Assembly (NCBI GenBank): GCA_013414795.1
Contig: CP058732.1
Coordinates: forward strand, 980,501-1,044,500
DNA: 64,000 nucleotides
DNA from: Candidatus Kapaibacterium sp.
GTDB lineage: Bacteria > Bacteroidota > Ignavibacteria > Kapaibacteriales > UBA2268
Direction: 5' to 3'
The notes below the pieces were generated by a model. The model had not been told where the DNA came from. It did no database searches and worked only from the letters and a program-made list of their open reading frames with translations. This document shows positions 1-64,000 of the stretch, piece by piece (position 1 is the stretch's first letter; the number at the start of each line of letters is the position of its first letter). The position numbers were made by a program, and so were the translations under genes.

Positions 1-2
1 AC

Positions 3-644
3 GATATCGTAAGATACCTCAATTCGGACTTCGACGGGCAATTTGTCTTCTCGGGGAATATTTTAAACTCCGATGGGCTTGCTTCTCCACCAGGTTCGAC
101 CAACAAACTTCCATACGAAATCATACAGGAAACACCAACACCAGATAATCCTTCGGGGCTTAGAATTATTTTCAAAGGGAATACCAAGAAAGTCGTGGTA
201 AATACAAGTAAAGTCTCTTTGGAAGTAATTAACACAACCGCTGACGAAATGTTCAATGACACCACCCTGACAAATTTGAACACTATCATTGATTTATATA
301 ATCTATTGACTTATAATAAAGATGGAACACCCAGAGGGGAAAATGATTTGTTTACTCAAGAAGATTTGAGTAAATTAGAGAATTACCATAGAACTATTGG
401 GCAAATGTACGATAAAATTAATGCAGTAAATGCTCGAAATGGTGCTTTGTTAAATAGATTGGAAAACTTGCGGGACCAAAGTGCGTCTATACTTACGGCT
501 CTGGAAGGATATAAGTCGAAAGTTGCCGACACAGATTACGCTTCTACAACAATTCAGTTGAACAAGGACCAAACAGCATTACAATTCACTTTACAAGTCG
601 CTGCCAGATTGACGCAAACAACACTTTTTGATTTCTTAAGGTAA
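3..644 (+). CDS. flgL: Flagellar hook-associated protein 3 (FlgL), C-terminal part
   Basis: The frame is open from the left edge of the window, so the gene starts upstream and only about 213 C-terminal residues are present. FlgL forms the hook-filament junction outside the cell. The last 60 residues have the flagellin-family C-terminal helix: LENLRDQSASIL, then DTDYAST, then LQVAARLTQTTLFDFL, like the D-x-DYA and ARL.Q.SLLD pattern of FlgL and flagellin. The segment QFVFSGN near the left edge resembles the FSG region of FlgL. motA starts 7 nt downstream, so the two are likely co-transcribed. A flagellin paralogue is the main alternative; lack of a classic flagellin ending and the FSGN segment favour FlgL. 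Confidence 0.75.
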   Translation, partial: DIVRYLNSDFDGQFVFSGNILNSDGLASPPGSTNKLPYEIIQETPTPDNPSGLRIIFKGNTKKVVVNTSKVSLEVINTTADEMFNDTTLTNLNTIIDLYNLLTYNKDGTPRGENDLFTQEDLSKLENYHRTIGQMYDKINAVNARNGALLNRLENLRDQSASILTALEGYKSKVADTDYASTTIQLNKDQTALQFTLQVAARLTQTTLFDFLR

Positions 645-651
645 ATATGCA

Positions 652-1443
652 ATGAGATTTTCAAGTGGATTGGCTTTACTTTTCGGCTTTATTGCAGTTT
701 TCGGTGCTTTTGTTTGGGAAAGTGGTTCCCTTGAATCGGTCTTCCTTGGTCCTGCTCTTTTGATTGTTGTCGGAGGCACCCTTGCAGCTGGCTTGGCAGG
801 CACTTCCGTCGAGGTAATGGCTCGAATGCCAAAACTTATTTGGATAGCCCTTTTCCCTAAACGTTATGATAAAATCGAAATCATCGACCAGTTCGTAGAA
901 TTTTCAATCTTTTCCCGTAAAGAAGGGATTCTCGCTCTTGAATCAAGATTGAACGAAGTCAAACATCCATATATGCGGAGACTATTTCTTTTAATGATTG
1001 ACGGAACCGACCCACAAACTTTACAAAAAATGGCTGAAACGGAAGTTAGTTATATGTCCGAACGCCACAACATCAATATCACATTGTTTCAAAAATTGGG
1101 TGGCTATTCCCCAACGATGGGAATTATCGGAACAGTTATGGGTTTGATTGCAACTCTTGCTTCTGCTGGCTCCGACCCAACAGTACTAATTCGACATATA
1201 GCAACAGCATTCATTGCAACTATGTGGGGAATTATACTTGCAAATCTGCTTTGGCTACCAATTGGCGATAAGTTGCGAGTTCTTCATCTCGAAGAAGTGG
1301 AACTTATGCAAATGATACTCGACGGCACTCTTGGTATTCAGTTGGGTGAAATTCCTTCCGTTCTCCGAGCAAAACTTCTTGCTTCGCTCCCTCTTTCCGA
1401 ACAAGAACGCTACCTTGAAGAACGAGGTAGTAGAATTATCTAA
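652..1443 (+). CDS. motA: MotA-like flagellar motor stator protein
   Basis: This 263-residue inner-membrane protein belongs to the MotA/TolQ/ExbB proton-channel family. Two hydrophobic segments lie at about residues 3-20 and 30-50. A long cytoplasmic region follows, then two more segments at about 150-170 and 185-205 with the conserved GYSPTMGIIGTVMGLI stretch. The length and two-plus-two membrane layout fit MotA rather than ExbB (three segments). It follows flgL by 7 nt. MotA needs MotB to form the stator, yet the next gene is a HIT hydrolase and no OmpA-type MotB occurs in the window. Confidence 0.85.
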   Translation: MRFSSGLALLFGFIAVFGAFVWESGSLESVFLGPALLIVVGGTLAAGLAGTSVEVMARMPKLIWIALFPKRYDKIEIIDQFVEFSIFSRKEGILALESRLNEVKHPYMRRLFLLMIDGTDPQTLQKMAETEVSYMSERHNINITLFQKLGGYSPTMGIIGTVMGLIATLASAGSDPTVLIRHIATAFIATMWGIILANLLWLPIGDKLRVLHLEEVELMQMILDGTLGIQLGEIPSVLRAKLLASLPLSEQERYLEERGSRII

Positions 1444-1521
1444 CTGCTTTTTTCATTTATTCTTATTGGCAAAAAGAATCAAAATAATTTTTAAATTTGC
1501 GTTTTCATTTGGTGTGAAACT

Positions 1522-1866
1522 ATGGGAGACACAATTTTTGGAAAAATCATTCGCCGCGAAATCCCAGCCGACATTGTTTATGAAGACGAAGAAGTCCTTG
1601 CTTTCAAGGACATTGCACCGCAAGCACCAATCCACATTTTGATTATTCCAAAGAAAGAAATACCAACCGCAAATGATATTCAAGAAGAAGATGCACCCTT
1701 GATAGGCAAGTTGTTTATCGTTGCAAAGAAACTTGCCAAAGAATTTGGTGTCGACGAATCGGGCTACCGACTTGTTATCAATTGCAACAAAGATGCTGGG
1801 CAAGCGGTCTACCATTTACACCTTCATTTGCTTGGAGGAAGAAAGTTTACTTGGCCACCAGGTTGA
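1522..1866 (+). CDS. HIT family purine nucleotide hydrolase (HinT-like)
   Basis: A complete 114-residue histidine-triad protein. The C-terminal triad HLHLHLL is at residues 98-104, with GG following, as in HinT nucleoside phosphoramidases; the N-terminal [11 protein letters not shown] is also typical. The family hydrolyses AMP-lysine or other adenosine phosphoramidates in the cytoplasm. The ATG at 1522 gives the standard family length. kdsD starts directly behind it, so they are probably co-transcribed. The physiological substrate cannot be read from the sequence. Confidence 0.92.
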
Positions 1867-1874
1867 TTAAGGAG

Positions 1875-2849
1875 ATGATGGAACGAGGAAATTTACTTGA
1901 AATTGCAAGGAATACTTTGCAAATAGAAATAGATTCTTTACAGAAGTTAAAAGAGTCGCTCGATGACAATTTTGTCCGTGCGGTCGAACTAATTCTTTCT
2001 GCACGAAAGATAATAGTAACGGGAATTGGAAAAAGTGGGATTATCGGACGAAAGATTGCTGGTACTTTTCTTAGCATTGGGTTACCTTGCGTTTTTATGC
2101 ATTCTGTTGATGCTTTACACGGAGACATTGGTATTGTTTCCGAAGGCGACCTTGCGATTTTGCTCTCTAAAAGTGGTTCCACCGAAGAACTCGTCCAACT
2201 TGTCCCGTTCTTAAAAAACCGCGGAGCAAAGATTATTTCAATTGTTGGCAACGAGCATTCGTTTTTGGCAAAAGAATCGGACGTAACAATACTTGCCCGC
2301 GTCGAACGCGAAGCCTGCCCTTTAAACATTGTTCCAACTTCAAGTGCTATGGTTGCCCTTGCTGTTGGCGACGCTCTCGCTGCTTGTATTATGAAAGTCA
2401 AAAACTTAACCATAGAAGATTTCGCCCGCCAACATCCTCTTGGTCAACTTGGACGAAACATCATACTCCGAGTTGAAGATGTGATGCATAAAAACGATAA
2501 TTTGCCGTTAATCCATCCAGAAAACACATTCCGCGAGGCAGTAATTGAAATCACAAACAAAAAGTTGGGTTGTGTTTGCGTCGTTGAAAACGGCAATAAA
2601 CTTGTTGGATTAATTACCGATGGAGACGTTCGCCGTGCTTTGCAAAAATTCGAAAATATCGACAAGTTGAAAGTCGAAGATGTTATGACGCCCAATCCCA
2701 TTACAATCCACTATTCAGCACTTCTTGGCGAAGCATTGTCTTTGATGGAGCAAAGGGAAAGCCAGATTAATGTGCTTCCAGTTGTAGACGAGAACAATGT
2801 TTGCATCGGAGTAATTCGGCTTCACGACATCGTCAGAAGTTCGATTTAG
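1875..2849 (+). CDS. kdsD: Arabinose-5-phosphate isomerase (KdsD/KpsF family)
   Basis: Interconverts ribulose-5-phosphate and arabinose-5-phosphate, the first step to Kdo for lipopolysaccharide. An N-terminal SIS domain (about residues 10-170) carries VTGIGKSG, the HGDIG loop and SKSGSTEEL. Two CBS domains follow (about 200-260 and 270-324) with LVGLITDGDVRRAL. At 324 residues it has the usual family length. The start is set at the ATG-ATG pair at 1875/1878 next to an AAGGAG; a TTG at 1863 overlapping the hinT stop is possible. Its 3' end overlaps the convergent glycosyltransferase gene by 17 bp. It implies an LPS-type outer membrane. Confidence 0.93.
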   Translation: MMERGNLLEIARNTLQIEIDSLQKLKESLDDNFVRAVELILSARKIIVTGIGKSGIIGRKIAGTFLSIGLPCVFMHSVDALHGDIGIVSEGDLAILLSKSGSTEELVQLVPFLKNRGAKIISIVGNEHSFLAKESDVTILARVEREACPLNIVPTSSAMVALAVGDALAACIMKVKNLTIEDFARQHPLGQLGRNIILRVEDVMHKNDNLPLIHPENTFREAVIEITNKKLGCVCVVENGNKLVGLITDGDVRRALQKFENIDKLKVEDVMTPNPITIHYSALLGEALSLMEQRESQINVLPVVDENNVCIGVIRLHDIVRSSI

Positions 2850-3975
2850 TCTTCTTCGATTTAAAATAATTATATTCTTCAATTATTTTAGAAGCAAGAT
2901 AATCCCAATTGGCAATAGATTTGTACTTTGCTACTCCTTTTTTGAAATTTTCAACTGGCAAGGAGAAAAACTTCAAAATCGATTCCGCAAGCATTTCTGG
3001 AACGGCTTTTTCGACAATTAATCCCGAGCCGTAAGGTTCAATCATTTCGTGCAAGCCACCGACTCGAGTTGCAATTACTGGCATATCGAAATGGTATGCA
3101 ATACCAACGATACCACTTTGCGTTGCAGACTTGTATGGCAATACACAAACATCAGCAGAGGAGAAGAACAAAGGAACTTCGTTGTCTGCAATGTAACGAA
3201 CAAAGAGTTTCACCCTCTCCCGAAGATTTAATTTTTCAATTTGTTCGTTGTATTTGTCGAAAGATGTATAAGATTCGCCCGCAATAACCAGATAATATTC
3301 TTCGGGCAAGATTGCCAAAGTCTCTAATAACAAATCTAAACCCTTGTACTCACGGATAAAGCCAAAGAAGAGAAGAATTTTTCTATCTTTTGGTAAACCC
3401 AAAATTTCGAGAGCCTGGTTTTTATCGATTTTACTACCAAAATTGTCATACAAAGGATGTGGAATATTGGAAAAATTTGCCTCGGGAACGATTTGAATTA
3501 AATCGTTCTGCACTTTGTTGCTCATAACAATAAACGAATGATTCTGCTTCAAAAAGAATTTATTCAATTGCCTGGCAAAAGGAAATTTCTCGTGTGGGTT
3601 AACATTGTCCAGGATCGATATGCAAAAAGCAGAGTGTTTCAATCTCTTCAACACTGTACCAAGCGAAGGAGCAAAAAACGGCATCCAATACTTGGTTACA
3701 ACAATGTCTGGATTGAACTTTTTGATGACACTTGCGGTTGTGAGATATGATATGGGATTTATTGTATCCAGAATTGATATTGATTCAACGATTTCTGGAT
3801 TATCCTCTGGTTTAATATATTGTGTTTCGCCTGGAAATAGCAATTTGGGATATTGACGCTTGAACGTGTAGGCAACGACTTCGGCATATTTAGACAATGC
3901 ATAGAAGAGCCTGGCATTGAACTGGGCAATACCACCACGAAAGGGATAGAAAGTCGATAAGTAAGCAATTTTCAT
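2833..3975 (-). CDS. Glycosyltransferase family 4 protein
   Basis: A GT-B fold glycosyltransferase of about 380 residues. The N-terminus MKIAYLSTFYPFRGGIAQF is the typical donor-fold start with a glycine loop. The C-terminal half has ILLFFGFIREYKGLDLLLE and the nucleotide-sugar signature, with VGGLHEMIE and a downstream Glu-rich loop (GSGLIVEKA). It likely transfers a sugar from a nucleotide donor to a surface glycan or lipid at the cytoplasmic membrane. I chose ATG 3975 over a TTG three codons upstream. It is convergent with kdsD and divergent from the methyltransferase gene. Sugar specificity cannot be called. Confidence 0.85.
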   Translation of the reverse strand: MKIAYLSTFYPFRGGIAQFNARLFYALSKYAEVVAYTFKRQYPKLLFPGETQYIKPEDNPEIVESISILDTINPISYLTTASVIKKFNPDIVVTKYWMPFFAPSLGTVLKRLKHSAFCISILDNVNPHEKFPFARQLNKFFLKQNHSFIVMSNKVQNDLIQIVPEANFSNIPHPLYDNFGSKIDKNQALEILGLPKDRKILLFFGFIREYKGLDLLLETLAILPEEYYLVIAGESYTSFDKYNEQIEKLNLRERVKLFVRYIADNEVPLFFSSADVCVLPYKSATQSGIVGIAYHFDMPVIATRVGGLHEMIEPYGSGLIVEKAVPEMLAESILKFFSLPVENFKKGVAKYKSIANWDYLASKIIEEYNYFKSKKTKSNF

Positions 3976-4037
3976 ATATTTCAAAATTAATCGTTAATAA
4001 TGACGTTTAATTTATAAAATTTTTTTAATGTTTGAAT

Positions 4038-4853
4038 ATGGATATAAATTTTGTTGAGCAGAAAATAGACAAATTAAATTTAAGTTGGTACAATTCCTAC
4101 TATTGGAAGTACCAATATAAATTAAGCAAGGAGTACATTATTCCCTACTTGAAAGGCTTGGGCTTCGAGCCAAAAGATAAATCGATTTGCGAAATAGGAA
4201 GTGCCGAAGGTGGAGTATTGTTCGCATTTGCAGAAAATGGGGCTGGCTATTGCCTTGCTACCGATATCGTTCAAACAAGGCTGGACGCTGGTGAAAAAAT
4301 TGCAAACGAATTTGGGCTTCCTCTTGAATTTCGCTACCATAACATAATTGCGGACGAAATACCAAACGAATGGCAAAACAAATTCGATTTGATTTTACTT
4401 CGTGATGTTATAGAACATTTGGAACAACCAGAAATCGCATTGAAAAAGATAAAGCAAATGCTAAAAATTGGCGGACTTCTTTACGTAACTTTTCCGCCAT
4501 ATTACTCTCCTTTTGGTGGTCATCAACATCAAGTTCAGAACTTTTTTAGCAAATTTCCATATATTCACTGGCTTCCGAAGCCAATTTTTAATCTGCTTGT
4601 GAAGAACGGTCGCCCAGCTGACGTCCAGGAGGTTTTGCGTTTGAAATCAATTCGGCTAACTATTCGCAAATTCTTAAAACTGGTCGAGGAAGTAGGTTTG
4701 GATATTATCAAAAGCGAATTCTTTTTTGTTCGTCCAGTGTATAAATATAAATTTGGATTGAATGCTGTTCGTTTGCCAAGTGAACCATCTTTTCTATTGT
4801 TGAAAGAAATTCTTGCAACCGAAGCCTCTTTCGTTATTATGAGAAAAAATTAA
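4038..4853 (+). CDS. Class I SAM-dependent methyltransferase
   Basis: A 271-residue methyltransferase. Motif I is SICEIGSAEGGVL at about residues 50-60. An acidic ATDIVQ follows (ribose-binding strand 2), then FDLILLRDVIEHLEQP and the LKIGGLLYVTFPP strand of Methyltransf_11/23-type domains. The substrate is unknown; neighbouring glycosyltransferases suggest a glycan or lipid intermediate. The ATG at 4038 is preferred to the TTG at 4032. rlmB begins 1 nt after its stop, so the two are translationally linked although functionally unrelated. Confidence 0.85.
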   Translation: MDINFVEQKIDKLNLSWYNSYYWKYQYKLSKEYIIPYLKGLGFEPKDKSICEIGSAEGGVLFAFAENGAGYCLATDIVQTRLDAGEKIANEFGLPLEFRYHNIIADEIPNEWQNKFDLILLRDVIEHLEQPEIALKKIKQMLKIGGLLYVTFPPYYSPFGGHQHQVQNFFSKFPYIHWLPKPIFNLLVKNGRPADVQEVLRLKSIRLTIRKFLKLVEEVGLDIIKSEFFFVRPVYKYKFGLNAVRLPSEPSFLLLKEILATEASFVIMRKN

Positions 4854-4854
4854 A

Positions 4855-5619
4855 ATGACACAAGAAAGCATAATATTCGGACGCAATCCAGTACTCGAAG
4901 TATTGAAAAATCAACCAGATAAGGTAGAAAAAATTTACCTTCGTTTTGGTGTGCAAGGCAAACCAATCGAAGAAATCCAAAGAATTGCTCGCAAACAGAG
5001 TATTCCAATCACTTTTCTCGATAAAGAAAAATTCAAACGGTTAACGAAATCGACTAAAACCGAAGACACACAAGGAGTTGTCGCCCTTCTAACTATTGTC
5101 CAATACAAAGAAATCGACACAATTATTCAAGATGCTTTCAAACAAACGGATAAACCAATACTTGTCATTTTGGATAAAATCCAAGACCCACAAAATCTTG
5201 GTGCAATTGCTCGAACGGCTGAATGTGCTGGTGTTCAAGGGATAATTGTTCCAGGCACGGATAGTGCACCAATCACATCGACAGTTGTAAAAACAAGTGC
5301 TGGTGCGATTTTGAACCTACCGATTGCAAAAGTTGGAAATCTTGCAAAAGTCATAGACTATCTGAAAGAGAATGGTTTTTGGATTTTAGGAACTTCATCA
5401 TCTGCAAAGGAAACCATTTGGGAAGCGAATTTCGACATACCTTTGGCAGTTGTTATTGGTAACGAAGGAAAAGGAATAAGTCCTTCTTTATTAAAAAAGT
5501 GTGATTTGGTTGTAAAAATTCCTATGTTTGGTAAAACAGATTCACTGAATGCATCGGTCGCTACGGGAATTATTCTCTTCGAGATTCTTCGTCAACGTGG
5601 TTTATCTGTGCAAGAATAA
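4855..5619 (+). CDS. rlmB: TrmH/SpoU family 23S rRNA 2'-O-ribose methyltransferase (RlmB-like)
   Basis: This 254-residue protein has an N-terminal SpoU substrate-binding domain (FGRNPVLEVL) and a C-terminal SPOUT knot. Motif 1 is DPQNLGAIARTAE, motif 2 is VVIGNEGKGIS, and motif 3 is SLNASVATGIILFEI. RlmB methylates the ribose of G2251 in 23S rRNA. TrmH-family paralogues are hard to separate by eye, so the symbol is probable, not certain. Its last 50 nt overlap the 3' end of the convergent EamA gene. Confidence 0.88.
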   Translation: MTQESIIFGRNPVLEVLKNQPDKVEKIYLRFGVQGKPIEEIQRIARKQSIPITFLDKEKFKRLTKSTKTEDTQGVVALLTIVQYKEIDTIIQDAFKQTDKPILVILDKIQDPQNLGAIARTAECAGVQGIIVPGTDSAPITSTVVKTSAGAILNLPIAKVGNLAKVIDYLKENGFWILGTSSSAKETIWEANFDIPLAVVIGNEGKGISPSLLKKCDLVVKIPMFGKTDSLNASVATGIILFEILRQRGLSVQE

Positions 5620-6457
5620 CGCCAACAATTACCAACAGCCCACCCAACAAATATATACTTGTAAGAACTTGTTTGAAGAAAATCACTGAAAGTATTGTTG
5701 TGAACACTGGTTGCAAATTATTGAAAACACCAAGGCTACTGGCACTCATCCTTTTCAAAGCATAATACCACAGCAAGTAGGATAGCCCCGAGGTCATTAC
5801 AGCAAGATAAACAATTTGCAACCAATGTGTTGTTTGTATCATCCCGACGTACGAAATGTCGCCAACTGCTATTGAAATTGGCAAATAGAGCAGAAAGCCC
5901 AAAACCATCGAAATTGCAGTTGTGTAAATGCTACCATATTCTCGAATCAAGGGCTTACCATAAGTTGTATAAAAAGCCCAAGACAGACTTGCAACGAGTG
6001 CGATAAGGTTGCCTAAAAAGTACTCCGATTTTAAAGAAACGCCCTTTTCGATTAGAATCAAACCAATGCCAACAAAGGCAACAACTATTCCAATGATTTT
6101 GCGGAGCGTTGCTTTCTCCTTCAAAAATATTACAGCAATAATTAAAATGAAAATCGGTGAAAGAGCATAGGCAAGCGCAACATTTGGGGCAGTTGTCAAT
6201 TTAATGCTAACAAAGAAAAGTAACTGATTTAATGGAATACTTAAAGCACCAAGAATAAAAAACTTTGGTACATCCTTTTTCTTAATAGCAAAAATATTCT
6301 GCTTTCGGATAAGTAGTATAAGGACAAACATTATCGAGGCGAAAAGGCTTCGAAAAAACAAAACCAGAGTTGGTGGCAAATCGAAAGTAAGATTCTTGGC
6401 GAAAATGTGAGTTGTCGAGGCAAGAAACTGCTGGAAAATCAACAAAAAGTATATCAT
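5570..6457 (-). CDS. EamA/DMT-family transporter
   Basis: A 295-residue integral membrane protein with about ten hydrophobic segments arranged as two EamA repeats. Family hallmarks are PPTLVLFFRSLFAS in the first repeat, ALSPIFILIIAVIFLKEK at its end, and NLQPVFTTILSVIFFKQ at the end of the second. It probably exports a metabolite; the substrate cannot be predicted. ATG 6457 overlaps the stop of the upstream glycosyltransferase (ATGA), so they are likely translationally coupled. Its 3' end overlaps rlmB by 50 bp on the opposite strand. Confidence 0.88.
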   Translation of the reverse strand: MIYFLLIFQQFLASTTHIFAKNLTFDLPPTLVLFFRSLFASIMFVLILLIRKQNIFAIKKKDVPKFFILGALSIPLNQLLFFVSIKLTTAPNVALAYALSPIFILIIAVIFLKEKATLRKIIGIVVAFVGIGLILIEKGVSLKSEYFLGNLIALVASLSWAFYTTYGKPLIREYGSIYTTAISMVLGFLLYLPISIAVGDISYVGMIQTTHWLQIVYLAVMTSGLSYLLWYYALKRMSASSLGVFNNLQPVFTTILSVIFFKQVLTSIYLLGGLLVIVGVILAQINHVDEESRRE

Positions 6458-7563
6458 TTCACCAAATCCATAATAATTTTCTCTTGCTGTTCCCAAACAA
6501 AAAGTTCAGAGCATTTTTCCAATTCCATTCGGTATTGCTCCTTGTTGCTCGCAACAGAAACAATCGCTTCTGACAAATCTTTTGGTGTTACATTTGGTTC
6601 GACCAATTCGCCAATGCGAAAAGACTTGAACACTCTGGAAATTGCTGGCAAGTTGGTTGCAAGAACTGGTATTCCCGCTTGCACATACTCGAAGAGTTTA
6701 TTAGGCAAAGCAAGTTTGTACGAAAAGGAAATTGGCTCAATCAGACACAGCCCAACATCGCATCCGCTGGTGTATTGCAATAATTTTTCGTATGGAATTT
6801 GTCCAAGAAAATGAACTCTTTCATCAAGAGCAAGATTTTTCGCTAAATCTTGGTATTCCTTTTCCATTGATCCGCTTCCAGCAATAATCAAATGCAATTC
6901 TTCTGCATATTTCAAAGACGAAACGCAAAGTTCAATCCCTCTGCCTTTCAACAAAACTCCTTGATATATTGCAAGTATATTTTTTTCAGAAAGCCCAAAC
7001 TTTTTTCTTAAATCAACTGGTTTCAAAGTATCGATTTTTTTTGGATAATTGTAAACGACTTCTATTCTCTTTTTTGGGAACAATTTCGAAAGATATTCCT
7101 TGTCTAAATCGCCAGTAACTATGATTGCATCGACATTTTTAACATTTATTCTTTCGAAGTATTTCAAAACAAACTGTTTGAATGGCTTTTCGTTTAAACT
7201 TGCCAGTGCGGAGTAGATTTCTCTTGAATCGTAAATCAGTTTCGCATTGTACTTTTTTTTGAACTTAACTCCAAGAGGAAGAGAATATACATCGGAGCAC
7301 AAAACATATTTGGGAACAACAAATTCCAGAAAATTTTTGCCAGCGGTTAAAAAATCGACAACTTTTGCGATGGTTTTGATATTCTCTCGAACTTCAACTC
7401 GAAATCTGTTTTCTTTGGACTTAACAAATTCATAATTGTCAAGCGTTACTGTTGCAATTCGTAAACCATTCTTGTCGAATGTATCGATAAAATTTGACAA
7501 GCGTGCATCGTATTCAATTTTATTTAAAGCGATAACAAGAACATCGACTTCGACTTTTTTCAT
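6454..7563 (-). CDS. Glycosyltransferase family 4 protein
   Basis: A 369-residue GT-B glycosyltransferase. The N-terminal half holds VLVIALNKIEYDARL and YDSREIYSAL. The C-terminal half has ILAIYQGVLLKGRGIELC and LAYDG-type loops ending in LPNKLFEYVQAGIPVLATNL, the E-x7-E-like donor-binding region of GT4 enzymes. It sits in a minus-strand run with the FemAB/GNAT-like gene upstream (stop 3 nt before this ATG) and the EamA transporter downstream, which fits surface-glycan biosynthesis. Donor and acceptor are unknown. Confidence 0.85.
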   Translation of the reverse strand: MKKVEVDVLVIALNKIEYDARLSNFIDTFDKNGLRIATVTLDNYEFVKSKENRFRVEVRENIKTIAKVVDFLTAGKNFLEFVVPKYVLCSDVYSLPLGVKFKKKYNAKLIYDSREIYSALASLNEKPFKQFVLKYFERINVKNVDAIIVTGDLDKEYLSKLFPKKRIEVVYNYPKKIDTLKPVDLRKKFGLSEKNILAIYQGVLLKGRGIELCVSSLKYAEELHLIIAGSGSMEKEYQDLAKNLALDERVHFLGQIPYEKLLQYTSGCDVGLCLIEPISFSYKLALPNKLFEYVQAGIPVLATNLPAISRVFKSFRIGELVEPNVTPKDLSEAIVSVASNKEQYRMELEKCSELFVWEQQEKIIMDLVK

Positions 7564-7565
7564 AA

Positions 7566-8543
7566 TCAATCACGAAACTTGTAGTGGTAAGTGCTTCGAA
7601 GTATTCCGTGCGAGTAGAACCGCTCTTTGAAATTGATTAAACTTAATGCTGGCGTCATTGGATTTGGCGACTTTGTGTCCTGCGAAACTCCAATGTCTAC
7701 CCACTCGAAACCGTTTTCTATAGCCCAGCGAACAGTTTCGTACATTATCAAATAGACTGGCTTCAAATGCTCATATTCATACAGCAACATATTGTAGAAA
7801 CAAAGAACAACCTTGGGATTGCAGATAAAAAGCCAGGAGCCCGCAATTGGCTTTTCTTCGTAGTAAACCATATTCAAGCGAACTTTGTCTGGGACAAGTT
7901 GAGCAACTCGAAGCATATCTTCGAGCGAATGTGTTGGTTTTGCATTGTGTTTCGCTTTGTTTTTGACAAGAATTTCGTTAAATGTTACATAATCATCGCT
8001 TTCACGAATAGTAATTTTGCCTTCTCTCAAAATCTTTCGAATTGTTTTTCTCGCTGTTTTGTCAAAGTAATTCAAAAATTCTTTGTCGAAACGTAGATGT
8101 ATTGCGTGGCTTATGTAGTGTAGTTCGAAATCAAAATTTCGATAGAGCATTGCATATTCAATGTTCTGTGTAATCACTTTATTGTAGATAATTGGCGGTG
8201 GAATAAGAAAAATCTCTTTATAATCATTGTTCTTGAAGTAATCCATCATTGTGTCGACCAATTGGAGCGATTTTTCAAATGGAATATCATCGGTAACAAG
8301 CGAACCATAACTTGCCCCAACGGGAGACCAAAAAACTTTATCTTCCGTAATCCCCCCTGGAAGAACAGCAAGAAGTTTACCGTTTTCGAAAAACATCAGG
8401 TGGTGGAAATTGAACTTTCCCTTTGGATGGTAATCCAAAAACGCCTGCAAATGGAAAAGTGTTCCATTGTTCGAATTTTCAACGAAATTATCCCACTCCG
8501 CCCGATACTTTTCCTCGTATTCGACAACTTCGATTTTGTTCAT
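7566..8543 (-). CDS. FemAB/GNAT_6-like peptidyl- or acyl-transferase
   Basis: A 325-residue protein with a bipartite acyltransferase architecture (FemAB/BioF2-like, GNAT_6). N-terminal features are the W-x-x-F-V and GTLFHLQAFLDYHP segments. The C-terminal GNAT part has PIAGSWLFIC and WVDIGVSQD followed by LINFKERF, a pattern seen in peptidoglycan-bridge or polysaccharide-linked acyltransferases. The ATG at 8543 is chosen because it gives the usual family N-terminus; the frame upstream is hydrophobic low-complexity. It heads the 8.5-5.5 kb minus-strand cluster with a glycosyltransferase and a transporter. The substrate is not predictable. Confidence 0.72.
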   Translation of the reverse strand: MNKIEVVEYEEKYRAEWDNFVENSNNGTLFHLQAFLDYHPKGKFNFHHLMFFENGKLLAVLPGGITEDKVFWSPVGASYGSLVTDDIPFEKSLQLVDTMMDYFKNNDYKEIFLIPPPIIYNKVITQNIEYAMLYRNFDFELHYISHAIHLRFDKEFLNYFDKTARKTIRKILREGKITIRESDDYVTFNEILVKNKAKHNAKPTHSLEDMLRVAQLVPDKVRLNMVYYEEKPIAGSWLFICNPKVVLCFYNMLLYEYEHLKPVYLIMYETVRWAIENGFEWVDIGVSQDTKSPNPMTPALSLINFKERFYSHGILRSTYHYKFRD

Positions 8544-8611
8544 TACACAAATAAAAAAAAGCAAAATTACTTTAATTTGTGCAACTTTTGGCAAGGATAC
8601 AAAGAGTAAAT

Positions 8612-8660
8612 AAAAAAACCCGAGCACTGCAAAAGTTATGAAAAGCAATGCCCGAGTTTA
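8612..8660 (-). terminator. Rho-independent terminator after the 8.7-12.1 kb gene
   Basis: On the minus strand an imperfect 15-bp stem (12 pairs, loop about 14 nt) is followed by seven T residues. It lies 19 nt beyond the stop of the ASST/FN3 gene and upstream of the FemAB-like start, so it separates the two units. Confidence 0.75.
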
Positions 8661-8678
8661 CTCGTTATGGGGGTTGCA

Positions 8679-11600
8679 CTAACGAATATTTATCACTTTT
8701 GTAAAATGAATTTCTTTCTCGATGTAAATTTTAATTAAATAAGTACCAACTGGATAATTAGACAAATCCAAATAAGTTTTTAAATCTGGGGCAGTTTTTT
8801 GCATTATTATTTCGCCAAGCGAATTGTATACTTCGACTTTTGAAACTGGCAAATTCGTATTAATTTCGAAAACATTTCCGATGGATGGTTTGACCAAGTA
8901 ATTTTCGGTCGTTTCATCGACGGAATTAACTCCTTTGACTTTAAATTTGTATACTTCCGACCAATCGCTTTCCAAAACACCGCTTTTCACTCTAACACGC
9001 CAGTTGAACCAGGTTTCTGGTGGTGCAGTTTCCAATGTAAAAGTATTCTGATTGTAGAGAACTTGTTGCTTCAAAATAAATTGGAATTCTGGGTCGTATG
9101 CAATTTGAATTTCATAGAATGCTTTTGCATTAGTCAATTCCCACTCAAATTCAATTGGTAAATTACTCAAAACGGCTCCTTTCGCTGGTGACATTAGCGT
9201 GGGTTCTCTTAATGCAGTTGTAAAAGAGTATACATCCGACCAAAAACTATTAAATGAATTATTAATTGCTTGGACACGCCAGTAATAACGAGTTCCATAA
9301 GCAAGATTTTGAATACTGAACATTGTGTCGGAAGTTTGGATTTCGACTACTTTATTGTTAAAGAACCTATCGGTTGAAATTTGAATCAAATAACCTTGGG
9401 CGTTTTCGACCGAATACCAAATAAGTTTATCATTAATCCTTAAATTAACGCTATTGTCTGTCGGATAAGAAAGAATTGGTGGAGGCAAATAGTTTTCGGG
9501 AATAGTTTTAAACCAGAAGATGTTTGACCATTGACTTTCCAAGTCAGAATTGTAGGCACGCACACGCCAGTTGTATTTTGTCGAATAGGCAAGTTCAGAG
9601 TATTGAACAAATGTCTGTCCAACGACTTTATATGAAATAACACCGATTGAAAAATCCTCTTTTTCACAAATTTGCACTTCATAGTTAGTTGCATTATCAA
9701 CTGGTTTCCATTGTAAAATGCCCTTCACTGGGGCGAGAGTATCCGCAAACGGTGGTCGAAGCAATTGTGGGGAGGGAAGCAGAGTAGTGAATTTATATAC
9801 TTTCGACCATTCGCTTTTACCAACTTCCCCAGTGGCACGCACACGCCAATAGTAAGTGGTTGCGTATTCCAAATTGGAAAATTGATATTTTGTTTGCTTC
9901 AAATCGACAATTTCAATGACGTTATCGACAAATTGATTCGACTTCGAAACTTGAAGATAATAATGAATTGCACCAGGCACTCCCGTCCAACTCAATTCAC
10001 TTGAAATTGGAACATTTTTAGCCTCGTCGGATGGGTATTGCAAAATTGGCGGGGCAATAGTTGTTAAGAACCAACGAACATCGGACCACATTCCATACTG
10101 TTCACCCCGAAGAAGTCGGACCCTCCAATAATAAGTCGTATAATAGTCTAAATCTGAAATTTCAACTTGGGGGTTATAAACTACGGTATCTTTTACAATT
10201 CTTTCAAATTTGCTGTCAATTGCAATTTGGAACTGATATGACCAAGCATTATTGCTGTTTGCCCAAGTGAATTGAACTTTTAACGGCATATCCAAGGAAC
10301 TGTCCGCAGGCGCAAAAACATTGATTTTCTCGAAAATAGTTGTAAACGCTTGCACATCAGACCAATCACTCACGCAAGATTCCCTTTCTGCCCTTACACG
10401 CCAATAATAAGTCTTTCCTGGCATTAAGTTCGATAAATTATAAACAGTATCTGAAATATTTTCGATATCAAATAACACATTTTGGAAATTTTGGTAGAAC
10501 GAAATCTGCAAATGATATTTTTCGCCAACAATAAACTTATTCCAAATAAATTTTGGGGATATAGGAACGTTTATTGCGTTGTTTTCTGGATAAATCGGCT
10601 TAGGTACGCCAATTGCAAATGTACCTATACAATACTCACCAACACCAGCAAAGGGAGCCTCCAATCGATTATATTGGCTATTGTAAGAAGTGTTTAATTG
10701 TGTAAATGCTCCAAAGCCTTCGCCCTCCCGATAGTAAACCTTCAAACTTTCTGGTTGAGTAAAACCACTCAACCCATTTAAATTGAAATAGATGTATCCA
10801 GCAATTGAATTTGAACTTTGCTTTGTAACTACCCAGCGATAAGGAATCGTAGAGCAAGGTCCGCCTTGGCTAAGATTGTGTGGAATATAATAATGTTTTT
10901 CGACCGTGTATTTAGTGCTACCATTTAGATTGCTGACAAATAAACTTACGTTTGTGTTATAAACTGAATTTCGAAAATCAGAAAGCCCTGTTGAAGTTAT
11001 TGAATTAGTAACAGCGTCCATTTTGAAAATGTGGCGAAAAGCGCGATAGGTTCCAACATTAGAGTAAAATTCAAGAGCGATTCTCCCGCTTGGTGTTACT
11101 TCTGAAAGTAAATAATTATGTCCACCTTCGGCAGTAGTTCCACCCCAAGCGATTAGTGTGTTCCCATTAGGTAAACGTTGGCAACTTCCCATCGCATTGG
11201 ATACGATATTGCTTGGGGCGCGATACTCCCAAACTTTTCTAACAACACGGTTGGCTTCATCAATTTGATATTCAACAACACGAGAGTATCTTGTTGGCTT
11301 AAGGTTCCCATTATCAAAAAGCAGGATATTCCCATTTGGAAGTTCCCGTGGGTCGTGTTGGTGGCTAAATCCAAAGAAATTGTTAACAGTATCGTTCACG
11401 AAAGTAAATTGATTATTTCTGCATTTACTTCCGCCCATTCGCCAAATTATCTCCCCAGTTTGCCGATTGATTTTAGTTATCTCATCAAGATGACGACAGG
11501 AAATTAGAAGATTTCCATCGCTTAACAATTCGATTGAGTTGATATGAAACGGCCGTATGTAATTTGACTCCAAATCGATATCCTCGGTTGCATCTGTAAT

Positions 11601-12131
11601 AGAAAAATGGTCCAAAGCACTCCATTGCCAGACAACTTGTTTCGTACGATAATCGATTTCTTGAATTTTGAAATTATTTACCTTACAATTTGGGTGACCG
11701 TTTGGAACAATTCGGCTCATATCAATAAATGTGTCTGCCTCGGCTATTACCATATAATTTCCGTTTGGAAGAATCAAAAATTCGTGGAAGTCGGTATTGT
11801 AGCCAACTGCCCTAACAGTATCAATCACATTAAAATTAGAATCCAGAACAAAAAAACTGCTCGAGGTAACATCAAATGCAGAAAGTTTTCCATTAGGGTG
11901 CATTTTAAAATCGATAAAACCCTGGCGAAGAAAGCCAAAATTCTTTGTGTAAACCTTGAAACCAGAATTGTCGTAGACAGCCAAATCACTATTATCCATA
12001 GGACCAAGAAACAGGTAACCAGGAGAAGGATTATTCCAAACAGTTCTCTGAATTATTAGATTATCACCAAACAATTCAAAGACTTTGAATAGCATTAAAA
12101 GAAAGAAAAGTAAAGAAAATTTATTTTTCAT
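8679..12131 (-). CDS. Secreted arylsulfotransferase-like protein with FN3-like repeats and T9SS domain
   Basis: This 1150-residue exported protein starts with a signal peptide (MKNKFSLLFFLLMLF). An arylsulfotransferase (Arylsulfotran_2-like) beta-propeller spans about residues 30-400, with DFHEFLILPNGNY, LISCRHLDEITKI, FSHQHDPRELPNGN and RLPNGNTLIAWGG; the conserved His residues of the family are present. Six FN3-like modules of about 90 residues follow, each closing with a TYYWRVRA-like strand and WSDV. The last 75 residues form a T9SS sorting domain (VEVYNSLGEIIMQ, YPVGTYLIKI). The start at 12131 has a GAGG ribosome site. It lies 7 nt after a second ASST-like gene, so they form one operon. 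Activity is inferred; a structural or binding role is possible. Confidence 0.85.
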   Translation of the reverse strand: MKNKFSLLFFLLMLFKVFELFGDNLIIQRTVWNNPSPGYLFLGPMDNSDLAVYDNSGFKVYTKNFGFLRQGFIDFKMHPNGKLSAFDVTSSSFFVLDSNFNVIDTVRAVGYNTDFHEFLILPNGNYMVIAEADTFIDMSRIVPNGHPNCKVNNFKIQEIDYRTKQVVWQWSALDHFSITDATEDIDLESNYIRPFHINSIELLSDGNLLISCRHLDEITKINRQTGEIIWRMGGSKCRNNQFTFVNDTVNNFFGFSHQHDPRELPNGNILLFDNGNLKPTRYSRVVEYQIDEANRVVRKVWEYRAPSNIVSNAMGSCQRLPNGNTLIAWGGTTAEGGHNYLLSEVTPSGRIALEFYSNVGTYRAFRHIFKMDAVTNSITSTGLSDFRNSVYNTNVSLFVSNLNGSTKYTVEKHYYIPHNLSQGGPCSTIPYRWVVTKQSSNSIAGYIYFNLNGLSGFTQPESLKVYYREGEGFGAFTQLNTSYNSQYNRLEAPFAGVGEYCIGTFAIGVPKPIYPENNAINVPISPKFIWNKFIVGEKYHLQISFYQNFQNVLFDIENISDTVYNLSNLMPGKTYYWRVRAERESCVSDWSDVQAFTTIFEKINVFAPADSSLDMPLKVQFTWANSNNAWSYQFQIAIDSKFERIVKDTVVYNPQVEISDLDYYTTYYWRVRLLRGEQYGMWSDVRWFLTTIAPPILQYPSDEAKNVPISSELSWTGVPGAIHYYLQVSKSNQFVDNVIEIVDLKQTKYQFSNLEYATTYYWRVRATGEVGKSEWSKVYKFTTLLPSPQLLRPPFADTLAPVKGILQWKPVDNATNYEVQICEKEDFSIGVISYKVVGQTFVQYSELAYSTKYNWRVRAYNSDLESQWSNIFWFKTIPENYLPPPILSYPTDNSVNLRINDKLIWYSVENAQGYLIQISTDRFFNNKVVEIQTSDTMFSIQNLAYGTRYYWRVQAINNSFNSFWSDVYSFTTALREPTLMSPAKGAVLSNLPIEFEWELTNAKAFYEIQIAYDPEFQFILKQQVLYNQNTFTLETAPPETWFNWRVRVKSGVLESDWSEVYKFKVKGVNSVDETTENYLVKPSIGNVFEINTNLPVSKVEVYNSLGEIIMQKTAPDLKTYLDLSNYPVGTYLIKIYIEKEIHFTKVINIR

Positions 12132-12138
12132 AACAACC

Positions 12139-15075
12139 TCAATAATTTGCAATTATAACTTGTTTGATAAAGCGATGTCTTGTTGTCTCCACAATTATTA
12201 TGTATACGCCAGGTGCAAGATTATCAACATTTATTCTGAAAGACATATTATTCAAGGCATTTGTCTCGCCCTCGATAATTTTTCGACCAAGTGCATCCAG
12301 CATTTTATAAGATTTTATCCATTCAGAATGGGACTCAATGAACAAAGTTCCATTAGCAGGATTTGGATAAACGGCAAAGCCGTCCGTGTTTTCTTCAACG
12401 GAGTTTGGTTCTTGAATCGAAAATGTTCCGCTCTCTGCAAAAATTTTGTAATCTTTCAATGAAGTAATACGAATCTTATAATTATCGCTCGGTTCAATAA
12501 TGTTCGGTGTATTCCAAACAAATTTTCCGTAAACGCTGTAAATTGAGTCGATAATATTGAAGACTGGTGTACTTCCTTTGTACAACGTAATCATAAAATC
12601 TGGGTCAAGGTTATGTTCCCATTCAACAGTATAGTTTCGTTCTTTAATCCAAATATCGTTTGCTTTTGGTGAAAGAATTCTTATGAACGGGTCTTTAACT
12701 TCAAAAGAAAATGGTTCCGACCAATCGCTTTGTCCAAAAGAATTCGTACATCTTACTTTCCAATAGTATGTTCCAGGGTCTAATTTTAACATTTTGAAGA
12801 TGTTCTCTTTCAATCCATTGGTATTTAAAACAATATGAACAAAACCCGAGTCTTTGGCAATAAGGATTTCAGATGAAGTTACAACATTTCTTGGAGTCCA
12901 CTGGAAAATGATTTCTTTTTGACTATTTAGAATTGAATTGTTAAGGGGATGAGTTAATATAGGTGGTGCAGGTGGCTTATCAAAATCAGCAGTTGCAATA
13001 ATGTATTCTCCGTCGAGTGAATTAATTTGTGCAGAAAGAATAGCATTAATCGAATCATATGTGGATGGGAGTTGCTCAAATGGTTGTTCGGGGGTTGTTC
13101 TTCGCCAAATAGCCAAATTCCTCCGATGAAGAAGCATTGGGAACTGTTTTAAATCCAATACAATTTTACCAGAAAATTGCTCGATGTTTTCGCTGGAAAT
13201 CATAATTTTATAAATATTAACAAGAGGCGTAACACCTTTGAACCTTGGATAAAGTGGTGCATAGGAATATTTTTCTACACTAATTTTCGAAGGACTAACA
13301 TCGGAAAGTTGCGAAAAGACTATGCATACACCAGTGTTTTCGTTCCCCACATTGAAATGCAAACTATCGTTTGGGGTTTGACCAGGAGTAACAATAAGAG
13401 AAATTTCGTTCTTGGTTACGACGACATCTGGTCGGTTTGGGGGATATGGAAATCTATACGCTCGATAGGATGTAGTTTGAAAAGAAACACCCTTCGGGAA
13501 AGAAAGTTCAAATTCTACTTCGCCTTGTGGATTTACTTCTGTAACTATTCGAATATGCCCTTGTGTAACCCCACCCCAGCCAATAACTGTATTACCATTG
13601 GGCAAACGCTGGGTCGAACCCATCGTCTCGCCGTATATGTCTGGATTGTTGCGATATTCCCAGACAAGTTCTGCGGTCAAATTAGTTTCGTCAAGTTTGT
13701 ATTCAACAGCACGGGAATATGGTGTCGGGTGTTGATTGCCATTGTCATATAGTGTGATATTTCCATTCGGTTGACGGCGTATATCGTGTTGATACGAAAA
13801 GTAGGTTGGAGCATTTTCCTCGTGTTCATTGATAAAAGTAAACATATTCTTCTTTCCGCCAAGTCGCCAAATTATTTCGCCTGTCTCACGACTAATCTTT
13901 GTGATTTCAGAAAGATGGCGAGAAGAAATAAGTAAATTGCCATCATAGTCGAGTTCAACTGCATTGATATGAACTGGGTCGACGGCAATTCCCGTCAATG
14001 GTGCATAAGAATCTTCTAATGGAATATGGTCCCAACTACGCCATTGAAAAACAACATTCTTGTCGGCATCCAATTCTTGAATAATACTTCCTAAAACAAT
14101 TGCATTCGGGTCTCCGTCGGGTACGACCTGGCTCATATCAATTGGCTGTGGGTCGTAAGAGATAAGTAGATAATGACCATTTGGTAAAATCTTAAAATCG
14201 TGGAAGTCGGCAATATAACCCCCCTTGCATTGTACAGTATCGATAACCTCTAAATTTTCGTTCATTACTTCCATATAGGCTTCCGCCCAACCCCAACCTT
14301 GCGGAATATGGGAAGTGATAATATGAGCGTTCGTAATTAAGCCACTGGGTTGCATTTTGAAATCAAAACCTGGGAGTGGAACTTTTTTATACTTGATTGG
14401 TTTTCCGTCGTTATCGAGTATCATCAAATAACTTCTTTCGGCACCCATTCCGAAATTGGCAATGTATATATAACCAGGAGCAGGATTTCGAACAGAATTG
14501 ATTATTACAGTTGGAAAATCGGGCGGAAGCGTGTCGGCTAATATTTTTTCAGAACTTTTAATGTTTCCGTCAACAAAATTATGTTCAAAATTCTCCGAGA
14601 AAGATTTCGAAAATAGAGACGCAAAGAGAATTTTTTGTTCACTTGGAGAAACATTTGAAGTGGTAAATTCGAAACTTTTGTCGAAAACTTTTGTCGTTAC
14701 CTTCTCCCCAAGTGCAAAAGGTTCAAGAGTGTAGATTGTTACAGTTCTCTGGTCGTTAGATATGGAGTATCTGAATTTATGTATTCCACTTTTTTCCCCA
14801 ACGATAGATACCCTTTCCTCTAAATTCTTAAAAACAACTGGCTGAGCAAATTTTAAAATTATTGGCGTTTCAATTGAGTGCATCCCAGTTTTATGCTTGG
14901 GATAAAAATATGTCAACTCTTGCGAAAATAAACTAATAGAGAAAATCAAGGTAAACAAAAGAGAAAATCTTGCCAGCATAGTTCTTTTTAATGTTTGTTT
15001 AACCAAAATATGAAACAAATTTGGGGTGTGTTTTGTTACAAATCTATTTAAATCTGTATCTTTGATGTTTTTCAT
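12139..15075 (-). CDS. Secreted arylsulfotransferase-like protein with T9SS domain
   Basis: About 978 residues. The hydrophobic signal core begins at an internal Met (14979), so that ATG is a serious alternative start; 15075 is preceded by GGGA. An Ig-like segment follows (YFYPKHKTG), then an Arylsulfotran_2-like propeller with DFHDFKILPNGHY, LISSRHLSEITKISRETG, FSYQHDIRRQPNGN and RLPNGNTVIGWGG. Behind it are an FN3-like module and a KNH/Ser-Thr-rich-type module, ending in a T9SS domain with FAVYPNPANGTLF and LAPGVYIIIVE. It is a paralogue of the next gene in the operon. ASSTs move sulfate between phenolic compounds in the periplasm; the T9SS tail puts this one outside the outer membrane. Confidence 0.85.
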   Translation of the reverse strand: MKNIKDTDLNRFVTKHTPNLFHILVKQTLKRTMLARFSLLFTLIFSISLFSQELTYFYPKHKTGMHSIETPIILKFAQPVVFKNLEERVSIVGEKSGIHKFRYSISNDQRTVTIYTLEPFALGEKVTTKVFDKSFEFTTSNVSPSEQKILFASLFSKSFSENFEHNFVDGNIKSSEKILADTLPPDFPTVIINSVRNPAPGYIYIANFGMGAERSYLMILDNDGKPIKYKKVPLPGFDFKMQPSGLITNAHIITSHIPQGWGWAEAYMEVMNENLEVIDTVQCKGGYIADFHDFKILPNGHYLLISYDPQPIDMSQVVPDGDPNAIVLGSIIQELDADKNVVFQWRSWDHIPLEDSYAPLTGIAVDPVHINAVELDYDGNLLISSRHLSEITKISRETGEIIWRLGGKKNMFTFINEHEENAPTYFSYQHDIRRQPNGNITLYDNGNQHPTPYSRAVEYKLDETNLTAELVWEYRNNPDIYGETMGSTQRLPNGNTVIGWGGVTQGHIRIVTEVNPQGEVEFELSFPKGVSFQTTSYRAYRFPYPPNRPDVVVTKNEISLIVTPGQTPNDSLHFNVGNENTGVCIVFSQLSDVSPSKISVEKYSYAPLYPRFKGVTPLVNIYKIMISSENIEQFSGKIVLDLKQFPMLLHRRNLAIWRRTTPEQPFEQLPSTYDSINAILSAQINSLDGEYIIATADFDKPPAPPILTHPLNNSILNSQKEIIFQWTPRNVVTSSEILIAKDSGFVHIVLNTNGLKENIFKMLKLDPGTYYWKVRCTNSFGQSDWSEPFSFEVKDPFIRILSPKANDIWIKERNYTVEWEHNLDPDFMITLYKGSTPVFNIIDSIYSVYGKFVWNTPNIIEPSDNYKIRITSLKDYKIFAESGTFSIQEPNSVEENTDGFAVYPNPANGTLFIESHSEWIKSYKMLDALGRKIIEGETNALNNMSFRINVDNLAPGVYIIIVETTRHRFIKQVIIANY

Positions 15076-15194
15076 AATAATCCCATACAATCTATATTGA
15101 AAATTATAAAATTGTAATAGCAAATATTGTAGAAAGATTAATGAAATTTTAGTCGAGGTTTGGTTGTTTTTTTTGTAAATAGAAATTAAAACCC

Positions 15195-15215
15195 TTGTAG
15201 TTCTAATAACTACAA
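15195..15215 (-). terminator. Hairpin after the response regulator gene
   Basis: A perfect 8-bp stem with a 5-nt loop lies 43 nt beyond the stop of the response regulator. On the minus strand it is followed by GGGTTTTAATTT rather than a clean T run, so it is a weak terminator candidate. Confidence 0.45.
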
Positions 15216-15257
15216 AAAATAATCATAAAGGAAAAATTTGGAGAGTAATTGAATTAA

Positions 15258-15887
15258 TTAGACAAGACCATTTTTGATTGCATAGTGTGTGAGTTCAGCA
15301 TTGTTTTTCATTTTCATTTTTTCAAGAATGCGAATTCGATATGTGCTTACAGTATTAGAACTTAACTGCAACTCATCTGCAATTTCTTTGATAGTTTTTC
15401 CAGAAGCAATAAGACAAAGAACTTGAAACTCACGGTCGGAGAGTTGTTCGTGTAAAGGAACGGAACTTGTATCTTCCAACTTTTGGGCAAGCAACTCTGC
15501 CAGATTCTCGGAAACATATTTCCGACCCATCGCAACTCGATGTATTGCCTCGATTAGTTCCTCTGGTTCGCATTCTTTATTCAAATAGCCTGCTGCTCCA
15601 GCTTTCAACAAACGAACTGCATATTGGTCTTCTGGGTAAACAGTAAAGATTAATACAGGCAGTTTTGGCTTTATTCTTTTAATTTCCTTTAAAGTTTCCA
15701 AACCATCTTTACCAGGCATCGAAATATCGAGCAAAACAACATCGTAATTTCCTTCTTGAATCTTTTCCAGAAGTTCAAAGCCAGAACTTGCCTCCCCCGT
15801 GACTTTTAAATGGGGGTCGGATTCGATTATCTGTTTCAATCCAGTTCGTACAACAGCGTGGTCATCTGCAATAATTATCTTAATCAT
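15258..15887 (-). CDS. NarL/FixJ-type response regulator
   Basis: A 209-residue two-component regulator. The N-terminal receiver domain has the acidic pair DD at residues 8-9, the phospho-acceptor Asp54 in VVLLDISMPGKDG, and conserved T/K positions (LIFTV, GYLNKE). The C-terminal LuxR-type helix-turn-helix (about 140-205) reads LSDREFQVLCLIASGKTIKEIA, then SSNTVSTYR. It lies 2 nt behind the sensor kinase gene, its probable partner. No target site can be assigned; the ASST pair immediately downstream is a plausible regulon member. Confidence 0.93.
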   Translation of the reverse strand: MIKIIIADDHAVVRTGLKQIIESDPHLKVTGEASSGFELLEKIQEGNYDVVLLDISMPGKDGLETLKEIKRIKPKLPVLIFTVYPEDQYAVRLLKAGAAGYLNKECEPEELIEAIHRVAMGRKYVSENLAELLAQKLEDTSSVPLHEQLSDREFQVLCLIASGKTIKEIADELQLSSNTVSTYRIRILEKMKMKNNAELTHYAIKNGLV

Positions 15888-15889
15888 AG

Positions 15890-18037
15890 TTAATTTATTG
15901 GAATTGTTAATGTTACCGTTGTTCCAACGTTAGAGACACCTTGAATTGTCAATTTTCCATTGACTGAATTTGCCCGTTCCTTCATTCCAGTTATCCCAAG
16001 CGACCTTTTCGAAACCATATCTTCTTGCTTAATACCTTTACCATTATCAGACACAATAAGAACAAGATTATTGTCTTCAACCTGTAAACTCACATCTACA
16101 CGAGTTGCATTGGCGTGGCGAGCGATATTTGTTAAAATTTCCTGGAAAACACGAAAAACTACAATTGACTTCGCCTCGTCGAGTTGAACATCTTGCCTTG
16201 TTAAATTTATCCTGCATCGAATAGCAGTTTGTCGTTGGAATTCCTTTGCTTGCCATTCTATTGCTGCAACAATCCCAAAATGGTCTAAAATACTCGGTCG
16301 TAGTTGCGATGAAATCGAACGCACCTTCTTGATTGTAGTTTCGACCATTTCAATGAGTTTTATGAGTTTCTCGTGAAGTACATCCTCTCGTAAATATTTC
16401 TTTTTCAATATCCACGACATTTCCAATTTCATTGCAGTCAGCAAATGCCCCAACTCGTCGTGAATCTCAAAAGCAAGTTTCTTCTTTTCCTCTTCTCGTA
16501 AGGATTCGAAGTACAAAGCCAGATTTCGCATTTCCTCTTGCGAAGATTTCAGTTGCTCCTCGACTTTCTTTTGTTCGTTTATTTCAAACAGAACGCAATT
16601 CACTCTTTGAATTTTGCCACGTTCGTCGACCTCGTTCGCAAAAAATCCTTTCATCCAAAGGGTATCTTCTTCCCCTCTTTTCACTCTAAAATCCAGTTCT
16701 CTTGTAATATCGGGAAAGTGGAACAACTCTGCCAATACCTCATTCACTTTAAAAGAATCTTCCGAATGTACCAAATCTGAAAACTTCACCCTTTCGTTGA
16801 CTTGGTTATTATGATTCTCATCAATAACGCCTTCAATTTTCCCTATAATATTTTCAATATAAAATTCAGAATCGATGGTAAACGAGACAATTTGAAGAAA
16901 CTTTGTGGTTTGCTCCACAAGACTTTGATACTTCTTCAATTCTTGTAGAATCTTATCAAATTCAGTAATGTCTTCAAATAGAAACACACGAAAGTTTTTG
17001 TTTGTAAACTTGCTTTGTATCGTATAAGTCGAAACCTTGCACTTTTTTCCATCTTTTTCAAATTCAAACGCAGCAGAACCAGTTTCACCAAGAATATTTG
17101 CTTTGCGAATTTCATTGAGAATGTTTCTATCGCTTTCCAAAAGTAGTCTGGCTTTCTGGTTTTGAACAAATGTTTCGGATAAGTCAGTTTGAATCTGAAT
17201 TCCAATTGGCAAATTTTCTAAAATCAATTGGAGTACTTCTGATTTTTCGATTTCTTTTAATTCCTTTTGTGAAATTTTTTCGTTTGGCTCGATAACCAAA
17301 AGTATCAGTTTGTCCTCAGTAGAAATCTGTGAAAAATGGCAAATTGCTGGAATTTGTGAATCTTTTTCCTTCGCCTTAATAATTCCACTGATTGTTTGGC
17401 TCTTGGAATTCAAAAGATTAGTAAGAAACTTGTCGAAATCAATTTCACTTCCCCAATCGAGAATATCTTTAAGTTTATAGATTTTTTGGGTTTCTAAACC
17501 AAGCACTCTTTGTGCTACCGAATTAAATTTCAATATGTTAAAATGCAAATCGAGTAACAAGCAAGGAATTGGAATGTGTTCCAAAAATTCGAACAAAGAC
17601 TTTGCACTCGAAGGACTCTCTTCTTGCACCGACTTATCTTTTGTTTCAAAACGAACATTTTGGACAAAATTCAATGCATAAATTTTATTGTCCAGACTAA
17701 CTGGATTGGAAATTATTCTGGTTGCAACGACTTTATGGTGCTTTTTGCTTGATTGAACAACAGAATGGCTCAATTTCGCTTCTCGAATTGCTACGATTGC
17801 TGGACAATTTTCACAAATAAATTCGGAATTGAAAAGAACATTGTAACACTTTTGCCCAATTGGACTCGATTTTAATTTATTAAACTCCTCATTGCTCCAA
17901 ATAATGTTGAAACTTTCATCGATTAGGTAGACGGGAGTAGACGAATTATTATATATTTCCAAATGTACGAATGGGTTGTCTGGCTTTTCTTTGCCATCGT
18001 TACGAAAAACTTTGAAAATTTCTTTAATTATTTTCAA
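15890..18037 (-). CDS. Multi-PAS sensor histidine kinase (HisKA_3)
   Basis: A 715-residue kinase. The N-terminal two-thirds contain roughly four PAS-like domains; the first carries a Cys pair (CENCPA) after GQKCYNVLF, a pattern sometimes linked to redox or metal sensing. A coiled region leads to a HisKA_3 dimerisation domain with the phospho-His in FEIHDELGHLLTAMK at about residue 530. The HATPase domain has LTNIARHANA (N box), DNGKGI (G1) and LGITGMKERA (G2). No transmembrane segment is obvious, so it is probably cytoplasmic. It pairs with the regulator 2 nt downstream. Confidence 0.92.
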   Translation of the reverse strand: MKIIKEIFKVFRNDGKEKPDNPFVHLEIYNNSSTPVYLIDESFNIIWSNEEFNKLKSSPIGQKCYNVLFNSEFICENCPAIVAIREAKLSHSVVQSSKKHHKVVATRIISNPVSLDNKIYALNFVQNVRFETKDKSVQEESPSSAKSLFEFLEHIPIPCLLLDLHFNILKFNSVAQRVLGLETQKIYKLKDILDWGSEIDFDKFLTNLLNSKSQTISGIIKAKEKDSQIPAICHFSQISTEDKLILLVIEPNEKISQKELKEIEKSEVLQLILENLPIGIQIQTDLSETFVQNQKARLLLESDRNILNEIRKANILGETGSAAFEFEKDGKKCKVSTYTIQSKFTNKNFRVFLFEDITEFDKILQELKKYQSLVEQTTKFLQIVSFTIDSEFYIENIIGKIEGVIDENHNNQVNERVKFSDLVHSEDSFKVNEVLAELFHFPDITRELDFRVKRGEEDTLWMKGFFANEVDERGKIQRVNCVLFEINEQKKVEEQLKSSQEEMRNLALYFESLREEEKKKLAFEIHDELGHLLTAMKLEMSWILKKKYLREDVLHEKLIKLIEMVETTIKKVRSISSQLRPSILDHFGIVAAIEWQAKEFQRQTAIRCRINLTRQDVQLDEAKSIVVFRVFQEILTNIARHANATRVDVSLQVEDNNLVLIVSDNGKGIKQEDMVSKRSLGITGMKERANSVNGKLTIQGVSNVGTTVTLTIPIN

Positions 18038-18096
18038 ATTCCAACCTTATAAATCACTAAATAGTAACAACTTAAACTGAAAAATATTGTTATATT

Positions 18097-19119
18097 TCAT
18101 TCAATCACTTCAACTTCAAAATCGAGGTGAATTCCAAAAGTCTCATAAACTTCGTTTTGAATCATCCTTGCAAAATTAAGAATTTCCCTACCCGAATTGA
18201 CACCATAATTAATTATTACAAGGGCGTGGCGTTCGTAGGTTCCAACGTTTCCAACTCTTTTGCCTTTCCATCCTACTTTTTCTATAAGCCAGCCAGCGGG
18301 TATCTTATATTTTCCTTCCCCTAATTCAAAGGAAGGAACATCGTCGAATTTTTGCTTGATAATTTCAAGAGTTTCGCCATTCACAACTGGATTTTTGAAG
18401 AAAGAACCAGCATTGGGAAGTTTCTCAATATCTGGGAGTTTTGAACTCCGAATTTTGCAAACCTGGTCGAAAACATATTTCGGGTCGGGCTTAATAAAAG
18501 GAAATTTTTGAACCAACTTCTTCAACTCTGGATAGGAAAGATTTACATTTGGTTTTCGACTTAACTTAAAAATTCCAGAAGTAATAATGAACCTACCTCG
18601 CAATTCTGTCTTAAAAATCGAGGTTCTGTATCCAAATTTACAATCATCGTTCGATAGTACTAAAAATTCCCCGCTGGTGGTATCAATCCCACGAACTTCG
18701 TGAACGAACTCTTTCACTTCTACGCCGTAAGCCCCAATATTTTGTGTGATAGCCCCGCCAATTGTACCAGGTATTAAAGCCAAATTTTCCAAGCCATAGT
18801 ATTTGTTGTTTAAAGAGATTTCAACAAATTTGTGCCAATTCATTCCAGCGTCAACTTCGAGAAGAACAAATTTCTTGTTGCTTTCAACGATTCGAATACT
18901 TCTATTTGCAAGATGGACAACAATTCCCTCGAAGTCCTTGGCAAAAAGAGTATTTGAACCACCACCAAGAATAAATCTTTTGGAACTTTGAAAGGCATTC
19001 GTTTCGAGGATTTCGGGAATTTGATATTCATTCAAAACTTCGGTGAAATACTTTGCACGGCAATCAACAGCAAAAGTATTTTTATCCTTAAGCGAAACAT
19101 TTTCCAAAATTTTAATCAT
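18097..19119 (-). CDS. murB: UDP-N-acetylenolpyruvoylglucosamine reductase
   Basis: MurB reduces the enolpyruvyl group of UDP-GlcNAc to give UDP-MurNAc in peptidoglycan synthesis, using FAD and NADPH. At 340 residues it is an E. coli-like type I enzyme: NTFAVDCRAKYF at the N-terminus, the FAD-binding LGGGSNTLF, and LALIPGTIGGAITQNIGAYG. GYRTSIFK, the catalytic-Ser stretch NAGSFFKNP, and IPAGWLIEKVGWKG follow. No other mur gene lies nearby. The kinase gene starts 59 nt downstream. Confidence 0.96.
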   Translation of the reverse strand: MIKILENVSLKDKNTFAVDCRAKYFTEVLNEYQIPEILETNAFQSSKRFILGGGSNTLFAKDFEGIVVHLANRSIRIVESNKKFVLLEVDAGMNWHKFVEISLNNKYYGLENLALIPGTIGGAITQNIGAYGVEVKEFVHEVRGIDTTSGEFLVLSNDDCKFGYRTSIFKTELRGRFIITSGIFKLSRKPNVNLSYPELKKLVQKFPFIKPDPKYVFDQVCKIRSSKLPDIEKLPNAGSFFKNPVVNGETLEIIKQKFDDVPSFELGEGKYKIPAGWLIEKVGWKGKRVGNVGTYERHALVIINYGVNSGREILNFARMIQNEVYETFGIHLDFEVEVIE

Positions 19120-19237
19120 AAGATGACCAAATTAGAAAATTTCGAGCAAACAATTGGTCAAGAACCCAATTAACTTCGTTGCAAAACTCCGAAAACGTCT
19201 TACTATGAAATAAATTTAACAAATTAAGGCATATGTT

Positions 19238-19270
19238 TTTGACAATTGCAAATAAAATTTATTAATTTTG
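19238..19270 (+). promoter_or_regulatory. Bacteroidota-type promoter of the HsdR_N-DUF5655 gene
   Basis: TTTG at 19238-19241 is followed after 21 nt by TAATTTTG at 19263-19270, matching the Bacteroidota -33 TTTG and -7 TAnnTTTG pattern. The start codon is 30 nt downstream with AAAGGA before it. Confidence 0.6.
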
Positions 19271-19300
19271 TACAAGATTTTATATTTAAAGGAATTGCAA

Positions 19301-20404
19301 ATGGATGAGTTATTGAATGAAGTTCAGATTTTAAAGGAAAAAGTTAAGCAGTTGAAAGACAAAATGATAGGCGAAGCACAAACCAAAGAATGGCTTATCC
19401 GACCATTTTTCGAGAAATTAGGCTGGGATTTTTCAAATCCCAATGACGTCTTGCCAGAAGACGATGACTCGACTGGGAAAAGAGCAGATTACGCTTTTTT
19501 AGTTAATAATTCAAAAAAACTTTTGGTCGAAGCAAAATCTTTAAGCAATCCACTTACCGACGAAAAAATGATTAAAGAAAAAATTAATTATTGTAACAAT
19601 TCGGGTGTACATTTTTTGGTGATAACAAATGGCGAGTTATACAAAGTATTTTACACTGAACTAAAAGGGCAAGGAAGCGAAAAATTGCTCTTTGGTTTCT
19701 CCTTGTCGGATAATATCAATTTGAATTTAATCCAACTCTTGTCCAAAGAGGCATTATCGGAGGACAAACTACTCGCTTTTGCCGAAAATTTTAAAAAACG
19801 GAAAGAAATACAATATGCATTGGAAAACTTGTTCGCCAACGGTGACATTAAGTTAGTTAATCTCATAAACAACACAATCAAGGAAAAATTTGGACACATT
19901 TACCCCAAAGATGTTATATTAGAAAATCTTGAAAAAATTGAGATAAAATTTAAAGATTTAGAATCGACATTAACTGTAAACCAAGTTGAAACGAAAAATA
20001 AAATTCCTATCGAGGTAAAAGAGACTGATGATGTTAAAGAATACAAGCCATTGAAAACGGAGTGGGTGCAAAGTTACTCTTTATATAATAAATTTATCGA
20101 AAGACTCCGTGAAAAAAATTTTGATTTTCATATCACCAATAGAAAACACTATTTGAAAATCACGAAAAATCAAGAAACAATATGTAATATTGTACAACAC
20201 AAAGATTTCTTAAAATTTTATTTTACCACAGATTATAAGTCAATCCTAAATTTAATACCAAATGAATTAATTCAATCTAAACAGATTCGAGATGTTAGCA
20301 AAATAGGTCACTGGGGAACTGCTGACACTGAATTTAATGTCAAAAACGAAAAAGATTTAGACTATGCAATAAAGATTTTCGAATTTGTTTATTCCACAAA
20401 ATAG
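19301..20404 (+). CDS. Solitary HsdR_N-type nuclease-like protein with DUF5655 domain
   Basis: A 367-residue protein. After a short coiled start, residues 25-170 resemble the type I restriction R-subunit N-terminal domain: AQTKEWLIRPFFEKLGWDF, then RADYAF with Asp63 and LLVEAKS with Glu77 and Lys79, forming a PD-(D/E)xK arrangement. ITNGELYKVF is also typical of HSDR_N proteins. The C-terminal 110 residues match DUF5655, ending with RDVSKIGHWGTAD and DLDYAIKIFEF. No helicase, HsdM or HsdS gene lies nearby, so it is not a type I system. ATG 19301 has an AAAGGA ribosome site. The role may be nucleic-acid binding or cleavage; the target is unknown. Confidence 0.8.
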   Translation: MDELLNEVQILKEKVKQLKDKMIGEAQTKEWLIRPFFEKLGWDFSNPNDVLPEDDDSTGKRADYAFLVNNSKKLLVEAKSLSNPLTDEKMIKEKINYCNNSGVHFLVITNGELYKVFYTELKGQGSEKLLFGFSLSDNINLNLIQLLSKEALSEDKLLAFAENFKKRKEIQYALENLFANGDIKLVNLINNTIKEKFGHIYPKDVILENLEKIEIKFKDLESTLTVNQVETKNKIPIEVKETDDVKEYKPLKTEWVQSYSLYNKFIERLREKNFDFHITNRKHYLKITKNQETICNIVQHKDFLKFYFTTDYKSILNLIPNELIQSKQIRDVSKIGHWGTADTEFNVKNEKDLDYAIKIFEFVYSTK

Positions 20405-20505
20405 TTTTGCTATCTAAAATTTATTTTTTAATTTGTAACTCTTTTTAAAATATTTTTTACATTTTTCCGTTACCAAAATGCGAATAAATTGTAAGGTATT
20501 GAGCA

Positions 20506-20823
20506 ATGAGATTTAAAAAGACAATTAATCCAATTCTGGTTCGAATGAAGGAAACAGAAAAAGGCGTTCTCTACGAGTCCATTGTTGCAATGGGCAAGCG
20601 TGCTCGTCAAATCAACGACCTTTTGAAGCAAGAACTCCACACTCGCCTTGCCGAAGTTATGACCTCCGCTGAAACTGGCGAAACAAACTTCGAGCAGTAC
20701 TCAATTAGCAAAGAATTCGAGAAAATCCCCAAACCCACCATCATCGCAATGGAAGAACTTTACGAAGATAAACTAACATACCAAATCCCCGAAGAGAAAA
20801 AGCAAACGTTCGATCGGGAATAA
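20506..20823 (+). CDS. rpoZ: DNA-directed RNA polymerase omega subunit (Rpb6-like)
   Basis: A 105-residue protein with the omega/Rpb6 core YESIVAMGKRARQIND (residues 24-39), the helix that clamps the beta' C-terminus. KPTIIAMEELYEDKLTY further on matches the conserved KPT.IA..E. motif. The long N-terminal extension is typical for Bacteroidota-type omega. It stands alone with its own terminator 17 nt downstream. Confidence 0.85.
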   Translation: MRFKKTINPILVRMKETEKGVLYESIVAMGKRARQINDLLKQELHTRLAEVMTSAETGETNFEQYSISKEFEKIPKPTIIAMEELYEDKLTYQIPEEKKQTFDRE

Positions 20824-20839
20824 TTTGTTTCTTTTCGAC

Positions 20840-20879
20840 AAGCCCCTTCCTCTATTAACGAGCGAAGGGGTTTACTTTT
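20840..20879 (+). terminator. Rho-independent terminator after rpoZ
   Basis: A GC-rich 10-bp stem (arms 20840-20849 and 20864-20873, one G-T pair, 14-nt loop) is followed by ACTTTTC. It lies 17 nt after the rpoZ stop and just before the convergent NUDIX gene. Confidence 0.8.
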
Positions 20880-20883
20880 CTTA

Positions 20884-21354
20884 TTAAAGTCTGTATTTGA
20901 ACATACTCTTATCTGCGTTGCGAAGAATGTAATCCCAAAAGTATTGCGTACCAATCTTGTGCGATGGTAAGGGGACTTTCTCAATGAATTCATCAAGTGT
21001 CAACCAAAGGAAATCCTCGTGTTCCGACGAGATGACTATGTTTTCAACATAATCAACTAAAACACCAAACACTGGCGAAGCGTTCACTTCGTTCTTGTAT
21101 GGGTCGAAAAATACAGCCACGAACGGAATTGTCCAAATCTCTTTTGCTTCGAGTCCAGTTTCTTCCTTAACCTCACGAATTGCACATTCTATTGCAGTTT
21201 CTTCCCCTTCGATTGTCCCAGTGATTGCCTGCCAAAGTCCTGGGTAAATTGGATTCTTCGAACTTCGCTTCAATGCAAGAAATTTATATTTCTGCAATTC
21301 ATCGACCCAAGCAGAGATATGCACTTGCACTGTATTAGAGCAAAAATTAACCAT
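20884..21354 (-). CDS. NUDIX hydrolase
   Basis: A 156-residue cytoplasmic pyrophosphohydrolase. The complete Nudix box is at about residues 45-67: GTIEGE, then E, then REVKEETGL, fitting Gx5Ex7REUXEEXGU for metal-dependent cleavage of nucleoside diphosphates linked to X. The flanks (KRSSKNPIYPGLWQAITG) resemble the NudB/dATP pyrophosphohydrolase group, but the substrate cannot be fixed. ATG 21354 is used; it overlaps the glycosyltransferase stop by 8 bp, so translation is probably coupled. Confidence 0.88.
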   Translation of the reverse strand: MVNFCSNTVQVHISAWVDELQKYKFLALKRSSKNPIYPGLWQAITGTIEGEETAIECAIREVKEETGLEAKEIWTIPFVAVFFDPYKNEVNASPVFGVLVDYVENIVISSEHEDFLWLTLDEFIEKVPLPSHKIGTQYFWDYILRNADKSMFKYRL

Positions 21355-22507
21355 TGAGTACCTTTTCGACAAATTTCAACAACTTTTGCTCATCGATTGC
21401 CCAGTTGTATTTTTCGCTTGCAAACTTTATTGCGTTTTGGCTCATTTCAACCCAATTGAACGAATCGACTGTTTGGAAAAAGTTTCGAATCGCCTCTCTC
21501 TCTATCGGCAGAGAAACCCCAGCCTTTGTCTCATCCACAAGTCGTTTTAAAGGCTTTGCCTCGGAACAAAGTATTGGTATTCCGACTGCAAGATAATCGA
21601 ACACTTTGTTATGGAGTGTATAATTGTTAAAATCGTTTGCTGGATAAGGAATCACACCAATGTCTGCACTTTGCAAGATTTGTGGCAAAGTTTCAAAGTC
21701 GTAATAGCCACTAAAGACTACATTTTTTGCTCCTTTTTCCTCGGCAATCTTCTCCAAATATGGAATACATTCTCCAGCTCCAGCAACCACAAACTGAAAT
21801 CCATCCATTGGATTTGCGAACTCGATGAAAAATCGTAGGAACTGGTCTATTGGTTTTTCAGTAGTATGATAGCCGTGGTGGAGGAACACTCTTGGTTTTG
21901 GATTTTGCTCTCTTTTGATTTTAGAGAATTGAGACAATTCTGGCGTGTTGTGAACAATTTCGATTTTCTGTTCGGGATACTTGTATTGTTGAACCAATCT
22001 ATCTTTTTGTTCATCACAAACAGTAATTATCCCATCGGAATATTGTATGCTTTCGGCTTCCCATTTGTCAACTAATGCAAAATTGTGCACCAGAAATCGA
22101 GTGAAAAAATTTTGATTGTACTTTCGCCAACTTTTGACAGCAGCGGGATAATGTTCAGCCATATCAATCAACACGGGAACAGTTTTTCCTTTTAGTGCTT
22201 TCTTGCTTGTTTTAACGAGGAAAATGTCTCGAACGATAACGACATCGGGTTTGAATTCGCTGAATATTTGCTTTAGACTTGACAGCCAGAACGGATTTTC
22301 TGGGAAGGGGATTGACAGCGAGAACGGTAAATTGACGCAAGCACGCCAGACTTTTAAATTTTTCCAAATTTCGATTTTCTCTTTTTCACCTTTCCAGCGA
22401 GCAACAACAAGAACCTCGTGCCCGTGATTTTGGAGTGAATTGCAAATCTTGATTAAACGTCCGTCCCAGGGGAATTTGCCTTTGAAAATGTAAATAACTT
22501 TAGCCAC
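21347..22507 (-). CDS. Glycosyltransferase family 4 protein
   Basis: A 386-residue GT-B enzyme with a GTG start. The N-terminus is KVIYIFKGKFPWDGRLIKI. The linker region has VHNTPELSQF, and the C-terminal donor domain includes VFLHHGYHTTEKPIDQFL, VFSGYYDFETLPQIL, and NYTLHNKVFDYLAVGIP with the catalytic-type Glu replaced by Asp in that loop (FDYL). It is in a tight minus-strand run with the DedA gene upstream and the NUDIX gene downstream. Donor sugar unknown. Confidence 0.82.
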   Translation of the reverse strand: MAKVIYIFKGKFPWDGRLIKICNSLQNHGHEVLVVARWKGEKEKIEIWKNLKVWRACVNLPFSLSIPFPENPFWLSSLKQIFSEFKPDVVIVRDIFLVKTSKKALKGKTVPVLIDMAEHYPAAVKSWRKYNQNFFTRFLVHNFALVDKWEAESIQYSDGIITVCDEQKDRLVQQYKYPEQKIEIVHNTPELSQFSKIKREQNPKPRVFLHHGYHTTEKPIDQFLRFFIEFANPMDGFQFVVAGAGECIPYLEKIAEEKGAKNVVFSGYYDFETLPQILQSADIGVIPYPANDFNNYTLHNKVFDYLAVGIPILCSEAKPLKRLVDETKAGVSLPIEREAIRNFFQTVDSFNWVEMSQNAIKFASEKYNWAIDEQKLLKFVEKVLNG

Positions 22508-22511
22508 TGAA

Positions 22512-23117
22512 TTATATAATGTACTTAATCACAACAAACCCACCAACAAGAAGGAGCAAAAATGCCAGCGTAAGTTTCTCAAAATATTTATCGATAAATG
22601 ATTTAACTGGGGGACCAAAAAAGTAGAACAAAGTTGCGACCAAAAAGAAACGAAGCCCTCTTCCGAAAAAAGATATAATCAAAAAAGGGACGAAACTTTG
22701 TTGCGTAGCACCAGCAGCAATCGTTGCTACTTTGTAAGGAATTGGAGTGAACGCAGCACCAGCGAGGAACCAATAGCCCACATCACTGTTAAATGTTGCA
22801 ACAACCTTTGCCCAAGCCTCGTGGAAATTATAAAAATCTATTATCTTAACACCAACCACTTCCATTAATGAGTAACCGATAAAATATCCCAAAACACCAC
22901 CCAAAGCGGAACCAATCGTACACCAAAGAGCAGAAACGTATGAACGCTTTGGAAAAGACAATGCCATTGCAATCAACAACACATCTGGCGGAATTGGAAA
23001 AAAAGAAGCCTCGGCAAAGGCAAAACCAAACAATGCCCAAAGCGAATATTTCGTTTGGGCGAAACTTTCCATCCATTCAGCAGTGCGTCGAAGAAATATA
23101 TTAATTTTCTGAATCAT
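22512..23117 (-). CDS. DedA/YqaA-family membrane protein (VTT domain)
   Basis: A 201-residue inner-membrane protein with about five hydrophobic segments. [22 protein letters not shown] and the re-entrant [18 protein letters not shown] mark the YqaA branch of the VTT/DedA superfamily. Several DedA proteins flip undecaprenyl phosphate or phosphatidylethanolamine; YqaA members are less well defined. Its ATG overlaps the accA stop (ATGA). Confidence 0.88.
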
Positions 23118-24079
23118 AATTCTTTCCAGACACCTTGACGATAGAATTTTTCTTTTCGCATCTTAACAAGTGTTTCAATATCAATTTTCATAAGATTATC
23201 GAGTTCCTCGGCAAGTACTTCTCGCATAATTTCGAACATTTGTTTGTGGTCTTTGTGAGCACCACCAAGTGGCTCGGGGACTATTCGGTCGATAACTTTG
23301 AGTTCGAGCAAATCTTTTGCCGTCAATTTCAAAGCCTCGGCTGCTTGTTCCTTGAAATCCCAACTTCGCCAAAGGATACTTGAACAAGATTCGGGAGAAA
23401 TCACACTGTACCAGGCATTTTCAAGCATAAGGATACGGTCGCCAACGCCAATACCAATTGCCCCACCGCTGGCACCTTCTCCAATGATAACGACAATAAT
23501 TGGAACCCGCAGTTTTGCCATAAGGAACAGATTTCGGGCTATTGCCTCGGCTTGACCACGCTCTTCTGCTTCCATACCTGGAAAGGCACCAGGAGTGTCC
23601 AGAAATGTAATTATAGGCTTGTTGAATTTTTCTGCTAACAAAAACAATCTGTGTGCCTTTCGATAGCCTTCGGGATTTGGCATACCAAAGTTACGATACA
23701 GATTGCTCTTTGTATCACGCCCTTTTTGATGACCAACAACAAGGATAGACTTTCCGTTGAACTTGGCAATACCACCAACGATTGCTGGGTCGTCTCGGAC
23801 AAGGCGGTCGCCGTGCAATTCGACAAAATCAGTGAATATATTGCTAATGTAGTCAAGAGTATAGGGTCGCTCGGGGTGGCGAGCAATTTGTACTCGTTGC
23901 CAGCGTGTAAGATTGTTATAAATTTGAACTTTAAGTTCAGTGATTTTATTCTGTAAAGTTTCGATTTCATTTTCAATATCGATAACTTCGCCAAGAGATT
24001 TCATCTCCTCGATTTTCTGTTCCAACTCGTAAATTGGCTTTTCAAAATCAAGAAGATACTTTGGTGGTGTTTTTTCCAT
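23114..24079 (-). CDS. accA: Acetyl-CoA carboxylase carboxyltransferase subunit alpha
   Basis: The alpha subunit of the carboxyltransferase that makes malonyl-CoA for fatty-acid synthesis. At 321 residues it has the normal family length. Features are the N-terminal helical segment, [20 protein letters not shown], and [21 protein letters not shown]. The oxyanion-hole [14 protein letters not shown] and [12 protein letters not shown] follow. accB and accC lie 32 kb away in this window; accD is not seen. The start overlaps the upstream glycosyltransferase by 32 bp. Confidence 0.96.
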
Positions 24080-26006
24080 CTCTTCCTCTTTTATATTTAA
24101 ACAAAATCTCCAAATCGAGCAAAGGAGAATAGTTCTGCAAATAGAAATTATTCAACTTCTCTTTCATTCGTGGAGTTATTGCAAAGTTAGAACTTGCCTC
24201 GGATATTGTAATCAAAGGCTTTTTGGAATAAATATGCATATACTCCTTGTCCAAACCAACAAATGTCATTTTCCCAATCAATATGCCAACCAAATTTCCG
24301 ACTTTCCTTTTCTCTTTTTCAAAAAACAAAAATAAGAATGGAATCCCAATTGTAATTAACAACATCAAAAGTGTCAAATCGAAAACACGCTTGAAAAAAC
24401 GAAATCGAAACTTGAGCAAACGGTAATCGTCCAACAAATTTTTGTCCTTCATCAAACTTGAAATTAGGTCGGAAGCAAGTACATCTTCGTAACCTTGGGC
24501 ATAGTATATTTTAATTCTTTTCGTTTCAACTTTTTGCAATAAATCGAGAATTTCAATTTTAGAAATTCGTTCGTCGGTAAAAATTATTTCATTTATTTGG
24601 TAAACTTCCGCAAGATTTGGCAACTCATCCACGTTTCCAAGGACTGGAAGTTTGCTTGCATTTCGGTCAATATTGTCTAAAACAAAATTTCCCACAATCT
24701 CCAAATTTGTCGACTCGGTTTTTTCTAATGCCTCGATTATCGCTTCTGTTGTTGGATTGTAACCCACAAAGGCAATTCTTCTAACGGAATAGATACCCTT
24801 GTTCAAGTTGAATATTATTCTCGTAAGATTTGTTAGAACAAGAGTAAAACCAATAGTTAGCAACAAAACTCCACGACTGAATGCAAATTCTTTGAAAAAA
24901 TATGTTAGCGAAGACAACACAAAAAAAGAAATTAACAGAGCAAAAGAGGTATTCCAAATGTTGTGCCGAAACTCGAAATATTCCCCAGCGGAAACCATCG
25001 ACAGAAACACGACAAGGCTTAACACAATGAACACCGTCGGGTATGCATAGTCGGGGAAACTAAACATTTTGCCAAATCGAATCCAACTTGCCAAAAGAAG
25101 GGAAAAGTTTGCAAAAAGTAAATCCAGAACGACAAAAAGTATTTCTGTTTTGTAGGAAGAAACTTTTGCAAGAAGTTGCCGAAAGATTATTCCAGTTTTA
25201 ATCAAAAAAAGAAATATTTTAGATTTTCCAAAGTGCTTACGAGTGAAGATTTCCATCGATTTAAAGAAGTGAAAAGTGCTGTCGAATTCTCCACGCTTTG
25301 CACTTTGCCCTTTGTAATGAATAATAGAGGTAAACGGAACGTAGGCAACCTTCCAGCCAATTTTTTTAGCTCGAATGCATAAGTCCAAATCCTCTCCATA
25401 CATAAAGAAATCTGAATCGAAGCCACGAAGTTGAACAAAAACTTCACGACGGAGGAACATAAACGAACCGCTAATAGCGTCGACATAGGCAAATTCATCT
25501 TCTGGAAGGAAAGTTAAATTGTATCGCCCAAATAATTTACTTTTTGGAAAAAGCGTCTGCAAGCCAAAAAGTTTTGTGAAAGCGACCCAAGGAGTTGGAA
25601 TTCCTCGTCGACAAGCCAGTTGCAATGTTCCGTCGGGATTCAACACTTTACAGCCAGCAATACCAACCTCTGGGTTGCTTTCCATAAATTCGTACATCGT
25701 TTGCAATGTATCTTCTTGCAAAACAGTGTCGGGATTTAATAATAAAATATACTTCCCTTTAGCATTTTCAAAGCCAATGTTGTTTGCAAAACCAAAGCCA
25801 GTGTTTTTATTCAATGCAATAAGATTTACATTCGGAAAATTTTTTTGAATAAAGTCCAACGAATCGTCTTTGGAATTGTTATCAACGACTATTATTTCGA
25901 AAGTAAAAGTAGTTTTATTCGAAAGAATTGAGGTAATGCATTGGGCAAGATAATCTTTAACATTATAGTTCACAATTATTATTGAAAGTTCAAGTTGGGG
26001 ATTCAT
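24048..26006 (-). CDS. GT2 glycosyltransferase fused to a degenerate phosphoglycosyltransferase
   Basis: A 652-residue fusion. Residues 1-260 are a rhamnosyltransferase-like GT2 domain: [27 protein letters not shown], and [19 protein letters not shown] membrane block of four to five segments follows, then a Rossmann-like CoA_binding_3 region ([15 protein letters not shown]). The end resembles the cytoplasmic domain of WcaJ/WbaP phosphoglycosyltransferases: KRVFDLTLL at its start, [12 protein letters not shown] where GDMSLVGPRPE is usual, and [17 protein letters not shown] at the tail. The usual catalytic middle (QERVG...KFRTM and its Asp-Glu pair) is missing. I infer an active GT2 half and an inactive tail that may anchor or dock. 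It lies between dpm1-like and accA genes. Confidence 0.8.
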
Positions 26007-26012
26007 CACAAA

Positions 26013-26726
26013 TCAAAGACACTTGAAAATTTTGCAAAGTTTCAATTTCCAAACAAGGAAAATGGCTTCGAGGATAATCTTTTTGTTCATTTTGGAAACA
26101 CCATTCATTCGGTCGACGAAAACTATTGGAATTTCTTTAATTCTTAATCCTTTTGCCCAGAAACGGAAATTCATTTCAATTTGAAATCCATAGCCATTGG
26201 TTTTGACTTTGTCCAAGTCTATTTGTCTTAAAGCACTTGCACGGAAGCATTTGAAACCGCCAGTTGCGTCTTTTACTGGCATTCCAGTGATTACTCGAGT
26301 GTAAAAATTGGCAAAATAACTCAAAATTAAGCGTTTCAATGGCCAATTGATAACGTTAACACCAGTCAAGTAGCGAGAACCAATAACTAAATCTGCGTCT
26401 TCGATTGCTTCCAAAAAACGAGGTATGTCTTCTGGATTGTGCGAAAAGTCAGCATCCATTTCAAAAATCACTTCAAAATCCTTTGAAAGAGCATATTTAA
26501 ATCCTTCGATGTAAGCAGTGCCAAGTCCCAATTTGCCAGTCCGCTTTATCAAATGCAAACGACTATCGCTTTTCATCAACTGTTCAACGATATTTGCAGT
26601 GCCATCGGGAGAATTATCGTCAACAATTAAAATGTTTATTTCTGGAGCAATTGAAAAAATTTTCTTAATTAACTTTTCAATATTTTCCGATTCGTTGTAA
26701 GTTGGGATAACAATAATTGCTTTCAT
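26013..26726 (-). CDS. Polyprenol monophosphomannose synthase-like GT2 (Dpm1)
   Basis: A 237-residue GT2 enzyme with the Dpm1 signature set: VIPTYNESENIEKLI at the N-terminus, DDNSPDGTANIV for nucleotide binding, GLGTAYIEGFKYA, and EMDADFSHNPEDIP with the metal-binding Asp pair. DATGGFKCFRASAL and YGFQIEMNFR follow. It lacks the C-terminal membrane segments of some homologues. It likely charges undecaprenyl phosphate with mannose or a similar sugar for glycan assembly. The fused GT2 gene starts 6 nt downstream, suggesting a shared pathway. Confidence 0.88.
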   Translation of the reverse strand: MKAIIVIPTYNESENIEKLIKKIFSIAPEINILIVDDNSPDGTANIVEQLMKSDSRLHLIKRTGKLGLGTAYIEGFKYALSKDFEVIFEMDADFSHNPEDIPRFLEAIEDADLVIGSRYLTGVNVINWPLKRLILSYFANFYTRVITGMPVKDATGGFKCFRASALRQIDLDKVKTNGYGFQIEMNFRFWAKGLRIKEIPIVFVDRMNGVSKMNKKIILEAIFLVWKLKLCKIFKCL

Positions 26727-26729
26727 AAC

Positions 26730-28487
26730 TCATTCGATATCAAGGAACTTACTGACTTCCTCGGCAGTTTCACATTTCAAAGCCTTTTTTAAAAGTTTCT
26801 TAGCATTATTTGAATCAATTTCCGAAATCCATTTCTTCACTTGCAACAGGTTTGGAATAGAAACACTAATTGTGTCGAAACCCAAGCCAACGAGTATCGA
26901 AGCGGCGGCAGGATGGGAAGCCAACTCACCACAAATTCCGACTTTTTTCTTGTATCGCTTTGCTTCGTCAATTGTGAATTTCATCAAAGCAAGAACAGAA
27001 GGGTGAAATGGTGAAAAGTAGGAACTGACGTGGGAATTGTCTCGGTCGGCAACAAGTGTGTATTGAGTTAAGTCGTTTGTACCAATGCTAAAGAAGTCTA
27101 CATATTTTGCAAAAACTCTGGTTTGAAGTGCCGCAGCAGGCGTTTCAATCATAATTCCAAATTTAACATCGGAGTCAAACTCAAAACCGTCCCGTGTTAA
27201 CTCTTCCTTGCATTCATTCAATAATTTCAAAGACTCGACAATTTCTTCGACAGTAGTAATCATTGGAAGCATAATTTGAATATTTTTTTCAATCGACGCT
27301 TTTAAAAAAGCACGAAGTTGAGCCTTGAAAAAGGCTCGGTTTGCAAGTAGATAGCGAATCCCTCGAAAGCCAAGCATTGGGTTTGCTTCGTTGTATGCAA
27401 ATAAAGACGGAAATTTGTCCCCCCCAAGGTCAAAAGCACGGAACGTAACAATCTTTGGATACATTTTGACCGCTACTTCGCTATAAATTTCGTATTGAAT
27501 TTGCTCGAATTCATCGAGGGTAAACTCGTGGTTGTAGAATTCATTTATTGGAACAAGATGTTCAGTTCGAACCAATCCAATGCCATCGGAATGGTACAAT
27601 TCTGGTTCGTCGAGTTCTTGTCGAAAATTCAAATTGGCTTGCAACTCGACTTTCGTTCCGTCTTTTGTTTGTGTTGGAAGATATAGGATTTCCCCAAGTT
27701 CTTTTTGAATCTGGCTTTCATCTTCAATTTTTGCTTTAAAATCCTCGAGTGTTTTCTCTGTAGGATTGACTATTATTATGCCTTTGTACCCATCGATAAG
27801 AACCTCGTCCCCGTCCTTCAAAAATTTAGTAGCGTTTGGAACGCTTATAACGGATGGAATTCTAAATGAACGAGCAAGAATCGAGCAATGAGTGGTAACC
27901 CCACCCATTTCAATAATAAAGCCAGCAACTTTCTTTTCCTTGAAAGCAATTACTTGGTCGGCTGATAGGCTGGAAGCAACAACAACTGATCCTTCTGGAA
28001 CCGAACTGGTCAGTTTCTTATTTATCAACAATTCCAGAAGCCTGTTTCTAATTTGGCTTAATTCCAAAGCCCTTTCTCGAATAAGTTTGCTTTTGATAAG
28101 AAGCAATTGATTTTCAAACTTTTGGAAAGTTTTTAAAACAGAATATTCAGCAGATTTCCCAGAATCAATAAGCCTTTTCACATTTTCGTGAATATCTGGG
28201 TCGTGAAGTATTAATTTTATCGACTCAATCATATCCAGGGCAACTGGATTCTGCCCATCGATTTTTTGGGAGTAACTGACAAGTTCGTTCTCGTAGTCCT
28301 CAATCGTTTGAAAAAACCTTTTTAATTCGTCTTCTTTAGATGTATTTACTTCTGTATGATTGGAATTGTTAAATGTCAAATCTTTAATGATGAATGCCTT
28401 GCCAATGGCGTAGCCTTTGGAGGCGGGAATTCCTTTTAAAACAGTTTCATTTAAAGCGAGTGAATACTTAGTCTTTCCCATAACCAT
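26730..28487 (-). CDS. ptsI: Phosphoenolpyruvate-protein phosphotransferase (enzyme I)
   Basis: Enzyme I of the phosphotransferase system moves phosphate from PEP to HPr. It has 585 residues, the usual length. The active-site His lies in GGVTTHCSILARS; the PEP-binding barrel shows FRAFDLGGDKFPS and FSIGTNDLTQYTL. The catalytic Cys is in KVGICGELASHP. ATG 28487 overlaps the ptsH stop (TGATG). No EIIA, EIIB or EIIC gene lies in the window, which suggests a regulatory rather than transport use here. Confidence 0.96.
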   Translation of the reverse strand: MVMGKTKYSLALNETVLKGIPASKGYAIGKAFIIKDLTFNNSNHTEVNTSKEDELKRFFQTIEDYENELVSYSQKIDGQNPVALDMIESIKLILHDPDIHENVKRLIDSGKSAEYSVLKTFQKFENQLLLIKSKLIRERALELSQIRNRLLELLINKKLTSSVPEGSVVVASSLSADQVIAFKEKKVAGFIIEMGGVTTHCSILARSFRIPSVISVPNATKFLKDGDEVLIDGYKGIIIVNPTEKTLEDFKAKIEDESQIQKELGEILYLPTQTKDGTKVELQANLNFRQELDEPELYHSDGIGLVRTEHLVPINEFYNHEFTLDEFEQIQYEIYSEVAVKMYPKIVTFRAFDLGGDKFPSLFAYNEANPMLGFRGIRYLLANRAFFKAQLRAFLKASIEKNIQIMLPMITTVEEIVESLKLLNECKEELTRDGFEFDSDVKFGIMIETPAAALQTRVFAKYVDFFSIGTNDLTQYTLVADRDNSHVSSYFSPFHPSVLALMKFTIDEAKRYKKKVGICGELASHPAAASILVGLGFDTISVSIPNLLQVKKWISEIDSNNAKKLLKKALKCETAEEVSKFLDIE

Positions 28488-28753
28488 CAAATCTCATCAA
28501 ATCCTCGTTTAAAAAGTTCTCGCAGTTCTTTAACAGCGTTTTCTTCATCTTCCCCTTCGGCAACAATTTTAACTTTTGTACCTTGTGGGGCGGGAAGAGT
28601 CATAAGCCCAATAATACTTTTTGCATTAACAGTATAGCCATCAACTTCAAGCAGAATTTTAGATTTGAAACGGGATGCCACCTTTACAATTTCTGCCGCT
28701 GGTCGAGTATGCATTCCAGCAGGATTTATAACTTCAACAATCTCGGAAATCAT
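28487..28753 (-). CDS. ptsH: Phosphocarrier protein HPr
   Basis: An 88-residue phosphocarrier. His15 lies in PAGMHTRPAAE, the site phosphorylated by enzyme I. Ser46 lies in NAKSIIGLMTL, the position phosphorylated by HPr kinase where present. The gene overlaps ptsI by 1 nt. No HPr kinase or EII genes are seen nearby. Confidence 0.95.
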   Translation of the reverse strand: MISEIVEVINPAGMHTRPAAEIVKVASRFKSKILLEVDGYTVNAKSIIGLMTLPAPQGTKVKIVAEGEDEENAVKELRELFKRGFDEI

Positions 28754-28921
28754 TGCTTTTACATCATTCTGAACTACAAAATTACATAAATTTTTGAAAA
28801 ATCAATAATTATACCAAATCAAGAAGTTTATCTATTTTAGCAGATACAAAAAGCATTTTACGATTTTTTTTCACTACTATTGCACGAAAAGACAAATCAA
28901 TTTTCCTAATTCCAGGAAAAC

Positions 28922-28951
28922 AAAAAAAGGGCAGTTGTTTAAACTGCCCTT
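28922..28951 (-). terminator. Rho-independent terminator of the 655-residue T9SS gene
   Basis: A perfect 10-bp stem (28927-28936 with 28942-28951) and 5-nt loop is followed on the minus strand by seven T residues. It lies 24 nt past the stop of the gene at 28975-30942. Confidence 0.85.
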
Positions 28952-28974
28952 CTTTATTTTGTATCGTCTTGTTG

Positions 28975-30942
28975 CTATTTCACGACGGAAAGTTGTTTGG
29001 TAAAAGAAACACCAGCACTTGTGGATAATTTGTAGTAATAGGCACCAGAGGACAAATCTTTGGTTTGCAACATTACAGCGTGAACGCCAGCAGAAGCAAA
29101 GCCTTCGTACAATGTTCTTACTTTGTTTCCTAATGCATCAAACAACTCTAATTTGATGTTCATTGGTTTATCCAAAACGAACCCAATTTCGGCGTAATCC
29201 CCAACTACTGGATTGGGTTGAGCCTCTTTAAGATAGAAATTGGGATTGGTCGGTTGTTCAACCTTTCCAGGCGTACCAATTAAGTTGACAAGGGTGAAAA
29301 GTACATCCTGGGGCGTGTCGATAATCAATTGTTGCACAAAATTGGGATAGGAAAGTCTCGGGTTGTTCGGATTTGACGATTGAATTGGTCGAGTTCGTTC
29401 CATAACTAAAGGAATTTTGTCGAGCGAGGGCACAACACTAGGAATCCAAGTAACTCTATTGTACACAGTGTCATTTGTTACATTAATAGGTGTAGACCAG
29501 AAGAATTGATTTCTTTCTCGATAAGCGAAGAAAACATCATTTGTCGGTAATGTATCAAGTACTTGTGCACCATCGGCAATAGTAACTGGCGGATTGATTA
29601 CTATGGCTTTATCAATGAAATCCAACCACTTTAGAACTACATACTTGCCATCTTCGGTTTTTGCGGCTTGCATTTCAATGCCCATAAAACTTCGGGAAAG
29701 TGAGTCTTTTATAGCATCTGGGGTAGAATTAACGTCGGTAATAATTATTGGAGAAAGGGTAGTCCAATCGGCAACCTTATTAATAGACCAAAGACCACCA
29801 CTATAGTTTGCCTCGATTATATGGGCAGCAATTAAATTTTGCCCACTTAGAATTGCAACCCGAGTGAAAATGCTGTATTCATCTGGACCAAGTACAACCA
29901 TAGGATTTGGGTCGTAAGCAAGAGCAATAAATCCTTGCGTTCCACCCCAGGTGATGTAATAATCATTTAAAGTGCTAACGGGCATAGGCTGGAATTCACT
30001 CCAAGTTACCCCATAATCTTCCGACTTTGAAACTCCTGGTACACGGTCACCATCTCCAACATTTGGTTGGAAGAAATTGCAAACACCAGCATAAACCGCA
30101 CCCTGGTCGTCAACGTCCAACATAATATTGGCGTTGTATGTGGAAGTCAATTCAGTAGAACTTCTGAATTTCGAAAGAGCCCAGGCTGTCGGGCAACCTT
30201 GGAAAAGAAAGTCGTAATCGCTTAAACTGAAAGAAGAAAATCCGTACTGCCCATATTGAGTAGTTTCAGAATTAGTCAACATACCAACGTTGAAAGCAAA
30301 ACTACCATCGTTAGTGTTGAGCGAGGCAGCCCTGGTTGTCCACCATCGGTATCCAGCAAGATTTCCAGGATAGAGAAAATCGATGCTTTCATTTCCATTT
30401 GGTGTGGAGATTGTATATAATCCACCACTCCAGGGATATTCTCCAGCAAGGTTCTTTCTTGCAAATGGTGCATAGACTAAATATGATAAAGAATTAACAT
30501 CGGAACTTTTATTTGGATTCATAATTGCAACGGAAGGTAGAACGGGAACATCCCCAACCTTTGAAAAAACTCCTTTTGTGCTCCAAGTTTGACCATAGTT
30601 GGTCGAAATATATAAAGTGATTGTTCCAGCAAGGTCATTACCCGATTGACCAAAATTTGAAATTGCAACAACAAATGCTTTCGAATATGGGTCGTAGGCA
30701 ACAGGTGTAGTAAATCCAAACAAACTCCATTGAGCACCAATAACTTGAGTGAGAACACGGTATGAAAGATTTGGCTCGTCAGAACCTGATTTTGAGTCGA
30801 ATAGCAAACCATCTTGCAGTTTAATGGTTTTCAAAGGTTGCGGTGAATCGGTCATTTGCGATTGAAAAACGTTTCCAATTTGCGAATAAGCCAAGATTGG
30901 AAAAACGACTAATAATGCAAATAGCGTTGTTAACTTTTTCAT
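28975..30942 (-). CDS. Secreted T9SS protein, beta-propeller-like, function unknown
   Basis: A 655-residue protein with a signal peptide (MKKLTTLFALLVVFPILAYSQ). The body is rich in Gly-Trp-Ser-Asn beta strands with Asp-box-like pieces (STNYGQTWS, SEDYGVTWSEF), so a sialidase-type propeller is likely. The last 85 residues are a T9SS sorting domain: AQPNPVVGDYAEIGF, LELFDALGNKVRTL, and SSGAYYYKLSTS. It stands alone with its own terminator. The ribosome site GGAGG lies just before ATG 30942. I do not recognise a specific function. Confidence 0.8.
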   Translation of the reverse strand: MKKLTTLFALLVVFPILAYSQIGNVFQSQMTDSPQPLKTIKLQDGLLFDSKSGSDEPNLSYRVLTQVIGAQWSLFGFTTPVAYDPYSKAFVVAISNFGQSGNDLAGTITLYISTNYGQTWSTKGVFSKVGDVPVLPSVAIMNPNKSSDVNSLSYLVYAPFARKNLAGEYPWSGGLYTISTPNGNESIDFLYPGNLAGYRWWTTRAASLNTNDGSFAFNVGMLTNSETTQYGQYGFSSFSLSDYDFLFQGCPTAWALSKFRSSTELTSTYNANIMLDVDDQGAVYAGVCNFFQPNVGDGDRVPGVSKSEDYGVTWSEFQPMPVSTLNDYYITWGGTQGFIALAYDPNPMVVLGPDEYSIFTRVAILSGQNLIAAHIIEANYSGGLWSINKVADWTTLSPIIITDVNSTPDAIKDSLSRSFMGIEMQAAKTEDGKYVVLKWLDFIDKAIVINPPVTIADGAQVLDTLPTNDVFFAYRERNQFFWSTPINVTNDTVYNRVTWIPSVVPSLDKIPLVMERTRPIQSSNPNNPRLSYPNFVQQLIIDTPQDVLFTLVNLIGTPGKVEQPTNPNFYLKEAQPNPVVGDYAEIGFVLDKPMNIKLELFDALGNKVRTLYEGFASAGVHAVMLQTKDLSSGAYYYKLSTSAGVSFTKQLSVVK

Positions 30943-31011
30943 TTTACCTCCTTAAACAAATTAATTTTCTTAAAAAACAAAACTAACAAATTATTAACAA
31001 AAAATTGGCTT

Positions 31012-31050
31012 AAAAAAATACCCTAGGTGGGTTTCCCCAACCAAGGGCTA
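31012..31050 (-). terminator. Rho-independent terminator of the FN3-repeat gene
   Basis: An imperfect GC-rich stem of about 11 bp with a GAAA-like loop is followed on the minus strand by TATTTTTTT. It lies 8 nt after the stop of the gene at 31058-33646. Confidence 0.75.
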
Positions 31051-31057
31051 AATAAAT

Positions 31058-33646
31058 TTAAATAAGCACTTTAATTACATAAACTTTTCCTTGGACATTA
31101 ATTTGTAAAAAGTAAATACCAGAAGACAAATCGGCACAAGATATGTTTATGTTTTTTTCACTTTTTACGAATTCAGAGAAAACTTTTCGACCGTATAAAT
31201 CGAACATTTGCACAAGGGAACCAGTTAATTCTTGATTGGGCGAAGAAATTACAAGCAATTTGTCTTGCATATTATACGAAACAAAGAATATCGAGGAGGC
31301 ATCCTCTACTTTTGAAACCATTGTTCTAAACCACCAGGTTTCGGACCAAGGCGTCGAACCAGCGGGATTGTATGCACGAACATGCCAGAAGTACTTGGTG
31401 TCGTATTCCAACCCAGTCAAATATTTATTAGGCAAAAGTAAAGTGCTATCGTCCACTACTAAACTCGATTGGAGGAAGTTTTCATCTGTTGCAACTTGAA
31501 GATGATAAAATTCTGCATATTGAACTGGATTCCAAATTAAACTTAAAGGAACACCAACACCATTGGATTCGTTTGGTGGAATCGAAAGATATACAGGACC
31601 TTGCGGGACAGGTGGTTGTGTTCTAAACCGCCAAATTGGAGACCAATTGCTCGTCGTTGAATCGTTATATGCAAGAACACGCCAGAAATATTCACTCATT
31701 GGTTTCAAATCTTGAACTTGATAAACCGTATCGCTTATGTTCACAAAATCGTAAATAATTTGGCTGAATTGCAAATCAGAAGCAAGTTGAAGTTGGTAGA
31801 ATTTTGCTCTTGGGACTGCCGACCAAACAAATGTTAATGTTGTGGGTTGATTATCTGTATTATTTTCTGGATAAATCAAGGTCGGTATTTCCAAAGGATT
31901 TGGACCAGTTGTAAATTGAAAAACGTTCGACCAATTGCTTGTATCCTCGGAATTTATTGCACGCACTCGCCAGTAGTATGTCGTATTTGGCTCAAAGTCT
32001 TCGATTGTAACACCATTCGTATTCAATCCCACTCGCCCTTTGAAAATCGAACTAAATTGTGCATCCTTGGAAATGTGGATTTCAAACTTTTGCCAGCCTT
32101 CCGGTTTGTCCCATTCAAAAGTAATCTTCAGCGGCATTTTGGTGGCATTGTTCGCAGGAAATACCAAGTTGGGCTTTTGCAATCTTGTAACAAAATATTG
32201 TGGTTGCGACCAGTCGGAAATGCAATAAGCATCGGAAGCACGCAACCGCCACCAATATTTTGTTCTGAATCGAGGCAGTTTCAATGTCAATGTATCGGTT
32301 GTCAATCCTTTTAAATCGTAAACTCTGTGCAATAGCAAATTGAAATTGTTAGTATCGGACACTTGCAATTCAAAAGTGCTAAAATCGATATCACGCTTCC
32401 AAACAAATTTAACAGTAATTGATGTTTCCTCTCCATTTGCTGGGCTTATATGTTTCGGTGGAGCATACGTCGTTTGAAAACGCATAACATCGGACCAAAG
32501 ACCAGTGTTCTGATTATCTTCTGCACGCACTCGCCAACTGTAATATTGAAGACTTTTCTCAAAGTAATAGGTGAATTGTCGTGCATTAATAAGAGTGTCG
32601 ATCACGAGTTTCCTCAAATCAAAACTATCGGATTCGGCAACCTGCAAACGATATTTTGTTGCACCGTAAACTGCATCCCACTTCAATGTAACATTGTTTG
32701 ATAGGCAAAAAGTATCCAATGGTGGATACAAATTTTCGGGCTTTGAATACGCAGTTAAAAATGTTCTAACGGGTGAAAATTCAGTTTCACAATCGGGATA
32801 AACTGCTTTAACTCGCCAATAGTATCTTGTATTGTAATCAGTTATTGTTTTTGTCAGGTTCTTATTCGAGACAATTTCGTCGTAGACGATTAAGTTAAAT
32901 GTGGGGTCGGTTGTTATTTGTAGATTATAGGAATTAGCATTAATTGGGACATTCCAAGCAAAAGCGATATCGCCCCAAACGGAAGTCAAAGAATCGGCTG
33001 GTTGCAACAATGTGGGTGGTGTTCTGTTGGTTTTAAATGAGTCGACTATTGAATAGTATGTGGTACAGCCATAATTGGTAGTCGCAGAAACACGCCAGAA
33101 ATATTTTGTATCCCAATTCGGCACTTTAATATCCGCTTGGGTAGAGGATACAACAGTGTCCTTGACCAAAGTTAAAAAGAATTCATTGGTGGAAATTTGT
33201 ACTCGATAACTTTGTGCATTGTTTACTGGCGACCATCGAAAATGTACATTTAAAGGATTGCAACTGGAATTGCTCGAAGGTTCAATCGTTGATGGTGGAA
33301 ATGGCATAGTTGTAAATGTCCAGATAGCAGATGAATCTAATTGCAGAGGATTGGGATTGACAACAACCAAAACTCGCCAGTAGTATTGAACATTTGCTCC
33401 AGGCAAATTTACAGTTACCGATGTTGTTGTAAGCATTGAGGTATCCAGTATCGGATTGGATAAATCGGGATATGTTGAAACTCGAAGTGCATATGAACGA
33501 GCACCACCTGGATAAGGCTCCCAAACAAATTCGACAGAAACATCCTGACAGCGAAAATTGTTTGGCGGGGAAACCAGGTTCACCGTAGCAAATGTAAATT
33601 GCGTCGCAGTCAGAAAAAATAGCAATAAAAAAATAGTTCTACGCAT
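31058..33646 (-). CDS. Secreted protein with eight FN3-like repeats and T9SS domain
   Basis: An 862-residue exported protein: signal peptide (MRRTIFLLLFFLTATQFTFA), then eight tandem FN3-like modules of about 90 residues. Each begins with a P-x-L-x-x-P-pattern strand such as PTLLQPADS or PNLVFPANN, and ends in YYWRVRA or FWRV followed by WS. The last 85 residues are a T9SS sorting domain with VQMFDLYGRKVFSE and LSSGIYFLQINVQG. No catalytic domain is seen, so a structural or adhesive surface role is likely. The modules resemble those of the ASST/FN3 protein at 8.7-12.1 kb. Confidence 0.85.
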   Translation of the reverse strand: MRRTIFLLLFFLTATQFTFATVNLVSPPNNFRCQDVSVEFVWEPYPGGARSYALRVSTYPDLSNPILDTSMLTTTSVTVNLPGANVQYYWRVLVVVNPNPLQLDSSAIWTFTTMPFPPSTIEPSSNSSCNPLNVHFRWSPVNNAQSYRVQISTNEFFLTLVKDTVVSSTQADIKVPNWDTKYFWRVSATTNYGCTTYYSIVDSFKTNRTPPTLLQPADSLTSVWGDIAFAWNVPINANSYNLQITTDPTFNLIVYDEIVSNKNLTKTITDYNTRYYWRVKAVYPDCETEFSPVRTFLTAYSKPENLYPPLDTFCLSNNVTLKWDAVYGATKYRLQVAESDSFDLRKLVIDTLINARQFTYYFEKSLQYYSWRVRAEDNQNTGLWSDVMRFQTTYAPPKHISPANGEETSITVKFVWKRDIDFSTFELQVSDTNNFNLLLHRVYDLKGLTTDTLTLKLPRFRTKYWWRLRASDAYCISDWSQPQYFVTRLQKPNLVFPANNATKMPLKITFEWDKPEGWQKFEIHISKDAQFSSIFKGRVGLNTNGVTIEDFEPNTTYYWRVRAINSEDTSNWSNVFQFTTGPNPLEIPTLIYPENNTDNQPTTLTFVWSAVPRAKFYQLQLASDLQFSQIIYDFVNISDTVYQVQDLKPMSEYFWRVLAYNDSTTSNWSPIWRFRTQPPVPQGPVYLSIPPNESNGVGVPLSLIWNPVQYAEFYHLQVATDENFLQSSLVVDDSTLLLPNKYLTGLEYDTKYFWHVRAYNPAGSTPWSETWWFRTMVSKVEDASSIFFVSYNMQDKLLVISSPNQELTGSLVQMFDLYGRKVFSEFVKSEKNINISCADLSSGIYFLQINVQGKVYVIKVLI

Positions 33647-33942
33647 AATCTAACCCAAAAGTTAAACTAAATATCAAATTAAACTTGCTAAATTATGAAA
33701 TTTTAAATAAATATAACAAGAAAAATCCTAAAAAAGTTACAAGCAATGCAGATTTAAATAACAACAAATAATTAACAAGAGAATTATAATCAATGAGGAA
33801 TTAATAAAAGTTTTACAAAGATGGCGAAATTTCTTATGTAAAATCTTATGTTTGGGTTATTTTATTAAAAGTGCTTTAAAAATTGATGAACAATTTTTTC
33901 CAGATACCGCCCCATTTCAAAAAATGCATTGCAGATTGGAAG

Positions 33943-34152
33943 TCATAATATAATAGATTGTAAACCAAACATTCGGGAAAAAACAAGAAGTTCACAACCA
34001 CTGATGTTATATATTACGCTCCCTTGGAACAAACATTTCCAAAGATACGAGCGAGTATGTTCACATACCAAAAAATTTGGATTCGAATAAAAAATATATC
34101 GCAAAATGAAAATTTTACCCAAGATTAGCCAAACAGTACTGAGGTCAAACAT
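33943..34152 (-). repeat. Possible degenerate fourth copy of the module repeat
   Basis: In the 540-bp gap between the FN3-repeat gene and the TlpA-like gene, the minus strand reads GSVIYNISGCELL where the three clear repeats read GSVYFENHICCSV or similar. The plus strand shares a loosely matching stretch around GAGCGAGTATGTT. The poly-C core is absent. Elsewhere this gap is AT-rich with no other signal I can see. Confidence 0.3.
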
Positions 34153-34187
34153 TTGTAATTTTCAAGAAATTACTACTCGATATAAAC

Positions 34188-36020
34188 TTAATCTAAACTT
34201 GCAAATATCCGATTCCAATTAATACCTTCCCCAGGATATCCATCAATTAAATTGACAATGTAGTTTTTTGAATTAACGATTAAAACTTTTGGAACCGCAT
34301 TATCTAAATTGAATAGATTTTGTAATGATCGTGGATTTGTAATAACTTTTGCATTAAAATATGAATAAATCCATAAACCTTTAAGCTTATCAGCATTTTC
34401 AAGAGAAATTAAAAATATTTTAATTTTCTTATTTTCAATTATTGATTTAACCTTAGCTAAAGTATTGAAGACTTTTTCACAACCCGAGCATTCTGTTGAA
34501 AAGAAAATAAAAAGCTTTGGTTGATGGACGTCCGAAATTACTTCTTTAGTTCCGTCTGAATATTCAATCAATAGGTCATTAAAACTTATTCTTGTTTGTG
34601 GCAAAGAAAATCTTTTATTCAAATTTTTTAAGTAAAAAGCGATATTTTTCCCACCATATTTATTTTCTAATAATTTAGTTAAGTTTTGATATGGTAGGTC
34701 GAAAACATTTTTCAAAAACAAATTTGAAACAAAATAATATTTTATGGCAGAATCATTTTCATTTTTTCTTTCATATAGCTCCCCAATGGATAAATAAAAA
34801 AGACCTTTTGAAATTAAGTTTTTGTCAATTTTTTCAACCAATTCTTTTAAAAGATTTATACTAGTTTCATAATCGTTCGAAAAAATAGCATATCTTTTTA
34901 TTGGTTCGGTAATTAAACCAATTCCATTGTAAAGAGAATGAAAATTGTCTTGAAGATTGTAGTAAGCATCTTCATCAGAAAAATACCTCAAATAATCTTT
35001 GGTGAGTTTTTGTATTAAGAATTTAAGGGGAACGATAGAATCGGGAAGGAATTTTGTACAAAGCAAACTTGCTTTATTCAAAAGTATTTCGTACGAAGAA
35101 TCTTTTTGCAACCATCTATTTATTGTACTAATTGCAAGGGAAGGTCTAACTTTCTTTGGATCATCAACAAGGGTACCACTCGTAATAAGCGAGTGGACCG
35201 AATGGGAGTATGGATTGTATTTAATAATATTTTCCAAAATTTTTGATATACTGGCACTGTCCCGTTCAAAGTTCCTGATTAACATCTTAACAAAAAGACC
35301 CGATACTTCCCAATTATTCATAATAGGAGAAAACTTTAATTTCATAGCCAAGTTTTTAAGCATTTCTCCGTGCTCGGAGTAATTCATTATTATAGAATTT
35401 CCAACTAATTTAATAATGTCAATTTCAGGGGAATTGTTTAGCAAAGCTATTTCTTTTAGTTGCTTCATTATGGAGTCTTTTTTAATAATATTATTTTGTT
35501 CTTCGAAAGCCCACCTTACAATAAATATCGAATAATTTTCTGGGTAAAGTCGACGTTCATCATAAAAGAATTTTATGTATTCCTCTTTTGTAGAATTTAA
35601 AAGAGCGATAGAATTTGCTCCATACTCTGGTTTTCGTGAATCTATGTAAACAGGTAATCTCACAGAATATGGACAACTTAAATTAGTAAAAGGGGTTGAC
35701 AGCGAAATATGTACCCAGGATGTTTTCTTTGGAATACTCAGTTTGCCCCTAAAGTGTATGCTATCAACTTTTTCTAATTTAATAATCGTATCACGAAATG
35801 AACCCTCTCTATCAAAGTAATATATTACTTCCATATAATATTTATTCGAGTTCAAGTTTTGTGTTTTCCAAATCACTTCGTAATTATTTCCTTGGATTAA
35901 TCTACTCCCTTTTTTTATTACCAACCAATCACCAATGTGATAATCAGAAAAGTCCATATCTTTCGTGCAAGAACTACCCAAAAAGAGAATTAGCAACAAT
36001 AGTAAAAATTTTAAATACAT
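34188..36020 (-). CDS. Lipoprotein with C-terminal thioredoxin-like (TlpA) domain
   Basis: A 610-residue lipoprotein: signal MYLKFLLLLLILFLGSSC with a lipobox Cys at residue 18. The middle 400 residues are helix-rich and unrecognised. The C-terminal part is a thioredoxin-like fold with FSTECSGCEKVF, a CxxC pair about 100 residues from the end, and the cis-Pro region AVPKVLIV. The start at 36020 has a GGAGG ribosome site; the frame upstream of it contains a hairpin and is not coding. It follows the small exported gene of module A. It may act on disulfides of exported Cys-rich neighbours, an inference from position. Confidence 0.75.
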   Translation of the reverse strand: MYLKFLLLLLILFLGSSCTKDMDFSDYHIGDWLVIKKGSRLIQGNNYEVIWKTQNLNSNKYYMEVIYYFDREGSFRDTIIKLEKVDSIHFRGKLSIPKKTSWVHISLSTPFTNLSCPYSVRLPVYIDSRKPEYGANSIALLNSTKEEYIKFFYDERRLYPENYSIFIVRWAFEEQNNIIKKDSIMKQLKEIALLNNSPEIDIIKLVGNSIIMNYSEHGEMLKNLAMKLKFSPIMNNWEVSGLFVKMLIRNFERDSASISKILENIIKYNPYSHSVHSLITSGTLVDDPKKVRPSLAISTINRWLQKDSSYEILLNKASLLCTKFLPDSIVPLKFLIQKLTKDYLRYFSDEDAYYNLQDNFHSLYNGIGLITEPIKRYAIFSNDYETSINLLKELVEKIDKNLISKGLFYLSIGELYERKNENDSAIKYYFVSNLFLKNVFDLPYQNLTKLLENKYGGKNIAFYLKNLNKRFSLPQTRISFNDLLIEYSDGTKEVISDVHQPKLFIFFSTECSGCEKVFNTLAKVKSIIENKKIKIFLISLENADKLKGLWIYSYFNAKVITNPRSLQNLFNLDNAVPKVLIVNSKNYIVNLIDGYPGEGINWNRIFASLD

Positions 36021-36053
36021 TTTAACCTCCAAAATTGTTTTCATTAATGTAGT

Positions 36054-36082
36054 AGAGTAGGGGCTGTTGCAACCCCTACTCT
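36054..36082 (-). other. Intercistronic hairpin in module A
   Basis: A perfect 10-bp stem (36054-36063 with 36073-36082) with a 9-nt loop sits between the small exported gene and the TlpA-like lipoprotein gene. There is no T run on the minus strand, so it may be an mRNA-processing or stability element rather than a terminator. Confidence 0.6.
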
Positions 36083-36090
36083 CGTAGTTT

Positions 36091-36444
36091 CTAATTTTGT
36101 TCATATTTGCCTGTTATTGGATTGTACGTTGGAATTTCACCAACACCGTAAATTGATTCCCATCCCTCAGGTGGATCAGGTACCCAGGTAATACCAAACC
36201 ACCAAGTTAACCAGTCATAACAATGACATTCGAAGCCTGGTAATCCGCATTGACCTTGCCCCCATAGTAAGTTCCCATCATTGTCATAATACCTTGAAAT
36301 CTCGTACCATTTCATTGTGCATACACCAAAATAAGGATTAATATCTATTCTCCAACTTGCACCCTCGGGAACAAAGTCGGGAGTTCTACTGTTAAGCAAT
36401 AAACTTCCAAAGAAGAATAACAATATTAAAACTGTCTTTTTCAT
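36091..36444 (-). CDS. Small exported protein, unknown function (module A)
   Basis: A 117-residue protein with a signal peptide (MKKTVLILLFFFGSLLLNS). The mature part has four Cys (FGVCTMKWYEI, QCGLPGFECHCYDW) and many Trp and Tyr, ending PITGKYEQN. No family recognised. ATG 36444 has AAGGAG 7 nt upstream and a TAnnTTTG box 25 nt upstream at 36469-36476. It heads module A, behind repeat copy 1, and lies before the TlpA-like lipoprotein gene. Confidence 0.7.
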   Translation of the reverse strand: MKKTVLILLFFFGSLLLNSRTPDFVPEGASWRIDINPYFGVCTMKWYEISRYYDNDGNLLWGQGQCGLPGFECHCYDWLTWWFGITWVPDPPEGWESIYGVGEIPTYNPITGKYEQN

Positions 36445-36468
36445 TCTTCTTCTCCTTAAATTTTCAAA

Positions 36469-36476
36469 CAAAATTA
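36469..36476 (-). promoter_or_regulatory. Module A promoter box (TAATTTTG)
   Basis: TAATTTTG on the minus strand matches the Bacteroidota -7 box TAnnTTTG. It lies 25 nt before ATG 36444, the same spacing (25-26 nt) as in modules B and C. An upstream GTGCAAATA-like stretch is also shared. Confidence 0.6.
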
Positions 36477-36539
36477 TTTAAAAACTTAAGAAAAATTTTT
36501 ACGAAAAAACCAGATATATTTGCACGCTGTGTGTTCTAT

Positions 36540-36838
36540 TCAATTTACAAAAAACTTTGGTGGAAGGTTAATATTACTTGTTTTAGGTGGTCCACGGCAG
36601 CGGGAACAATGGTGGAACGGAATGCGAACCGAATCTATCGAATTGTAGCAATGCTCTGTACCCCCCCCCCGTAAGTTATTGTAAACAAAGGAGTTACAGA
36701 ACAGCAGGATTGATTATCAAAATACACACTTCCCCATTGCGTCAAAGGAATCAGAGCAGGTATGTTTCCAATCCAAATCATTTCGATTTGCAAAGTATCA
36801 AAATACAAAAATAAACAAAAAAATTAAAAATGCAAGAG
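36540..36838 (-). repeat. Dispersed repeat copy 1 with a C10 tract
   Basis: The first of three related repeats; the core 36584-36838 is shared with copies at 39.2 and 43.5 kb, and a further 30 bp is shared with copy 3 only. A run of ten C lies at 36661-36670. On the minus strand the 5' half reads MIWIGNIPALIPLTQWGSVY and on to SVTPLFTIT before the tract. The 3' half reads TEHCYNSIDSVRIPFHHC and on to the stop at 36540, but in a different frame; eleven G would join them. The rest of the 36445-36971 gap is AT-rich. Confidence 0.8.
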
Positions 36839-36971
36839 GTAGTAAAAAGATTGGGTTTCTTCTAAAAATAAGTTAAAAATAATTAATGTTCTTTAACTTC
36901 AAAAATTCGCCTAAAACCGTAATTCGAGCCTTTGTCAATTTTTCAAATTTATTAAGTATCTAAATCATAAT

Positions 36972-38441
36972 TCACTCTAAAAGAACAACCTGGGTTTGCA
37001 TTGTTTTACCTGCAATAAAGTTTATGTAGTAAATTCCACGAGCAAGTCCCTTCAAGTCTAATTCAATTTTTGCTACTCTTGCAGTTCTGTCGTATTCAAT
37101 TTGTTGAATATCTTGTGTTAAAGTGAATAACTTTTCGCCAAGCAGATTATACAATTCGATTTGAAAATCCATCAGGAATTCTAGGTCAAGAGAGAAGGCA
37201 ACAGAAACATTACCCAGAGTTGGATTTGGGTAAATATTATTGACAAAAAAGTTAGAAATTTCTTTGTTATTTCTGTTGTCATCTTCTACCGCTGTTGCCA
37301 CCGAGGGGTCGAAAACTAAAATAAGGGCTATGTCTCTAAATACCAAAATATAAATTTTTCCATCTGCTCCACATTCTATATAGTAAGCGGTGGAATTTTT
37401 TACTTCCTCCGGGAGTTCATAATAACTAATCCCAGAAAAGAAATTGTATTTTACAAGATGTGTTTTGTTAAAAGTAAACCAGAAATTGCCCGAACTATCA
37501 ATAGGTACCGTTCCAACATCTACGCCTTCCGGCAGTTTTTTAAATATCCACATACTGTCATCAATATAAATTATACCACCACCAAATAAATATAGTGCGT
37601 TTAGTTTTTGGTCATACCGAACAGAATATAACCGACCAAAATCTGGGAATAAATCAGTAACTTTTACTTTTCTAATAAATCTACTTTTTGAAATTGTTTT
37701 AATCTCAGTAGGTGTATAGATATGAGTTACTCTATCATATTTATCTACTGCACCTCCCCAATAAGGGTCTAAAACACCAGGCCCAACGGTGTCGAATATA
37801 AAAAATCTATAACCTTCGCCGGTTTCGTTACAATAGGCTAAAAATCTACCAAATGCGAAGGGCAAATCTTTTGAATCGAAAGCAAAGACCTTTCCTTTAA
37901 AATAGATTATTGTGTCCAATTCCTTCGTATAAGCCATTGGTGGATGAACATAAAACTTGTTTGAATCATATAAAATAAAACCATTGTCATAAGGAAGATC
38001 ACTCTGCCACCATTGATTGTAAACTTTTCTTAATACTTCTGTTGCCCCTGTAAACCAAAGTTTACCTTTGTGTGAAAAATTGGGATATCTAATTTGTAGA
38101 CAATACACTGTGCTATCACTGGTTTTCCCTAAAATAAAAGTGCTGTCTTGGGAAATATAATTATTTAAAAAGTCATTAATAGTCAATAAACTTAATCGAA
38201 TGGAGTCGTTTTCGTCTATTGTACCAAAGTAACCCAGAGCATAATTTTCAAATTTAAACATAGTAGTCTCGTCATAGAAGGGAATAAAAAAATTCCCCTT
38301 CCATACTGTGAAATAAGGTGGCTCTGCATTAATTACCCTTCGGTATCCTTTTAAAACAACCATCTTCCACCCATTGGGCAAAGGATATGTATTTGTACCG
38401 AAGAAAGTAATAAATATCAAAATAAACCAAACCCGTTTCAT
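36972..38441 (-). CDS. Secreted T9SS protein, propeller-like, function unknown (module B)
   Basis: A 489-residue exported protein with a signal peptide (MKRVWFILIFITFFGTNTYP). The body is beta-rich with regular aromatic and Gly-Asp turns (DGKIYILVF, IDSSGNFWFTF), suggesting a propeller of the NHL or two-component-regulator type. The C-terminal 90 residues are a T9SS sorting domain: NIYPNPTLGNVSV, IELYNLLGEKLFTL, LARGIYYINF. A second ATG four codons upstream (38453) is possible. It follows the Cys-rich gene of module B by 23-35 nt. Confidence 0.75.
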   Translation of the reverse strand: MKRVWFILIFITFFGTNTYPLPNGWKMVVLKGYRRVINAEPPYFTVWKGNFFIPFYDETTMFKFENYALGYFGTIDENDSIRLSLLTINDFLNNYISQDSTFILGKTSDSTVYCLQIRYPNFSHKGKLWFTGATEVLRKVYNQWWQSDLPYDNGFILYDSNKFYVHPPMAYTKELDTIIYFKGKVFAFDSKDLPFAFGRFLAYCNETGEGYRFFIFDTVGPGVLDPYWGGAVDKYDRVTHIYTPTEIKTISKSRFIRKVKVTDLFPDFGRLYSVRYDQKLNALYLFGGGIIYIDDSMWIFKKLPEGVDVGTVPIDSSGNFWFTFNKTHLVKYNFFSGISYYELPEEVKNSTAYYIECGADGKIYILVFRDIALILVFDPSVATAVEDDNRNNKEISNFFVNNIYPNPTLGNVSVAFSLDLEFLMDFQIELYNLLGEKLFTLTQDIQQIEYDRTARVAKIELDLKGLARGIYYINFIAGKTMQTQVVLLE

Positions 38442-38476
38442 AGTAACACCCATAATCTAAACACACATAATATTGT

Positions 38477-39022
38477 TTAATATCCGCAGTTGTCACGACA
38501 CCCATTGGGGCAAGGTGGCGAAACATACCCCTGTCTCGTTATTATATATTTTTGACCATCCCAGCATATTCTTACTGTCTCGTTGCAACGAGTTGGAATA
38601 TCACACTTCACCATTTCCCAGTGTGCATCTGGTTCGGGTTTATAAACCCATCGACTATAACAAATTTCATCCTCCCAACGAACAATGCATAATTCGCCAT
38701 CTTTGCAATTTGGAATTCGACCCCAACACTTATCTTGCCCGTGTTCTGCAATTTTTTCTATTATCTTATCTGTAACGCCTCTCTTGTCATTTTCGTAAAT
38801 AGTACTATCGCAAGGGGGAAAAATTCGAATTTGTAAAATCCTAAAATTGTGAAATCCTTGAACAATGTCGCAACAATAATCAACCTGTATTTTACACTCT
38901 ATATTATTATTAAAATAATAAAAAGTAACTGTTCTTAACGCATTCGTATCACATTCTGAATATAATTTTGTATAAAGGAATACATAAGTAAATAATACAA
39001 TTAAAATATGACTTTTTTTCAT
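38477..39022 (-). CDS. Exported Cys-rich protein, unknown function (module B)
   Basis: A 181-residue protein with a signal peptide (MKKSHILIVLFTYVFLYTKLYS) and about 16 Cys in the mature part, for example DYCCDIV, CDIPTRCNETVRIC and the C-terminal CPNGCRDNCGY. It is a distant paralogue of the module C protein: FYYFNNNIECKIQVDY aligns with FYVEFNMSPLQCTLKVWY, and RCNETVRICWDG aligns with CCLQPMRICRDC. It probably forms a disulfide-stabilised exported domain. ATG 39022 has AAAGGAG before it and TAATTTTG 26 nt upstream. Confidence 0.75.
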   Translation of the reverse strand: MKKSHILIVLFTYVFLYTKLYSECDTNALRTVTFYYFNNNIECKIQVDYCCDIVQGFHNFRILQIRIFPPCDSTIYENDKRGVTDKIIEKIAEHGQDKCWGRIPNCKDGELCIVRWEDEICYSRWVYKPEPDAHWEMVKCDIPTRCNETVRICWDGQKYIITRQGYVSPPCPNGCRDNCGY

Positions 39023-39047
39023 TTTTTCTCCTTTCTTATTTGTTAAA

Positions 39048-39055
39048 CAAAATTA
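39048..39055 (-). promoter_or_regulatory. Module B promoter box (TAATTTTG)
   Basis: TAATTTTG on the minus strand lies 26 nt before ATG 39022. The same region is found upstream of modules A and C, including an upstream CGTGCAAATA stretch. Confidence 0.6.
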
Positions 39056-39173
39056 TTTAAAATTTTTTAAAAATGAATAATTTATTACGAATTACCAACT
39101 GTATTTGCACGTGTTTATTCAATCAATTGACATAGAACTAAAATGTAGAACATTCATCATTTATCATAGGCGG

Positions 39174-39429
39174 TAGGTGGTCCACGACAACTTGAACAAT
39201 GGTGGAACGGAATGCGAACCGAATCTATCGAATTGTAGCAATGCTCTGTACCCCCCCCGTGTAAGTTATTGTAAACAAAGGAGTTACAGAACAACAGATA
39301 TGATTTTCAAAATACACACTTCCCCATTGCGTTAAAGGAATTCGAGCAGATATGTTACTAAACCAAATCATTTCGATTGGCAAAGTATCAAATTGGAAAA
39401 ATAAACAAAAAAAATTAAAAATGCAAGAG
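39174..39429 (-). repeat. Dispersed repeat copy 2 with a C8 tract
   Basis: The core is nearly identical to copies 1 and 3 over the 60 bp next to the tract. The eight-C run is at 39251-39258. On the minus strand the 5' half reads MIWFSNISARIPLTQWGSVY; a Met is conserved in all copies (39371 here). The 3' half reads TEHCYNSIDSVRIPFHHC and ends soon after CRGPP. The halves are out of frame by one base; nine G would join them. The rest of the 39023-39614 gap shows nothing further. Confidence 0.8.
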
Positions 39430-39614
39430 ATTTGGGGATGGCTTTTGCCCAAGGTTGTTGTTTATGTTTTTTGTCGAATTTGAACTTTTGTTTCGCTTAA
39501 AGAATTAGATGCTATTTCTGAATTGTATTATCTTTAAAATTTCAATTCTGGAAGTGTAGTTTGACAAATGCCCATTCCGCTACTCGATGATGAAAGTAAA
39601 TTTCCTATAATATG

Positions 39615-40841
39615 TCAGAACTTTACAAATTGACAATATCTTAAATCTCCTTTTTTATTTATTATTTTTATAAAATACATTCCCGCGGGTTGATGGGAAA
39701 AAGGAATTATTTTTATTTGCTCGCCTTCTTCCAAAGTAACTTTTGCTACAATCTCACCAATCTGATTTGTAACAATTAGATTTGCTTGTTCGTAGTCTTC
39801 CCGTTCGATTCGGAGAAAATCTGTTGCTGGATTGGGAAAGATTTTTAAGTTTCCTTTTGGTGTCAAATCATCATCTAATTTACTTAATTCAATATCTTCC
39901 AATTTCGCCCGATAAATACCCCCAGTATAAGTTCCAACAAATACGTAATCTCCAAATATTGCAAGAGCCTTTGTCCTTTTTTCAACCATTCCACTATCTT
40001 TTAAAACCCAGCTTTCACCTTTGTTACTCGAAAAATATACTCCCTTTGTGGTTCCAGCAAAAATATTATTACCTTTCGATGCAAAACAAACTACAGTCCG
40101 ACTTGGATACGGAATACCTTCGTTTTTTTCTTGCCAGGTTTCTCCAAAGTCTGTTGACACAAAAACACCGCTACCGGCACCCCCGCCAAAAACATAATCA
40201 CCACTTACATGAAGGCTAAGTATAGTTGAATATGGTAGCCCTTTGCTTTTATCCACTCTTCTCCAAAAATCTCCATTGTCGGTTGAAATGTAAACAAAGT
40301 AAGCAGTCGAAGCAAAAAGGTAATTGCCAAGTGCTGCAATCGAATAGATTGAGAATTCACTCAAACCATTAATTTTTTTCGTCCAACTTTCCCCAAAGTC
40401 AGTGGATAAAAAAATTCCCTCATTATCACCATCTGTCACACCAAGTCCTCCTACATATATGTTATTTCCACTATTAGTAATACAACTTAAAACAATTGGG
40501 CCTTCGATACCTTTATTTTTAAGTGTCCAATTGTTACCTTCATCAGTCGAAAGAAAAATCTTGCCATAGTATGTTACAATAAATATCTTATCCTCAATTA
40601 TTGCCATTCCTCGTATAGAAGTATCGCTCAAACCATCACTCCTTTTAATCCAGGTGGCTCCAAAATCGGTTGAAACAAAAAATCCGCCGTCGGTTCCAGC
40701 AAAAATTTTATTTCCACTTACCCCAAAACACCATACTGTTTTCGCGATTTCTGATGTTAAACCATTGTTCATTTCTACCCATTGCGACTTAGCTTCAATT
40801 GACAATAAAATTAAAACAAAAATCAATATTGCTCTTTTCAA
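39615..40841 (-). CDS. Secreted Asp-box (BNR-like) propeller protein with T9SS domain (module C)
   Basis: A 408-residue exported protein with a signal peptide (MKRAILIFVLILLSIEAKS). At least six Asp-box motifs (VSTDFGATWIK, LSTDEGNNWTLK, LSTDFGESWTKK, ISTDNGDFWRR, VSTDFGETWQEK, FSSNKGESWVLK) are spaced by 40-50 residues, indicating a sialidase-like beta-propeller. No catalytic residues of sialidases are evident. The C-terminal T9SS domain shows KIFPNPATDFLRIE and QPAGMYFIKII. It is the last gene of module C. Confidence 0.82.
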   Translation of the reverse strand: MKRAILIFVLILLSIEAKSQWVEMNNGLTSEIAKTVWCFGVSGNKIFAGTDGGFFVSTDFGATWIKRSDGLSDTSIRGMAIIEDKIFIVTYYGKIFLSTDEGNNWTLKNKGIEGPIVLSCITNSGNNIYVGGLGVTDGDNEGIFLSTDFGESWTKKINGLSEFSIYSIAALGNYLFASTAYFVYISTDNGDFWRRVDKSKGLPYSTILSLHVSGDYVFGGGAGSGVFVSTDFGETWQEKNEGIPYPSRTVVCFASKGNNIFAGTTKGVYFSSNKGESWVLKDSGMVEKRTKALAIFGDYVFVGTYTGGIYRAKLEDIELSKLDDDLTPKGNLKIFPNPATDFLRIEREDYEQANLIVTNQIGEIVAKVTLEEGEQIKIIPFSHQPAGMYFIKIINKKGDLRYCQFVKF

Positions 40842-41006
40842 TTCTCCTTCCTTTATTAATTGAACAGATTTTTATATTATTGTAGTTCAAATTTTTCTTC
40901 ACATTTCCTAGCATTTAATAATATTGGGAAGTATTTAAAAAATTCCAACACTGTTCTAAAAATTTTTGTCCTCTAACTTCTGATAACACAAAACAAGTTT
41001 TGGTTG

Positions 41007-42344
41007 TTACATCTTTACAAACTTCAAGATTTTGCTGCCTACCCGAACGAAGTACACCCCCGGGGGAAATTCCCTTATCTCAATTTCTTCATTTGTATGC
41101 GTTTCAATTATCCTTTCACCTAGTGAATTGTATATCGTTACATTTTCGTCTTTGTTTCCTTGGATTATCAATCTGTTTTCCACTGGATTTGGTACAATTA
41201 AAATTTCACTACCATCTATATCCTTATCCAAAACTTCCAAAGGTTCACTTACCCTATAATGAATCAAATAGGCACCGCCTGAGTATATCGGCTGTTTTAC
41301 ATTTCGCCAACAAACTACTGGTGGACTTAGAAAAAGAGTTTTATTTAAATCCTCATTAATATTGTCAGGGAACCAAGTCTTTCCCCCGTCGCTTGTTATC
41401 ATTGTCAATCCAGCCCGTGCTACCGCAATACCGTTGTATCTATCGTGAAAGGATACGTCCATAAATGGCATTAAAAATTTTAGGGAATCGTAAAATTGAA
41501 CAAACCAAGAACGACCGCCGTCAGTTGTTGCACATAATTTTGCAATTTCCTGGTCACCAACCCCATTTGAAACGCCACCAACTATCCAACCATATAATGA
41601 GTCTGCAAAATACATCTTACGTGTATTTTCTGTTACTCCCGCATCATAAAATTCCCAAGTTTTTCCCAAATCGTATGTCCTTAAAAAGGTGTATTTATAT
41701 GGGCAACTATCCGATTGAGAGAAACAAACCATCTTTACGTAAATAGTTGTTTGGTTAATAATGTTTGCCCACCCAATACCTCGATTATCCAGATTTGTTA
41801 TCGGCAAGTTTATTTCTTTCCAACTTTCGCCTCCATCATTTGTGTAAAACAGCCTTCGACAAAACGCTATACCGTATGTTGAATCCAGCATTTGAACGAG
41901 AGATATACGCTTATATAATTCCCAAGTATCTTCATAAAAAATTGGAGTATAAACTCTTTTCCAATTTTTTCCGCCGTCGTCGGTTTTAAATATTATTCCG
42001 CTGTCGCCACCAATTATGCATTTATTCTTTGTCGGCGAGGCCAGGCTACGAGGTAAAAAAGTAAAATTTATCGGTTTCCATTTAATTGTATCATAATCTT
42101 TTAAATAAATAAGTTCCCAATTCCTTCCAGCATCAGTCGAACGATAAATAGCAAGACAAACACCACCAACATCAGCAACTGAATAGCAATTTAAAGAGTC
42201 AGAACAATCGATACCTCGAATGTACCATTCCGTCATAACTGGTTGGTTTGGATCGCCAAACTCTTTTAATTTAACTCTAACCCACTCCGTTCGTATGCTT
42301 AGAACATTAATCAGTAATAGCAAAACAACCAAAATCTTTTTCAT
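41007..42344 (-). CDS. Secreted Ycf48-like propeller protein with T9SS domain (module C)
   Basis: A 445-residue exported protein with a signal peptide (MKKILVVLLLLINVLSIR). Asp-box strands include RSTDAGRNWELI, KTDDGGKNWKRV, YTNDGGESWKEI, and ATTDGGRSWFVQ, as in Ycf48/Hcf136-type propellers. The T9SS domain is at the end: IVPNPVENRLII, VTIYNSLGERIIE, FPPGVYFVRVG. It lies 79 nt after the Cys-rich gene of module C and 166 nt before the Asp-box gene. Function unknown beyond a secreted propeller. Confidence 0.82.
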   Translation of the reverse strand: MKKILVVLLLLINVLSIRTEWVRVKLKEFGDPNQPVMTEWYIRGIDCSDSLNCYSVADVGGVCLAIYRSTDAGRNWELIYLKDYDTIKWKPINFTFLPRSLASPTKNKCIIGGDSGIIFKTDDGGKNWKRVYTPIFYEDTWELYKRISLVQMLDSTYGIAFCRRLFYTNDGGESWKEINLPITNLDNRGIGWANIINQTTIYVKMVCFSQSDSCPYKYTFLRTYDLGKTWEFYDAGVTENTRKMYFADSLYGWIVGGVSNGVGDQEIAKLCATTDGGRSWFVQFYDSLKFLMPFMDVSFHDRYNGIAVARAGLTMITSDGGKTWFPDNINEDLNKTLFLSPPVVCWRNVKQPIYSGGAYLIHYRVSEPLEVLDKDIDGSEILIVPNPVENRLIIQGNKDENVTIYNSLGERIIETHTNEEIEIREFPPGVYFVRVGSKILKFVKM

Positions 42345-42422
42345 CTTTGTCTCCTATTAGTAAGTTAAATAAAATAAAACCGACGGAAAAGAGAAAAACT
42401 CTTTTCCATCGTAACATTACAA

Positions 42423-43375
42423 TTACTTTTTCAGAATAAGCTTGTCTGTTTTAAGCAATTGACCATTTACGAAAATGCTATATACATAATTGCCTTCCAT
42501 CAGATTGTGTAAATCTAATTTGATTTCGCTACGCCCCGCTTGGAGTTCACCCTCGCGTTGAATGTAAATTTTTCCATAAGGGTCGGTTATAAGAATTTTA
42601 TATGTGCCCTCGCTTTCCGTTGTAATTACAATAGGAAATTCATTGCTTTTTAATTGAAGAACATTGTCTATCTTCTCAATTTTATTTGTTTCGTCAATCT
42701 TCGGCGAGATAATACCAGAATAAAGAAACCAGTTACAGAGAGGGGTGCAGAGCGTTCCAGGTGGGGCTTGTGGTGGGGGCTCTGCTGCTCCACAATTTTC
42801 CGAAGGCCAAGGTTCACCCAATGGGTCAATTTGTATAATATTCGATGGACAATCCCGGCAAATCCTCATTGGTTGAAGACAGCAATCTCCTCCCATACAG
42901 GGTACTGTTACCGTACATTGATGTCCAGCACAATCTAAATCGAATGTAGCCCAACACGTCGCTAGGCTAATTCGCCATTGTTCATTGCAATAAATACCCG
43001 GTGGCGTTTCTTCATTACAAGTATTTGGTGGAAAACCCATTGGATTACTCTGAATTAACTTATAATATGCGGTTTTAAACAATTTCTCCTTTGGCAAATA
43101 AACACCGCAATCCGAACCTTCTGTTTCGATTTTTAGGATTTGTACGTCATAATAGAGAAAGCAAGCGAGTCGAAAAGTATACCATACTTTTAAAGTACAC
43201 TGTAATGGACTCATATTAAATTCGACGTAAAAACCCGGAGTGGGGAAAGGAGTCTAAAACAATCTGGATTGCAAGGGTCTGGAACCGGCTCTTGGCTATA
43301 TAACTTAACTGCAAACAACCCAACAAAGAGCAGGGTTGCCAAAAATAGACTTGTTTTAATAATTATTTTTTTCAT
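42423..43375 (-). pseudogene. Frameshifted exported Cys-rich protein (module C)
   Basis: Two overlapping frames encode one paralogue of the module B Cys-rich protein. The ATG at 43375 begins a signal peptide (MKKIIIKTSLFLATLLFVGL) and continues to DPCNPDCFRLLSP, then runs to a stop at 43211. From about 43250 the other frame reads GFYVEFNMSPLQCTLKVWY and stays open to 42423 with some 17 Cys (CTVTVPCMGGDCC, MRICRDC, LCTPLCNW). A T9SS-like C-terminus follows (SEGTYKILITDPYGKI, LMEGNYVYSIF). One base is missing near the short C, G and T runs at 43230-43255. It may be a real disruption, a phase-variant state or a sequence error. Confidence 0.75.
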
Positions 43376-43400
43376 TTCAACACCTTTAACTTTTTTAAAA

Positions 43401-43408
43401 CAAAAATA
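43401..43408 (-). promoter_or_regulatory. Module C promoter box (TATTTTTG)
   Basis: TATTTTTG on the minus strand fits TAnnTTTG. It lies 26 nt before ATG 43375, matching the spacing of the boxes in modules A and B. Confidence 0.55.
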
Positions 43409-43466
43409 TTAAGGTTTTTTAAAAAATTGATTTCGAAGTCTCCAACAGTATTTGCAAAAATTTTTT

Positions 43467-43761
43467 CTATCTTTTGACAAAGAACTTTGGAGAAAGGTTA
43501 ACCTTACTTGTTTTAGGTGGTCCACGACAACTTGAACAATGGTGGAACGGAATGCGTACCGAATCTATCGAATTGTAGCAATGCTCTGTACTCCCCCCCC
43601 CCCGTATTCAAAGGAGTTACAGAATAACAGATTTGATTATCAAAAAACACACTTCTACAATGCGTTAAAGGAATCAGAGAAGATATGTTTCTAAACCAAA
43701 CCATTTCGATTGGCAAAGTATCAAATTGCAAAATAAACAAAAAAAATTAAAAATGCAAGAA
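43467..43761 (-). repeat. Dispersed repeat copy 3 with a C11 tract
   Basis: Eleven C lie at 43593-43603, after a CT; a 14-bp stretch present in the other copies beside the tract is deleted. On the minus strand the 5' half reads MVWFRNISSLIPLTHCRSVF. The 3' half reads TEHCYNSIDSVRIPFHHC, then CRGPPKTSKVNLSPKFF to a stop at 43467. The present length joins the 5' half to a third frame instead; ten G would restore it. The flank shared with copy 1 begins near 43481. Confidence 0.8.
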
Positions 43762-43806
43762 GTTTAAAATTCTTTTACTCTCCTACTGATAATTTACAAA
43801 AATTAT

Positions 43807-43814
43807 TAATTTTG
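43807..43814 (+). promoter_or_regulatory. pepT promoter box (TAATTTTG)
   Basis: TAATTTTG lies 22 nt before the pepT ATG and fits the TAnnTTTG -7 box. I see no clear TTTG at the -33 position. Confidence 0.4.
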
Positions 43815-43836
43815 TTTTTTTTATTTAAGGGACAAA

Positions 43837-45087
43837 ATGAGAGAAACAGCATTAGAGAGATTTTTGCGTTATGTAAAGATTAACACACAATCGAATGAAT
43901 CCGCAGAAACCACTCCAAGTTCGCAAGGTCAATTCGAACTGGCAAATCTACTTGTTAATGAACTTAAAGAACTGGGCTTAACGGACGCCGAAGTGGACGA
44001 GCATTGTTATGTTATGGCAACTATTCCGTCCAATATACCAGAGAATCATCCAGCGCAGGGAAGAGTGCCGAACATTGCTTTCCTTGCGCATTTAGATACT
44101 TCGCCCGAGGTATCTGGAGAAAATGTTAACCCCCAAGTTATTGAAAATTACGATGGTAGCGACATTGTTCTTCCTGCTGACCCTTCCGTGGTCATTCGGG
44201 TCGAAGAAAATCCGAATCTTAAGAAGTGCGTAGGCCATACAATTGTTACGACGGACGGGACTACTTTGCTTGGAGCGGACAATAAGGCTGGAATTGCAGC
44301 GATAATGACTATGGCAGACTATCTTGTTAGCAATCCTCAAATTTTACACGGAAATATTCGAATTTGTTTTACTCCCGACGAGGAAATAGGAAACGGAACA
44401 AAATTTTTAGACATTCAAAAATTGAATGTTAAATATGCGTATACGGTTGATGGAGATTTGCCTGGCGAGTTGAACAAGGAGACCTTTAGTGCAGACCAAG
44501 CGACAATATCTATCGTCGGGCGTGACATTCATCCTGGAACTGCCAAAGGTATTATGATTAATTCGATTAGAATTGCAGCGGACTTGATTGCTCGTTTGCC
44601 AAAAGATATGGCACCCGAAACGACCGAAGGCTACGAACCATACATTCATCCTTATACAATCGAGGGCGGAGTTGGGAAGACCACAATAAAATTGCTGCTT
44701 CGAGACTTTCGAACCCCTGGGCTTGAAGAGCAGAAACAATTGTTACAAAAAATTATTGATGAAGTGAGAGCTTTTTATCCCAAGGCTGAGATAACGCTTG
44801 AAACAAAATTCCAATACCGAAATATGCTCGACCATCTGGAAAAAGTTCCCGAGGTATTGGACAATTTATGGGAAGCAGCGGTGCGTAGTGGGGTCGAACC
44901 CTATTGGAAGCCTATTCGTGGAGGAACGGATGGCTCACGGCTGACCGAAATGGGAGTGCCAACCCCAAATATTTACACTGGTGGAAATAATTTCCACAGC
45001 AAAACGGAATGGCTATCTGTGGATTTTTTAAATAAAACAGTAGAGACACTTGTGAATTTAGTCCAAGTTTGGGTTGAGAAATCATAA
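43837..45087 (+). CDS. pepT: Peptidase T (tripeptide aminopeptidase)
   Basis: A 416-residue M20-family zinc aminopeptidase that removes N-terminal residues from tripeptides in the cytoplasm. Metal-ligand regions are all present: AFLAHLDTSPE, LLGADNKAGIAAIM, FTPDEEIGNGT, the TVDGDLPGELN stretch, HPGTAKG, and GGTDGSRL, with FHSKTEWLSV at the end. The OPT transporter gene starts 15 nt downstream, so peptide import and cleavage are likely coupled. Confidence 0.95.
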   Translation: MRETALERFLRYVKINTQSNESAETTPSSQGQFELANLLVNELKELGLTDAEVDEHCYVMATIPSNIPENHPAQGRVPNIAFLAHLDTSPEVSGENVNPQVIENYDGSDIVLPADPSVVIRVEENPNLKKCVGHTIVTTDGTTLLGADNKAGIAAIMTMADYLVSNPQILHGNIRICFTPDEEIGNGTKFLDIQKLNVKYAYTVDGDLPGELNKETFSADQATISIVGRDIHPGTAKGIMINSIRIAADLIARLPKDMAPETTEGYEPYIHPYTIEGGVGKTTIKLLLRDFRTPGLEEQKQLLQKIIDEVRAFYPKAEITLETKFQYRNMLDHLEKVPEVLDNLWEAAVRSGVEPYWKPIRGGTDGSRLTEMGVPTPNIYTGGNNFHSKTEWLSVDFLNKTVETLVNLVQVWVEKS

Positions 45088-45102
45088 CAATTGGGAGTAT
45101 AT

Positions 45103-47214
45103 ATGGCAAGCGATTACCACACTTCTAATTCATTTATTCAATTACCAGAAAATGCACATCGGGAATTGAAACCTGGGGAAATTTATCGACCTATACTTCA
45201 ACCCGAATACAAATTCCCCGAGGTAACAACATACTCTGTTTTGCTTGGTTTGTTAATGGCGATAGTATTTTCTGCTGCGGCTGCCTATTCCGGGTTGAAA
45301 ATTGGTCAAGTTATGGAAGCGGCAATACCAATTTCAATCATTGCGGTTGGCATTTCAGCGGCAGCACGCAAAAGAAAAGCCCTTGGTCAAAATGTAATTG
45401 TTCAATCGATTGGTGCCTCCTCTGGTGTTATTGTGGCTGGGGCAGTTTTTACAATTCCCGCTTTGTATATTTTGAAACTCGATGCAACTTTCTTCCAAAT
45501 TTTCTTTGCCTCGATGCTTGGAGGCTTTCTTGGAATATTGTTTCTAATACCATTTAGGAAGTTTTTCGTTAAGGAAATGCACGGGAAGTTCCCCTTCCCC
45601 GAGGCTACTGCTATTACCGAAATTTTAGTTACTGGTGAGAAAGGCGGCAAAAGTGCTGGGGTATTGGCAACAAGTGGTATAATTGGCGGGTTGTATGATT
45701 TTTGTGCCACTTCGCTCCACTTGTGGAAGGAAACTTTCACCTCTCGTGTAATTCCCTATGGAGAAATCGTTGCAGAGAAACTGAAGTTGCTATTTCAGTT
45801 GAATATTAGTGCAATGATTTTTGGCTTTGGTTATTTGATTGGATTGAAGTATTCGTTAATAATTACTATTGGTTCTTTTCTCTCTTGGTTCGTTTTGGTT
45901 CCATTAATAAATCAGATTGGACAAATTGCTGCTGGTGGTGGAGCGAATTATTTTGCTACAATGCCACCAGAGCAAATCTTTTCATTATATGTTCGCCCGA
46001 TTGGTATTGGTGCTATCGCTATGGCTGGAATAATTGGAATTATTAAATCATATAAAGTAATTGGCAATGCTTTTTCGTTGGCGGTGCGTGGTTTTAGCAA
46101 AAAGAGAAGAGCGACAGATTCAGACCCCGATTCCCATTTACGTACACAGAAAGATATTAAAATGCATATTTTGCTGATTTTGATTTTCCTTACAATTCTT
46201 GGAATATTTTTGTTCTTGTTGCTTGGCGTTAACATTACTCCCACACAGGCAATTATTGCATTGATTACTGTTGTGGTCATATCATTCCTTTTCACTTCCG
46301 TTGCAGCAAATGCAATTGCAATAGTTGGAACGAACCCAGTTTCTGGTATGACATTAATGACTTTGATTTTGTCTTCTCTTATTCTTACCCAGGCGGGTCT
46401 GACTGGAAAAGAAGGAATGGTTAGTGCTTTAATTATTGGTGGGATAGTATGTACTGCATTGTCTATGGCTGGCGGTTTTATAACCGATTTGAAAGTAGGA
46501 TATTGGATTGGCTCGACACCAATCAAGCAAGAGTCCTTCAAATTTTTAGGAGCGATTGTTTCGGCAGCAACTGTTGGTCTTGTCATTTTTATTTTGAACG
46601 CATCTTATGGCTTTACCAAAGAAGACTATGTAAAAAATCAAAATTTATTTACTCAAGAAGAACTGGCAAAAATCGAACACAAGACTGCCGACGAAGAATT
46701 GATTAAACGATATGAAAAAGCCTTGAATTCTGCCGAGCCATTAGTTGCTCCGCAAGCCAACGCAATGGCTGCGGTCATACAGCCTTTAATGTCTCCGCAA
46801 GCAAAAGTTGATTGGGTTCTTTACCTTGTCGGAGTATTTATTGCTCTTTTTGTGAATTGGCTTGGGATTTCTCCATTGGCTTTTGCTTTGGGAATGTATT
46901 TACCACTTCCCTTGAACACACCATTGTTAGTTGGTGGGTTAATTCACCATTTCATTCAAAAAGGCACCAAAGACGAAAAATTGAAAAATGCCAGGGTACA
47001 GCGTGGAACTCTTATTGCTTCTGGATTTATGGCTGGTGCATCTTTATTTGGAGTAATCGGTGCTTTGTTGCTGTTTTTCAAAGTTAGGCTTTACCAATTT
47101 GTTGGCGAATGGGGTGAAAGCGTTGGAGCAGAGTGGTTAAGCCTTGTAATGTTCACCTTGTTGATAATATATTTTGTCAAAGATACCCTTTCTGCAAAAC
47201 CCGATAAAGAATGA
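45103..47214 (+). CDS. OPT-family oligopeptide transporter
   Basis: A 703-residue membrane protein with about 14-16 hydrophobic segments. Typical OPT stretches are SVLLGLLMAIVFSAAAAYSG, GQNVIVQSIGASSG, HGKFPFPEATAITEIL and AGGGANYFATMPP. These transporters import short peptides or siderophore-like chelates with protons. The start is ATG 45103 behind a GGAG. It lies between pepT and the flippase-like gene; its stop overlaps the next start (ATGA). Confidence 0.92.
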   Translation: MASDYHTSNSFIQLPENAHRELKPGEIYRPILQPEYKFPEVTTYSVLLGLLMAIVFSAAAAYSGLKIGQVMEAAIPISIIAVGISAAARKRKALGQNVIVQSIGASSGVIVAGAVFTIPALYILKLDATFFQIFFASMLGGFLGILFLIPFRKFFVKEMHGKFPFPEATAITEILVTGEKGGKSAGVLATSGIIGGLYDFCATSLHLWKETFTSRVIPYGEIVAEKLKLLFQLNISAMIFGFGYLIGLKYSLIITIGSFLSWFVLVPLINQIGQIAAGGGANYFATMPPEQIFSLYVRPIGIGAIAMAGIIGIIKSYKVIGNAFSLAVRGFSKKRRATDSDPDSHLRTQKDIKMHILLILIFLTILGIFLFLLLGVNITPTQAIIALITVVVISFLFTSVAANAIAIVGTNPVSGMTLMTLILSSLILTQAGLTGKEGMVSALIIGGIVCTALSMAGGFITDLKVGYWIGSTPIKQESFKFLGAIVSAATVGLVIFILNASYGFTKEDYVKNQNLFTQEELAKIEHKTADEELIKRYEKALNSAEPLVAPQANAMAAVIQPLMSPQAKVDWVLYLVGVFIALFVNWLGISPLAFALGMYLPLPLNTPLLVGGLIHHFIQKGTKDEKLKNARVQRGTLIASGFMAGASLFGVIGALLLFFKVRLYQFVGEWGESVGAEWLSLVMFTLLIIYFVKDTLSAKPDKE

Positions 47215-48281
47215 CGGACAGATTTGAAAGCAAATTAAAAGGAAAGCAAATTGGGAGAATTATTAACTATTCTTTGTCAATAATTCTTCTAATTTTGTTG
47301 GTTTATTTTTCTTTGAAAGGTTTAAATCTTGCATCGCTTGGAAAGTACATAGTTTCGGCAAATTACTTGTGGGTTTTGTTGTCAATTCCAGTTGGATTGG
47401 CATCGCATTGGGCAAGGGCTATTCGATGGAAAACAATGTTGAAGCCAATAGCCAACCCTAAATCTACTTGGAATTTGTTCTCTGCTGTTATGGCTGGCTA
47501 TGCAGTAAACAACATCGTTCCAAGGGGTGGAGAACTATTGCGACCGTATTATTACAGCAAGCGAGAGAAAATTTCTTTCACAATGACCTTTGCTACGATT
47601 GTTGTCGAACGCTTTCTCGACTTGATTTCTTTGCTATTGGTCTTTGTTCTTGCTTATTTCTTCTTTCGCAATCAACTAAAAATGGCTCTTCCCAATTTGC
47701 ATATTGAAAATATTATTTACCCGACAATATTGATTATTATCATTGGAATATTAAGTTTTTACAAGCGGTGGATTGATTTCCTTTTACAGAAATTAGTAAA
47801 ACCTATATCAAGAAAAATTTACAATCGCTTGAATGAACTTTTCGAGAAGTTTTTTCTTGGGCTAACTGTTATCAAACAACCTGCCCAATACCTTCAACTT
47901 GCTCTGGAGTCGCTGTTGATTTGGTTTCTTTACACTGTTCCTATGTACCTTATGTTTTTTTCGTTTAGTTTTGCCAAAACATATAACCTTGGTTTCGACG
48001 ATGCAATTTTATTGATTATAATTTCTGGAATTGGCTACACAGTTGCACCAACCCCAGGAGCAATTGGCGTCTACCATTTCCTGATTCAAAATGCACTTAA
48101 CAAACTCTATGGTGTTGGGATGGAGGAAGCCCTTGCCTATGCAACAGTTACCCACGCAATAAATTTTCTATCCCAAGTAATCGTCGGCGGTCTTTTCTTG
48201 TTGCGTGAAAATTTGAGTTTAATTCCAAAAGTAAACCCAGAAGAAGTAATGAACAATGGAAAAGATACGACTTCGAGTTAA
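47211..48281 (+). CDS. Lysylphosphatidylglycerol synthase TM-region (flippase-like) family protein
   Basis: A 356-residue membrane protein with about eight hydrophobic segments. Family marks are SIPVGLASHWARAIRWKTML, AGYAVNNIVPRGGELLRPYY, and TPGAIGVYHFLI. It corresponds to the N-terminal flippase half of MprF-type proteins without the synthase domain (UPF0104). The lipid moved is unknown. It is in an operon-like run with the OPT gene upstream and rlmI overlapping by 26 bp downstream. Confidence 0.88.
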   Translation: MTDRFESKLKGKQIGRIINYSLSIILLILLVYFSLKGLNLASLGKYIVSANYLWVLLSIPVGLASHWARAIRWKTMLKPIANPKSTWNLFSAVMAGYAVNNIVPRGGELLRPYYYSKREKISFTMTFATIVVERFLDLISLLLVFVLAYFFFRNQLKMALPNLHIENIIYPTILIIIIGILSFYKRWIDFLLQKLVKPISRKIYNRLNELFEKFFLGLTVIKQPAQYLQLALESLLIWFLYTVPMYLMFFSFSFAKTYNLGFDDAILLIIISGIGYTVAPTPGAIGVYHFLIQNALNKLYGVGMEEALAYATVTHAINFLSQVIVGGLFLLRENLSLIPKVNPEEVMNNGKDTTSS

Positions 48282-49431
48282 GAAAATTCCTCGGGTTGAA
48301 ATTGGACATTTGTGGATTTTTAGCAATGAACTTGAAACAGTACCCAAACTCGAACCAGGTTCGATTGTAGAAGTTCTTACATCAGAGGGGAAAAGTCTTG
48401 GTCTTGCATTTTACAATCCGCATAGTTTAATTGCTTTGCGTCTTTTAAAATTAACCATTGTTGACGATGTTCTGCGTTCAATTAAATATCGCATTCTTCG
48501 TGCGAAACTGCTTCGAGAAAAAATTTTCCCAAACGAAAATTGCTATCGTTTGGTTTATGCCGAATCAGATTGTCTTCCAGGATTGATTATTGACAGATTT
48601 GCAGACTATTTCGTGGTTCAGGTTAATTCTGCTGGTATGGAGAAATTCATTGACACAATTCCCAAAATAATAACGGAACTTTATCCTAATTGCAAGGGAA
48701 TCATTGCCAAAAATGTAACCCATTTTCGAAAACTTGAAGGTTTGGAAAATTATGAAAAAGTTTTATTTGGGCAGATACCCGAGGAAGTTGTTGTAACAGA
48801 AAGTGGGGTGAAATATATTCTGAATTTTTACCAAGCACAAAAAACTGGCTTGTTTTTAGACCAGAAGTTGAACAAACGCTTTATTCGACGAATTTCATCA
48901 AATCTTAAAGTGCTTGATTGCTACTCGAACTTCGGAGGTTTTGGTTTGAATGCTGCTCTTGGTGGAGCAAGAGAAGTAACTTTGGTAGATATTTCCGATA
49001 CTGCCTTGGGTTATGCTCGGAGGAATTTTGAACTCAACGGGCTTAAGAATGGGAATTTTGTTTGTATGGACGCTTTGGATTTCCTTCGACAAGAATTTAA
49101 TCAGAACCGAAAATACGACCTTGTCGTCCTCGATCCACCTTCATTTACAAAAAGCAAAAAAAATGTTCAATCTGCAATTGCAGGTTATCACCAGATAAAC
49201 AAATTTGCAATGCGCATTATTTCTGATAATGGCTTTCTTGCAACCGCAAGTTGTTCGATGCACATCGACGAGCCAACATTTTTGCATATTATTGAAGAAG
49301 TTGCCTACTCACAAAGAATTACATTGAAACTGATTTATAGGGGAGGGCAAGCCCCCGACCATCCAATTCTTCTTTCTATGCCAGAAACTCGCTACTTAAA
49401 ATTCTTTGTTTTTCAAATTTCGAAAGGATAG
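48256..49431 (+). CDS. rlmI: 23S rRNA m5C methyltransferase (RlmI-like, PUA domain)
   Basis: A 391-residue protein with an N-terminal PUA domain (GHLWIFSNELETV, GKSLGLAFYNP), a central region, and a SAM-dependent domain with LDCYSNFGGFGLNAAL (motif I), TLVDISDTALGYARRN, and the VLDPPSFTKSK motif IV. A catalytic Cys is in LATASCSMH. RlmI methylates C1962 of 23S rRNA in E. coli. Its start lies inside the upstream gene. Confidence 0.92.
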   Translation: MEKIRLRVKKIPRVEIGHLWIFSNELETVPKLEPGSIVEVLTSEGKSLGLAFYNPHSLIALRLLKLTIVDDVLRSIKYRILRAKLLREKIFPNENCYRLVYAESDCLPGLIIDRFADYFVVQVNSAGMEKFIDTIPKIITELYPNCKGIIAKNVTHFRKLEGLENYEKVLFGQIPEEVVVTESGVKYILNFYQAQKTGLFLDQKLNKRFIRRISSNLKVLDCYSNFGGFGLNAALGGAREVTLVDISDTALGYARRNFELNGLKNGNFVCMDALDFLRQEFNQNRKYDLVVLDPPSFTKSKKNVQSAIAGYHQINKFAMRIISDNGFLATASCSMHIDEPTFLHIIEEVAYSQRITLKLIYRGGQAPDHPILLSMPETRYLKFFVFQISKG

Positions 49432-49435
49432 TCTC

Positions 49436-50269
49436 TTGGAAATACTTTATGCTATAATCATCGGAATTGTGCAAGGGCTGACAGAATTTCTACCAGTTAG
49501 CAGTACAGCACATATGACGATAGTTGCAAAGTTGCTCGGTGCGAACGCAATTTCGGACCCAAAAGTTTGGACCGCTACTATGGCAACTATTCAACTTGGC
49601 ACTCTTGCTTCGCTATTGTTTTACTTTCGAAAAGAAATTGTTTCAATCTTTGTTGCAATGGCGAAAGAACCGTCAAAATTTAGGAAGGAGGGTTTTTCTG
49701 CTTTACAAAGCGATGACCGTCTTGGTTGGCTGATTGTTATTGGTTCCATTCCGATTTTCATTTTAGGTTATCTCTTGAAGGACTTTATCGAAGGTGAATT
49801 CACTAAAAGTTTCTGGACAATTTCGACTTCTCTTATCATTGTTGCTTTAATTCTTTGGGTTGCAGAAAAAATGGGAAAATTTGCCAAGACGATTGAGGAT
49901 GTTTCATTGCTGGACGCATTTTTGGTGGGTGTGGCACAATGCTTTGCGTTGATACCTGGGGTTTCCCGCTCGGGTGCGACTATAACTGCTGGCTTATTCC
50001 TTGGGTTTAAAAGGGAAGAAGCAGCCCGCTTCTCTTTTCTTTTAAGCATTCCTGCGGTTTTTGTTAGCGGCGTTTACGAGTTTGTTTCAAACTTTGAATT
50101 GCTTTCCTTGGATTTATTGTTGTTTCTTGCTATTTCAACGATTACCGCTTTTGTTTCTGGTATCTTTGCTATTTCGTTTCTTTTGAACTATTTGAAGAGA
50201 AAATCTACTCTTGCCTTCGTCGTTTATAGAATAGTGCTTGGTGTTGCGATTATTTTGTGGTTTATATGA
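49436..50269 (+). CDS. uppP: Undecaprenyl-diphosphatase (UppP/BacA)
   Basis: A 277-residue integral membrane enzyme that recycles undecaprenyl pyrophosphate for cell-wall lipid-linked synthesis; also linked to bacitracin resistance. Catalytic motifs are QGLTEFLPVSSTAHM near the N-terminus and PGVSRSGAT. The start is a TTG at 49436, 7 nt after GAAAGGA, giving the standard N-terminus; no suitable ATG is near. It follows rlmI by 4 nt and overlaps the PPIase gene by 4 nt (ATGA). Confidence 0.92.
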   Translation: MEILYAIIIGIVQGLTEFLPVSSTAHMTIVAKLLGANAISDPKVWTATMATIQLGTLASLLFYFRKEIVSIFVAMAKEPSKFRKEGFSALQSDDRLGWLIVIGSIPIFILGYLLKDFIEGEFTKSFWTISTSLIIVALILWVAEKMGKFAKTIEDVSLLDAFLVGVAQCFALIPGVSRSGATITAGLFLGFKREEAARFSFLLSIPAVFVSGVYEFVSNFELLSLDLLLFLAISTITAFVSGIFAISFLLNYLKRKSTLAFVVYRIVLGVAIILWFI

Positions 50270-51006
50270 AATTTCTGTTTCTGCCTTTAATGATTTTATT
50301 GTTTGTTTTTGGTGCCTGCAACAAATCAGATAGAGAAGAAACGCAGATTCCCAAAAGAACAATTGATACAAACGACAAAAATTACCGAGAGGTTGTTCCA
50401 GTTTCTCGGCTGAAATTTGATATTCAATTGAACCCAGATTCAGTTAATGTGACCCATTTTGCTACAATAAAAACTACTTTTGGTGATTTTAAAATTGCAC
50501 TTTTTGGTGAAGATGCTCCAAAGACCGTGAAAAATTTCATTACACTTGCTCGTCAAGGTTATTTCAACAATACTTTAATCCATAGAATTTCAAAAAATTT
50601 TCTAATTCAGATGGGAGACGGAACCACTCGGTATCCATCGAAAAAGAATGAATGGGGCAAAGGGGGGAAAAGTATTTATGGTGGTTATTTCCAAGACGAA
50701 ATTAATCCCAACTCGCCTATTTATCGAGTTGGTTATACCTTCGGAACTGTTGCAATGGCAAATAGCGGACCCAATAAAAATCTAAGCCAGTTTTTCATTT
50801 GCCTCGATGAAGCACGAGACCTGGATAAAAAATACACAATCTTTGGCAAAGTTGTCGATGGTTTCGATGTTATTAACAAGATTGAAGACCAAGAGATTAT
50901 CCCATTCAAATTTGATAGCCTCGACGGGACCCCAAAAAAGCCAATAGTGATTTTTCGAGTTATTGTTAAGGAAAATAAGAAGAATTCAACAAGGGAGAAT
51001 AATTAA
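50266..51006 (+). CDS. Cyclophilin-type peptidyl-prolyl isomerase lipoprotein
   Basis: A 246-residue exported lipoprotein: MKFLFLPLMILLFVFGAC is a lipobox signal. The cyclophilin core starts with TFGDFKIALFGEDAPKTVKNF, FHRISK-like LIHRISKNFLIQMGDG, TVAMANSGPNKNLSQFFI and YTIFGKVVDGFDVI. It probably helps fold envelope proteins. It ends the pepT-to-PPIase run; the porin gene begins about 100 nt later with its own AT-rich leader. Confidence 0.9.
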   Translation: MKFLFLPLMILLFVFGACNKSDREETQIPKRTIDTNDKNYREVVPVSRLKFDIQLNPDSVNVTHFATIKTTFGDFKIALFGEDAPKTVKNFITLARQGYFNNTLIHRISKNFLIQMGDGTTRYPSKKNEWGKGGKSIYGGYFQDEINPNSPIYRVGYTFGTVAMANSGPNKNLSQFFICLDEARDLDKKYTIFGKVVDGFDVINKIEDQEIIPFKFDSLDGTPKKPIVIFRVIVKENKKNSTRENN

Positions 51007-51107
51007 CTTTTTAAGAAATTTCCAAAATTTTTTGAGAATTTTTTATGTCTTTTTAAGTATTTTTTTAATTTAGTAATTTAGTTAAACGATTAAATGAAAA
51101 TATAAAA

Positions 51108-52424
51108 ATGTTACGGATACTGTTTTTTGCTGTAATAATGTTGTTGAATTTAAAGTTGTATTCATTTGATTTAACTCCTTTGGGAAATGTTCGTTATAGA
51201 TTTGAATTTTGGGATGGAATGAACCAGAAGAATTTTGGTTATTCTGGCGAGAATGCTATTGGTAAACTAAACGATAAAATAATTTTTCAAAGAATAATTG
51301 CGGGGTTTCGTTTTGCTTCTTCCACAAAATTCGCTTTTGTGGTAAGCCTTCAAGACTCTCGTGCTTTTGGAAGTTCTTTAACTTCAAACGACTTTAAGAT
51401 TGGGACAAAGGATAACTATTACATTATGAACCCGAACGAGGAATTTTTTGATTTTAACAATTTGTATGTCGAGGTAGATTCAATTTTCGGCTATACTAAT
51501 TTAACACTTGGTAGACAAAAGATTGCATATGGCGATTTCCGTGCCTTTGGTCCAGGAGAGTGGGGCAATACGGGGCGTTGGTGTTGGGACGCTTTAAAAT
51601 TACAATTCAAAAAAGGAACAGATATGTTGTCTTTTTGGATTGGGGGTACTAAAATTCACAATCCCAAAGTGACATCTTTTCCTTTTTTCAATACAGAATA
51701 CTATGGTTTTGGTTCATATTCAAGTTTGCAAGTTTTGCAAGACTTAAAATTTGAGCCTTTCTTTGCTGGGAAATTTCAAGGAAGTGCTCGGTATATCAAA
51801 GACCAGAAGATTTCTCTTTACTGGGCTGGCTTGCGAATTCTTGATTCCAATGTTGCCACTTTTCTAATCGATTTAACAGGAGCATATGAATTTGGAAAGA
51901 AGAATACAAACACCGTCAGTGCTTATGCATATTTTGCAAAACTCGGAAGATGGTTTTCCGCCTCGTTGATAAAGGCATTTTTAAGTTTAAGATATACATT
52001 TGCTTCTGGTGGGTTGAATTCCGACGGCAGCAATGCAAAGTTCGAACCAATTTATGGTGCTAATGACAAGTATTATGGTTGGATGAATGTTGTTTCTTGG
52101 AGCAATTTGAGAAATCCAGAAATGGTACTTGAACTTTACATTGGAAAAAATTTTTGGAGTGAAATTAAGTACAATTGGTTCTTTGTAAACGATGTGAATG
52201 AAAAAATTTTGGGTCTCAGTGTCGGGCAGTCCAAGCATTTAGGAAATGAATTCGACATTTTTGCAAATTATAAGTTTAGCAAAAGAATCGCTTTCACAAG
52301 CGTTTTTGGCTTTTTCCAACCAATTGATTGCTATACAAAAGATTTATCAAAACCTAAAAATGCTTATTATTTTGCTCTACAAGTACTTTTCCAATTGTTT
52401 AATAATAACTTTGGTGCCATATGA
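51108..52424 (+). CDS. Outer-membrane beta-barrel protein (alginate-export family-like)
   Basis: A 438-residue exported protein with a signal peptide (MLRILFFAVIMLLNLKLYS). The body shows alternating amphipathic strands ending with a C-terminal hydrophobic strand. LTLGRQKIAYGDFR and GNTGRWCWDALKL resemble Alginate_exp-type porins. It probably lets small solutes through the outer membrane. Its stop overlaps the YeeE/YedE start (ATGA), so they form a pair. Confidence 0.75.
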   Translation: MLRILFFAVIMLLNLKLYSFDLTPLGNVRYRFEFWDGMNQKNFGYSGENAIGKLNDKIIFQRIIAGFRFASSTKFAFVVSLQDSRAFGSSLTSNDFKIGTKDNYYIMNPNEEFFDFNNLYVEVDSIFGYTNLTLGRQKIAYGDFRAFGPGEWGNTGRWCWDALKLQFKKGTDMLSFWIGGTKIHNPKVTSFPFFNTEYYGFGSYSSLQVLQDLKFEPFFAGKFQGSARYIKDQKISLYWAGLRILDSNVATFLIDLTGAYEFGKKNTNTVSAYAYFAKLGRWFSASLIKAFLSLRYTFASGGLNSDGSNAKFEPIYGANDKYYGWMNVVSWSNLRNPEMVLELYIGKNFWSEIKYNWFFVNDVNEKILGLSVGQSKHLGNEFDIFANYKFSKRIAFTSVFGFFQPIDCYTKDLSKPKNAYYFALQVLFQLFNNNFGAI

Positions 52425-53655
52425 ACAATAACGTAAAGTTGTGGTCTTTGCTTTTTATTGTGCTTTTAGTAATCCCATTAATTATTAGTATTTACACAAA
52501 TTTTTGGGGGATTAGTGCAATTTCTGTTGGCTTACTTTTTGGATTTGCTTTGCAGAAAGGTGACCTCTGTGGTTCATCTTCGATGAGCGAGGTTTTGCTA
52601 TTCAAAGATTACTCGAAAATATTTGGGCTTTGGGTTGCAATTGTAAGTTCGATGGTATTTTTTGCTATTCTACAACTACTTGGTGTCGTTGAACTTGCCC
52701 CAAAGAAATTTATTTGGCTCAATGCATTGGTTGGGGGCTTCGTTTTTGGTTTTGGGACAGTTCTTGCTGGTGGATGCATAAGCGGTTGCCTTTACAAGGC
52801 GTCTGCGGGGAATATCAATTCATTCGTAGCGTTGCTAACCATCCCAATAGGAATCGCCGCTGTCGACTATGGTTTCCTTAAGCCTTTGCAAGATTATTTA
52901 TTACAATTTGTGATTAATCACCCAGATGGGAAACCATTGACCCTTTATTCTGTTTTAGGCGTTCCATATTGGGTTTTGGTAATACTTTTTGTGATTATTA
53001 CAATCTGGTTGGGTTATCTTTTAAAAAAGAAAGTTAAAGAAAATCAAATTAAATTATCCAAAGAAGGTAATTCAATAACTCGGTTTATTACAAGACCTTG
53101 GAAACCCTGGCAATCTGGGATTGCTATTGGAATGATTGGTATGCTTGCCTGGTTATCCTCTTTGCCGACTGGAAGGAATTATCCCTTAGGGGTAACCCAC
53201 GGGGTCAGTTACATTTCCAAGTTGTTGTTGAAAAAAATGTTCAAGTTGTTACTGGTAAACCGAAACCCGTAGTACAAATTCAACAAACTTCGCAACCTTT
53301 TCAAACTGCTGAATCCAAGCCGCAATTTCAATCGCAACCACAACCACAACCACGCAAAATTAACTTTTGGCTTATGATGTTAATTGTGGGTTTGCTAATT
53401 GGTTCATTCCTTTCGTCAAAAATTACAAATAATTTCAAACTTCTACCAAAGCCACCCGAGCAAACAATAATTTCAGGAATTGGCGCTTTTATTGTTGGAG
53501 TTGGGGCTGGAAAAGGAACTGGTTGCGTAATTGGAAACATTATTTCTGGTTGGGCAATGATGAGCCTTTCAATGTTTATTTTTGGTGTTATGACTTTGTT
53601 AGGAAATTGGCTTGCTACTTACTTATATCTAATTGGTCCGAGACGAGCAAAGTGA
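52421..53655 (+). pseudogene. YeeE/YedE-family transporter, split by a frameshift
   Basis: A membrane protein of the YeeE/YedE (TsuA-like) family, related to thiosulfate or sulfur-compound uptake. The first frame runs 52421-53272 with QKGDLCGSSS and the Cys-containing GGCISGCLYKASAGN. The second continues to 53655 with GAGKGTGCVIGNIISGW. Between them, after TGRNYPLGVTHG, the frame changes at a GGGG run near 53201-53204: one more G there would join them to QLHFQVVVEK. A Q/P-rich linker follows. It may be a sequencing or assembly error, a real break or a phase-variant state. No classical slippery heptamer is present. Confidence 0.8.
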
Positions 53656-53882
53656 AGTTTTTTTAAAATATTTAAAAATCGATTTATTTAAAAATGAATT
53701 TCTTTATTTCCTAAAATTCCTTTATTGCATTATTTACTGCTAAAAACCTACTAAAATCCAAAGTTGTAAAGGTATTTTAATCATTTAAATTAAAGAAAAC
53801 TAACTAAAAATTAATTTTTGTAAAATATTTGTTTTTTAATTTTCATTTTATTATATTAAAACTTAATAAAAACGGATTAACA

Positions 53883-54632
53883 ATGAAAGTAGGATTGGTG
53901 GGTTTTGGAAGAACGGGCGTGAAGGTTGCGTCGGTTTTATTGCAAAGCAAAGAAACTTACCTCGAATGGGTACTTCGCAAATCCTATCGATTGGAGCATC
54001 GCTCCGTTGGAGAATTTCTTGGCATTGAAACTGACGAGCCAGGACTGATTTACTCTGTTCAAGACATTTCTATTGACACTTTGCTTGACCTTCAGCCAGT
54101 TGATATTATAATAGATTTTGCTTCCGAAGAGGCAATTTATAATTATGGAGATGCCGCAGCCAAGAGAAAAGTTCGTATTCTTTCGGCTGTTTCCCATTAC
54201 CCACCAGAAACGATTCAAAAACTTAAAGAATTGGCAAAAGAAACAGTTGTTTTCTGGTCTCCAAATATTACGCTTGGAATAAACTATCTAATAGTGGTTG
54301 CAAAATATCTCAAAAAGATTGCTCCAAATGTTGATTTCGTAATTGTTGAAGAGCATTTCAAAGAAAAAAAGGAGGTTTCTGGTACTGCTCGTGTTATTGC
54401 AAGGGAATTGGGTTTGGACGAAAACGAGATTAAATCAATTCGTGCTGGGGGAATAATTGGTATCCACGAGATTATCTGCGGTTTTCCATACCAAACAGTT
54501 CGATTAATTCACGAATCTGTTTCAAGGGAAGCCTTTGGTAACGGTGCTATTTTTGTTGCTAAGAATTTGATGAACAAGGAACCTGGCTTTTATCAATTCG
54601 AAGAATTACTTCTACCTTATTTTTCAATGTGA
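53883..54632 (+). CDS. Dihydrodipicolinate reductase (DapB)-like protein
   Basis: A 249-residue protein with a DapB-like arrangement: GLVGFGRTGVKVA for NAD(P) binding, IIIDFASEEA, SPNITLGINYLI, and the catalytic-region EEHFKEKKEVSGTA in place of HHxxKxDAPSGTA. IRAGGIIGIHEII matches the family end. DapB reduces dihydrodipicolinate for lysine and diaminopimelate synthesis. Several active-site positions differ from classic DapB, so a specialised homologue is possible. The ATG at 53883 is chosen; the frame upstream is low-complexity. The 227-bp gap before it is AT-rich without a clear signal. Confidence 0.75.
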   Translation: MKVGLVGFGRTGVKVASVLLQSKETYLEWVLRKSYRLEHRSVGEFLGIETDEPGLIYSVQDISIDTLLDLQPVDIIIDFASEEAIYNYGDAAAKRKVRILSAVSHYPPETIQKLKELAKETVVFWSPNITLGINYLIVVAKYLKKIAPNVDFVIVEEHFKEKKEVSGTARVIARELGLDENEIKSIRAGGIIGIHEIICGFPYQTVRLIHESVSREAFGNGAIFVAKNLMNKEPGFYQFEELLLPYFSM

Positions 54633-54653
54633 ACTTATTGAATGAAAGTTCAA

Positions 54654-54686
54654 CAAAAAAGACAAGAGGCGAAGACCTCTTGTCTT
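54654..54686 (-). terminator. Rho-independent terminator of gcvH
   Basis: A perfect 11-bp stem (54659-54669 with 54676-54686) and 6-nt loop is followed on the minus strand by a T run. It lies 20 nt beyond the gcvH stop. Confidence 0.85.
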
Positions 54687-54706
54687 GATACTCTTACAAA
54701 AACAAG

Positions 54707-55087
54707 TTATTGTCCAATCAATTGCTTGTATTCTTCAACGCTTAGCAAGTCGTTTAACTCTTCTGGATTTGTGATTTCAATTTTGATTAGCCAGCCCTCA
54801 CCGTATGGGTCTTTGTTAACGACTTCGGGGTGGTCGTTGATGGAAGAGTTAATTTCGACGACCTTGCCGCTGACTGGTGCATAGATATCTGCAACAGTTT
54901 TTACTGCTTCGATAGTACCAAAAGATTCCCCTTTTTTGACTTCGGTTAAATCGTTTGGGATGTCGACGAAAACAACATCACCAAGTTCGCCTTGAGCGTG
55001 ATCAGTTATACCAATTGTGCCGATGTTACCCTCGACACGAACCCATTCGTGGTCTTTTGTGTACTTTAAATCCTCTGGAAAAACCAT
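54707..55087 (-). CDS. gcvH: Glycine cleavage system H protein
   Basis: A 126-residue lipoyl carrier of the glycine cleavage complex. The lipoylated residue is Lys63 in GTIEAVKTVADIYAPVSG. KYTKDHEWVRVEG at the start is typical. GcvT, GcvP and Lpd genes are absent from the window, and no glycine riboswitch is visible upstream. It has its own terminator. Confidence 0.95.
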   Translation of the reverse strand: MVFPEDLKYTKDHEWVRVEGNIGTIGITDHAQGELGDVVFVDIPNDLTEVKKGESFGTIEAVKTVADIYAPVSGKVVEINSSINDHPEVVNKDPYGEGWLIKIEITNPEELNDLLSVEEYKQLIGQ

Positions 55088-55168
55088 AATATTCTCCTAA
55101 AAAAATACAAATTTATGAAAAAAAGACTTTCTAAAGATTTTAAAAGAAAACATTCTGTGAAATCGATG

Positions 55169-56512
55169 CTATAATTCCATCCAATTCACTCTTTCAAGGT
55201 ATTTAGTGTCAATATTGCCTGCCAGAAAATCTGGATTGTCCATCATTTTCAAATGGAATGGAATAGTTGTTGGAACTCCTTCGATAACAAATTCTTCCAA
55301 CGCTCTTTTCATTTTAGCAATAGCCTCGTTTCTCGTTTTACCCCAGGTGATAAGTTTAGCAAGAAGCGAGTCGTAGAATGGCGGAATTTCATATTCCTGA
55401 TATATGTGTGAATCAATTCGGACACCGTGTCCACCAGGAAAATATAAACTCGTAATTTTACCAGGGGATGGACGAAAATCGTTGTAGGGGTCTTCGGCAA
55501 TTATTCTGCATTCGATTGAATGGAACTTTGGTTCTTGAATTTGAAGCGAAAGTTTCTCCCCAGCAGCAACAAGAATCTGTTCTTTTACAATGTCAACACC
55601 AAGAGATTCTTCGGTTACGGGATGTTCTACTTGAATTCGAGTGTTCATTTCCATAAAGTAGAAATTCAAATCCTCATCAACAAGGAATTCTATAGTTCCA
55701 GGACCAATGTAGTCGACCGCTTTCGCCCCTTTGATTGCTGCTTCACCCATTTTTTGGCGGACTTCTGGAGTGAGCAATGGAGAAGGTGCCTCTTCAATCA
55801 ATTTTTGATGTCGTCTTTGTAATGAACATTCTCTTTCGTTTAAATGAATAATGTTTCCATACTTGTCGCCAATAACTTGAACTTCTATGTGATGGGACCT
55901 TCCGACAAGTTTTTCTATGTAAACATCTGGGCTACCAAAGAAACTTCCAGCCTCTGCTTTTGCTATACCGAAAGATTTCATTAGTTCCTCTCGGTCCTTA
56001 ACGACACGCATTCCTCGACCCCCACCGCCAGCGGCTGCTTTAATGATTATTGGATAGCCAATTTCCTCTGCAATCGATAATGCTTCCTCGAGTGAATGGA
56101 CAATTCCATTGCTTCCGGGAATAACGGGGACACCTGCTTTTTGCATTGTTTCTTTTGCAACGCTTTTGTTTCCCATTCTTGATATTGAATCTGGCTTCGG
56201 ACCAATGAAAACAAAGCCAGAGGCTTCGCAAATTTCTGCAAAAGTTGCATTTTCAGCCAAAAAGCCATAGCCAGGATGGATTGCATCCACATTGGTAATC
56301 TGTGCCGCGGCGATGATAGCAGGAATGTACAAGTAACTTTTCGAGGAAGGCGGTGGTCCAATACAGACTGCCTCGTCGGCAAATTTAACTGGGAGCGAGT
56401 AGCGGTCTGCTTCAGAATATACCACTACGGTTTTAATTCCCAGTTCTTTGCAAGCCCTAATAACTCTTAGGGCGATTTCGCCACGATTCGCAATTAATAT
56501 TTTTTTAAACAT
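55169..56512 (-). CDS. accC: Acetyl-CoA carboxylase, biotin carboxylase subunit
   Basis: A 447-residue ATP-grasp enzyme that carboxylates biotin on AccB. The N-terminus [20 protein letters not shown], the [11 protein letters not shown] loop, the glycine-rich [13 protein letters not shown], and [14 protein letters not shown] are diagnostic. It lies downstream of accB but with a 236-bp gap, wider than in many efp-accB-accC operons; that gap is AT-rich and shows no gene. Confidence 0.97.
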
Positions 56513-56748
56513 TATTTTTATCCAAAATCAACCAAAATCAACAATAGGAATCTAAATAATTCTTAAAGATACAAGAGTTTAGTGAATTATTTTTATTTAG
56601 GCAAAACCGATTCGACAGTAGAATTGTTCCCTGGATTGTCTTGATTCTTAAATCTTGATGTGGAACTTGCAAAATTTTAATTAATATGGAAAAAACATTT
56701 TGATAGTTGTAAACTATGGATAAGGCAATGCAATGCATATCAAAAGTA

Positions 56749-57228
56749 TTAATCTGGTTTTATCAACATTAGTGTTTGGTTATATTCCACTGGTTTGCCG
56801 TTTTCAACAAGAATTTCAACCACAGTTCCAGCCACGTCGCTTACTATTTCGTTCATAACCTTCATAGCCTCGACAATGCAAACTGTTTGACCTGGAACGA
56901 CGTGGCTTCCAACTTCCACGAACGGGTCCGCCTCGGGTGAAGGAGATCGATAAAATGTGCCAACGATTGGTGAATTAATTTTATGGTACGTTACCGCAGT
57001 GGTTTCTTTCACTTGCTCGTTAGTTTTTGCAATAGGTTCCGAAGGAGAAATTTGCTGTTCAATAAGGATACTTCTCTGCTCTGGAACAACCAAAGGTTGT
57101 GGTTGTTGAGCAACAATTTCAACCTTACGGGAGAGAGAAATCTTTAGTCCGTTTTCTTCAATAGTTAAATCGGTTAGGGAACTTTGGTCGAATATTTTTA
57201 AAATTTTTCTTAAGTAGTTCAAATCCAT
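56749..57228 (-). CDS. accB: Biotin carboxyl carrier protein of acetyl-CoA carboxylase
   Basis: A 159-residue carrier. The biotinyl Lys lies in VEAMKVMNEI near the C-terminus, in a domain starting KINSPIVGTFYRSPSPE. The N-terminal helix (MDLNYLRKILKIFDQS) and a Pro-Gln-rich linker are typical. ATG 57228 is used; a TTG at 57240 is possible. It follows efp, as in many bacteria. Confidence 0.95.
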   Translation of the reverse strand: MDLNYLRKILKIFDQSSLTDLTIEENGLKISLSRKVEIVAQQPQPLVVPEQRSILIEQQISPSEPIAKTNEQVKETTAVTYHKINSPIVGTFYRSPSPEADPFVEVGSHVVPGQTVCIVEAMKVMNEIVSDVAGTVVEILVENGKPVEYNQTLMLIKPD

Positions 57229-57244
57229 TTTATTTACCAATTAA

Positions 57245-57817
57245 TTAAGTTTCCTTAACTCTTTCAACATATTCACCAGTTCGTGTATCAACACGAATCA
57301 AATCCCCTTCATTAATGAAGATTGGGACTTGGATTGTTACCCCACTTTCCAAAACGGCTGGTTTCAAAACATTTGTAGCGGTGTCGCCACGAACACCGGG
57401 TTCAGTTTGTACGACTCGCAAGTTGACGTGGGTTGGTAATTCAACACCAATTGGTTGACCATCAACAAAAGCAATTTGAACTTCCATATTTTCTGTCAGA
57501 TAATTAACTGCATTTCCAACAAGTTCGGAATCGAGCGGGATTTGTTCGAAATTTTCCATATCCATAAAGAAGTAGTTGTGGCCATCGTTATATAAATATT
57601 GAAAGTCTTTACGTTCGACATAAACAAATTCAATAGATTCACCAGAACGGAATCGATATTCGCTCAAACGTCCAGTTTTCATATTTCGCATTTTGACTTG
57701 ATAGAAAGCACGCAGGTTTCCTGGTGTCCTATGTTCAGATTCAAGGACAATGTGTAGTTCGCCGTTAAAGTTAATTACTGCTCCGGGTCTTAAATCCGAT
57801 GTTGTTCCCATTGGCAT
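57245..57817 (-). CDS. efp: Elongation factor P with Asn at the tip position
   Basis: A 190-residue EF-P that relieves ribosome stalling at polyproline. The KOW-like N-terminal domain, the OB domain, and the C-terminal stretch GDTATNVLKPAVLESG are all present. The tip loop reads EHRTPGNLRAF: Asn34 stands where a modified Lys or Arg is usual. ATG 57817 has AGGTG upstream. It heads the efp-accB-accC run. Confidence 0.95.
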   Translation of the reverse strand: MPMGTTSDLRPGAVINFNGELHIVLESEHRTPGNLRAFYQVKMRNMKTGRLSEYRFRSGESIEFVYVERKDFQYLYNDGHNYFFMDMENFEQIPLDSELVGNAVNYLTENMEVQIAFVDGQPIGVELPTHVNLRVVQTEPGVRGDTATNVLKPAVLESGVTIQVPIFINEGDLIRVDTRTGEYVERVKET

Positions 57818-57854
57818 AGTTTCACCTTTTATTTAATAGTTTGACATAAAAAAG

Positions 57855-57925
57855 AGGTGCCAGCCGGATTCGAACCGACGTAGGAGGTTTTGCAGACCTC
57901 TGCCTAACCACTCGGCCATGGCACC
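57855..57925 (-). tRNA. tRNA-Cys (GCA)
   Basis: A complete 71-nt cloverleaf: a 7-bp acceptor stem (GGTGCCA with TGGCACC), a D-arm with GGTTAGGC, an anticodon stem GAGGT/ACCTC with the loop CTGCAAA (anticodon GCA), and a T-arm with TTCGAAT. The discriminator is U. No CCA is encoded. A T run follows. Confidence 0.95.
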
Positions 57926-58092
57926 ATTAGGTTTACAAAATTAAGAAAAAAATGCAAATTAACCAAATTGTATTTTGTTGTCCAATCGTTTGGATTTAGT
58001 ATCTTATTTTATTTCAATTAATTATTCAAAATCTATATTCAGAGTCAGTTTCGATGATAATCAGGCGAAACTTGATGAGCAAATCAATATTT

Positions 58093-58902
58093 TTATTCTG
58101 TTATCATTATTTTTTTGATAATTGGTTTGTTGTCAATTTTATATAAAGCAAAATAAACGCCAAAGGGTAATACTTGAACAAATCTAATAACCTCTTCTTT
58201 TGTGGGTTTGATACTTGATACAATTCTACCATCGATTGAAAAAATGTTTATGTTCGAGTTTATCAATTCAAAGTTTTCTAAATTTTCAAAAAGATGGGTG
58301 TTATTTTTCCCTATGGTTATCGTTTCGGAGGATTTATCTTCTTCATTCACGCTACTAACAGATTTAACTTGTATTTCTACAACAGGTGCAAAATTCCATA
58401 TGTCGTTGTTGTCTTCCTTCCCGTTGTTATTCGATGCAAGCCCAACTGCTTGCAAGTAGTAGGTTCCAGGGTTCGTGGGTGCGGTCCAATAAAACTCATA
58501 TGTTGAGGCTCCGGCTGTAAAATTCTTTGGTTGCTGATGTGTTAATTCCGACTTCGACAAATATAAGCCACTGTTAGGACCTGGCTCTAAAGTTCCCGCA
58601 GAAGTCGAGCCGTTCAATTGGTTTTTCACAGCAATATTGCACCCGCTAGTTACGCCCGTTGGACTTTGAATTGTTAACAAAATTTTAACTTTCTGACCGG
58701 GAGAAAACTCGAAAGAACCAGTTTCGGAACTTAAAAAAACATTTACATTCTGGCTAGGGGATTTTGCGTGGCATTCCCCACAACTTATTGAATTGTTGTT
58801 TGTTCTTCCAGTTATTCCATTCCTTTTTGCGTAAAGATTATTGAACGAAAGCAAAGAAAAGAGTACAAAGACAATGGTCCAAATTAAAGAAAATTTTTTC
58901 AT
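58093..58902 (-). CDS. Exported CxxCH-containing Reeler-like (choice-of-anchor V) protein
   Basis: A 269-residue exported protein with a signal peptide (MKKFSLIWTIVFVLFSLLSF). A single heme-c type motif CGECH lies at residues 41-45 near the mature N-terminus. A beta-rich domain follows with SPGQKVKILLTIQSP and FYWTAPTNPGTYYLQAVGLA, like the Reeler or choice-of-anchor V domain. The C-terminal 80 residues are T9SS-like (INIFSIDGRIVSS, LPFGVYFALYKID). It is last in a minus-strand run with YceI, b561-like and Rieske genes. Whether heme is bound is not proven. Confidence 0.75.
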   Translation of the reverse strand: MKKFSLIWTIVFVLFSLLSFNNLYAKRNGITGRTNNNSISCGECHAKSPSQNVNVFLSSETGSFEFSPGQKVKILLTIQSPTGVTSGCNIAVKNQLNGSTSAGTLEPGPNSGLYLSKSELTHQQPKNFTAGASTYEFYWTAPTNPGTYYLQAVGLASNNNGKEDNNDIWNFAPVVEIQVKSVSSVNEEDKSSETITIGKNNTHLFENLENFELINSNINIFSIDGRIVSSIKPTKEEVIRFVQVLPFGVYFALYKIDNKPIIKKIMITE

Positions 58903-58913
58903 TTTCCCTCCAA

Positions 58914-59456
58914 TTAATTTAGTTGAAATTCACAGTAGAACTCGAAACGAAGATATTCTTCCGAAGGAACAAAAAGTAATTTGGGTCTTTCGACATTAAA
59001 AGCGTCCAAACTAATGGCAAATTTTCCGTCGATTTTCATAATGTTGTTTAACAGGGATTTTTTGGCATAAATTGTTATGTTCTTTGTTATGCCGTGAAAA
59101 GTTAAATCACCATATATTATCAAAGAGTCGCCATTATCGACTATTTTGGTGCTTCTAAACTTAGTGTATGGATACTTCAAAGCCTCGATTAATTCCATTG
59201 CGTGGGAATCCCGATTGGAATTACCGCTGTTGAAAGTATTCACCTTGACTTGTGCAATCGCATTAACGATTTTGTTTGTTTGCACATCAAGTTCAATTTT
59301 AACTTGCAGTTGGTTGCTTGTACCAATGACGTCGTGTGCTGGATGGCGAAGTTCGTAAGAGATTTTTGATTTATTTGTTATGTTCGAAACGATTTTCGTT
59401 TGAGAATATAAAATGTTTGAAGTTAAGAAGATTAAAACTAATAAGATTTTCAACAT
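58914..59456 (-). CDS. YceI-family protein
   Basis: A 180-residue exported protein with a signal peptide (MLKILLVLIFLTSNILYS). The YceI lipocalin-like barrel shows ISYELRHPAHDVIGTS, MELIEALKYPYTKFRS, YGDLTFHGITKNI, and FAISLDAFNVERPKL. YceI proteins bind isoprenoid lipids and are often linked to redox proteins. It lies 11 nt upstream of the CxxCH gene and 11 nt after the b561-like gene. Confidence 0.88.
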   Translation of the reverse strand: MLKILLVLIFLTSNILYSQTKIVSNITNKSKISYELRHPAHDVIGTSNQLQVKIELDVQTNKIVNAIAQVKVNTFNSGNSNRDSHAMELIEALKYPYTKFRSTKIVDNGDSLIIYGDLTFHGITKNITIYAKKSLLNNIMKIDGKFAISLDAFNVERPKLLFVPSEEYLRFEFYCEFQLN

Positions 59457-59467
59457 TTTATTACTCC

Positions 59468-60274
59468 TTATCTAAATAACAGAATACTCAGCATTGCAAT
59501 AGTGTAGGCAGAGAAAGTAACATAACCAAACGTTTGATGGATTCTTGCGGTTTTATAGTAGTCACTGCTTGAGTTAATCATTTTTCCTATGATAGGTGTT
59601 GCGACCATTCCCAAAAAATGTAACCAAGCAACTGTTTTATGAAAAGTTATTGTTGAAAATTCCTTGTTTCTTTGCAATGGTGGTGGGGTTATTACGCTTA
59701 TCAATCCAGTCAAGCCATAAAGTCCTATTGTTGAATAAAGAAATTTCTTATGCAAGTCGGGGGAATCCAACTTGCCGTCGAGCCAGAACTGTCCAGCCAA
59801 AACAGTTCCAAGCATTAAGCCCCATGAAATAAGTCCGCTGGTTTGATGAATAGTTAGCATTGTTCTACGCCAAGTCAATTCTTTTTCTCTCTGGTTTGGT
59901 GTTAGTTCTGATGTTATTCCAATTTTGCGGAAAAGTCCTTTTTCCCCCCATAAAAATTTTTCCATAAAACTTATGTTCGACGGAAGCAAAGGAATTTCGC
60001 CCACGGTCTCCTCGAACTCCAAAAGATTGGTGTCCCCAACTGTTTGGTTGTTTTGATTGGAAGACAAAAAAGTACTTTCACCAACTATGTCTTTTTTATC
60101 AAAACTAAAAGATGTTTTGGCATTATTAATAAGACTAAGGGAACTATTGAATTTGTTCGAACTGTCGACGAAGATTCGTGCTTTCATTATAGGATTGAAA
60201 TTTACGGTAAGAAATGAAAGCAATAAGATTCCTTTTAACAGTTTATTACGAAAAGATTCGTACCACATTTCCAT
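59468..60274 (-). CDS. Cytochrome b561-like membrane protein
   Basis: A 268-residue protein with an N-terminal hydrophobic leader, a variable exported stretch, and four C-terminal membrane segments. Each segment begins with a His: TIHQTSGLISWGLML, DLHKKFLYSTIGLYG, TFHKTVAWLHFLGM, and RIHQTFGYVTFSAY. This pattern fits a b561-type di-heme cytochrome, inferred from the His placement. ATG 60274 has GAAGAGA before it; the gene overlaps the Rieske gene by 29 bp, which suggests coupled translation. Confidence 0.65.
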   Translation of the reverse strand: MEMWYESFRNKLLKGILLLSFLTVNFNPIMKARIFVDSSNKFNSSLSLINNAKTSFSFDKKDIVGESTFLSSNQNNQTVGDTNLLEFEETVGEIPLLPSNISFMEKFLWGEKGLFRKIGITSELTPNQREKELTWRRTMLTIHQTSGLISWGLMLGTVLAGQFWLDGKLDSPDLHKKFLYSTIGLYGLTGLISVITPPPLQRNKEFSTITFHKTVAWLHFLGMVATPIIGKMINSSSDYYKTARIHQTFGYVTFSAYTIAMLSILLFR

Positions 60275-60656
60275 TCTCTTCAACGTTATACACAACTAAA
60301 TTTTTCTTGGCTGGTCCTTTGGTGACTTTTCCGTCTATCGAAAATTCGGAACCGTGCTTGGGACAGATAATGTTCAAGTTCTCTGGGGAATATTCAAGCG
60401 TAACGCCTTCGTGAGTACATTTTGAACTTACAGCCTTTAAAATACCGTTTGAATTTCTAAATATTAATATGTTGTTGTAAACAACCCATCCATTTGGATT
60501 TTTGAGGTCTGCAAATTGAGTTTGGTTCAAATCGATTGTGAAATCAACATTGGTTGGGGCTGTCGTATTTGAGTCGCCGCAACCAGCAAAATTTTGGACG
60601 ATAATGTAAGAAGTGAGGGACAATCCAACGAATTTCAAAAACTCTTTGCGATCCAT
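60246..60656 (-). CDS. Rieske [2Fe-2S] lipoprotein-like protein
   Basis: A 136-residue exported protein. MDRKEFLKFVG resembles a twin-arginine-like leader (RK in place of RR), and a lipobox-like NFAGC follows near residue 26. The Rieske cluster motif is Cys80-x-His82 (KCTHEG) with Cys98-x-x-His101 (CPKHGSEF). It may hand electrons to the adjacent b561-like protein. An ATG four codons upstream (60668) is possible. Confidence 0.88.
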   Translation of the reverse strand: MDRKEFLKFVGLSLTSYIIVQNFAGCGDSNTTAPTNVDFTIDLNQTQFADLKNPNGWVVYNNILIFRNSNGILKAVSSKCTHEGVTLEYSPENLNIICPKHGSEFSIDGKVTKGPAKKNLVVYNVEENGNVVRIFS

Positions 60657-60830
60657 TTTACATTCCATTAGTTATACAAAAAAACAATAACAAGTAAATT
60701 TAGGTAAGGTTACAAAAAAAATTCAAAAATACAAACTTTTATTTTTAAAAATGTTTGAGAATTTGTTTACTGTTGTTTGAATGAATCTAAATGTGATGAT
60801 TGACAAAAGAGATTGATAAAAATAAATTAA

Positions 60831-60852
60831 GGGTTGATTAAATAATCAACCC
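60831..60852 (-). terminator. Hairpin after rpsP
   Basis: A perfect 10-bp stem (60831-60840 with 60843-60852) with a 2-nt gap lies 30 nt past the rpsP stop. On the minus strand it is followed by TTAATTTATTTTT, so it works as a terminator candidate. Confidence 0.7.
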
Positions 60853-60881
60853 GTTAAAATCAACTAGTAAAAGCCAAATTT

Positions 60882-61295
60882 TTATTGTTCTTGAGTAACT
60901 TGTTCTGCTTGCTCTTTTGCTTTCTTTTTGGCTTCTTCTCGTTTCTTTCTCAATTCTTTTCGACGGAAGTAACGAGCTAGAACAATCTCTTTGTGCTTTC
61001 GTACGATTTCCTCAATTTCTTCGGGGGTTTTGCCTTTGAATTGTAGATGGCGTGCAAGTAGTACTCCTTCGTAGGAAAGTAAGTTCCGAACAGTATCTGT
61101 CGGTTGAGCACCTTGGTTTAGCCAGAAAATTGCTCTTTCGCTGTTAATTTGAATTGTTGACGGTTGGGTGTTAGGGTCGAAATAGCCCAATCGCTCTAAA
61201 TATTTTCCGTCGCGTTTAACGCGGGCATCGACTACGACAATGTCGTAAACTGGATAGTGTTTTTTACCTTTTCTTCTTAATCTGATTTTTACCAT
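60882..61295 (-). CDS. rpsP: 30S ribosomal protein S16
   Basis: A 137-residue S16: [20 protein letters not shown] at the start, [20 protein letters not shown], and [19 protein letters not shown]. The C-terminal 50 residues are a Lys- and Glu-rich extension longer than in E. coli. It follows ffh by 21 nt, a common pairing. Confidence 0.97.
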
Positions 61296-61316
61296 ATTAC
61301 TCCTTTATAAAAAAAA

Positions 61317-62657
61317 TTACATTCCAAAACCTGGTGGTAAATTAAAGTTACGTAATAATTTACTTTTACCTCCTCTTGAGATAGTTTTCATCAATTTGGT
61401 CATATCTTCAAATTGTTTAATCAATCTATTTACATCTTGAATTGATGTACCACTTCCCAAAGCAATTCTTCTACGGCGGGAACCATTTAATATTTTAGGG
61501 TTTTCTCTTTCTTCTTTTGTCATCGAAAGAATAATAGCCTCGACTCGAGCAAATTGCCTCTCATCTATGTTGACATTTCTCAATGCCTTGTCCATACCTG
61601 GAAGGAATCCCAAAAGGTCGCGAATTGGTCCCATCTTCTTAATCATTCGTAATTGTTCAAGAAAGTCTTCGAAAGTAAATTGATTTTTTCGAAGTTTCTC
61701 TTCCAGTTTTTTGGCTTTTTGCTCGTCGAATTCTTGCTCTGCTTTTTCGACAAGAGTTACAATGTCGCCCATTCCAAGAATTCGCGATGCAATTCTTTCG
61801 GGATGGAACGGCTCGATTGCATCTAACTTTTCGCCAGTGCTAATGAATTTAATTGGTTTTCCAGTTACAGATAGAACCGAAAGAGCAGCACCACCGCGAG
61901 TATCACCATCAAGTTTAGTTAAAACGATACCAGTCAAAGGTAACTTCTCATCGAATGCTTTTGCAGTAGTTACCGCATCTTGACCAATCATCGCATCGCA
62001 AACGAAAAGCGTTTCGGTTGGGTTAACCAATTTGGCAAGTTTTTCGACTTCGTCCATCATTTCTTGGTCGATGGTAGTTCGACCAGCGGTATCGAAAATC
62101 AATACATCGCGGGAGAACTTTCGTGCATAGGACAAGGCTTCTTCGGCAATTTTCAAGGCATTTGTTTCGCCCGCAAGAGTGAAAACTGGAATGTTTGCCT
62201 GTTGTCCAAGTTGTTTTAATTGTTCAATAGCAGCGGGTCGATGTGTATCACAAGCAACGAGCAAGGGTTGACGTCCTTTTTTCTTTAAACTTTTGCCTAA
62301 CTTTGCACAAAAGGTCGTTTTACCAGAACCTTGTAAACCAGCAACAAGGATTTTTGTCGGTGGGGTCGGAGAGAAGACCAAATCTGAAAGTTTTTTTCCA
62401 AGAATTTCGACAAGTTCGTCATAAACGATTTTGACAATTACTTGCTCGGGGAGTAGTTTGCCTTTTACTTCGGTTCCAAGTGCTTTGGCTTTAACGTCTT
62501 CAACAAATTTCTTTGCGACATTCAGATTTACGTCTGCTTCAATTAGGGCACGACGAATTTCCCGTAAAGCATCTTCGATATTACTTTCGGTTATAACTGC
62601 TTGCCCTTTAAGTCGCTTAAGAGCAAGTTCTAATTTTTCCTGAAGACTTTCAAACAT
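61317..62657 (-). CDS. ffh: Signal recognition particle protein Ffh
   Basis: A 446-residue GTPase that targets nascent membrane proteins with the 4.5S RNA. The N domain is followed by the G domain with LQGSGKTTFCAKLG, DTAGR, and TKLDGDTRGG. The Met-rich M domain has PFHPERIASRILGMGD before it and GSGTSIQDVNRLIKQF, ending LPPGFGM. Upstream 280 nt to the next gene are AT-rich with no clear signal. Confidence 0.97.
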   Translation of the reverse strand: MFESLQEKLELALKRLKGQAVITESNIEDALREIRRALIEADVNLNVAKKFVEDVKAKALGTEVKGKLLPEQVIVKIVYDELVEILGKKLSDLVFSPTPPTKILVAGLQGSGKTTFCAKLGKSLKKKGRQPLLVACDTHRPAAIEQLKQLGQQANIPVFTLAGETNALKIAEEALSYARKFSRDVLIFDTAGRTTIDQEMMDEVEKLAKLVNPTETLFVCDAMIGQDAVTTAKAFDEKLPLTGIVLTKLDGDTRGGAALSVLSVTGKPIKFISTGEKLDAIEPFHPERIASRILGMGDIVTLVEKAEQEFDEQKAKKLEEKLRKNQFTFEDFLEQLRMIKKMGPIRDLLGFLPGMDKALRNVNIDERQFARVEAIILSMTKEERENPKILNGSRRRRIALGSGTSIQDVNRLIKQFEDMTKLMKTISRGGKSKLLRNFNLPPGFGM

Positions 62658-62887
62658 TTATGCGTTTCAAACAAAAAAGAACTATAAAATTAAATAAAAT
62701 CAATCAAATAACAAAAGAAGATATGTTTTAAATATTTTTTTATTTACCTTTGATTCCTTTATTGTCTTTGAATTTTAAGTTATTTTTTTTGCATTGTGGG
62801 GTGAATTTTTCACAAAAGAAAGAAACAAATTTTAAAACATTTAATAATTGTTTATGAAAGTGAAAATTTCAAAGAATAATAAATAAT

Positions 62888-62911
62888 AAGGGCGAAATTT
62901 CTTACGCCCTA
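62888..62911 (-). terminator. Weak hairpin after the right-edge gene
   Basis: A six- to seven-pair GC-rich stem (62888-62894 with 62905-62911) lies 27 nt past the stop of the partial gene. The following minus-strand sequence is AT-rich without a long T run. Confidence 0.45.
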
Positions 62912-62937
62912 AATTTTTGTACCATTTAGTTCAGTTC

Positions 62938-64000
62938 TTACTGTTTCATTAGCCACAAAGTAACTCTGTTGTCTAAATCTTTACTGTAATCAATGTTTCT
63001 GTATGTATATGTTTTACTATTAACTCCTACGATTTTACCTTTGTCATCATAGATTCCAAACTTGTCCACAATTACCAGCGATACATTTGTTAGAACCTTT
63101 CGCAAGTCTGCTGCACCCCAGATGTCAACCCATTGCATAAGTTCGCTGTACCACATAAGGTTATCTTTCTGAGTCAATTCCAGATGAAAAGTGATAACAT
63201 CAGTCAAATCATATCCACCGACTTCTTCGTGGTTTTGTTCTTTGTGGTCGTAAATTATTTTATTAATGTAGTTCTTTTCGTATGGGTTCATTTCAAGGTA
63301 CAAGGTTTGCTCTTTTTCAGTTGAACTTGAAGTTGTTTTTTCTTTGTGAGTAAATTTATTGTTTTGCCAAGTGATGGTGTTATTTGAAATAAAATTGAAA
63401 CTAAGGTCATAAATTTCTCCGCTGGACTCTTCAACCATTTTTAGAGTAATCTCTAGCATAAATTTTTTCAAATGCCCATAGTTTGATTTTTGAAAAGGTT
63501 GAGACCAATAATTAATCCCCCAAAAGTCGACGTATGCTTGGATTTTTTTTGAATTTTCAATTTCCGTCTTGGGTAATTTTAGTTCGAAGGCACCATTTGA
63601 GCATTCTGCATTGTAGAATTTAGAATCGACAAAAACAACCACTTTGCCATTGTAACCAATTATTTGGTTGTATTCTTCAGTTTCATAAGTTTTTGCTGTT
63701 CCTTTTATTGTACCATTTTCGGAGTCGATTTCATCGATTATAACCTCGAGTGGGGGAATAAAAAGGTAGAAGTCTTTAAGTGCTGCTGCAAAAAAGTTTG
63801 GAATTAGTTCCGAGGCTTGGGATTTTACGCATTCTAAATCGATGTATGGATAACCTCTATTCCTAAAAAGACTACTAAAATAACCATCGTCTTTGCACAT
63901 TTTAACTCGCCGCCCGCTTGGAAAAGTTTTGTAATATGTAAATTCCTCTGGAACATACTCAAGATTCTCCAATTTTGGAGACGGATATTCTTTTTCTCCG
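62938..64000 (-). CDS. Unrecognised protein, 5' end outside the window
   Basis: The frame is open to the right edge, so the N-terminus is missing and at least 353 residues are present. No start codon with a ribosome site is seen inside. The sequence is rich in aromatic and Asp-Asn residues with repeating beta-strand patterns (KVVVFVDSKFYN, LEITLKMVEESS, TFHLELTQKD, LTNVSLVIVDKFG). It has no catalytic motif or signal that I recognise. It may be an exported or surface protein; the upstream neighbour is unknown. Confidence 0.6.
   Translation of the reverse strand, partial: GEKEYPSPKLENLEYVPEEFTYYKTFPSGRRVKMCKDDGYFSSLFRNRGYPYIDLECVKSQASELIPNFFAAALKDFYLFIPPLEVIIDEIDSENGTIKGTAKTYETEEYNQIIGYNGKVVVFVDSKFYNAECSNGAFELKLPKTEIENSKKIQAYVDFWGINYWSQPFQKSNYGHLKKFMLEITLKMVEESSGEIYDLSFNFISNNTITWQNNKFTHKEKTTSSSTEKEQTLYLEMNPYEKNYINKIIYDHKEQNHEEVGGYDLTDVITFHLELTQKDNLMWYSELMQWVDIWGAADLRKVLTNVSLVIVDKFGIYDDKGKIVGVNSKTYTYRNIDYSKDLDNRVTLWLMKQ

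Follow-up and report, generated by a model that had tools for sequence, protein, structure and literature searches.

We analysed a 64,000-nt window, meaning the whole stretch of DNA under study, from Candidatus Kapaibacterium sp. (assembly GCA_013414795.1, contig CP058732.1, positions 980,501-1,044,500; closed 2.66-Mb genome). Its minus strand carries three direct repeats with cargo genes behind each (Table 1), in agreement with the three tandem modules described in the initial annotation. The other two repeats match repeat 1 at 90% and 61% identity in a gap-free comparison and at 91% and 86% by BLAST. The T9SS assignments held up, with the Por_Secre_tail sorting domain above the Pfam cut-off in the module 2 T9SS protein and in both module 3 propeller proteins, the latter two also matching BNR/Sortilin propellers. 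So did the proposed common promoter layout: in each module a TAnnTTTG box precedes the first start codon by 32-33 nt.

Two gene assignments fared less well. The Cys-rich gene annotated behind repeat 3 is present but not intact, being frameshifted, and its T9SS tail is weak and below cut-off. The label "TlpA-like" for the 638-aa lipoprotein-like protein found no support in Pfam, NCBIfam or PDB sequences (best E 0.73, unrelated). Its 117-aa neighbor is without a Pfam or NCBIfam match, and a structure model of the Cys-rich protein (mean pLDDT 62.6) was too weak for fold comparison.

Table 1. Features of the three modules, in window positions.
Feature	Position	Strand	Basis or remark
Leader repeat 3 (class I, L009)	43494..43763	-	sequence comparison
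Repeat 3 leader ORF, present state	43513..43704	-	63 aa; predicted arrest motif out of frame
G11 tract, repeat 3	43593..43603	-	
Codon string C-S-S-C-R-G-P-P, repeat 3	43516..43538	-	
TAnnTTTG box ahead of module 3 first gene	43401..43408	-	start codon 33 nt on
Cys-rich exported gene, module 3	42423..43375	-	frameshifted (43375-43211, then 43214-42423)
T9SS propeller protein	41007..42344	-	Pfam
T9SS propeller protein	39615..40841	-	Pfam
Leader repeat 2 (class I, L004)	39174..39429	-	sequence comparison
Repeat 2 leader ORF, present state	39225..39371	-	48 aa; predicted arrest motif out of frame
G8 tract, repeat 2	39251..39258	-	
Codon string C-S-S-C-R-G-P-P, repeat 2	39176..39198	-	
TAnnTTTG box ahead of module 2 first gene	39048..39055	-	start codon 33 nt on
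Cys-rich exported protein, family A3	38477..39022	-	
T9SS protein	36972..38453	-	Por_Secre_tail
Leader repeat 1 (class I, L001)	36560..36840	-	sequence comparison
Repeat 1 leader ORF, present state	36635..36781	-	48 aa; predicted arrest motif out of frame
G10 tract, repeat 1	36661..36670	-	
Codon string C-S-R-C-R-G-P-P, repeat 1	36586..36608	-	
TAnnTTTG box ahead of module 1 first gene	36469..36476	-	start codon 32 nt on
Small exported Cys-containing protein	36091..36444	-	117 aa
Lipoprotein-like exported protein	34188..36104	-	638 aa; lipobox-like N-terminus by eye

Distribution and anatomy of the leaders

The repeat (~255 bp, the class I leader) is dispersed, as annotated: BLAST located 15 copies in five clusters of the genome, 13 of them near-complete and 2 partial. 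By eye, all 13 near-complete copies precede exported genes; copies lying mostly at unrelated sites, the pattern named in the annotation as counting against a cassette, were not found. Measured from the beginning of the repeat, the next start codon comes after 387-414 nt in 11 of these 13 and after 494 nt in L005; L008 gave no position. A divergent class II leader (9 copies) stands ahead of the same Cys-rich gene family.

Outside the source genome, a DNA search of 100 genomes gave only short matches, mostly to the AT-rich 5' end; a profile model (R1) was required. Two congeneric genomes (G002 and G003) carry such leaders with the Cys-rich gene family, and, in the related-genome comparison that the annotation had suggested, these likewise precede exported genes. 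Own-genome and congeneric leader ORFs alike have a same-direction gene behind them. The full set comprises 36 leaders; three fragments are not part of it, namely a piece from a 5' end (L086:5250-5406) and two partial copies of the own genome (L014, L015). A protein search of 60 genomes with one leader ORF turned up no convincing relative beyond the genome of origin (best 0.014, in G002), and exact patterns had no match in viral contigs or, in a first scan, in genome contigs. A four-copy match to the leader ORF in G063 was rejected as an unrelated repeat, Rhs-like by eye.

The leaders share one layout, in which a conserved ATG opens a frame that runs into a simple-sequence tract, followed by a different, fixed frame encoding C-S-x-C-R-[G/A]-P-P. 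The tract is poly-G in class I and (GA)n in class II, at an identical position in both. Such tracts are over-represented at these loci and vary in length among copies: leaders hold 8 of the genome's 12 tracts of G>=8 and 8 of its 10 of (AG)>=5, the other 4 and 2 lying inside ORFs. The CxxCR[GA]PP codon string occurs 18 times in the genome, 17 times in leaders and once in a partial copy, while the reversed control string is absent (0). Used alone as a query, the string led to a third G003 leader, complete with a GA tract and a Cys-rich gene. By eye, R[GA]PP is retained in 28 of the 36 leaders, and in 17 of the 22 from the own genome.

Of the 30 leaders that could be evaluated, only 3 have the motif in the frame opened by the ATG, and one of these reads RGTP; against a free one-third expectation this gives P 0.0033 for copies that are not independent. 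The 30 include L013, whose ORF is broken after two codons. The two in-frame RGPP peptides belong to L011, where the motif sits five residues ahead of the ORF end, and to L088 of G003. The motif is out of frame in L159 and in the three class I copies that lack a long G-run. By eye, the leader ORFs of the own genome and of G003 lack an N-terminal export signal; some G002 copies may begin with a hydrophobic stretch. Taken together, the layout is very probably that of a split upstream ORF in which a slippage tract precedes the arrest-motif frame.

Coding signal in the leader frames

The post-tract motif frame carries the strongest coding signal among the leader frames. Across 10 chosen divergent rows, synonymous changes account for 62% of differing codons where 21% would be expected (0 of 5000 permutations), the motif having been noticed before testing. 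The same frame ranked top for residue similarity in 72-nt tests of 3 to 6 chosen rows each. An alternative post-tract frame (YRALLQFDRFG) was dropped because frame C scored better.

Ahead of the tract, residue similarity is significant in class II (p 0.008) and in G003 (p 0.001); synonymous fractions are not (p 0.07 and 0.31). An antisense frame sharing third positions scores across lineages too (0 of 1500 for residue similarity, p 0.006 for the synonymous fraction). Among close copies, pN/pS is unconvincing, at 1.01 for the class I pre-tract part (11 of 13 copies used) and 0.98 in the class II motif frame (8 of 9 used).

Candidate arrest-gated switching and its alternatives

Published work describes R[GA]PP as a ribosome-arrest motif (PMC10951233, PMC10987492, PMC12992588), with RGPP arresting most robustly and, in many phyla, excluded more than any other tetrapeptide (PMC12992588). 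A slippery tract before a predicted stalling code may permit random, gene-by-gene switching through copying errors. Our best reading of the sequence is that recombining cassettes of surface-protein genes carry arrest-peptide leaders that are phase-variable. Each repeat would be a leader whose small upstream ORF encodes a predicted arrest peptide, with the slippage-prone tract splitting its frame. Whether a ribosome initiating at the ATG comes to translate R[GA]PP and stall there would depend on tract slippage; in the manner of CruR, the stalled ribosome would shield the message from Rho, and the exported operon would be transcribed. In other tract states the ribosome would terminate early or pass, leaving the gene to depend on any promoter located after the leader. 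Cys-rich and propeller surface proteins would thereby be switched at random, heritably and cassette by cassette. We give control of stalling by tract slippage about an even chance. In its favor are the concentration of tracts and codon strings in leaders, the coding signal of the motif frame and the known arrest activity of the motif. Weighing against it are the scarcity of in-frame motifs, the TAnnTTTG boxes behind many leaders, the pN/pS values, the non-significant synonymous fractions ahead of the tract, the score of the antisense frame and the mostly unseen export signals. The broader proposal, in which some twenty post-transcriptional switches across the genome gate the R[GA]PP peptide and cassette expression by slippage while gene conversion homogenizes and moves the leaders, is more tentative and falls somewhat short of even.

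Tract length could alternatively set the extent of leader translation, with coupling or polarity alone altering downstream expression and no arrest involved, which we consider unlikely. The tracts and open frames suit such a scheme, as does one frame that ends 20 nt ahead of the gene start in four class II leaders, and the Streptococcus gallolyticus pilus leader offers a precedent (PMC3894217). However, it leaves the retention of C-S-x-C-R-[GA]-P-P in a fixed frame across lineages unexplained, and no terminator-like hairpin was seen in the three window leaders.

It is quite improbable that there is no switch at all, and that a co-duplicated intergenic region under gene conversion retains tracts and motif as by-products of an old frame. 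The out-of-frame motif in most leaders, pN/pS near 1 in places and homogenization inside genomes would all fit, but the concentration of tracts in leaders, the two tract kinds at one position and a coding signal spanning divergent lineages speak against it.

At least as improbable is a separate phase-variable small gene acting in trans, with the next gene using the box behind the leader. Many genes do appear to own such a promoter box: TAnnTTTG lies 29-34 nt ahead of the gene at 24 of 35 loci tested, where shuffles predict ~3, and leaderless relatives carry it too. Yet 6 of the 11 class I loci tested yielded no box, the putative product is short and highly variable ahead of the tract, and exported genes always lie behind the leader.

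Insertional spread of a mobile element or a structured RNA would account for the many copies in five clusters but is highly improbable: we rejected an element that has no inverted ends by eye and accompanies the same gene family across species, and an RNA whose only Rfam match, to U6, stayed below threshold (20.2 bits, gathering score 44) and whose folding did not exceed that of shuffles (z 0.28 for the sense strand, 2.16 for the antisense).

Proposed cargo re-loading and relation to known systems

Within one genome the leaders, and often the signal peptides too, are nearly alike, whereas the mature cargo is divergent. Mature cargo retains cross-species orthology while leaders are homogenized inside genomes; leaders occur with differing cargoes, and some cargo orthologs in another species sit behind a leader of another class. 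Duplication with cargo re-loading, one of the readings in the initial annotation, fits this pattern, but that account missed the upstream ORF with slippage tract and R[GA]PP arrest motif, which seems to be the main feature of the repeat.

Contingency loci of Neisseria and Campylobacter tie poly-G or short-unit tracts to surface genes, with the tract mostly inside the surface gene or its promoter. In the Kapabacteria leaders it lies in a separate upstream ORF. Another parallel is the S. gallolyticus Pil1/Pil3 leader, where tandem-repeat slippage sets leader frame and so surface-gene expression (PMC3894217), as tract slippage would in the Kapabacteria leaders. That system uses a pentamer repeat and a hairpin terminator; the Kapabacteria leaders, spread over many loci, combine a predicted arrest motif with a G or GA tract, and no terminator was seen in the three window leaders.

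In published R[AG]PP upstream ORFs (ApdA, ApdP and others), which count among the closest known systems, R-A/G-P-P lies toward the C-terminal end of a small ORF, and a same-strand gene and exported functions follow (PMC10951233, PMC10987492, PMC12992588). There, export signals are common but not universal; in the Kapabacteria leaders they are mostly unseen, arrest is predicted, the frame is split by the tract and a single genome holds many paralogous leaders. CruR (DUF2946) shares CXXC and R[AG]PP in an operon-heading upstream ORF with a long spacer to the gene, but the two motifs lie ~45 residues apart there and are adjacent in the Kapabacteria leaders, and the passages covered mention no tract (PMC9426467). 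The in-frame peptides of L011 and L088 had no match to the DUF2946 profile.

Among open-licence PMC papers we found no report of slippage phase variation together with nascent-peptide arrest. If true, our reading would join the two, and arrest peptides, with R[GA]PP kept in 17 of 22 own-genome leaders, would serve random diversity beyond sensing. The cargo is possibly a phase-variable surface family in uncultured Kapabacteria, and its leaders form a natural series of tract lengths.

Class I and class II leaders and their exported cargo

The initial annotation had described three repeats with exported genes and a common promoter layout, and all of these features are present where it placed them. 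The closed 2.66-Mb genome that contains the window (G000) carries 13 near-complete and two partial copies of this class I repeat, a leader with a poly-G tract. From the repeat start to the next start codon found, the distance is 387–414 nt in 11 of the 13 near-complete copies, and the cargo of all 13, judged by eye, is exported: small Cys-rich proteins, T9SS propellers or lipoproteins. Behind repeat 3, a frameshift splits the Cys-rich gene, of which a G003 gene resembles an intact relative by eye (table).

A protein profile of the Cys-rich exported family A3 identified nine members in G000, three behind the class I repeat and six behind a second leader. This class II leader is present in nine copies, seven at 437–481 kb and one each at 1884 and 2027 kb. 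Eight carry (AG)5 to (AG)9 at the site of the class I G-run; in the ninth (437), the tract is degenerate. Both classes share a 3′ end around TGCCGTGGACC.

The concentration of tracts in leaders is not chance. Of the 12 G000 runs of at least eight G, 8 fall within class I leaders; of the 10 with at least (AG)5, 8 fall within class II leaders. The other four G and two AG runs all lie inside ORFs. With 22 leaders making up ~0.2% of the genome, the binomial P is ~1e-19 (G) and ~1e-20 (AG), values overstated because the leader copies are related. Separately, a ten-C run lies inside an ORF that could itself be phase-variable (table).

We extended the class I sequence profile to 54 genomes of the family, obtaining ten matches in the congeneric G002, two in the congeneric G003, and one weak match in each of seven further genomes. 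G002 leaders carry G-runs and G003 leaders GA-runs, and most are followed by Cys-rich and propeller gene pairs. The Cys-rich family is present in 23 of 54 genomes. Seven upstream regions inspected in five other genera held no G or GA tract; one of them, in G018, holds a heptamer array ~230–306 nt ahead of a Cys-rich A3 gene. This array may be an independent contingency tract, placed upstream of the same gene family in another genus. A further G003 Cys-rich gene (C4) has (CT)4 only. By eye, a ACAAAGATT...AATCTTTGCTTGCAGGTAACTGCAAAAA stretch is common to the regions upstream of three Cys-rich genes in L138 (G019:C309) and could form a hairpin. The tandemly arrayed repeats of G063, a relative from the same order, are unrelated to the leaders.

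Coordinates of leader-associated features and side observations
Feature	Location	Remark
Class I copies, G000	near 256-268, 517-536, 742-745, 1017-1024, 2399 kb	
Class II cassette array	G000:C1:434001-482000 (L128-L130)	constant blocks, variable parts between
Split Cys-rich gene of repeat 3	window 42423-43375, minus	frameshift near 43214-43240
G003 relative of split gene	L159:1641-2291	
Ten-C run	G000:C1:1336159-1336168 (L150)	coding strand; inside 899-aa ORF with T9SS-like end
G018 heptamer array	L141:1713-1789 (G018:C104)	eleven perfect copies
Module with 'GERNGWK' gene, G000	G000:C1:267369-268575	L010 module
'GERNGWK' gene, second species	L086:3858-4562	
G063 tandem array	L079 (G063:C1:2496001-2516000)	several 0.2-1 kb repeats; Rhs-like by eye

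A predicted arrest motif in a split reading frame

In PMC10951233, PMC10987492 and PMC12992588, R-A/G-P-P is described as the core of one class of ribosome-arrest peptides. The codon string for CxxCR[GA]PP occurs 18 times in G000, 17 times in leaders and once in a partial copy at 741.9 kb. Elsewhere among 54 genomes there are six occurrences in G002, three in G003 and one in G046, the last lying opposite a long ORF. As a control, the reversed pattern matched once altogether, in G007. One of the three G003 sites was previously unknown; its GA tract is long and sits where expected, and the gene that follows is exported and Cys-rich. Counted by eye, R[GA]PP is retained in 28 of 36 leaders (class I 9/13, class II 8/9, G002 8/11, G003 3/3). 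No R[AG]PP occurred in 72,566 residues from ORFs of at least 150 aa (266 kb of genome), a weak control because comparable [AKSTG][AG]PP strings occurred only once.

The conserved leader ATG opens a frame that runs into the tract, and frame C, behind the tract, encodes C-S-x-C-R-[G/A]-P-P. Single leader ORFs are only mildly unusual, their length being matched by 9 to 305 of 2000 dinucleotide shuffles in seven leaders. Before the tract, residue similarity among divergent copies gave p 0.008 (class II) and 0.001 (G003), and the synonymous fraction was not significant (p 0.07 and 0.31). In frame C, 62% of differing codons in ten divergent rows are synonymous versus an expectation of 21%, a fraction that 0 of 5000 permutations reached; in the same rows, 41% are synonymous in the antisense frame with common third positions (p 0.007). 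Over 72 nt, frame C residue similarity was reached in 0 of 1500 permutations both among own class I rows and in the cross-lineage set, with synonymous fractions at p 0.068 and 0 of 1500, respectively. For that antisense frame, the own class I set showed nothing unusual (p 0.19), but the cross-lineage set gave 0 of 1500 for similarity and p 0.006 for synonymous fraction. By these comparisons, therefore, sense frame C is the better-supported coding frame, not a proven one. Among close copies the pN/pS signal is mixed: the pre-tract frame and frame C give 1.01 and 0.38, respectively, for class I, and 0.70 and 0.98 for class II.

Homogenised leaders and divergent cargo

Leaders are 80–95% identical within the own class II set and 92–97% among five G002 leaders (outlier L086, 71–79%), versus 69–83% between genomes. 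Signal-peptide DNA behaves similarly, at 77–100% in own class II and 98–100% in four G002 genes (L087, 69–72%), whereas mature cargo DNA is 67–79% identical in all pairs, the aligner floor that unrelated pairs also reach. In protein comparisons the mature cargo has clear cross-species relatives: own 473279-473887 and G002 L084 share 73%, own 437307 and L081 61%, and own 466720 and L083 55%. The members of the first and last pairs differ in leader class, with class II before the own gene and class I before its G002 counterpart; L081 does not follow its leader directly. Loci of the 437–481 kb array share blocks of up to ~1 kb that comprise propeller C-terminus, leader and signal peptide and are 86–96% alike. 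Recombination between such constant blocks would yield like leaders and signal peptides with differing cargo. In two species, a leader is followed by a 'GERNGWK' gene (table), a different type of leader-cargo pair that is conserved between them.

Proposed slippage and arrest, and a promoter box

Leaders, tracts, split coding frames, motif and homogenisation are features of the sequence itself. From them we propose that slippage would alter tract length, that the frame so set would determine whether ribosomes reach R[GA]PP, and that a ribosome stalled there might promote expression of the exported gene, by analogy with CruR, a known R[AG]PP upstream-ORF system. Of 30 evaluable leaders, 3 have the motif in the frame set by the ATG; the in-frame motif reads RGTP in L010, RGPP five residues before the end in L011, and RGPP in the G003 leader L088. 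It is out of frame in all three window leaders (L001, L004, L009). Against about a third expected from freely wandering tracts, the shortage has P 0.003 among copies that are related; it is consistent with a family that is mostly off, or else counts against the slippage-arrest model.

Among open-licence PMC papers, phase variation with arrest peptides returned only polyproline motifs in E. coli, and nothing was found for phase variation with Kapabacteria or for ribosome stalling with phase-variable and leader peptide. The same literature describes a precedent joining phase variation to a leader peptide, the S. gallolyticus pilus system.

A TAnnTTTG box lies 29–34 nt before the gene at 24 of 35 loci tested, where shuffles would give 2.9. 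Among loci that lack a leader, 5 of 9 have the box, and among class I loci 5 of 11. The slippage-arrest mechanism leaves this box unexplained, and the leader may add to, or interfere with, the TAnnTTTG promoter.
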